Origin: an uncultured Saprospiraceae bacterium
Lineage (GTDB): Bacteria > Bacteroidota > Bacteroidia > Chitinophagales > Saprospiraceae
NCBI GenBank assembly: GCA_938015925.1
Contig: CALLVY010000356.1
Coordinates: forward strand, 1 to 35,971
Direction: 5' to 3'
Length of the DNA stretch: 35,971 nucleotides
Part shown: positions 1-35,971 of the stretch, piece after piece
How positions within the stretch are numbered: position 1 is the stretch's first letter
Layout of the letters: every line of letters starts with the position of its first letter
Program-made: the position numbers and the translations under genes
Notes under the pieces: generated by a model
The model's input: the letters and a program-made list of their open reading frames with translations, nothing else
Told to the model about the DNA's origin: nothing
Database searches by the model: none

Positions 1-1
1 T

Positions 2-604
2 ACCGCTGGCGGTTTTGCCACAAATATTCCATTGACTTTAACGGACTCTAAAATGTCAGTTCGCGTATGGTCGCCGGAAGCCGGTACGCCTATTCGCTTA
101 AAAGTCGAAGACTCCAAAGATGCTACCCACACTTGTGAAACGCAAACCAATACTACCCTTGCTGGTGCATGGGAAATATTGGAATTTGACTTTGCCAACG
201 AAGCTCCTGGAACCGCAGAATTAAGTGTTGGTTTAGCGAATGGTTGGACTTATAATATGGCTTCGATCTTTTTCAATTTTGGAACAGAAGGTGCTGTCGC
301 CGGAGAAAAAACCTATTATTTTGATGATGTTTATTTCGGGAAAATTAACGTGGGAACTTCGGATTTTGAAATAGCTGGATTAAAAGTATTTCCCAATCCA
401 AGCAATGAGTATTGGACCCTTTCTACGGAAAACGAAACGATGACTTCAGTAGCCTTATTTGACTTGCAAGGAAGACAATTACAAATGCTGCATCCTCACA
501 ATTCTAATGTAAAAATAAATGCGAAGGACTTAGCAGCCGGAATCTATATTTCTAAAATAGCAACTGCTGAAGGAATAAGTGTCGTTCGTCTTGTAAAAGA
601 ATAG
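2..604 (+). CDS. C-terminal part of a secreted protein with T9SS type A sorting domain (5' end outside window)
   Basis: Frame is open from base 2 (TAGGFATNIPLTLTD...); C-terminus LKVFPNPSNEYWTL...LFDLQGRQL...LAAGIYISKI...RLVKE is a typical Por secretion domain. Confidence 0.85.
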   Translation, partial: TAGGFATNIPLTLTDSKMSVRVWSPEAGTPIRLKVEDSKDATHTCETQTNTTLAGAWEILEFDFANEAPGTAELSVGLANGWTYNMASIFFNFGTEGAVAGEKTYYFDDVYFGKINVGTSDFEIAGLKVFPNPSNEYWTLSTENETMTSVALFDLQGRQLQMLHPHNSNVKINAKDLAAGIYISKIATAEGISVVRLVKE

Positions 605-677
605 CATTGGATAAAAGTTGCAGCTTGCAAGGGAGTGATTATTTTTAGCGCTTCTCTTTTAATGCCTGCCTTACTCC

Positions 678-715
678 ATTGGGCTTATTTCAAAATACTT
701 TGGAATAAGCCCAAT
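678..715 (+). terminator. Hairpin terminator after the T9SS protein gene
   Basis: ATTGGGCTTATT / AATAAGCCCAAT perfect 12-bp stem followed by TTATTTA. Confidence 0.75.
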
Positions 716-807
716 TTATTTAAGGGCATACCTAAATTTCGGCTTGTCTTTTAAGTAGACATAACTTACCTTGCAAGCGTATAGTCTAATTTACCTACAC
801 TTAGAAA

Positions 808-1236
808 ATGAATTACAAAAAGTCAATCATAGGTAGTTCAATTGCATTTATAGCCGCCACCAGTTGTTGCTGGTTGCCCGCTTTGATTATTGCGATTGGA
901 GGAGGAAGTACTTTAATTGGATTTAGCAATGGCTTAGAAAAATACAGTGGCATTTTTATGATCCTTGGGCTTGGACTATTAGGTTATGGCCTTTATGAAT
1001 ATCAAAATAGAAAAAACAGTTCCGCTATGAAAGAAGCCATTTTACAATCGACGATTACTTGTCCGGAGTGTGGACATAAAAAAGAGGAAACCATGCCAAC
1101 GGATGCTTGTCAATATTTTTACGAATGCGAGCATTGCAAAAAGGTTTTAAAACCGACCGGGGAAGATTGTTGCGTTTATTGCAGCTATGGAACGGTGGCT
1201 TGTCCGCCTATTCAGTTGGATCAAGATTGTTGTTAA
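808..1236 (+). CDS. MerT-like two-TM membrane segment fused to GDCCVxC-type cysteine-rich domain
   Basis: N-terminal TM with ATSCCWLPALIIAIGGGS; C-terminal CPECGHKKEETMPTDACQYFYECEHCKKVLKPTGEDCCVYCSYGTVACPPIQ. Confidence 0.85.
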   Translation: MNYKKSIIGSSIAFIAATSCCWLPALIIAIGGGSTLIGFSNGLEKYSGIFMILGLGLLGYGLYEYQNRKNSSAMKEAILQSTITCPECGHKKEETMPTDACQYFYECEHCKKVLKPTGEDCCVYCSYGTVACPPIQLDQDCC

Positions 1237-1346
1237 TTTAGAATTTGGAGACAGAAAAGGAAGGCTTAGTACGCTTAAAAGATCGATAAGGAATGACTTG
1301 GAATAAGAAGTGGAACGATTTCTAAAAACTTACCCTATAGGAAGCA

Positions 1347-1382
1347 AGACCAATAAGAGATTTCATCAACTCTTATTGGTCT
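1347..1382. terminator. Bidirectional hairpin terminator between convergent genes
   Basis: AGACCAATAAGAG / CTCTTATTGGTCT perfect 13-bp stem, 10-nt loop, between 808-1236(+) and 1402-1743(-). Confidence 0.8.
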
Positions 1383-1401
1383 CTCCTTTTCCTATCCGAG
1401 A

Positions 1402-1743
1402 CTATTCATCCGCCTTCGTAATAATTTGTTGCACATAAACATAAGGCCCATCAGGAGCAGATTGTGCAATCCGTGCACAGTACCAATCTGATCCCCATGG
1501 CAAGCCGGAATTCCAAGGGCTATTATCCGGATCCGCCCAAGTCCATTTTCTTGAATCGGAATCTGGATTGGAGGGCCAGCCGCCGGAATAAACTTCAATC
1601 TTATCTTTTTGAGCTCTGAAGGGAGCATCTGTACTCCATTCAAGCCAAAGATTTCCTTCTCTCTGGAAGGCAGTCAAGTACCAGCTAAAAGTAGCTTTAG
1701 TGGATTGGGAATTAACCATTTCTGCGTTTTTAGTCTTTTCCAT
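1402..1743 (-). CDS. Hypothetical small Trp-rich soluble protein
   Basis: 113-aa ORF with ATG start, no signal peptide, many Trp; convergent with the upstream gene across a shared terminator. Confidence 0.6.
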   Translation of the reverse strand: MEKTKNAEMVNSQSTKATFSWYLTAFQREGNLWLEWSTDAPFRAQKDKIEVYSGGWPSNPDSDSRKWTWADPDNSPWNSGLPWGSDWYCARIAQSAPDGPYVYVQQIITKADE

Positions 1744-1994
1744 ATTTTTTAAAATTTAATTTCCCTACTCTTTTTAAAATAGGCTTTTCGGGGTTTACCT
1801 TTGTAATCAAAACAGGTTAGTAATTATTCAATCAACTATTCCTATTTTCACAACAATACAAATATAAATCGTTTTCAATCTAAGCAAAAGCGTATTTTCC
1901 CTCGTTTGTAAAAGCAAGTATTTTTACGTGTACATACCACCTTTACAAAGCCTCGTTCTCTCCCTGTAAAAGTAATATGCACTTCAAAAGCTAG

Positions 1995-2306
1995 ACCTCT
2001 CCCCCAACATCAAATCATAAAAACGCAATCAGGAATTTCCTTTGGCCTTTTGAGAAAGGCTTTAATTTTTGGGAAGACCATTTGGTTTCTGGTGTCCTTA
2101 TAAAAGCAGAAGCTTACCAGCCTTCTTCCGACGGTGTCCTTCTTTACCTCAATGGCGGAGATGACCTTCAATTGATTTTAGACAAAATTGAAAGTGTGCA
2201 TGGAAAAATCATCCTTCCCAAAACCATCATTGACGAAGAAATGGGTTATTTTGCGCACTTTATCGATTCCGAAGGAAATAAGATGGGCTTACATTCTCCC
2301 AAGTAA
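1995..2306 (+). pseudogene. Truncated VOC/glyoxalase-like protein remnant (C-terminal half only)
   Basis: Open frame ...WPFEKGFNFWEDHLVSGVLIKAEAYQPSSDGVLLYLNGGDDLQLILDKIESVHGKIILPKTIIDEEMGYFAHFIDSEGNKMGLHSPK matches the second half of VOC proteins; in-frame TAG at 1992 and no ATG or N-terminal half upstream. Confidence 0.65.
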
Positions 2307-2370
2307 ACGAGAGCCATCCTAAAGTCTTTTTCCTAGGTAATCTTTTTTAATCAATACTATTCTATACCCT

Positions 2371-4203
2371 ATGAAAAAGGCAATCCTCTTTAGCTTTATT
2401 TTAATCATTGCAGCGACTACGCTTTTTGCGCAAGCAGACTTAATCGCCAATGTATACCATCGTACTACCACTTCCCTCAACGGAAATTGGAAGTACATCA
2501 TTGATCCTTATGAAAATGGATATTACAATTATCGCTACCAACCATTCGACCAACAAGAATCGCCATGGGCCAGTGCTTTTTTCTTAAACTCAAAACCTAA
2601 AAGCCCATCAGATCTCTTAGAGTATGACTTTGACCAAATGGATGACATCAAGGTTCCGGGTGATTGGAACAGTCAGAAAAAAGAACTTCTATATTATGAA
2701 GGAACGCTGTGGTATAAAAAATCATTTGATTATTCGTCTTCCAAAACTACGTCTAGAGTCTTTGTTTATTTTGAAGCCTCTAATTACAAAACGGAAGTTT
2801 ATCTAAATGGTAGAAAACTCGGAACCCATGTTGGCGGATTTACACCTTTCAATTTTGAGATCACAGAGCTGATAAAAGAGAAAGACAATTTCCTCGTCGT
2901 CAAGGTCGACAACAAAAGACTAAAAGATGGAGTCCCAACTTTAAACACCGATTGGTGGAATTACGGAGGACTCACCAGAGATGTAAAAATCATTGAAACC
3001 GCGCCCAATTTTATTCAAGATTTTTTCATCCAACTCCACCCAGAAGATGATAAAAAAATCAAAGGATATGTGGCATTAAACGGAACGCAAATAAGCCAGC
3101 AATACGTCCAAATCCAAATCCCTCAACTAGGTCTAAAAAAGAATTTAAGAACAGACGACAAGGGTTATGTAGCTTTCGAAATCCCTCTTGATAAACTTCA
3201 ATATTGGTCTTTAGAAAATCCTTTTCTCTACGAGGTAATCATTCAAGCCAAAGAGGAAGTAATAAAAGATGAAATTGGATTTCGAACGATACAAACCAAG
3301 GGCGCACAAATCCTATTGAACAACAAACCCATTTACCTAAAAGGCATTTCTATTCACGAAGAAAGTCCCTTGCGTGGCGGTAGAGGACATTCCCTGGAAG
3401 ATGCAGAGCAATTATTGGATTGGGCACAAGAATTAGGTTGCAATTATGTTCGCCTGGCTCACTATCCGCACAATGAACACATGCTTCGTTTGGCAGATAA
3501 AAAAGGGATTTTGGTCTGGGAGGAAAACCCCGTTTACTGGACGATCTCCTGGGACAATCCAGAGACCTACCAGAATGCTGAAAACCAACTCTCCGAATTG
3601 ATCGAGCGAGATAAAAATCGCGCAAGTGTGATCATCTGGTCGATGGCCAATGAAACCCCTAATGTACCTGCCCGAAATAATTTTCTAAACAAACTAGCCC
3701 AGTTCACCCGAGCAAAAGATCCCACCCGATTGATCAGTGCCGCCCTGGAACAAAAAGATTATCAGGGCAATCCTAGCATCAGAACGATAGATGATCCATT
3801 TGCGGAAGTCGTCGACGTTTTAAGTTTCAATCAATACATCGGTTGGTATGATGGACTTCCTGAAAAATGCGAAACCATTACCTGGAAAATTGAGCAAGAC
3901 AAACCCGTTTTGATTTCTGAGTTTGGTGCAGGAGCCAAACAAGGTTTGCATGGAGATAAAAATGCCAGATGGACGGAAGAATTTCAAGAAGACTTGTATG
4001 TGCAGACTTTAAAAATGATTGACAAAGTGGAAAAGGTACAGGGATTCTCTCCTTGGATCTTAGTGGATTTCAGATCGCCAAGAAGAGTCTTACCCAAAAT
4101 CCAGGAAGGTTGGAACCGCAAAGGTTTGATTGCAGAAGATGGTCAAAAAAAGAAGGCCTTTTTTATCTTACAAGATTTCTATAAAAATAAAAAAAGTCCA
4201 TAG
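2371..4203 (+). CDS. Glycoside hydrolase family 2 protein (beta-glucuronidase/beta-galactosidase-like), secreted
   Basis: Signal peptide; sugar-binding, Ig-like and TIM-barrel GH2 layout; SLNGNWKYIIDP, RLAHYPHNE, IIWSMANETP (acid/base), LISEFGAGA (nucleophile). Confidence 0.9.
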   Translation: MKKAILFSFILIIAATTLFAQADLIANVYHRTTTSLNGNWKYIIDPYENGYYNYRYQPFDQQESPWASAFFLNSKPKSPSDLLEYDFDQMDDIKVPGDWNSQKKELLYYEGTLWYKKSFDYSSSKTTSRVFVYFEASNYKTEVYLNGRKLGTHVGGFTPFNFEITELIKEKDNFLVVKVDNKRLKDGVPTLNTDWWNYGGLTRDVKIIETAPNFIQDFFIQLHPEDDKKIKGYVALNGTQISQQYVQIQIPQLGLKKNLRTDDKGYVAFEIPLDKLQYWSLENPFLYEVIIQAKEEVIKDEIGFRTIQTKGAQILLNNKPIYLKGISIHEESPLRGGRGHSLEDAEQLLDWAQELGCNYVRLAHYPHNEHMLRLADKKGILVWEENPVYWTISWDNPETYQNAENQLSELIERDKNRASVIIWSMANETPNVPARNNFLNKLAQFTRAKDPTRLISAALEQKDYQGNPSIRTIDDPFAEVVDVLSFNQYIGWYDGLPEKCETITWKIEQDKPVLISEFGAGAKQGLHGDKNARWTEEFQEDLYVQTLKMIDKVEKVQGFSPWILVDFRSPRRVLPKIQEGWNRKGLIAEDGQKKKAFFILQDFYKNKKSP

Positions 4204-4234
4204 CTGTCATTTTCCAAAGGCCACAAATTCCTCA

Positions 4235-5470
4235 TTAATCTGGACAAAGATAAGTCCGCATATCTTTGGCTTTCACATGCCCTTTCTCGACACTTGTCTC
4301 CAAGTCAGCGCAGCCTGAAATATAATCCAGCAAAAGCAGGTAGGCAATACCTCGGTTGTAATAGGCATCGGCATAATCACTTTTCAATTGAATGGCTTTA
4401 GTATAATCATCAACTGCCTTGGGTACCAAGTCTAACAACAAATACAGGTTTCCACGATTTTTATATAGCTCTGCATCATTAGGAAACTCCTCTATTCCTT
4501 TATTGAAATCCGTTAATGCACCGGCATAAGAGCCGATCATCTTTTTAGTCAAACCTCGGTTTAAAAGAGCCTCTGGATAGATGGTTCCTTTTTGAGCAAT
4601 AATGGTATTGTAATCTGCTAGCGCACTTTCTCGATCTCCCATTGTTTTCAAAACCATCGCTCTTCCAAAATAAGCTTTAGTCAGGGTTTCCTGTAACACA
4701 ATGGCTTTGTCGAAAGATGCCTTCGCTCCTGCCATATCTTTTTGTTGGTATTTTAGAATCCCTAGATTGTACCAGGAAAGAGCAAATTTGGGATCGAGTT
4801 CAATGGCCTTAGAGAAAGCTTTGATCGCAGCGTCTGTTTGATTTTGTTTGCTAAAAACCAAACCTTCTAAATCATAAGTAATGGCCTTCTCGGAATAGTC
4901 TTTCAAAAGTACGGACACCGTTTCCATGGCAACATCTAATTTCTCCTCTTCGATTTGCTCAATCAATTGTCCTAAAAGTTGCGCCTCTTTTTCTAATAGC
5001 TCATTGGCTTGAATGGTTTTATCTAAAATGTCATAATAGTAATTCAATTTCTGATAACTACTCAACTGGAGCAATGCTTTTTCAGGTTCATAAACCAATA
5101 GGTTTAGCACACCTCTGTTGTCAGAGTAGCCATAAAGATCTGAAACATAAGGATTGATCCGTCTAGCTTGATCAAAATCCGTTCTAGCTTCCGTTTCCAT
5201 ACCAAGCATGGTTTTAAATTTGGCACGTAAGATGAGCGCCTCTGCAGAACTGGGATACTGAGCGACGACACTTTCGAGGGTAAGAAAAGCTTCTTCAAAA
5301 TCCAACATACTCATTTCTTGTTCTGCTTTTCGCAGCATAGGCCAAGGAGTCGAACTTAGATTTTCGGCAGAGTAAGTTCTTCCCATTTGCTGAGAAGACA
5401 TATTTCTGGTTTGGGCCTCTAAAGGAGCAGTAGAAAAAGACAGAATACAAAGAACAATTAACACTCTCAT
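4235..5470 (-). CDS. Secreted tetratricopeptide repeat (TPR) protein
   Basis: Multiple TPR units (AITYDLEGLVFSKQNQTDAAIKAFSKAIELDPKFALSWYNLGILKYQQKDMAGAKASFDKAI...); signal peptide starts at internal ATG (MRVLIVLCILSFSTAPLEAQ), so start 5470 preferred over 5509. Confidence 0.88.
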   Translation of the reverse strand: MRVLIVLCILSFSTAPLEAQTRNMSSQQMGRTYSAENLSSTPWPMLRKAEQEMSMLDFEEAFLTLESVVAQYPSSAEALILRAKFKTMLGMETEARTDFDQARRINPYVSDLYGYSDNRGVLNLLVYEPEKALLQLSSYQKLNYYYDILDKTIQANELLEKEAQLLGQLIEQIEEEKLDVAMETVSVLLKDYSEKAITYDLEGLVFSKQNQTDAAIKAFSKAIELDPKFALSWYNLGILKYQQKDMAGAKASFDKAIVLQETLTKAYFGRAMVLKTMGDRESALADYNTIIAQKGTIYPEALLNRGLTKKMIGSYAGALTDFNKGIEEFPNDAELYKNRGNLYLLLDLVPKAVDDYTKAIQLKSDYADAYYNRGIAYLLLLDYISGCADLETSVEKGHVKAKDMRTYLCPD

Positions 5471-5576
5471 ACTTTGGGTTTTAATGGTTTGCTGATGCTC
5501 AAAAAGCACCTACTTGTTTTGACCAAAACTGCAGGTCGATAAATAAAATGGCTTTAAATCTAAGCCTCTATTTTTG

Positions 5577-5795
5577 TCAGGATTCTTTCTTCTCCTTTTC
5601 CAATCTTTCTGTACCCTGTCCCAAAGAAGGTATCAGCCCATAGACTACAAGTCCAAGGGCCCCTACGATTATACAGATCACGCCAAGTAACCAAAATTTG
5701 ATCATGAAAAACATCTGGTCAGTTCCCAAATAAAGGTATTCAAAAACAAACCCTATGATTAGAAGCAGGAGGGAAACAATAGTCTCTTTATTCAT
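5577..5795 (-). CDS. Small two-TM membrane protein, hypothetical
   Basis: 72 aa with two hydrophobic helices and a charged C-tail. Confidence 0.6.
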   Translation of the reverse strand: MNKETIVSLLLLIIGFVFEYLYLGTDQMFFMIKFWLLGVICIIVGALGLVVYGLIPSLGQGTERLEKEKKES

Positions 5796-5815
5796 AATTA
5801 GAATTCTTTAAGTTT

Positions 5816-5978
5816 GAAGTTGTTTAAAAATGAATTGATGGTTTATTTGCAAGTCATTGATTCCTAATAACTTCAGCTCTTTTTATTCCCATAGCTACGG
5901 CTATGAAATGAAAAAGGAGCTTCGTTCTAGAAATCAAGCACTTACAACTAAATCCAGAACACATTATTAAACAGCTTC
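5816..5978. repeat. ~163-nt imperfect palindrome (single long hairpin, TACG apex)
   Basis: Left arm 5816-5895 and reverse complement of right arm 5900-5978 align along their length: GAAG(T/C)TGTTTAA(A/T)AATG..., TTG(C/T)AAGT..TTGATT(C/T)CTA, AGCTC(-)TTTTT.ATT..CATAGC; loop 5896-5899. Confidence 0.8.
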
Positions 5979-6405
5979 TTTGATAAAATTGGCCTTAAAC
6001 GAAATAGAATCATTTCTAAAAACTAATTTTTCAGTCAAAAAACAAACGAATGCAAAACTATCTTTTTTAATAGTAAAACTATCATAATTATAACATCCCT
6101 AGTTCCTTATTTGTTCGGTCTTACTAAATGATTAATTTCTAAAGATGAAAATTACTTAAGCCCAATCCCTTACTCTTGCAGGTAATACACGGATCTTACA
6201 CCTCGACTTACCAAGCTACACCGCCCGCTTTTTTTCCAAAAACATTTTTTGCTAAAAACAATTCCCTTTCCCAAGAAACCAATCCCCTACCCCCTTCCAT
6301 CTCTCCCATTTTTTCCGTAACTTCGTAAGTTCTACAGCGAACTATTCTTTTTAGAATAATGCTGGCTACGAGAGAACTGCTATTTTTAACCACAACAGCA
6401 CAACT

Positions 6406-7443
6406 ATGAACATCGATGTGTCCACCTGTATTGCTGATTTGCTGTACGAGCACCGTTCCGTAATCATTCCTGATTTCGGCGGAATCGTTGGTATTTACCA
6501 ATCTGCTCAAGTCGATCATATTCAGGGAACGATGTTGCCACCCTCTCTGGCACTGCGTTTCAATGAAAATCTAGTCATCAATGATGGCGTACTTATAAGT
6601 CATATCCGCAAACAATACCAACTCAATCTTGAAGACGCACAGTTTGTGGTCCGCAATCATGTGGAGCAACTCAATAAGAAGCTGAGCCGAAAGGAAATTT
6701 TGGTTTTCCCAGGCATTGGCCGATTGTACCGTGATTTTGAAAATCAACTGCGCTTCCTACAAGACAGCACCAACTATAATACCGATGCCTTCGGCATCCC
6801 CGAGATTCAATTCTTCCCAATCCTCAGGAATCGCGAAACCGCACCAAGGGAAGCACCAGCACCAACGCCTAGCAGCCCTGTAGTCGCGCCGAGTAAAAAA
6901 GCGCCTTGGCTTCAACAATTGGCCAAACAGGAAATGGTACCGCTTGCAGCAAGTGCAATGGTATTGGTTATTGCTATGGCTATCTTTTTTGGGCCACGTC
7001 CCAATTCAGAGAAAGGCTTTAAAGCCCAGCCTGTAGCTGAGCGGATCAATGAAAGACCAACAGTAGAAAGTCGCTCTGCTATTTTAGATCTTGTAACAGG
7101 AGCGAAAGAGGAAGTAGTACCTGTAAAGGAAAAAGTACCTCCTAAAGTCCAAGAAGAAGAAATTGACGAAGAATACGCTTCTGAAATTAATACAGAAGCA
7201 TCAACCTTGGCTCCTCAGGAAAAAGTCTGTATCGTCATCACTGGAGCTTTCGGGCAAAAATCGAGCGTCAAAAAACGACTCAACCAAATTGTAAAAATGG
7301 GCTTCGCCCCTTACCAGGATAAAAAAGGTAAACTCACTCGTGTTGGGATTCAATTTTCTTACGAATCAGAACGGGATGTTGAGAATACCGTAAAATTATT
7401 GAAGAAGAAAGTGGAAAAGAAATCTTGGATTCTATCTAAGTAG
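6406..7443 (+). CDS. HU-CCDC81-like N-terminal domain, TM segment and C-terminal SPOR domain protein
   Basis: N-term IADLLYEHRSVIIPDFGGIVGIYQSAQVDHIQGTMLPPSLALRFNENLVINDGVL; one TM (VPLAASAMVLVIAMAIFFG); C-term CIVITGAFGQKSSVKKRLNQIVKMGFAPYQDKKGKLTRVGIQF. Confidence 0.85.
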   Translation: MNIDVSTCIADLLYEHRSVIIPDFGGIVGIYQSAQVDHIQGTMLPPSLALRFNENLVINDGVLISHIRKQYQLNLEDAQFVVRNHVEQLNKKLSRKEILVFPGIGRLYRDFENQLRFLQDSTNYNTDAFGIPEIQFFPILRNRETAPREAPAPTPSSPVVAPSKKAPWLQQLAKQEMVPLAASAMVLVIAMAIFFGPRPNSEKGFKAQPVAERINERPTVESRSAILDLVTGAKEEVVPVKEKVPPKVQEEEIDEEYASEINTEASTLAPQEKVCIVITGAFGQKSSVKKRLNQIVKMGFAPYQDKKGKLTRVGIQFSYESERDVENTVKLLKKKVEKKSWILSK

Positions 7444-7468
7444 AAGCTTGGTTAGTATCACTTGCTAC

Positions 7469-7505
7469 AAAAAGCGTCAATGCCTCTGGTATTGACGCTT
7501 TTTTA
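7469..7505 (+). terminator. Intrinsic terminator
   Basis: AAAAAGCGTCAAT-(GCC TCT GGT)-ATTGACGCTTTTTT; long stem plus T-run 26 bp after stop. Confidence 0.9.
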
Positions 7506-7780
7506 ATCCCTACTTTTAGGAATAAAGTCGCTGAAACAAGCCAAATCCCTCCAAAAAATGCCCTTCCGGAGCACAAATTCACACCACCATTAAGCAGCAT
7601 CCAATTTTATTCAAATTCCCACTCCAATAGTTATATTTGGCAATCCAATTCATCCCCCAAAGGTAATTCCTAGAAAACAATGAATTTTACATTTAATTTC
7701 ACCAAATACACTTACACCAAATTAAATTTTTAATTCAATTTATATTTGATGTAAATTCAAAATTAAATTCTTCAATTTCT

Positions 7781-7812
7781 TTTGTCTTATTGAACTTTCC
7801 CACTTACATTTG
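7781..7812 (+). promoter_or_regulatory. Bacteroidota-type promoter upstream of kdsA
   Basis: TTTG-N20-TACATTTG matches the TTTG/TAnnTTTG consensus. Confidence 0.55.
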
Positions 7813-7865
7813 CGTTTCTATTATAGAAATACGAAGTGAAAAACACTTTAATTTAGAACAAGAAT

Positions 7866-8678
7866 ATGCTAAATCAAATTCCCAAAATAAAACACCTGGA
7901 CACTGGCCATTTTTTTTTGATTGCCGGCCCTTGTGCCATTGAAGGAGAAGATATAGCATTCGAGATTGCCAGGAAGGTAAAAGCCCTTTGTACCGAATTA
8001 GAAATTCCTTACATTTTTAAAGGTTCTTACCGCAAAGCCAATCGATCGAGATTGGATTCTTTTACAGGAATTGGAGATGAAAAAGCATTAAAGATTCTTC
8101 GCAAGATTGGCTCAGAGCTAGATCTCCCAGTTACCACCGACATTCACACGGTAGAAGAGGCAGCAATGGCTGCAGCTTATGTTGATGTCTTACAAATTCC
8201 GGCCTTTCTTTGCCGCCAGACTGATTTATTGGTCGCCGCAGCTAAAACGGGAAAAGTAGTGAATATCAAGAAGGGACAGTTTTTAAGTGCCGAGGCAATG
8301 CAGTTTGCACTAAATAAGGTACAAGAATCAGGAAATGACCAAGTGATGTTGACCGAACGCGGCACTACATTTGGATATCAGGATCTGGTCGTGGATTTCA
8401 GAGGGATCCCTGTAATGCAAGAAATGGGTGCTCCAGTTATTTTGGATTGTACGCATTCATTGCAGCAGCCCAATCAAAGCAGTGGCGTAACGGGCGGTAA
8501 GCCGGCAATGATCAGCACCATTGCCAAAGCAGGGATAGCGGTCGGAGTCGATGGCTTATTTATCGAAACCCACCCTAATCCAGCAGCAGCTAAATCGGAT
8601 GGAGCCAATATGCTACCATTAGACCAATTAGGCGATTTACTTAAATCATTGATAAAAATTAGGAACTCAGTAAAATAA
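7866..8678 (+). CDS. kdsA: 3-deoxy-8-phosphooctulonate synthase
   Basis: LIAGPCAIEGEDIAFEIA, FKGSYRKANRSR, LQIPAFLCRQTDLL, NIKKGQF, LTERGTTFGYQDLVVDFR, DCTHSLQQPN, IETHPNPAAAKSDGANMLPL. Confidence 0.97.
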   Translation: MLNQIPKIKHLDTGHFFLIAGPCAIEGEDIAFEIARKVKALCTELEIPYIFKGSYRKANRSRLDSFTGIGDEKALKILRKIGSELDLPVTTDIHTVEEAAMAAAYVDVLQIPAFLCRQTDLLVAAAKTGKVVNIKKGQFLSAEAMQFALNKVQESGNDQVMLTERGTTFGYQDLVVDFRGIPVMQEMGAPVILDCTHSLQQPNQSSGVTGGKPAMISTIAKAGIAVGVDGLFIETHPNPAAAKSDGANMLPLDQLGDLLKSLIKIRNSVK

Positions 8679-8755
8679 TCCAAATATAAAAGTAGCATTA
8701 ATTGCTATTTACAGAATTTTATTCTATTTTAATTATAATCAAAACCGAGAGGCGC

Positions 8756-9202
8756 ATGAACAGCTTCAAGCAAAAAGTAGCAACCTTTATCTTAGTCTTA
8801 TTCTCCTTATCTGTCTTTGCACAGCAAGCAGAAAAGACCTTGGTAAAATCTTTTAACATCGACGGAACCCAAGAAGTCATTCTAGACCTTCCTGGCTCAG
8901 TGGAAGTCAAACACTGGAACAGCAAAGTAATGCGAATCCAAATGACGATTTCTCTAGAGAATGGTTCAGATCCAATGTTAAAATCACTGGTAACCGCTGG
9001 ACGTTACAACATTAACGCTGTAACCAAAGACGGTGATTATCGAATAGAAGCTCCCAATATGGCTAGAGAAATCAAGCTAAAAGGGCAGCCTTTAAAGGAA
9101 AAAATCGCCTATACGGTCTTTACGCCAGAGCGTATTTCCGTAACCTTAGCCGATGATACCTCCACCTCTACCGAAGAAGATTCAGATGATGCCTCATTAT
9201 AG
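8756..9202 (+). CDS. Small secreted protein, DUF4097-like/hypothetical, paralog of the next gene
   Basis: ATG at 8756 gives a signal peptide (MNSFKQKVATFILVLFSLSVFAQ); shares a motif with 9341-9787. Confidence 0.75.
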   Translation: MNSFKQKVATFILVLFSLSVFAQQAEKTLVKSFNIDGTQEVILDLPGSVEVKHWNSKVMRIQMTISLENGSDPMLKSLVTAGRYNINAVTKDGDYRIEAPNMAREIKLKGQPLKEKIAYTVFTPERISVTLADDTSTSTEEDSDDASL

Positions 9203-9229
9203 GCAATAAATATATCTAAAATAACCGTT

Positions 9230-9266
9230 AAAGGGTATAATGCTGACAATCAGTGTTGTACCCTTT
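9230..9266 (+). terminator. Hairpin terminator
   Basis: AAAGGGTATAATGCTGA-CAA-TCAGTGTTGTACCCTTT; 17-bp stem counting G-U pairs. Confidence 0.65.
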
Positions 9267-9340
9267 ACATTTTAGTAAAAAAACGATAATTTGCAGCGTA
9301 ATCGATGCTTACGCACACAACCAAAACAATTACAACTCTT

Positions 9341-9787
9341 ATGAGAAAATTTCTTTTCCTTTCTATTTTCTCCCTAATCTTTACTTTGTCTCTTGATGCA
9401 CAGATCAAGAAGACGCTTCACAAAACTTATACTATCGGTGAAGTAGAAAGCCTCAACTTTGATGTCTTAGGAGAATACGAAGTCATGAATTGGGCAGGAA
9501 GTACCGTTTTGGTGGAAACATCGATCGAGCTTTATGACGCCAGCCTCAATATTTTCAAACACTTTTTAAAAGCAGGTCGCTACAATATCGACTTAAGTCT
9601 CGAAGAAGAAGCCGCCAAATTTATTTCGCACGATAAAGTCCGTAGAGACATCAAAACCGCGAAAGGGCAATGCTGGGAAGTCGTTAAATATACCATTCGA
9701 ATTCCAGAAGAATACCTTATTGTCGATCAAACGACTATGAAGCGTATCAATACCACCTCAGAGATCAGTCCTGAAGAAGCCAAGTAA
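9341..9787 (+). CDS. Small secreted protein, paralog of the preceding gene
   Basis: ATG at 9341 gives a signal peptide (MRKFLFLSIFSLIFTLSLDAQ); shares K..AGRYNI and LVKSF/LHKTY..I..V..L...LG..EV..W motifs with 8756-9202. Confidence 0.75.
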   Translation: MRKFLFLSIFSLIFTLSLDAQIKKTLHKTYTIGEVESLNFDVLGEYEVMNWAGSTVLVETSIELYDASLNIFKHFLKAGRYNIDLSLEEEAAKFISHDKVRRDIKTAKGQCWEVVKYTIRIPEEYLIVDQTTMKRINTTSEISPEEAK

Positions 9788-10015
9788 TTCAAATTATAGG
9801 CATTCCTACCCCATACGAACTTTTCTTTCCTATTACTAAGAAGAATTCTGGCGACCACTCCTTTTCGCCAAGAAAAAAGGCCCTTGTAAATCAAGTATAA
9901 AATGAGCCATTCCCCCTTTTTAGGCAAGTCTGGCGCGGAAAAGATCAAAGAAGTAAAAAAACTAGTCTTTTAATTTTCTTTTTCCTTTTAATTACAATTC
10001 CTTTGCAGAAGAGTA

Positions 10016-11578
10016 ATGAGAAAAGAAATAGAATTAAAAGTATTGCCTTCAGAATCTACCAACCTGGAGTTGCTTCACCAAAGAGCCATAAAAAAAGCCA
10101 AGGTGAAAGAAGATCAGGTTAAGGAGATAAAGATCCTCCGTAGATCTATTGATGCCAGAGGTAGCCGACCGTTTTTCCTAATTCGGATCGCCCTGTCTCT
10201 TCATAGCCCTTTCGAAGCGGAAGCTCCGCTTCTCCAAAATTTACCAATCTTAGATCATAGCGCTCCGGAAGCCATTATTGTTGGAGCAGGCCCTGCTGGT
10301 TATTTTGCAGCCTTGGAACTCATAGAACAAGGAATTCGTCCTACCCTATTTGATCGAGGAAAAGATGTACAAGCCAGAAGAAGAGACCTAAGAAGTATCC
10401 AACAATTGGGCGAAGTCAATCCACATTCCAATTATTGCTTTGGAGAAGGAGGCGCAGGAACCTATTCTGATGGAAAACTTTACACCAGATCTCACAAAAG
10501 AGGCAACATTGCCAAATCGCTACAATTGCTAGTCGAGCACGGCGCAACTAGTGATATCCTCATTGATGCCCATCCTCATATTGGCTCCAATAAATTGCCA
10601 AAGATCGTCGCCAATATCCGCGAAACGATTATCAAACACGGCGGAGCCATTCATTTCGATTCCCATGTCACGGATCTAATTTTGGAAAAGGGCAAAATCC
10701 AGGGCATTATTGTCAATGAAAAAGAAGAATATCTTTGCCCGCGGGTAATTTTAGCCACCGGCCATTCCGCCAGAGATATTTATTATTTACTCCAGCGCAA
10801 AGGGATTCGCCTCGAAGCCAAACCTTTTGCTTTGGGGGTACGCGTCGAACATCCGCAGCCCTTGATTGACCAATTGCAATATGGACAAAGAGAAAGAGAA
10901 GAAGGATTGCCTGCTTCTAGTTATCGGCTTGCTTGTCAGGTCGCTGGGCGCGGCGTTTTTTCTTTTTGCATGTGTCCGGGTGGCTTGGTTGTTCCGGCTG
11001 CTACAGCTCCAGGAGAAATTGTAGTCAATGGAATGTCCTTGTCTCGCAGAGATTCGCCTTTTGCCAATTCGGGAACAGTCGTTGCGGTAGAATTAGAGGA
11101 TTTAAAAGATTTTCAAAAGCACGGTGTATTTGCTGGACTAGAATTTCAAAAGGCAGTAGAACAATCCGTTTTCCAAGCCGGAGATGGTAGCCAAAAAGCC
11201 CCCTCGCAAAGGATGCCGGATTTTGTCAAAGGGAAAATTTCTGCTGACCTTCCGGACAGTTCTTATATCCCTGGTTTACTTCCCACCAATTTAGCTCAAA
11301 TCTTACCGGACTCTATTTCCCAACGTTTGCAAAATGGGATGGAACAATTTGGTAAAAAAATGAGAGGTTACTTTACCGCAGAAGCCAATGTTATCGGTAC
11401 CGAAAGCCGTACGAGTTCTCCAGTAAGAATCCCTAGAGATGCCACTACTTTGATGCACGAAGATGCACAAGGTTTATTTCCCTGTGGAGAAGGCGCGGGT
11501 TTTGCAGGAGGTATTATCTCCGCCGCTATGGATGGTCAAAATGTGGCCAAGGCGGTAAAAAGATTTTTAGAACAATAG
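10016..11578 (+). CDS. FAD-dependent dehydrogenase (NAD(P)/FAD oxidoreductase, COG2509-like)
   Basis: EAIIVGAGPAGYFAALELIEQGIRPTLFDRG dinucleotide-binding motif; NYCFGEGGAGTYSDGKLYTR; C-term GLFPCGEGAGFAGGIISAAMDGQNVAKA. Confidence 0.92.
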   Translation: MRKEIELKVLPSESTNLELLHQRAIKKAKVKEDQVKEIKILRRSIDARGSRPFFLIRIALSLHSPFEAEAPLLQNLPILDHSAPEAIIVGAGPAGYFAALELIEQGIRPTLFDRGKDVQARRRDLRSIQQLGEVNPHSNYCFGEGGAGTYSDGKLYTRSHKRGNIAKSLQLLVEHGATSDILIDAHPHIGSNKLPKIVANIRETIIKHGGAIHFDSHVTDLILEKGKIQGIIVNEKEEYLCPRVILATGHSARDIYYLLQRKGIRLEAKPFALGVRVEHPQPLIDQLQYGQREREEGLPASSYRLACQVAGRGVFSFCMCPGGLVVPAATAPGEIVVNGMSLSRRDSPFANSGTVVAVELEDLKDFQKHGVFAGLEFQKAVEQSVFQAGDGSQKAPSQRMPDFVKGKISADLPDSSYIPGLLPTNLAQILPDSISQRLQNGMEQFGKKMRGYFTAEANVIGTESRTSSPVRIPRDATTLMHEDAQGLFPCGEGAGFAGGIISAAMDGQNVAKAVKRFLEQ

Positions 11579-11588
11579 AACCAAACCA

Positions 11589-12002
11589 ATGAAAGACATA
11601 ATTGATCTTTTGGGCAGAATATTAATTGCCTTTATTTTTCTTTTCGAAGCCTATGATTCTATCGCTTTCTTTAAAGCAACCAAAGAGAAAATGATTGACT
11701 ACGGCATCACTTGGCAGACCGAACCTCTTTTGATTGCAGGGATTTTTCTATTAATTTTGGGAGGCATTTTGGTCTTAATTGGTTATCGTTCTGGCTTTGG
11801 AGCCACCCTTTTGCTGCTCTATTGGATCCCAATAACCTTTATCGTTCATGCTTGGTGGAAAGAAACGGGAGATCTCCAAAGAGTAGAATCCATGGACTTT
11901 ATGAAAAATATGGCGATCGTTGGTGGCCTTCTGATTATAATAGTTAACGGAAGTGGACGTTATAGTATCAAACGCTTATTCGCCACCACGAAGGTTCGAT
12001 AG
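11589..12002 (+). CDS. DoxX-family membrane protein
   Basis: LLGRILIAFIFLFEAYDSIAFFKATKEKMIDYGI plus four TM segments. Confidence 0.75.
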   Translation: MKDIIDLLGRILIAFIFLFEAYDSIAFFKATKEKMIDYGITWQTEPLLIAGIFLLILGGILVLIGYRSGFGATLLLLYWIPITFIVHAWWKETGDLQRVESMDFMKNMAIVGGLLIIIVNGSGRYSIKRLFATTKVR

Positions 12003-12030
12003 GTTTTTGAGATAAAATAAATTATAAGCC

Positions 12031-12402
12031 ATGCCGTTGAAGTCTTTACTATTATTATTCATTTTCCCTTTTTTCTTATCAGCTCCACCTGAAAAAGTAA
12101 TGGATTGGCGTAGTCCGACCGATCATGAGTTTGGAGACATTAAGCAAGGTGTCCCAGTCACCTTCGAATTCAAATTTCAAAACCTTACCGATACCCCACT
12201 CACCATTGATGCTGTTCGTACCACTTGTGGTTGTACTGCTTCTGATTGGTCAGAAATACCTACCGAACCCAATGCTACCGGAAGTGTTCCAATCACCTTT
12301 GATGCCAGAAAGACCGGATATTTTTATAAAAAAATCAAGGTTTTCTTTCATGGCCAACGCAAGGGAGAGTTACTCACTATCTCTGGATATGTGGAACCCT
12401 AA
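12031..12402 (+). CDS. DUF1573 domain protein, secreted
   Basis: HEFGDIKQGVPVTFEFKFQNLTDTPLTIDAVRTTCGCTASDW...PNATGSVPITFDARKTGYFYKKIKVF. Confidence 0.85.
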   Translation: MPLKSLLLLFIFPFFLSAPPEKVMDWRSPTDHEFGDIKQGVPVTFEFKFQNLTDTPLTIDAVRTTCGCTASDWSEIPTEPNATGSVPITFDARKTGYFYKKIKVFFHGQRKGELLTISGYVEP

Positions 12403-12632
12403 GTAAATTTGCTTGCTAAAGTAAAGTAACTAAGAAGGCGGTAGGCCGCCATCAATACCTCTTCTCCACAATTTTTAATAGCCAAAGCCTCCTCTTCTGT
12501 CGAAGAAATTGCCCTACTCCTCCAAACAAAGGCGGGCGATACACAAACGGCACCTTTTTTTCAGTTATATTTGCAGCTAATTTTGGCAAAAGTATTGGCC
12601 AATATTTTATTAATTCATACAATTGAAGAAAA

Positions 12633-14219
12633 GTGAGTGTACTAATTTTCCTGATCGTTTCCTATATTTTACTCTGCCTCAGCCTTTACAGTGTTTTTGA
12701 AAAAGCCAATCAAGAAGGTTGGAAGGCATTTGTGCCGGGTTATAATTTTGTCGTTTGGTGTCAAATCATTGGCCAACCTTCGTGGTGGGCCTTATTGCTT
12801 TTGATTCCTTTGGTCAATATTTTCATCTTTACTGGAATGGCTGTCGATATGGTTCGGTCTTTTGGAAAATATGATTTAAAAGATTCTGCTTTGGCTGTCA
12901 TCTTTGCACCACTAGCCTTTTTCTTAATAGGAAAAGATAAAGACAAGGAAAAATACCTCGGCCCTACCCTCCTTCTTGAAAAAGAATATTCGGACAAAGT
13001 AGCGGCTGCGATGGAAAGCAATAATGACCGAGAATTGCGTCAGTTACGCGCCAACAATCCTTATAAAAAATCAGCTTCCCGCGAATGGGTAGAAGCCATC
13101 GTCTTTGCCGTTTTTGCTGCAGCATTTATTCGAATGTTTTTGATCGAGGCTTATGTTATTCCGACGCCTTCTATGGAAGGCTCTTTATTGGTCGGTGATT
13201 TTCTTTTTGTGAGTAAAGCACATTATGGTATTCGTACCCCGATGACCGTTTTGCAATTTCCTTTAATCCACAATCAAGTTCCTTTACTCGGAACAGAGTC
13301 TTATACCAAATCTCCCAAACTCGGATACCATCGTTTACCTAAAATAACCAATGTCAAACACAATGATCCAGTTGTTTTCAATTACCCGGAAGGAGATAGT
13401 GTTTATGTAACAAAGCAAAGAACTTATAGTATCTACGATCTACGCCGTGGTTCCGCTCCGCAAAACCTTGCCAGTATTGCCGATTTAAAAGTACGCCCAA
13501 TCGACAAAAAAGATCATTATATCAAACGTTGTATCGGACTTCCTGGAGATAAACTAGAAATCAAAAATGCACAGGTTCACCTCAACGACGCTGCTATTCC
13601 TAATCCAGAAAAATTGCAACTGACTTATGTTGCTCGGTCGACAACGACCAATTTTAAAAACGCACTGGAAGGGCTCGATGTCAATCGAAATGAAATCGAA
13701 CGCTACCGCAGCAATCCAAATGGCGGCGTTTATTCCCTCAATAAGGAGCAAGTAGCGCAATTGAAAAAAATGGGAGATGATATCACGCTTGAAATGTATG
13801 ATGAAGACCCGACTCCTGGTCGATACTTCCCACATGATCCTGCGAATTTCCCCAACTGGACGGCCAATAATTATGGGCCCATCAATATCCCAAAGGCAGG
13901 AGAGTCCATAGTCATTACTCCCAAAAACATCGCGATGTACAAAAGAATCATCGATGTTTATGAAAACAATGACCTGGAAATCAAAAATGGTCGAATCTTT
14001 ATCAATGGCGAGCAAACCACTCAATACACCTTTAAACAAGACTACTATTGGATGATGGGAGACAATCGTCACAACTCGGAAGATTCCAGAGTTTGGGGTT
14101 TTGTACCAGAAGACCACATTGTTGGAAAACCTTTATTCATCTGGTTTTCTACCAAAAACGGAAACATCTCTAATGGGATCAACTGGGGTCGAATATTCTC
14201 TACAGCCAATAAGTTTTAG
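12633..14219 (+). CDS. lepB: Signal peptidase I with additional N-terminal multi-TM domain
   Basis: Ser motif IPTPSMEGSLLVGDFLFVSK, Lys motif DHYIKRCIGLPGDKLEI, C-terminal YYWMMGDNRHNSEDSRVWGFVPEDHIVGK; N-term ~110 aa resembles DUF5684-type membrane domain; GTG start. Confidence 0.93.
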   Translation: MSVLIFLIVSYILLCLSLYSVFEKANQEGWKAFVPGYNFVVWCQIIGQPSWWALLLLIPLVNIFIFTGMAVDMVRSFGKYDLKDSALAVIFAPLAFFLIGKDKDKEKYLGPTLLLEKEYSDKVAAAMESNNDRELRQLRANNPYKKSASREWVEAIVFAVFAAAFIRMFLIEAYVIPTPSMEGSLLVGDFLFVSKAHYGIRTPMTVLQFPLIHNQVPLLGTESYTKSPKLGYHRLPKITNVKHNDPVVFNYPEGDSVYVTKQRTYSIYDLRRGSAPQNLASIADLKVRPIDKKDHYIKRCIGLPGDKLEIKNAQVHLNDAAIPNPEKLQLTYVARSTTTNFKNALEGLDVNRNEIERYRSNPNGGVYSLNKEQVAQLKKMGDDITLEMYDEDPTPGRYFPHDPANFPNWTANNYGPINIPKAGESIVITPKNIAMYKRIIDVYENNDLEIKNGRIFINGEQTTQYTFKQDYYWMMGDNRHNSEDSRVWGFVPEDHIVGKPLFIWFSTKNGNISNGINWGRIFSTANKF

Positions 14220-14280
14220 GGACTTCCTATTGCTTTGGCTTGAAGAAATAAGCCAGAACTTGCTTTCCGCTTCTTAGTAT

Positions 14281-14318
14281 TATGAAAAACGGGGTACAAT
14301 TGTACCCCGTTTTTCATA
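14281..14318. terminator. Perfect 38-bp palindrome, terminator-like
   Basis: TATGAAAAACGGGGTACAATTGTACCCCGTTTTTCATA equals its own reverse complement; 62 bp after lepB stop, GC-rich core with T-run. Confidence 0.8.
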
Positions 14319-14427
14319 TATTTGGATTTATTCTCATGGGTTCTTTGATAAAATTGTTGCTTAGAAGAAGAACAGTTTTAAGTATCCCAAAAAAGCAAAC
14401 CGATTATCCAAAGCTCATTTTAACGCT

Positions 14428-15384
14428 ATGCTACAAAAAATCATCGACTTTTTCCGCTCCCTATTTGGATTCTCAAAATCTAAGGAACCCTCCAAACCAC
14501 CTAAGAAGTGGGACGAAATCCCAGATACCAAACCAGAAGAAGAGGAACTTGTTGTAAATGAGGAAGAAGAACCTCAAGATGGTTCTGAAATACAGCCGGA
14601 TACGATTGTTGTGACTTATGAGCCCGATCCGATTCTGGAGATCCCTGAAGTAGAAGAGCCTCCAGTGGTTACCACCACTCCGCCGGTGATCGAAGAACCA
14701 CCTGTCGTTATCACCACTCCAGATCCTCCTACCACTACCACTCCTACCGAAAACGAACCCGTTTCTGCTTCTCATACACCGCGTTTTTTATGGTGCCTAG
14801 ACAATGGTCATGGCAAAAAGACTGCGGGAAAACGTTCTCCTAAATTAGAGAATGGTGAACAATTTCGAGAATATGAATTCAACCGAGATATCGTTAATCG
14901 AATGATTACGGCTTTGGATGAATTGGGGGTCAAAACTTATAATGTCGTTCCTGAGGTTGATATTGATAACTTCCTGGAAGGTCGGGTCCAAAGAGCGAAT
15001 GGTAAAAATTCAGACCTACCCAAATTGTATGTATCCGTTCATGCCAATGCAGCTCCCGCTCGCCCAGGAAAATGGGCCGAAGATAGTATCCATGGAATTG
15101 AAACCTGGTGTTATCATGGCAGTAAAAAAGGTCGTAAAATAGCCAGCGTTTTTCAAAGACACCTTATTAAAAAAACCGGATGGAAAGATCGTAAAGTAAA
15201 ATCGCAATCTACCAAACAATTCTACGTCATCCGCAAAACGAGTATGACCGCTGTCTTGACAGAAAATGGTTTTTACAATAATAAAAAGCAATGCAAAGAA
15301 CTACTCAAGGAGGAGGTTCGACAAAAAATTGCAGATGCTCATGTAGCAGCCATTATGGAAATTGAAAAGAAAGGGATTATTTAA
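14428..15384 (+). CDS. N-acetylmuramoyl-L-alanine amidase (Amidase_3) with Pro/Glu/Thr-rich linker, no signal peptide
   Basis: FLWCLDNGHGKKTAGKRSP...EYEFNRDIVNRM...RANGKNSDLPKLYVSVHANAAP...VLTENGFYNNKKQCKELL. Confidence 0.88.
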   Translation: MLQKIIDFFRSLFGFSKSKEPSKPPKKWDEIPDTKPEEEELVVNEEEEPQDGSEIQPDTIVVTYEPDPILEIPEVEEPPVVTTTPPVIEEPPVVITTPDPPTTTTPTENEPVSASHTPRFLWCLDNGHGKKTAGKRSPKLENGEQFREYEFNRDIVNRMITALDELGVKTYNVVPEVDIDNFLEGRVQRANGKNSDLPKLYVSVHANAAPARPGKWAEDSIHGIETWCYHGSKKGRKIASVFQRHLIKKTGWKDRKVKSQSTKQFYVIRKTSMTAVLTENGFYNNKKQCKELLKEEVRQKIADAHVAAIMEIEKKGII

Positions 15385-15541
15385 GAGCAGCTTTAAACAA
15401 ACTCCAATCCACTAAGCTTTGGACAAGTCCTACGTACTTGATCTCAAATTAATTGCTCAAATTTTTATTTCGAAGCAACTTTATCTATCTTGCTTCCTTC
15501 CTATCTATAGAACTCCTGAAAATCTGATCTAAAAGAAATAG

Positions 15542-15570
15542 AATGCCTGGGCTTAATCGCTCAGGCATTT
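15542..15570 (+). terminator. Hairpin, probable terminator of the amidase gene
   Basis: AATGCCTGGGC-TTAATCG-CTCAGGCATT region, ~11-bp stem with one G-U pair. Confidence 0.5.
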
Positions 15571-15627
15571 AAGCAGTTTATACGCACCATCGTTACTATT
15601 TCCTAAGCAACCGACACCAATTTTACC

Positions 15628-17490
15628 ATGAAAAAATATTGGATATTACTTGCTGTTCTATTTTTCACTGAGGCTCCGCAGCTCTTTGCTCAAGTCAACT
15701 ATACGGCCAACGATCAGGTAAGACCTTACGTTGAAGATTTTTCCTATGGCGCCAACATGGGCTATTTCCCGCCTTGGAAAGATGAACAACTCGCAGAAAT
15801 TGCCATTGGCATCCCTGAAAAAGGATTAACCGGTGCTGGAGTAACCAGTCTTCGTCCGGCCTTATTCGCTCATTTCCTGGAATATTATGGCTACGATATT
15901 CGAGTCCCTAGTTTTCAATATTACGACAGTATTGGCTATCGAAATAATGTGGTCTTCGTTGGTTATCCTTCAGAAGCGCAAAGAGCAAAGGTGGAACACT
16001 GTCCTGGTCATCGCTCCGAAATGTTTGCCAATCTCTATACCGACATCTGGGATGATGGTGCCAATGGCACTCCTGTCAATGACAACAACCACTATGCCCT
16101 CTACCTTTACAAGATGGTAAGTTTGTACAAAGACTATGTCAAAGTATGGGAAATTTGGAATGAGCCAGACTTTGACTATTCAGGTAAAGCCTGGAAGCCA
16201 AAAACCATTCCTGACAATTGGTGGGAAGCCGATCCGGATCCATGCGATTACGCCATCCGCGCTCCAGCTTTCGAATACATCCGGATGCTGCGCATCAGTT
16301 GGGAAGTCATTAAGACCCTTGATCCAGATTCCTATGTGGCGGTTGGAGGTTTGGGCTTTCCTAGTTTTATGGATGTGGTTTTGAGAAATACGGATAATCC
16401 AGACGAAGGAAAAACTTCTAAAGACTTTCCACTTAAAGGAGGCGCTTATTTTGATTTGATGAGTCTACACTCCTACCCACACATTGATGGCAGTCTCCGC
16501 GACTGGTCGGATGAGGTCGGTGGCTTTGTTTATAAAAGACATTCAGACGAAGCGGTGCGAGGTATGCTTGGGCGAAAAGAAGAATTTGTAGAGGTCTTGG
16601 CACGTCATGGTTACGATGGCAATACCTATCCAGAAAAAGTGTACATCATTACCGAATGCAATATTCCAAGAAAAGCCTTTTCTGATTTTATTGGGACAGA
16701 AGAAGCACAACGCAATTTTATCATCAAGGCTTTGGTCGCTTGTCAGAAAAATGCCATCGAGCAATTTCACATTTATAATATGGCGGAAGTTACCACTTAC
16801 GAAAACGCCAAAAATGAATATGATCTGATGGGGCTTTTTCAAAAACTAAAAGATGTTCCACCTTATCAGCAAAAGCTCAATACCGTTGGTGCCAGTTATC
16901 GAACGACTTCGGACTTTTTAAAAAGCTACGCTTTTGATCCAGTAAGAACCCAGGCGTTGAACTTGCCAAAGACCATCGAGGGGGGAGCTTTTAAAAATAA
17001 TGCGGGCGACTTTCGCTACGTCTTATGGGCGATGACTACTGCGGACCAATCAGAAAAAGCATCCGCTATTTTTAGTTTTCCTGACCATTGGAAAACACCT
17101 GGTCTACAAGTAAGAAACTGGGAATACTCTAGCAATAAAGCGAACCGATTTATACCAGGAAACACCATCACTCTCACGGGAGAACCCGCTTTTATCCAAA
17201 TTGGAACAGAAGAAAACTTAGGCCAAGAAATCCTTTTCAACTGTGGCCCTAATCCTTTTCGAGAAGCACTTTCGCTATCCGTTTATCTGCCTAAAAAAGA
17301 AACCGTCAATCTTACCGTTTGGGATCATCAGGGAAAATTGATTAAAACTTTTGCAGCAGAGGAAAAATGGAAGCCTGGCAGTTATCAATTTCAATTGAAC
17401 CAAAAACTCCCTGCTGGTATTTATATTTGCAGACTAGAGACTAAAGATCGAACTTTGATTCGAAGAATTTTAAAAACCAATCAGCCGTAA
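15628..17490 (+). CDS. Secreted clan GH-A-like glycoside hydrolase with T9SS sorting domain (copy 1)
   Basis: Signal peptide; VKVWEIWNEPDFD (acid/base NE), VYIITECNIPR (candidate nucleophile); C-term FNCGPNPFREALSLS...LPAGIYICRLETKD. Confidence 0.8.
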   Translation: MKKYWILLAVLFFTEAPQLFAQVNYTANDQVRPYVEDFSYGANMGYFPPWKDEQLAEIAIGIPEKGLTGAGVTSLRPALFAHFLEYYGYDIRVPSFQYYDSIGYRNNVVFVGYPSEAQRAKVEHCPGHRSEMFANLYTDIWDDGANGTPVNDNNHYALYLYKMVSLYKDYVKVWEIWNEPDFDYSGKAWKPKTIPDNWWEADPDPCDYAIRAPAFEYIRMLRISWEVIKTLDPDSYVAVGGLGFPSFMDVVLRNTDNPDEGKTSKDFPLKGGAYFDLMSLHSYPHIDGSLRDWSDEVGGFVYKRHSDEAVRGMLGRKEEFVEVLARHGYDGNTYPEKVYIITECNIPRKAFSDFIGTEEAQRNFIIKALVACQKNAIEQFHIYNMAEVTTYENAKNEYDLMGLFQKLKDVPPYQQKLNTVGASYRTTSDFLKSYAFDPVRTQALNLPKTIEGGAFKNNAGDFRYVLWAMTTADQSEKASAIFSFPDHWKTPGLQVRNWEYSSNKANRFIPGNTITLTGEPAFIQIGTEENLGQEILFNCGPNPFREALSLSVYLPKKETVNLTVWDHQGKLIKTFAAEEKWKPGSYQFQLNQKLPAGIYICRLETKDRTLIRRILKTNQP

Positions 17491-17499
17491 AGATTTATC

Positions 17500-19368
17500 A
17501 TGAGAAACTACCTACTACTTATCGCCCTCCTTTTTTGTTTTTCGATCCAAGCTCAGGTCAACTATACGGCCAATGATCAGGTACCTGCTTACGACGGTCA
17601 TTTTCGTTTGGGTAGTAACATGGGCGCTTATTCCAATTGGGATGATACAGACTTGGCGAATATCGCTGGAGGCAATTCCGCATTAGGACAAAAAGGTGCG
17701 GGGGTCCGCGCCCTTCGCCCTGCCTTGCCCGAAAAATTTCTCGAATATTGGGGCTACGATATCCGTGCCACCACCTTTCAACATTACACCAGTATAGACC
17801 TAAAAGACAATACCGCTTTTATTGGCTACCCATCGGAAGATCATCAAGATCCAAGTTTTCATTGCAGTTCTGTTCAGTCTCAAGTTTTTGATAATTTATA
17901 CACTGACATTTGGGATGGCGGAGCCAATGGTACTCCCGTTAATGACGACAATTATTACGCACTCTATCTTTACAAGATGGTGAGTGTTTATAAAAACGAA
18001 GTGAAATTTTGGGAAATATGGAATGAACCAGACTTTGATTTATCCGGCAACGGATGGAAACCTGCGGGGATGGAAAACAACTGGTTTGAAAATATTCCCG
18101 ACCCTTGCGATTATCATTTGCGCGCTCCCATTTATCATTATATCCGAATGCTGCGCATTAGCTATGAAGTCATCAAGACGGTGGATCCAAGTGCTTATAT
18201 TGCAGTGGGTGGTTTGGGCTATCCAAGCTTTCTAGATTTGATTATGCGCCACAGCGACAATCCAAATGGTGGGAGTATCACCAATGAATATCCTTTGCTA
18301 GGCGGTGCTTATTTTGATGTAATGAGTTATCATGCTTATCCGCATTTTGATGGTAGTTTGCGGTATTGGTCCAACGATGTAGGCGGCTTTGTACACACCA
18401 GACATTCTGATGCCGCGGCAGCAGGAGTCATTCAAAAACAGACCGAGTTTCAAGAGGTGATGAGTAATTATGGTTATGATGGAAGTACTTATCCTGAAAA
18501 ATTGTGGATCATTACGGAGTCCAATATTCCTCGACTTGCTTTTGGAGAGTACATTGGATCACCGCGGGCACAAAGAAATTTTCTAATCAAAACAGTAGTC
18601 GCCTGCCAACAAGCCGACATCTTACAATACCATCTTTATATTCTGGCCGATGCCGAAACGGAAGCGGCAGCAAGCAATGAATTTCAGGTCATGGGTTTTT
18701 ATAAAAAACTGGAAGGAATCAGTCCGTATCAGCAAGAGGAAAATCCAATTGCCATTGCTGGACGAAGTTTGCAAGCACTGATTTATAAGAAAACTTATGA
18801 TCCTGTGGAGACACAGAAAATGCAATTATCAGATAAAATTGGTGGTGGTGCATTTAAAGCCAATGATGGCGAATACACTTATGTCCTTTGGGCAAAAACA
18901 GAAACCGATCAATCAGAATCAGCTGGCACAAAGTATTCCTTCCCTGCCAATATGGGAATTGATTTTGTGGAAAAGAAACAGTGGAACTTTAGCAATACCC
19001 AAGCGTCAGAAGTTTTTTCTGCCATGGATTTCGCACTTACTGGTGATCCTGTTTTTATAACTAAAACTTTAAAAACAACCGCTAGCCCCCTAGCCGAAAA
19101 AGTCTTAAACAATATCCAATTATTTCCCAACCCTGGAACCGACCATTTGACGCTTAATTTCGATTTAAACATTGGACAAAATTTACAAATTGAAATATTG
19201 GACAGCAAAGGCAAGTCCGTAAATAGCATTACCCCAAACAGGGTATACGAAGCGGGAAACCACGTAGTAGATTATGCTAGCCAAGATTTAGTTCCAGGAA
19301 TATACTTGATTCAATTTAGAAGTAGTTTGTTCCAAAAAACCCTAAAATGGGTCAAAATCGGATATTAA
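17500..19368 (+). CDS. Secreted clan GH-A-like glycoside hydrolase with T9SS sorting domain (copy 2, tandem paralog)
   Basis: Same architecture as 15628-17490: AQVNYTANDQV mature start, VKFWEIWNEPDFD, LWIITESNIPR; C-term IQLFPNPGTDHLTL...LVPGIYLIQFRS. Confidence 0.82.
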   Translation: MRNYLLLIALLFCFSIQAQVNYTANDQVPAYDGHFRLGSNMGAYSNWDDTDLANIAGGNSALGQKGAGVRALRPALPEKFLEYWGYDIRATTFQHYTSIDLKDNTAFIGYPSEDHQDPSFHCSSVQSQVFDNLYTDIWDGGANGTPVNDDNYYALYLYKMVSVYKNEVKFWEIWNEPDFDLSGNGWKPAGMENNWFENIPDPCDYHLRAPIYHYIRMLRISYEVIKTVDPSAYIAVGGLGYPSFLDLIMRHSDNPNGGSITNEYPLLGGAYFDVMSYHAYPHFDGSLRYWSNDVGGFVHTRHSDAAAAGVIQKQTEFQEVMSNYGYDGSTYPEKLWIITESNIPRLAFGEYIGSPRAQRNFLIKTVVACQQADILQYHLYILADAETEAAASNEFQVMGFYKKLEGISPYQQEENPIAIAGRSLQALIYKKTYDPVETQKMQLSDKIGGGAFKANDGEYTYVLWAKTETDQSESAGTKYSFPANMGIDFVEKKQWNFSNTQASEVFSAMDFALTGDPVFITKTLKTTASPLAEKVLNNIQLFPNPGTDHLTLNFDLNIGQNLQIEILDSKGKSVNSITPNRVYEAGNHVVDYASQDLVPGIYLIQFRSSLFQKTLKWVKIGY

Positions 19369-19677
19369 TTTTGACTAAAAGATTAATTTTTCAAAACAAT
19401 TGACTCGCTTTTTCCTAAATTTTCACTTAACTTTGTGAGGTATTTGGCAATCCCCCTTGTCAAATAGTTCAACGTTTATTTAATTTGAACGCTTAAGGCA
19501 GAAATGTTCTTTTGTTTTCAAGTATTAGTCCCAATCTCTAAGCCTCAATTAACAACGTTTTATTTATCTACCCCCCGTCTAAATTTCGGATAACATCCGG
19601 AAAACAATCTAGTACGTTTATGCGCTTCAGTTGACACTGTTTGGGCTTATTAGGTTTTTAATAAAAGATAAAATACT

Positions 19678-22170
19678 ATGGGTAAAAAAATTTCTTTATC
19701 GATTCTATCTCTGTTTTTCTCGTGCTTCTTTTTAGCGGCACAAAACATAGATCTGAGTATTGAGCTTAGCACTACTCAAAATGGATTTCAGGCTTACACG
19801 AATGTTCCGGTTCTATTGAAAATCAGCAATACGGGATCAAGTGATGCCACTGCCGTCGAAGTCGAATTTAAGATTCCTGGCGGAGCTGCATTTTCCAATG
19901 CTACCGCATCCGCAGGCAACTATAGTTCCTGGGATGGAACATGGAAATTGGGCAATCTCGCAAGTGGCGCCAGCCAGCAATTGGAATTAATTCTTTTCAC
20001 GCTTACCGATGCTGCTCCTTTGGTTTGCTTTGCACAGGTAAAAGCCGGTAGTCCTGATGACATTGATTCCACTCCTGCCAACAACCAAAATAATATTCCC
20101 AACGAAGATGATGAGGCACTTTTACTCATCGATCCCAATGGTACGAGCGGCCCGGTAATTGGAGAAACAACCTTTTCTAAATTTCCAAAAGATTTCCAAT
20201 TATTACCAAGGAACCTTTCGACCAACCAAGGCTTGGCTCAAATCGCGGGTAGCGTGGTGGGAACGAATGCTTATGAAAAGTTGCGAAGCAAAGTATATCG
20301 AAATGATGTCTTTGTCACCCAAACCGATCATGCCCTTTCCTATGTTGGAGATCAGGCGGATTTTGAAATAGGGATTCCCATTCCAGCAGAGCTGTACAAT
20401 TATCGAGTGGAGATTTATGGATTAAGTGGTTCGCAAGAAACTTATTTGAATGGTGCCAAAGATTTGGTTGCCGGAGATGTATACCTGGTCAATGGTCAAT
20501 CCAATGCTCAGGCTTTAGTGGCGCCCTCTCAATTGGACATCAGCAATTTTACGCGTTCTTACCACAACAATGATGGCTGGGTAACTTTACAATTTTCCAA
20601 TCCAGGAATGTGGGCCGCCAGGATCGCCAAAAATATCGTAGACCAACATCAAATTCCGGTAGCTATTTTCAATGAAGCCGTTGGTGCTCAGCATCTCGAT
20701 TTTTACCTACGGGATGATGCCAATCCATATGCAGGAAACTACGGTAAGTTATTGCAACGCCTGGAAAACGCAGAAGTCAGTTCTCAAATAAGAGCAACAC
20801 TTTGGTGGCAAGGGGAAACGGATGGTTGGGTCACCGAGCCAGAAGATTATAAAAATGACTTTCTGGATTTACGCGCTGATTGGCAAGCTGACTTTCAAAT
20901 TGAAAAATGCTATCTCTATCAATTGCGTTATCAATCTTGCTTGCATCCAAGACCTTTAATTTTGGAAGCACAGCGCCAGTTGGCCAATGACTTCGAAGAC
21001 ATTGCGATCATGTCTACCAGTAATGCCAATCACGATGGATGCCATTTTGCCTACCTGGATGGTTATCAAGATTTGGGAGATCGAATGTATCGCTTGTTGG
21101 CCATCGATTTGTATGGCGGTGATCCGGTCAATGCAAGAGCACCAGACATTATTGGGATAGAGAATACGAATACCAATGAATATACGCTTGAGTTTAATAA
21201 TCTCAGTGGCTCGCTTTCGATTCAAGGATCTCCTTGGAATGATTTTGTGATAGAAGGTACTTCAGCGACCGTCATTTCGGGATTTGCCAGTGGCAACAAA
21301 CTGACCATCTACCTCAGCGGAGACGCTAGTAACCTTACTGGTATTTCCTACCTCTGTCACCCAGGCAATGCGGCAAACTGGATTAGCAATGCCGAAGGAG
21401 TTGGACTTTTATCTTTTTACAATGCTTCACTTGGTACGAGCACGACCAACAACCCTATTGCTGGTTTGGATTTGGAAATAGAAATATCGGCGCTCCAATC
21501 GGAATATCAAATTTACGAGAATGTAAATTTTGTCATTACCGTCCATAATAAAGGTACAGAAACGGGAAGCAATATTGTGATCGATTGTCCTTATCCAGAT
21601 GGCTTGGTTTTTACCGATGCGGGAACTAGCAAAGGTGATTTTTCTGCCTGGTTGCAAGAATGGAATTTGGGAGCATTGGCTCCTGGTGAAAGTGCTACAC
21701 TAAATCTTACTTTATTTACTTTGGTTAGTGGTGAGCCGCTCCAACAGTTTGTACAAGTCAAAAGTGTAATTGGAGACGACATTGATTCTTCTCCTGGAAA
21801 CAACCAAGGTACCATCGCCAGCGAAGATGACGAAGCCAGTGTTTCAATTAGCCCACAAGGAAGCAATACGACCAATCCTAATCCTCGCTTAATCCAATTG
21901 CAAAAATCGGTAATTGTAAAAGGCGTTTTCCCCAACCCTGCGAGCGATCAATTGGTGCTTCACATGGAAAGTGATGAACAGTTGGATCTACAATTGGATT
22001 TTGGAAATATCCTGGGTGCCATTATTTATTCTCAAAACATCTCCCTCCAACCTGGACAAAATTTGATTCCAATTCAGATCGATCAATTGCCAGAAGGTTG
22101 TTATTTTATTCAATCGAATGGAGCACATGCCAAACACGATATTGTTCGATTTATCAAACAGGTAAATTAA
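19678..22170 (+). CDS. Secreted SASA-type (sialate O-acetylesterase-like) carbohydrate esterase flanked by two DUF11-like domains, with T9SS sorting domain
   Basis: VYLVNGQSNAQAL, ATLWWQGETDGW and HDGCHFAYLDGYQDLGDR SGNH-type blocks; two copies of a LTLFTL...FVQVK...DDIDS.P.NNQ...EDDEA repeat; C-term GVFPNPASDQLVL...LPEGCYFIQ. Confidence 0.85.
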   Translation: MGKKISLSILSLFFSCFFLAAQNIDLSIELSTTQNGFQAYTNVPVLLKISNTGSSDATAVEVEFKIPGGAAFSNATASAGNYSSWDGTWKLGNLASGASQQLELILFTLTDAAPLVCFAQVKAGSPDDIDSTPANNQNNIPNEDDEALLLIDPNGTSGPVIGETTFSKFPKDFQLLPRNLSTNQGLAQIAGSVVGTNAYEKLRSKVYRNDVFVTQTDHALSYVGDQADFEIGIPIPAELYNYRVEIYGLSGSQETYLNGAKDLVAGDVYLVNGQSNAQALVAPSQLDISNFTRSYHNNDGWVTLQFSNPGMWAARIAKNIVDQHQIPVAIFNEAVGAQHLDFYLRDDANPYAGNYGKLLQRLENAEVSSQIRATLWWQGETDGWVTEPEDYKNDFLDLRADWQADFQIEKCYLYQLRYQSCLHPRPLILEAQRQLANDFEDIAIMSTSNANHDGCHFAYLDGYQDLGDRMYRLLAIDLYGGDPVNARAPDIIGIENTNTNEYTLEFNNLSGSLSIQGSPWNDFVIEGTSATVISGFASGNKLTIYLSGDASNLTGISYLCHPGNAANWISNAEGVGLLSFYNASLGTSTTNNPIAGLDLEIEISALQSEYQIYENVNFVITVHNKGTETGSNIVIDCPYPDGLVFTDAGTSKGDFSAWLQEWNLGALAPGESATLNLTLFTLVSGEPLQQFVQVKSVIGDDIDSSPGNNQGTIASEDDEASVSISPQGSNTTNPNPRLIQLQKSVIVKGVFPNPASDQLVLHMESDEQLDLQLDFGNILGAIIYSQNISLQPGQNLIPIQIDQLPEGCYFIQSNGAHAKHDIVRFIKQVN

Positions 22171-22232
22171 ATGTTCAGAGGAACAAGTCCTCATAAGATT
22201 TGATTTAAACCTCATACGAACTTCTAATAGGG

Positions 22233-22268
22233 AAGATAGGCGGTATTTGAAAAATTATCGCCTATCTT
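22233..22268 (+). terminator. Intrinsic terminator
   Basis: AAGATAGGCGGTA-TTTGAAAAAT-TATCGCCTATCTT followed by TATTTTTATTT. Confidence 0.85.
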
Positions 22269-22485
22269 TATTTTTATTTGCGGGTATATTGATTCTCCCT
22301 GAAATAGGGTATACTTTCCCCCTATTGTCCTCCTTCCAAAGTTATATCATTGAATCTCTTCCCTGCAATTTTGTGAAGTAGGCTATTTTTTGTAATATCG
22401 TTTATAGAAATGGCCGAAAAACAGCCGTTTGTTTTTCAAACCGCTCCCCTAGAAATCTAATGAAACTGTCTAAATACTACATCGA

Positions 22486-23412
22486 ATGAGAACCAGCTTT
22501 ACCCCACTTTTTTTACTTATTCTTTTTTTAGGAATAAGTAGCCAACAAGCATCTGCACAACTACTCCCTGTTTCAAATATCTACCTCTTTGATTTTCAAG
22601 AAAAATCAGATAGTGTGTTTTTGTTTACCAATCCAAAGTATCTGACTGCTTTCAATTCGATGGGCTATAATAATCAACCTGCTTTTATTAGCAAGGACGA
22701 GTTATACTTCACCGTTCAATTTTCTGATGACACCACTCAAACGGATATCTTTGGGGTCAATTTTTCCAAGCAAACCCTAACTCAAATCACAGCGACCAGC
22801 GAAAGTGAATATTCTCCTCAAGGATTGCCAGGGCCTACCGCAGATTTGGGTAGCGCAAATTTTATCCCTCGGTTCTCTTGTGTAAGAGTGGAAACAGATG
22901 GAGTATCGCAAAGAATTTGGGAATTCCCTAAAGATCGATCTAATAATGGAACCCCCATTTTTGACGACCTGGTCAATATTGGGTATTATCTTTGGGTGGT
23001 ACAAAATGCCATCGCTATTTTTCAAGTAGGTGCTCCACATAATTTAGCAATCGTCAATCGAGTTTCGGCTAGAAAGAAAAACATCACGGCGAATATCGGA
23101 CGTTGTTTACAACCTATGCCAAAAGGAAATATGGCTTTTGTTCATAAGCTGGGGAATTCCTGGTTGATCAAAGAACTTGATCCAAGAACTAGCAAAACGA
23201 CTTTGCTCACAGGAACACTTCCTGGAAGTGAAGACTTTGTGACGATGCCCGACGGAACGCTTTTGATGGGAAACGGCAGCAAGCTCTACAAGTTTAATAA
23301 AAGACAAGATAGTGGCTGGAGAGAAATCGCTGATTTTTCTTACTATGGCATTCAACATATCAGCCGTTTGGCTGTTAAAGGAAATAGACTCGCCATTGTC
23401 AATCAACAATAG
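22486..23412 (+). CDS. Hypothetical secreted protein, possible TolB-like beta-propeller
   Basis: Signal peptide MRTSFTPLFLLILFLGISSQQASAQ; repeated strand-like segments with FISKDELYFTVQFSDDTTQTDIFGVNFSKQTLTQIT. Confidence 0.7.
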   Translation: MRTSFTPLFLLILFLGISSQQASAQLLPVSNIYLFDFQEKSDSVFLFTNPKYLTAFNSMGYNNQPAFISKDELYFTVQFSDDTTQTDIFGVNFSKQTLTQITATSESEYSPQGLPGPTADLGSANFIPRFSCVRVETDGVSQRIWEFPKDRSNNGTPIFDDLVNIGYYLWVVQNAIAIFQVGAPHNLAIVNRVSARKKNITANIGRCLQPMPKGNMAFVHKLGNSWLIKELDPRTSKTTLLTGTLPGSEDFVTMPDGTLLMGNGSKLYKFNKRQDSGWREIADFSYYGIQHISRLAVKGNRLAIVNQQ

Positions 23413-23515
23413 CCGAGCCTTAATGGTCTTTCTAAATGTTTGTTTTAAAAATAGGACTAAGTAATTTGACAATATGAAATCATCAATTTTTTCTCCTTAT
23501 CTATCCATTTCCAGC

Positions 23516-24145
23516 ATGATGAATTCTAAAAACATTGGCCTCTTTTTATTGCTCTGGATATTTTCTGCCTCTATTGCTGATGCTCAATCCAAAGCAGAAA
23601 TCAGCCAAATGACTACCGCATTCAGAAGCAAGTACAAAGCAGATTTTCTCGAAGAAGAACGCTCTCCTTTTTATAATAAAGCAGAAGAATTAAAACTCCT
23701 TTCTTTCTACAAGCCTAAAACCAAATATCGGGTAGCCTGTACCTTTGAAAGAACCCCCAATGCCAAGACTTTTGATATGGCCACCTACAGCGGTCAAGTC
23801 AGAAAGTATGTCCAATACGGCTGGTTGAAATTTAAATTTAAAGGAAAGGATCGCCAATTGGCCGTTTATCAAAGCCTACGCTTACAAGCAACGGAAGAGT
23901 ATAGTGATTACCTCTTTATCCCTTTCAAGGACTTGACCAATATCAAGACGACTTATGGAGGGGGCAGGTATATTGATATCAATATTTCGGATATCAAAGA
24001 CAATCAATTAAGTCTTGATTTCAACCAAGCTTATAATCCTTATTGTGCGTTTAAAGATGGATATAGCTGTCCGATTCCTCCACAAGAAAATCATCTAACC
24101 TGGGCTGTAAAAGCTGGAGAAAAGAAATTCAAGGGCGCTCATTAG
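23516..24145 (+). CDS. DUF1684 family protein, secreted
   Basis: YLFIPFKDLTNIKTTYGGGRYIDINISDIKDNQLSLDFNQAYNPYCAFKDGYSCPIPPQENHLTWAVKAGEKKF; signal peptide begins at ATG 23516 (ORF extends to 23474). Confidence 0.88.
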   Translation: MMNSKNIGLFLLLWIFSASIADAQSKAEISQMTTAFRSKYKADFLEEERSPFYNKAEELKLLSFYKPKTKYRVACTFERTPNAKTFDMATYSGQVRKYVQYGWLKFKFKGKDRQLAVYQSLRLQATEEYSDYLFIPFKDLTNIKTTYGGGRYIDINISDIKDNQLSLDFNQAYNPYCAFKDGYSCPIPPQENHLTWAVKAGEKKFKGAH

Positions 24146-24179
24146 CCCAATATCCCTTCAAGGAAAAAAATAGAAAGGA

Positions 24180-24294
24180 AAAAAGCTTTGACAAACTCCG
24201 AAATGAGGTCTGTCAAAAAATATTTACTTTTTGAAAGATCACAGGAGAGTGTCAAAGTTTGCAAATCCGAAGTTTTAGCTTTTTCGTTTGGGTT
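24180..24294. repeat. Intergenic nested inverted repeat with TTTGACA/TGTCAAA half-sites
   Basis: AAAAAGCT...AGCTTTTT outer arms (24180-24187, 24287-24294); TTTGACA 24187-24193 with TGTCAAA at 24211-24217 and again at 24250-24256. Confidence 0.55.
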
Positions 24295-24486
24295 TTTTTG
24301 CTGCTAAGTATGTAGAAGCCCGGCGTTTTAAACTTCTATATTTTTTGCATAGACCACAAATATAGAACACTTCGCTTCCAATTGTATTTACATTGTGCAA
24401 AAACTACCTCTGAGGACATGAACCTCCCTTTTGAGCTATTTAAGTAAATAAGGTGTTTAAACATATTCCAATACTCTTAATTCCCA

Positions 24487-25308
24487 ATGGATAAAAGTCA
24501 AACAATACAAGACCAAATGGGTCGATCGGTACAAGTTCCAATGCATCCGCAGCGGATCATTTCACTTGTTCCATCTCAAACAGAACTCTTACATTATCTG
24601 CACCTAGAGGATCGAGTCGTTGGGATTACCAAATTCTGTGAATTCCCGGAAGAATGGTTTCGGAATAAAACCAGAATTGGGGGAACAAAACAATTCCATT
24701 TTGATCGCATTAGCGCTTTAAAGCCCGATTTACTAATTGGCAATAAGGAGGAAAATGAGCAAGGCCAAATCGAAGAATTGGCCCTATCCTACCCTGTTTG
24801 GATGAGTGATATCAAAACATTGGAGGATGCACTGGAAATGATTCAATCCCTTGGCGACCTCACTGGTCGCTCTTCTGAAGCACAGACCTTGGTCCAGGAA
24901 ATAAAAATCTCTTTCGATACCCTGGCCACTAAAACCTCCTCCCAAGCACCGATTTCCGCAGCTTATCTGATTTGGAAAGATCCCTACATGGCCGCCGCTA
25001 CAGATACTTTTATCGACCATTTAATGACACTGGCAGGCTTCTCCAATGCCTTTGCCCAACAAAGCAGGTATCCTGTGATTGCTCTTAATGAATTGCAAGA
25101 GCAAAAACCCGATTGTATCCTGCTATCTTCAGAACCCTACCCTTTTAAAGAAAAACATTTGGCAGAACTTCAAAAACTTTGTCCCCAATCTGTCATTAAA
25201 TTAGTCGATGGAACGCTTTTTTCCTGGTATGGAAATCGTTTATTGCATAGCGCCTTATATTTTCTTAATTTGCATACTGAGGTAAATAATCTTCGACCTC
25301 AACGATAA
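24487..25308 (+). CDS. Helical-backbone metal receptor / BtuF-like substrate-binding protein (no evident signal peptide)
   Basis: QRIISLVPSQTELLHYLHLEDRVVGITKFCEFP, ISALKPDLLIGNKEENEQGQIEEL, KLVDGTLFSWYGNRLL. Confidence 0.85.
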   Translation: MDKSQTIQDQMGRSVQVPMHPQRIISLVPSQTELLHYLHLEDRVVGITKFCEFPEEWFRNKTRIGGTKQFHFDRISALKPDLLIGNKEENEQGQIEELALSYPVWMSDIKTLEDALEMIQSLGDLTGRSSEAQTLVQEIKISFDTLATKTSSQAPISAAYLIWKDPYMAAATDTFIDHLMTLAGFSNAFAQQSRYPVIALNELQEQKPDCILLSSEPYPFKEKHLAELQKLCPQSVIKLVDGTLFSWYGNRLLHSALYFLNLHTEVNNLRPQR

Positions 25309-25368
25309 GTAAGTGATTTGACGGAACTAAAACCATCCATTTGGATTCCATCACAAACCAAGCAATCC

Positions 25369-26991
25369 ATGACAAAACTTAAGCTATTAATACTAATTTT
25401 TTCCCTTGCTTTCCAAACCATAAATGCTCAATCTAATCCTGAAAGAGCCGCTGGAGATATTTTGGTACAATTAAACCCAAAAGTCAATCCCAAAGCGCTG
25501 GAAAGAACTTTCTCTACTCAACAAATAGAAGCAGCTCTACATCATCATCGCCAGCTCCACGCAGGAGCCAACATGCATGTCTTCACTTTTGATGAAAATG
25601 CCGTCGATGCCAATCAACTGCTTGCGCAAGTCCGCCAATCTGCTTTGGTTGCCAGTGCTCAGTTTAATCATAAATTGGACTATCGAGGAGTTACGCCAAA
25701 TGATATGCGCTATGATGAACAATGGGCTTTGCGTAAAATACAAGCTCCTGATGCCTGGGAAGTCACCACGGGGGGCTTGAGTGCAAATGGAGATACGATT
25801 GTAGTCGCGATCATGGATGGTGGTTGTCAATTGGATCATGAAGATTTGGTGGATAACCTCTGGCACAATCCAGAAGAAATTCCTAATGACGGCATCGACA
25901 ATGATGGCAATAATTACATTGATGATTATATGGGATTGCGAACGACCGCCAAAGACGATCAACATGAAGCCCATCCACATGGTACCCGAGTAGCCGGTAT
26001 CGTAAGTGCCAAAGGCAATAATGGAACGGGTATTAGCGGCGTAACCTGGGATGCAAAATTAATGATCCTAAGTCAGGTGAGTTTTGAATCGGAGGCGGTA
26101 GAAGCTATGTTTTATGCTTATGAACAACGCAAATTGTATAATAGAACTCGCGGAGAAAAAGGCGCATTTGTCGTGGCTTGCAATTATTCTCTTGGTGTAG
26201 ATGGTGGCGACTGTATCAATACTTTTCCCGTTTGGAATCCTACTTTGGATTCATTGGGAACGGAGGGCTTACTTGTGATTGGTGCTACCGCAGATCGCAA
26301 CTGGGATGTCGATGAGGTAGGTGATTTACCGACCACTTGTACCAGTGATTTTATGGTGGCCGTAACCAATACCAATCAGACCGATGAAAAAGTAATTGGT
26401 GCTGCCTATGGCGCAAAAAGTGTGGATTTGGGTGCTCCTGGAAATGGTACGTTGACCACTAGTCCTGGTAATAGTTATTTTCCAAATTTTGGAGGAACCT
26501 CTGCTTCTGCCCCACATGTTGCGGGTGCGATTGCCTTGATGTATAGTTTTCCTTGTGAAGGACTCGCCAATGATGCTATTAATCAACCGATGACGACTGC
26601 TCTTTTGATGAAAGAATTTTTATTGGGTGGTGTCGATGTCGTTCCTTCGATGACTGGTACAACGGTATCCCAAGGAAGATTGAATGTCAATAATAGTTTC
26701 CAATTAATAGAAGGCCATTATGGCCAAGAAAGAGGTCCGCTTAATTTTTTGACGATCAAACCCAATCCAGTTGATGAGCTATTGACCATTTCTGTAACGC
26801 TCCCTGATTTTGAGGATTATGACCTGACGCTTTATGATATGGTTGGGAAAAAAATTGAAAGAAGTGAAATTCCAGGTCGATGTACTTCACCAGAGATGCA
26901 AATTCAAGTCGGTTTCTTACCGCCAGGAGTTTATGTTTTGATGTTGGAAAATCCAGATAATTTTGTCTCGACCCGCTTTGTGGTGCATTGA
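25369..26991 (+). CDS. S8 subtilisin-family peptidase with T9SS sorting domain
   Basis: Triad motifs VAIMDGGCQLDHEDL, HPHGTRVAGIVSA, FGGTSASAPHVAGAIAL; signal peptide from ATG 25369; C-term LTIKPNPVDELLTI...LPPGVYVLMLENPDN. Confidence 0.9.
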   Translation: MTKLKLLILIFSLAFQTINAQSNPERAAGDILVQLNPKVNPKALERTFSTQQIEAALHHHRQLHAGANMHVFTFDENAVDANQLLAQVRQSALVASAQFNHKLDYRGVTPNDMRYDEQWALRKIQAPDAWEVTTGGLSANGDTIVVAIMDGGCQLDHEDLVDNLWHNPEEIPNDGIDNDGNNYIDDYMGLRTTAKDDQHEAHPHGTRVAGIVSAKGNNGTGISGVTWDAKLMILSQVSFESEAVEAMFYAYEQRKLYNRTRGEKGAFVVACNYSLGVDGGDCINTFPVWNPTLDSLGTEGLLVIGATADRNWDVDEVGDLPTTCTSDFMVAVTNTNQTDEKVIGAAYGAKSVDLGAPGNGTLTTSPGNSYFPNFGGTSASAPHVAGAIALMYSFPCEGLANDAINQPMTTALLMKEFLLGGVDVVPSMTGTTVSQGRLNVNNSFQLIEGHYGQERGPLNFLTIKPNPVDELLTISVTLPDFEDYDLTLYDMVGKKIERSEIPGRCTSPEMQIQVGFLPPGVYVLMLENPDNFVSTRFVVH

Positions 26992-27380
26992 TTTACCTTG
27001 ATTATCGATATATCGCCGTTTAGAAATTAATTATTGGAGAGAATTTCTTGCTTCTTTTTCGGAGCTTGGGATTTTTTAGGCATTAAGGGGAAAAAATGGG
27101 AGTGCGTGATTTTACATTAATTTTTAATCTAATATATACCAACTTACATTCCAGGTGTTTACCTACCAAATAATTATAAAAAAGTTAACTTTACTTTTCA
27201 GAAAATGGATTTCTTGGAAGGAGATTTTAGGATTTTTCTTTTTAGTCCCTATCGAAAAAAATTCACTAATCCCTTGTTAGTCAACCATTTAGGAAAACAC
27301 CTTAAAAAAGGGAAAATTCAAATAATTGGCTTCCCTTCCTTTATTAAAAATTCAAGAAATATTTTTTCCTTAAAAAGCTT

Positions 27381-27409
27381 TTGAATAAGGGTATTATACT
27401 TTATCTTTG
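27381..27409 (+). promoter_or_regulatory. Bacteroidota-type promoter for tRNA-Arg / rpmB block
   Basis: TTG-N18-TATCTTTG ~38 bp upstream of the tRNA. Confidence 0.6.
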
Positions 27410-27446
27410 CATTCCATTTGGAAAAATGTTTCCAAAATCCATTATT

Positions 27447-27523
27447 GGCCTTGTAGCTCAACTGGATAGAGTCCCTGACTACGAATCAGGAGGTTACAAG
27501 TTCGAATCTTGTCAAGGTCACCA
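27447..27523 (+). tRNA. tRNA-Arg (anticodon ACG), CCA encoded
   Basis: GGCCTTG...CAAGGTC acceptor stem, CCTGA-CTACGAA-TCAGG anticodon arm, TTCGAAT T-loop, A+CCA 3' end; anticodon at 27481-27483. Confidence 0.96.
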
Positions 27524-27597
27524 ATAATTTATTTTAAAAACTGATTTTATTGCGGTTTGCTCCAACTTGCTGCGATAGAATAGAAAAATTACCTACG

Positions 27598-27846
27598 ATG
27601 TCTAGAATTTGTCAACTAACTGGGAAAAGACCCATTACGGGAAACAATGTATCCCACTCGAATAGAAAGACAAAACGTCGTTTTTTGCCGAATCTGCAGA
27701 AAAAACGTTTTTTCATTCCAGAAACCAATGAATGGGTTTCCATAAAAGTTTCTGCTAAAGCGCTCCGCACGGTCAATAAATTGGGGATTTTCGCTTATTT
27801 GAAGAAATTGGAGCGCGCTGGTGTTGATACTGGTGTAAAACTGTAA
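27598..27846 (+). CDS. rpmB: 50S ribosomal protein L28
   Basis: [42 protein letters not shown] at 27598. Confidence 0.96.
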
Positions 27847-27875
27847 TTGATTAACTGATTTAAAATTTTCCAGCA

Positions 27876-28064
27876 ATGGCTAAGAAATCAAAAGGTAATA
27901 GAATGCAAATCATCATGGAATGTACGGAGCACAAAGCTAGTGGTCAAGCAGGTACTTCCAGATATGTAACTCAAAAGAATCGTAAGAATACTCCAGAGCG
28001 TCTGGAATTAAAAAAGTACAATCCGATTCTTAAAAAAATGACTATTCACCGCGAAATCAAGTAA
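27876..28064 (+). CDS. rpmG: 50S ribosomal protein L33
   Basis: [62 protein letters not shown]. Confidence 0.96.
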
Positions 28065-28115
28065 GATTTTTCGGAAGTAATAAGTAATTGTCTAAATTAT
28101 TAAAAATATAAGATC

Positions 28116-28289
28116 ATGGCAAAAGTATCTAAAAACGCAAGGGTAGCTCAACGTAAAGCGAATGCTGGTTCTGGTAGAGATTTCGTAAAAGTGGTAAAGA
28201 GCATTAAAGACCCTGCAACCGGTAAGTACACTTACAAGCAAGTAATGATACACAAGGATAATGTAAAAGAGTTTTTCGCTAAGAAATAA
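28116..28289 (+). CDS. DUF4295 family small basic protein (not in the ORF track)
   Basis: Translation MAKVSKNARVAQRKANAGSGRDFVKVVKSIKDPATGKYTYKQVMIHKDNVKEFFAKK (57 aa) directly after rpmG. Confidence 0.93.
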   Translation: MAKVSKNARVAQRKANAGSGRDFVKVVKSIKDPATGKYTYKQVMIHKDNVKEFFAKK

Positions 28290-28319
28290 TTCTTTGTCCT
28301 GTATTTCAAATATATTGGT

Positions 28320-28357
28320 AAAAGGCTTTTCTTTGTATGAAGAAAAGCCTTTTGTTA
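28320..28357 (+). terminator. Intrinsic terminator after the ribosomal protein block
   Basis: AAAAGGCTTTTCTT-TGTATG-AAGAAAAGCCTTTT followed by GTTATTTT. Confidence 0.85.
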
Positions 28358-28524
28358 TTTTATCTCTATTGCTCCCCTTTCTATCTAAAAAACTGGTGAA
28401 CCGATCATTTAATCCTCATATTGAGGAAATTTTTGATGGAGATCAACGTTTGGTTTCGCTGAATTAATCTTTAGCCTAATCTAACGAAGGTTCCGACACT
28501 TCATAAATCACATTAAATCTAACT

Positions 28525-29493
28525 ATGAGTTTTTTTAAGAAATTTTTTACCCGCAACAAAGAAGAAGAACTCGACAAGGGTCTGGAAAAAACCAAAACTG
28601 GCTTTTTCTCAAAAATATCACGAGCAGTAGCTGGAAAAGCCACTATCGATATTGAAGTTTTAGATGAATTGGAACAAGTACTCATCGCTTCTGATGTTGG
28701 ATTGGATACGACGATTAAAATCATTGAAAGAATAGAAGCCCGTGTCGCACGAGACAAATACATCAATACGGATGAACTCAATGCCATCCTAAAAGATGAA
28801 ATCGTACAACTCCTCAAAGAAAATGAGACGGAAGACATGGAAACCTTTCTCCCTAACTCAGCCAAGGACAAAATGCCCTATGTCCTACTCGTGGTAGGAG
28901 TAAATGGAGTTGGAAAAACAACAACCATCGGAAAACTAGCACATCAATTAAAGCTAGAAGGCAAAAAAGTAGTATTGGGAGCCGCCGATACCTTCCGTGC
29001 TGCCGCAGTGGATCAACTACAAATCTGGGCCGATCGCGTCGGTTGTGAATTCTATAGTAAAGGAATGCATACCGACCCTGCTGCTGTCGCTTACGAAGCC
29101 GTACAATATGCCATCAACAACGATTGTGATGTCTGTATCGTGGATACTGCCGGACGCTTGCACAACAAGATTCACCTGATGAATGAGTTGACCAAGATCA
29201 AGAAATCCATGAATAAAAAATTAGATGCTGCGCCACACGATGTAATGCTCGTATTGGATGCTTCTACTGGACAAAATGCCATCGAACAAGCCAAACAATT
29301 TACGGCTGCTACAGAAGTAACAACTCTGGCTTTGACCAAACTGGATGGTACGGCCAAAGGGGGGGTAGCAATTGGAATCAGTGATCAATTTAAAATTCCT
29401 ATTCGATACATTGGTGTCGGAGAAGAAATTGACAAATTGCAGATCTTTAATAAGATGGCTTTTGTGGAGTCGATGTTTAAGAAAACGAAGTAG
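28525..29493 (+). CDS. ftsY: Signal recognition particle receptor
   Basis: LLVVGVNGVGKTTTIGKLAHQLKLEGKKVVLGAADTFRAAAVDQLQIWADR, DVCIVDTAGRLHNKIHLMNEL, LALTKLDGTAKGGVAIGI. Confidence 0.97.
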   Translation: MSFFKKFFTRNKEEELDKGLEKTKTGFFSKISRAVAGKATIDIEVLDELEQVLIASDVGLDTTIKIIERIEARVARDKYINTDELNAILKDEIVQLLKENETEDMETFLPNSAKDKMPYVLLVVGVNGVGKTTTIGKLAHQLKLEGKKVVLGAADTFRAAAVDQLQIWADRVGCEFYSKGMHTDPAAVAYEAVQYAINNDCDVCIVDTAGRLHNKIHLMNELTKIKKSMNKKLDAAPHDVMLVLDASTGQNAIEQAKQFTAATEVTTLALTKLDGTAKGGVAIGISDQFKIPIRYIGVGEEIDKLQIFNKMAFVESMFKKTK

Positions 29494-29513
29494 ACTCTAT
29501 TGCAAAAAAATTC

Positions 29514-29554
29514 AAAAAAAACCTGATCAAAGATACTTTGCTCAGGTTTTTTTT
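29514..29554 (+). terminator. Intrinsic terminator after ftsY
   Basis: AAAAAACCTGA-T-CAAAG-ATA-CTTTG-C-TCAGGTTTTTTTT. Confidence 0.9.
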
Positions 29555-29728
29555 CGCTTAAAAATACGGAAATGTATTGCTTTTTGAATTACAACTTGTA
29601 AATTAAAGGAGTCGTTGATGGCTTGATACTTAGACCTCTATTCCAAAAGCATAACATTTTTCACCCCAATTCGTTAAACCTACAACAGCATTCCTAAAAT
29701 GCATTAACACCAATTAAAACCCACCAGC

Positions 29729-31759
29729 ATGGCAAAGTCATACACCCTTCACCGAGGAGGCCAAAGCATCCAAATTGAAAAAGAGCCAGAATTTATCACC
29801 GCTATTCTTCCCAACCAAAGAATCCTGAATCAAGTCAATCAGGCGCAAGAGGTAAAGACCATCAAAAAGGTCTTTCGGAATATCTATAAAATCAAGACTG
29901 CAGAAGGTGCAACGGATGCTCTTTCAGATCGACTAAGAGCCAATTTCCAAACCAAAGGAATTTTCCATCATTCTTATAATCCAGTGGGAGACAAAACCAC
30001 CCGCTATTATTTGACGGACAAAATCATCGTTTGCTTCGCTGCCAAAGCAAGTGCTTCTACTATTGAAAAATTATTGGCCAAACATGGCTTACAATACCTT
30101 CGGGAATTCCCAGGACATAAAAATACTTTTTTACTAAAGGTGACGAGCTCGGCTGGAAAAAATCCAGTGAAAGTAAGTGCCGATATGATGAATGAAAAAT
30201 TGATCGATTTTGCAGAGCCCAATTTGATCAATCGTTTTGTCAACCACGCTACTCCCAAAGATGAGTTGTTTGTCAAGCAATGGCACTTGAATAATAAAGG
30301 AGGAATAGAGATGATCAAAGGCGCAGATGTATCCGCGCTGGAAGCTTGGAAAATAAGTATGGGTACTCGCTCCGTTGTGGTTTCGGTGATTGACGATGGT
30401 TTTGATTTGCGACATCCTGATTTGTTGGGAGCAGATAAAATTGTCAGTCCCAAAGATTTTGTAGATGGCGATCTACGCCCTTTCCCGGTAGCCGATGCTG
30501 ATGATTATCACGGTAGCCCTTGCGCAGGAGTAGCTATTGGCAATCACAATGATAGTGGAATCGTGGGTATTGCGCCGGAGTGTTCTTTTAACCCTATTCG
30601 TTTTCCGCTAACTGCCGATGACAGCACCCTCTGGGATATCTTTGACCACGCCTCTAAGGCGGCAGATGTTATTTCATGTAGCTGGGGTCCGCCACCGGTT
30701 TATGATCCATTAGGTTCTATCTTACAAGGCAAATTTAGCCAGATCACCAAGAGTGGTGGCCCAAGAGGCAATGGTGCTTTAATTTGTTTTTCGGCCGGCA
30801 ATTATAATGCTCCACTCAAAGACTATAACAACAATAGCTTTTCCTGGCGACACCCCGCTTATGGTGTGATGGAAAACAAAGGCGCTATACTCAATGGCTA
30901 TTGCACCCATCCAGATGTGGTAGCGGTAGCCGCTTCGACCAGTCAAAATCGCAAATCAGCTTATAGCAATTGGGGTAAAGAAATTGACGTCTGCTCCCCT
31001 AGCGACAACTGGAATCCATTAGATCCTTATGCCAAGGAACCGGGCAGAGGAATTTGGACGGTAGACAATGAAAAATACGGTACGGGTTTTAGTGATGGAA
31101 TTTATACAGGAGATTTTGGTGGCACGTCTAGTGCCTGTCCTTTGGTCGCGGGAATCGCAGCATTGATTCGCTCTGTCAATTTGGATTTGACGGCCAAACA
31201 GGTAAAAGATATTCTTCGCAAATCTACCGATAAAATCACAGACAATAATCCAGACCCAGTATTGGGCAATACCAAAGGAACTTATAATAGCAAAGGCCAT
31301 TCAGAGTGGTTTGGCTATGGAAAAGTCAATGCACACAAAGCTTTAAAAATGGCATTGGCTACTAAAAAAACGGAGCCTCCTAAAACACCAAAAACGCCGA
31401 CAGGTGGCACGAAGACCATAAGCACAAAAACCAAAGGCTTATCCATCATCGCTGCTTTGGTAAATCCAGCAGGAAAAGAATCGGGCAATGAAACGGTTTC
31501 TTTGGTGAATCAGAGCAAAGATAATATTGATCTCCAAGGTTGGAAATTACAGGACAATAAAAAGCGAACACAGGTCTTGGGAAATATCACGATTAATGCG
31601 GGTGCTTTTCTGACGATTCCATTGCAAACCAGAGGCGTACAATTGTCGAATAGTGGCGGCAGTATTTATTTGTTGGATAAAAAAGGAAAGACCGTACATG
31701 AGGTGTCTTATACGAAGAAGGAAGTGAGCAAGGATGGGTGGATGATTGTATTTGAATGA
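29729..31759 (+). CDS. S8 family serine peptidase with N-terminal prodomain-like region and C-terminal lamin-tail-like domain, no signal peptide
   Basis: VSVIDDGFDLRHPDL, DYHGSPCAGVAIGN, FGGTSSACPLVAGIAALI; C-term ETVSLVNQSKDNIDLQGWKLQDNKKRTQVLGNITINAGAFLTIPL...GGSIYLLDKKGKTVHEVSY. Confidence 0.87.
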   Translation: MAKSYTLHRGGQSIQIEKEPEFITAILPNQRILNQVNQAQEVKTIKKVFRNIYKIKTAEGATDALSDRLRANFQTKGIFHHSYNPVGDKTTRYYLTDKIIVCFAAKASASTIEKLLAKHGLQYLREFPGHKNTFLLKVTSSAGKNPVKVSADMMNEKLIDFAEPNLINRFVNHATPKDELFVKQWHLNNKGGIEMIKGADVSALEAWKISMGTRSVVVSVIDDGFDLRHPDLLGADKIVSPKDFVDGDLRPFPVADADDYHGSPCAGVAIGNHNDSGIVGIAPECSFNPIRFPLTADDSTLWDIFDHASKAADVISCSWGPPPVYDPLGSILQGKFSQITKSGGPRGNGALICFSAGNYNAPLKDYNNNSFSWRHPAYGVMENKGAILNGYCTHPDVVAVAASTSQNRKSAYSNWGKEIDVCSPSDNWNPLDPYAKEPGRGIWTVDNEKYGTGFSDGIYTGDFGGTSSACPLVAGIAALIRSVNLDLTAKQVKDILRKSTDKITDNNPDPVLGNTKGTYNSKGHSEWFGYGKVNAHKALKMALATKKTEPPKTPKTPTGGTKTISTKTKGLSIIAALVNPAGKESGNETVSLVNQSKDNIDLQGWKLQDNKKRTQVLGNITINAGAFLTIPLQTRGVQLSNSGGSIYLLDKKGKTVHEVSYTKKEVSKDGWMIVFE

Positions 31760-31839
31760 TTTTGGGTTAATCCGTTTGAGATATACGGTATGCGAAAACT
31801 GCATACTTCAAACCCTGCTAATACCATCGATGATAATCC

Positions 31840-32461
31840 ATGAATCGAAGTTTTTGGGAATTGAATAAATACAAATTAGCATCTACGTTTCTCAGAAACG
31901 CTTTATTTTTAGTCGCCCTTGTACAGATTTTTTTCCTATTCCTAGGGACTTCCGTTTTAAGTTATCCAAGATTAAGGTGGAATCTTTTTCTGGGACTAGG
32001 AATCCTATTTCCTTTACTTATTTTTTGGGTAAACTATTGGACTTGGCATCGGGAAAGAAGCATTCGCAATCGAGTTTTCGCAAGGCCACCATTAAAGAGT
32101 TTGGAGCAAATAGGTTTTGACAATTGTCTAATCAATGAAAATTCAAAATGGAATTTTACCGAAGAAGTAAAAGGTGGATCACTTGGAGGAATAAAAATCT
32201 ACAGCATGGTAAAACGGAGCAATCCAGAAGAAATATTTTTCAGTACCAATGTTCATCTACAAGGAAGCGATCCCAAATCAATTCCTGAGATTTCTAAAAA
32301 AACTGGAAGCCGCAGGGATTGTTTTTAACCAAGCTTATTGCATTCGAAAATACGATAGGATACCATTGGAAAAAATGACTATTGAAGAATTGAAAGCAGA
32401 ATTATTGGACTTTACAGAAACGCTTGGTGGAATAGGCTTTAAGCCGGTAGAGAAAAAATAA
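31840..32461 (+). pseudogene. Two-TM membrane protein gene interrupted by a +1 frameshift at an A7 run
   Basis: ORF 31840-32328 and ORF 32249-32461 join at TCTAAAAAAACTGG; removing one A gives ...IPEISKKLEAAGIVFNQAYCIRKYDRIPLEKMTIEELKAELL. Confidence 0.7.
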
Positions 32462-32541
32462 TGCTGGCCTTCTAAAAAGTTCTCCTTTAACTCCAAAAAA
32501 TAAGTTTTTCCTTTTTCTTAAATTTGCAAAAAAACAAAGCA

Positions 32542-32928
32542 ATGGAAGAAATAAAATGCACTTGCGGACACCTCCTTTCCAATAATTCTGATCAGCTACC
32601 CTATGGTGCCTGGGTCATTCCCGATCAACAAACAGAAGCCGGCTTTGAAACAATCATCAAAGTCATTGATGAGGTTTTGGAAAGTAAGCGAACCGGGGAA
32701 TTAGTGGAAGGACTCCAAGGCCATTTCCAAGACTTCTCCAGTTTTGAAGCAAACCCGGAATCCTTGAATGTGATTCAGGTATTGATCACAAAATCCGCTG
32801 ATGTCGGTAGAGAAATGTATGAATGCGAAGCATGTGGTCGGCTTTTGGTCGAAAATGGCGATGATTTTTTAATTTATCAACGAGAATCGGCCGATCAAGA
32901 AAAGGGTATTTTAACTGCTCCTTCGTAG
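32542..32928 (+). CDS. Hypothetical protein with CxC / CxxC zinc-ribbon-like termini
   Basis: MEEIKCTCGHLLSNNSDQLPYG...REMYECEACGRLLVENGDDFLIYQ; ATG at 32542 (track start 32524 is TTG). Confidence 0.7.
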   Translation: MEEIKCTCGHLLSNNSDQLPYGAWVIPDQQTEAGFETIIKVIDEVLESKRTGELVEGLQGHFQDFSSFEANPESLNVIQVLITKSADVGREMYECEACGRLLVENGDDFLIYQRESADQEKGILTAPS

Positions 32929-32969
32929 AAAGAAGTCGATTTTATTGAATTTTCACCTCCCAAAAACCA

Positions 32970-32998
32970 TTTGGCTCCCTTTCTTGAATTTATCTTTC
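32970..32998 (+). promoter_or_regulatory. Possible promoter for the ECF sigma gene
   Basis: TTTG-N17-TATCTTTC, near TTTG/TAnnTTTG consensus. Confidence 0.4.
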
Positions 32999-33055
32999 CA
33001 AAATTATCAACCACCCTGGCAACCCTTTTGCCAAAAAACGCGTGTTAAGTATTAA

Positions 33056-33610
33056 ATGAGCACGGCAGAGCTTTCTAATATCATCGAGGCTTGCAGAAAG
33101 CAAGATTCGAATAGTCAAAAACGACTTTACCAACATTTCTACAACTACGGAATGACGGTGTGTTCAAGGTATGCCCGAGACCGAGAGGAAGCCAAAGAGA
33201 TTTTTAATGATAGTTTTTATAAAATCTTTACCAAGCTAGATCAATACAACCCCGATCATTCTTTTAAGGCTTGGCTCAACAAAATCATGGTAAATACCGC
33301 GATTGACCATTTTCGAAAAAACAAAACGAAGCCTCAACTAGTAGACATTGTACATGCACAGCAGTATGAATCCAAAGATCAGGTGATAGAAAATATCTCC
33401 GCTGGAGAAATCCTGAATTTGGTTCAAAAACTCGCGCCTTCTTATCGAATGGTGTTTATGTTGCATGCAGTGGAAGGATACAAACATCCGGAGATTGCCG
33501 AACGACTGGGTATTACCGTCGGTACGAGCAAATCTAATCTGGCCAAAGCCAGAACCAAACTAAAGGCACTTTTGTATAAATTAGATAAGAAAACTAACCG
33601 ATATGGATGA
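33056..33610 (+). CDS. ECF-type RNA polymerase sigma factor
   Basis: Region 2 (RDREEAKEIFNDSFYKIFTKLDQYNPDHSFKAWLNKIMVNTAIDHFRKNK) and region 4 (LAPSYRMVFMLHAVEGYKHPEIAERLGITVGTSKSNLAKARTKLKALL). Confidence 0.95.
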   Translation: MSTAELSNIIEACRKQDSNSQKRLYQHFYNYGMTVCSRYARDREEAKEIFNDSFYKIFTKLDQYNPDHSFKAWLNKIMVNTAIDHFRKNKTKPQLVDIVHAQQYESKDQVIENISAGEILNLVQKLAPSYRMVFMLHAVEGYKHPEIAERLGITVGTSKSNLAKARTKLKALLYKLDKKTNRYG

Positions 33611-34985
33611 TTCTACATTTGATGAACTTTTTTCCGACAAACTCCGTGAAGAACAGGAGTTTGACTATCGGGACGAAGACTGGACGGAACTTTCGGATCG
33701 TCTGGAAAAGCAACCTAAGCGCAAGTGGGGATGGCTCTACTTTGCGGCTGGCCTTTTTATGGCCGTCTCTATCGCCACCAATATTTGGCAAGCCTGGAGT
33801 TTGCAAAAAGTACAGGGAGAAATTAGTACTTTGCAAAAAGAGGTTTTAGGACAAACAGAGACGATTGAATCGCTTCATCAAAAACATACAAAAGAACTTA
33901 GTGAAAAAAATTTCCAAACAGAACAAGTCTTAGTTCAAAGAGACACTATTTATAAAACCATTTACAAAACGATCGTTCAAGAAAAAGAAGTTCCGGTTTA
34001 TATTTATCCAGAAAATAATTTAAGGTCTAAAAGTGGCAAGCTGTCCAATACAAAAATCAGTGCTGCTCCTACAAAAGAAACCAAGGATAAAAGCAGCACA
34101 AGCAATACCAATATTTCTAACTTAGAAACAACTACCACCAACACACTGGGACTTGGTAAGCAAATGTTTTTATCGCAACTTACTTCTGTTCCCATCGACC
34201 TTCTCCCTAAGATAGATCGAGCATTGACTTTTTCCTTTCCAGAAGATTACGAGGAAGCGGAGGATCTTATCATCAAACCTGCTTATAATAAAAAATGGAG
34301 GCTAGGGCCTTCGGTGGCTTATAGTAGAGTACCCAATAATTGTTTCGATCAAAACAACCAACACTTTGGATTGGACTTAAATGTTGATCTATCTAAGCGC
34401 TGGACTTTAGAAAGCAGTTATAGCTATAACCGAATCAGCAATATCTGTCCGGTAGATCAGCCCATAGATACCAATGCTCTTTATGTGCCTGGCACTAATT
34501 TGATCATTGAGCAGGACGACAGCAATTATGCCATTTCTCGAATACGAAACATTCGAAGTAAGCAAAGGTACTTACAAATATCCTTGGGGGCCAAGCACCA
34601 TTTTTCTAAGCGTTTTTACCTTGGAGTTCATATCTTGGGATATCATTTTTTGCAGAGAGAAATCTCCAGCAATGCCAATGCCAACAATTCTAATCTGGAA
34701 ATAGCGAGTCCTTTATCTGATACTCCAGAACAGATCTTGAACAACTATGATATTAACTATAACTTCCCTGGGTTTAACAATTTAGACGAGATGTACGCGG
34801 TTCGGGAAAGGCCCAAACCTGGTTTTATCCTAGACCGTATGGAGATCACTGCGGGTACCACCTTTAACTTCAAAAACAAATACCAAATTCCGGTAGAATT
34901 ATTTTACCAAAGCAATCTTAATCTTGCGCAATACTCTTTACCACCTTTAGTGGGCTTGCGGGCTTCCTTTTTATTTAAATTGTAA
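33603..34985 (+). CDS. Putative anti-sigma/TM/coiled-coil protein with C-terminal outer-membrane beta-barrel-like domain
   Basis: Overlaps the sigma stop (ATGGATGA); FDYRDEDWTELSDRLEKQPKRK then TM WGWLYFAAGLFMAVSIATNIW, coiled coil, then alternating beta-strand pattern ending VGLRASFLFKL. Confidence 0.75.
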   Translation: MDDSTFDELFSDKLREEQEFDYRDEDWTELSDRLEKQPKRKWGWLYFAAGLFMAVSIATNIWQAWSLQKVQGEISTLQKEVLGQTETIESLHQKHTKELSEKNFQTEQVLVQRDTIYKTIYKTIVQEKEVPVYIYPENNLRSKSGKLSNTKISAAPTKETKDKSSTSNTNISNLETTTTNTLGLGKQMFLSQLTSVPIDLLPKIDRALTFSFPEDYEEAEDLIIKPAYNKKWRLGPSVAYSRVPNNCFDQNNQHFGLDLNVDLSKRWTLESSYSYNRISNICPVDQPIDTNALYVPGTNLIIEQDDSNYAISRIRNIRSKQRYLQISLGAKHHFSKRFYLGVHILGYHFLQREISSNANANNSNLEIASPLSDTPEQILNNYDINYNFPGFNNLDEMYAVRERPKPGFILDRMEITAGTTFNFKNKYQIPVELFYQSNLNLAQYSLPPLVGLRASFLFKL

Positions 34986-35057
34986 TAGAATAGGTTTTGC
35001 TAAGGCCGATTGGGATTCTTACTTTGTTGGGCTTAAAAAAAGTCCTACCTTGCCAGC

Positions 35058-35612
35058 ATGACTTCCAAAGAAACAAGCGTCCAACAAACTCAAAGGTGGA
35101 TTCAACAAGTGGTGATCAAAAATAATTTTTGCCCTTTTGCCGCAGCGGAAGTGACTAAGCATGCGATTCATTATGAAGTCTACCCTGCGATCTCTCGCCA
35201 GGAAAGTCTCGAACAATTGGCCACGGAATTACTACGACTCGATCAGGAGGATGATATTGCTACCAGTCTCTTAATTTTCCCAGAGTCCTTTAAAGATTTT
35301 TTGGATTTCCTCGACTTACTCGATGCGGCGCAAGCTTTATTATCGAAGATGGAATACGATGGGATTTACCAACTCGCTAGTTTTCATCCTGAATATTGTT
35401 TTGCTGGAAGCAATGACGAAGACCCTGCCAATTACACCAATCGCTCTCCCTACCCTATGCTCCACATTCTACGCGAAGCATCTGTAGAAAAGGCATTAAA
35501 AACCTTTTTTCATCCAGAGCGAATCCCTGAAAAGAATATTGCCTTAAGCAGAAAATTAGGTATTGAAAACATGAAAGCTGCGCTCGCAGCCTGTCGAATA
35601 GAAAAGGATTAA
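35058..35612 (+). CDS. DUF1415 family protein
   Basis: TQRWIQQVVIKNNFCPFAAAEV, LLIFPESFKDFLDFLDLLDAAQALL, YQLASFHPEYCFAGSNDEDPANYTNRSPYPMLHILRE. Confidence 0.92.
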   Translation: MTSKETSVQQTQRWIQQVVIKNNFCPFAAAEVTKHAIHYEVYPAISRQESLEQLATELLRLDQEDDIATSLLIFPESFKDFLDFLDLLDAAQALLSKMEYDGIYQLASFHPEYCFAGSNDEDPANYTNRSPYPMLHILREASVEKALKTFFHPERIPEKNIALSRKLGIENMKAALAACRIEKD

Positions 35613-35809
35613 GCTGGCCAGAATAGTCCGCTTAAATCTCTCCATAAAATGGAAAAGGAAGACAATTTAAACAAAAAAATTAAAAGATAGCCCTTATTTT
35701 ATTTTTCTTTAAAATTCCTACTTACAACTTTGTCGACTCTGTTTTTAATTGATACATTAGAGTTCATTCTAAAATGGTTTTATGAGATAAAAATGAAGGA
35801 TTTTGTTTC

Positions 35810-35971
35810 CAATCAAGGAACGCCCGGAATCTAATAGCCGTAGCTATTATGGTGAATGAGTGAACGATCCCAAAGGGTTGAGTATGACAATACTCAAAGT
35901 GAAGGAACCGTGACCACGGAAGGGAAGCACATGAGCGAACGATCCTTTGGTGAATGTCCAGTGGACATTCA
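35810..35971. repeat. Array of short hairpins separated by a conserved GAGYGAACGATCC-like connector (continues past window end)
   Basis: Connectors at 35858-35870 (GAGTGAACGATCC), 35897-35909 (AAGTGAAGGAACC), 35933-35945 (GAGCGAACGATCC); hairpins 35833-35848, 35878-35897, 35908-35919, 35951-35971. Confidence 0.75.

Follow-up and report, generated by a model that had tools for sequence, protein, structure and literature searches.

What keeps the two arms of a long palindrome complementary between two divergent bacterial genes? The window analysed here, a stretch of 35,971 nucleotides from an uncultured Saprospiraceae bacterium, carries such a palindrome, and the initial annotation offered three readings of it: a palindromic MITE-like element, a decayed inverted duplication or a long-hairpin RNA.

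The palindrome is built as the annotation described. Its arms (5816-5895 and 5900-5978) enclose a TACG loop (5896-5899), the CATAGC/GCTATG apex is perfect, and a small membrane-protein ORF has its ATG 20 bp from the left end, with the element on the upstream side (Table 1). Folding of 5816-5978 gives -50.4 kcal/mol (z = -7.9) for the plus strand and -60.5 kcal/mol (z = -8.0) for the minus strand, which is the more stable of the two; none of 200 shuffles folds as well. Arms no better than shuffled sequence and a lack of copies elsewhere had been named as what would speak against the annotation; both were checked, and the arms outperform shuffles while copies are numerous.

A dispersed MITE

The palindrome is not 'single', as its first description had it. 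BLAST with the window element returns 22 matches in its own genome, on separate contigs, and copies are also present in relatives of the same family, G017 included. In an alignment the copies end exactly alike, in GAAGTTGTTTAAAAAT, and direct repeats of 3 bp mark the insertion points. A terminal repeat, GAAGYTGTTTRAWAAT, stands at both ends, and the genome contains 135 occurrences of this end pattern, compared with 5 of a reversed-pattern control. Ends could be paired and flanks read in 51 elements, of which 33 show the same 3 bp on either side; permuted flanks give a mean of 2.8 and a maximum of 8 in 2000 trials. The window element has no ORF in its 163 bp. Several internally deleted copies, 45-125 bp long, retain the ends and the duplications but no interior. 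Subfamilies within the same genome have the same ends, different arms and a similar apex, and they are of equal length once a nested insert of ~24 bp is discounted. Taken together, the ends, the 3-bp target duplications and the copy number argue for the first of the three readings: by its anatomy, the window palindrome is one copy of a dispersed MITE.

Many of these MITEs carry a nested palindromic repeat of 22-24 bp, CCTGC...GCAGG, often within A/T runs, which looks like a separate small repeat (L005, L006, L007, L009, L038, L100, L106 and most SF-B copies, e.g. L062:172-353). Two copies (L015:1501-1786 and L054:511-814) hold a nested insert with GATCCCGCAGGATGACTGAGCGATCCCG-type repeats, which belong to a different repeat family.

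Table 1. Features of the palindromic element and its surroundings in the window
Feature	Position	Strand	Remark
Left copy of the 3-bp target-site duplication, TTT	5813..5815		identical to 5979-5981
Right copy of the 3-bp target-site duplication, TTT	5979..5981		
Whole element, 163-bp palindromic MITE	5816..5978	-	minus is the putative conserved RNA sense ('strand I')
Left terminal inverted repeat GAAGTTGTTTAAAAAT, 16 nt	5816..5831	+	same end beside IS5-family transposase C-terminus in G017, G093
Right terminal inverted repeat GAAGCTGTTTAATAAT, read on the minus strand	5963..5978	-	
Conserved central hairpin domain	5863..5932	-	covariance model R1 match, 43.5 bits, E 1.1e-6 (rough calibration)
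Apex CATAGC-loop-GCTATG	5890..5905	-	TAGC/GCTA invariant across the superfamily
Neighbouring ORF, 72-aa small membrane protein (context, outside the element)	5577..5795	-	strand I in the same sense

Changing ends and a shared centre

IS5-family insertion sequences (IS) of the same bacterial family have ends of the form GARNNTGTTTAAAAAT, and most of them duplicate TNA. In related genomes, some have ends that are the same or nearly the same as those of the window element (17/17 nt in one). A 949-bp IS5-family IS in G251 has GAAGTTGTCTAAAAAW at its ends and the duplications GTA and CAT. The C-termini of IS5 transposases in G017 and G093 run directly into GAAGTTGTTTAAAAATG, which agrees with the end of the window element at all 17 nt. 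Matches between MITE ends and an autonomous element extend beyond these three genomes to other end types. The complete genome G626 has two types of MITE end, each matching a resident IS5-family element of ~900-930 bp, and in G215 (contig C323; L172/L323) an IS5-family transposase fragment is bordered by GAGCATGTTTGGAG, identical to the MITE ends in that genome. Judged from these matches, the ends of the MITEs are a feature that tracks the resident IS5-family element.

Trans-mobilisation by an IS5-family element is the likely route for the window MITEs, because elements with the same or near-same ends exist in related genomes. Two duplication types occur in the IS5 family, TNA and unrestricted. 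Elements that duplicate TNA were rejected as the partner, since the target duplications of the window's subfamily follow no TNA rule; the IS5 group of G251 and G626, with unrestricted 3-bp duplications, fits them. A search of the bacterium's own MAG (78% complete, 905 contigs) for a transposase of the matching IS5 group found none. Its DDE-family matches were set aside as not belonging to this IS5 group, L082 being by inspection a different transposase. Repeats tend to drop out of incomplete assemblies made of many contigs.

None of the autonomous IS that share these ends contains the hairpin. It follows that the MITE interior is not an IS remnant and that transposition would not need the hairpin. 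The distribution of the interior was followed with a central pattern, TTTTTNNNNNCRTAGCNNNGCTAYGNNNNNNAAAAA, searched together with a reversed-pattern control in 298 genomes of the host family. The pattern is present in 33/298, from 19 genera, with up to 62 matches per genome (self-matching sites being counted on both strands), and the control appears in no genome. Outside the family, among 395 genomes drawn across the class, only G626 has it; no match was found in viral contigs. Superfamily elements without an insert measure 156-167 bp, have 3-bp duplications and differ in their ends, for which at least ten different terminal repeats are seen (GAACATGTTTAAA, GAGCATGTTTGGAG, GTACTTGTTTGGAG, GGAATGAAAAATAA, GTAATGAGCAAAAA, GGGAATCGGAAGAT and others); some of these assignments come from a scoring rule that rewards duplications, and single cases are less certain than the count of 33/51. 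Three kinds of end coexist in G215, and the MITEs of G626 (159-160 bp) have duplications in 10/11.

The window copy is, by its match to the covariance model, a member of this conserved-centre superfamily. Model R1, built from 25 sequences of which none is from the window's subfamily, finds it on the minus strand (Table 1) and scores the plus strand at 18.6 bits. Its centre is divergent, without GAG/CGAT and with the 4-nt apical loop of its subfamily; the loop is mostly 3 nt in the others. Two further observations concern the range of ends. A locus in G001, of the window's genus (L025:1493-1562), matches the hairpin model at 45.6 bits, and its end looks like GGGTGTGTCTGAAAAAT, a further type. 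G147 has ~30 centres per genome (e.g. L261-L266), for which the pairing rule identified no terminal repeats.

Pairing and strand asymmetry of the hairpin

The centre of the ~160-nt rod is fixed in its order: T-run, CRTAGC, loop, GCTAYG, A-run. In a set of 41 centres that share less than 80% identity, neither TAGC/GCTA nor the T and A runs vary. Pairs 9 and 10, counted outward from the middle, show covariation that takes in every Watson-Crick type (0/500 shuffles). Other positions are conserved as non-pairs, with fewer Watson-Crick pairs than chance: A-C at 6, G-G at 8, tandem G-A at 12-13 and GAA/GAA at 23-25 from the centre. The same picture of non-pairs and covariation is obtained when orientation is set without hand rules.

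Sequence identity is too blunt a measure of arm similarity (random arms reach ~0.55), and pairs were counted instead. In a 69-column gapless alignment of the centres, whose pairing structure was picked with the data in view, the paired cells amount to 83.2%, compared with 72.4% after shuffling and ~47% when the arms are slid; in the centre alone, double-change cells number 70 versus 35. For a full-length alignment of 25 elements, RNAalifold gives 47 pairs, 40 of them with compensatory changes. Terminal repeats were excluded from the pair count, because transposition alone keeps them complementary; upon their removal, 89.0% of cells pair (66.4% shuffled, 45-56% slid) and compensatory cells number 169 versus 60.3. 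These tests count related elements as separate, which makes the p-values too small. On this covariation evidence, the interior hairpin is under selection, and the earlier remark that the structure might be maintained was right.

Strand asymmetry was assessed in elements oriented by the 69-nt core, with mismatches counted outside it. On one strand, G-U outnumbers A-C by 91 to 17, and 29 of the 31 distinct elements lean toward G-U on that same strand. Folding agrees: all but one of the 31 fold better as strand I, by 16.8 kcal/mol in the mean. The window's subfamily, of which some copies (L009) are oriented uncertainly by the core profile and were re-oriented by alignment, has 90 G-U and 28 A-C. 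An excess of G-U over A-C on one strand implies that selection acts on a single strand. A function of double-stranded DNA or of a cruciform predicts no such bias. Cytosine deamination as the source would predict an excess of T on strand I, where A in fact exceeds T. Combined with the covariation, strand-specific G-U pairing points to a maintained single-strand hairpin, and the selected strand is most likely RNA. The annotation's long-hairpin RNA thus appears to hold jointly with the MITE.

Two palindromic minis with the same ends have no match to the hairpin model: L129:6583-6770, from a Gemmatimonadota MAG, and a 228-bp mini in L119, from a Pyrinomonadaceae MAG, which ends at 1526. Their 3-bp duplications are TTA and TAA. 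The former is strongly strand-asymmetric (MFE -59.7 versus -88.9 kcal/mol), so asymmetry may not be peculiar to the hairpin family.

Context, competing readings and known systems

The elements are intergenic, often within tens of bases of genes, in convergent, tandem and divergent contexts. Strand I is opposite to the gene on its 5′ side in 49/76 cases (p = 0.015, uncorrected for relatedness), which argues against a role in the mRNA of the upstream gene. Selection against so stable a hairpin in the sense direction is a possible cause of this orientation. At the window locus, strand I is directed toward the 72-aa ORF, and any transcript from beyond 5978 would carry the hairpin in the leader of this ORF. 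No promoter was seen inside the elements or consistently outside them, the Bacteroidota -7/-33 motif giving counts too small for use. Against Rfam, the window has no match at E up to 1, and 15 loci yielded nothing above any gathering score, the miRNA and sRNA names returned being far below thresholds. An integron attC array was considered and rejected, the copies being dispersed and flanked by 3-bp duplications.

We consider it probable that the window element is a MITE whose interior is selected as a single-stranded hairpin, likely a protein-bound transcribed RNA, and whose ends have been exchanged. Strand I, the minus strand in the window, would fold into the ~160-nt rod, in which the centre is fixed, certain non-Watson-Crick positions are conserved and pairs covary from end to end. 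It would act as a transcribed RNA rather than as single-stranded DNA, and a protein would bind it at the conserved internal loops. Our best guess is that the bound RNA might help the element to persist next to genes. The hairpin RNA would be the stable payload, while lineages would swap its ends for those of the resident IS5-family element. A bolder version, which is conceivable and which we would lean slightly against, is that of a mobile RNA gene: the ~160-nt hairpin RNA would be the inherited unit, persist across genera by repeatedly acquiring resident IS5-family ends and provide the host or the element itself with a function.

Among the alternatives, a hairpin of single-stranded DNA, formed by one strand in replication, transfer or transposition, is unlikely yet the most credible. 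G-T wobble is better tolerated than A-C in DNA as well, and G-T would also prevail in DNA hairpins; strand-specific hairpins of this kind are used by IS200/IS605 elements and integron attC sites. Strand I also lacks orientation toward gene transcription. However, double-strand DDE transposition is what the duplications and the inverted ends indicate, and the hairpin-free autonomous IS would transpose without such a structure. We think it improbable, too, that the element is an ordinary MITE with a functionless palindrome, whose complementarity stems from arm-to-arm correction or plain inheritance. MITE anatomy is present in full, palindromic MITEs are common, and template switching in quasi-palindromes is an established mutational process. 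Yet correction would erase mismatches, which recur here at fixed places and with fixed identities; the pairs adjacent to them covary with all four Watson-Crick types; and correction predicts no strand bias, contrary to the G-U excess.

A REP-like or terminator element serving neighbouring genes would account for intergenic palindromes in many copies and in all three gene contexts, but we regard it as very unlikely. No intrinsic terminator (GC stem followed by a T-run) lies within 5816-5978. On both strands, a T-run precedes the apical stem and an A-run follows it, which is the wrong order, and convergent gene pairs are not enriched (3/54 and 11/76). Target duplications and terminal repeats are not features of REPs either. 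That an inverted duplication decayed at this locus alone, as scattered mismatches between the arms had suggested, is hardly credible: dozens of copies, including those of other genera, have the same ends, length and mismatches. The annotation's second reading is unsupported, because across genera the mismatches keep to fixed places and the pairs next to them covary.

The preferred reading, a MITE with a selected single-stranded hairpin, bears on how MITEs are viewed. They are usually treated as inert IS deletion products, and here the interior outlasts the ends: its length, centre and pairing persist in about 20 genera, whereas the terminal repeats vary. The conserved hairpin with its end switching suggests an undescribed mobile RNA. 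If strand asymmetry reflects RNA function, a structured RNA family not previously described would be spreading as a transposon, and the question why some bacterial MITEs are long palindromes would become testable. In the literature covered, which leaves most subscription journals aside, nothing relevant was found on Saprospiraceae MITEs or on MITEs with a conserved centre and different ends.

Several known systems can be set beside the element. With REP/BIME and Correia-type repeats it has in common that it is a dispersed intergenic palindrome; it differs in size, 3-bp duplications and IS5-like ends, the GTAG/CGTC-tagged REP layout having been compared by inspection only. Like the Rfam families of Bacteroidota, it would be a structured RNA supported by covariation, although it matches none of them. 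IS5-family IS (NF033580 transpos_IS5_3; DUF4096 + DDE_Tnp_1) share the GARNNTGTTTAAAAAT ends and the 3-bp duplications, but they are 858-952 bp long and encode a transposase, whereas the MITEs are gene-free with an unrelated interior.

The element also resembles bacterial MITEs mobilised by IS families, which have been presented as derivatives that arose from an IS by deletion in a single lineage (PMC10969869; Cardinium MITECca01, PMC9769881). These are likewise short, non-coding, AT-rich, intergenic and of high copy number, with target duplications and terminal inverted repeats that match a resident IS (PMC10969869, PMC9769881). In contrast, length, centre and hairpin are here conserved across about 20 genera with differing ends, and the interior is absent from the autonomous IS that share those ends. 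For Coxiella QMITE2 and other MITEs with a long stem-loop, folding of the transcript has been described, and some copies of such MITEs have been proposed as sources of small RNAs (PMC5896051, PMC10969869). To those portions of these accounts drawn on here, the present analysis adds covariation and strand-specific pairing across genera.
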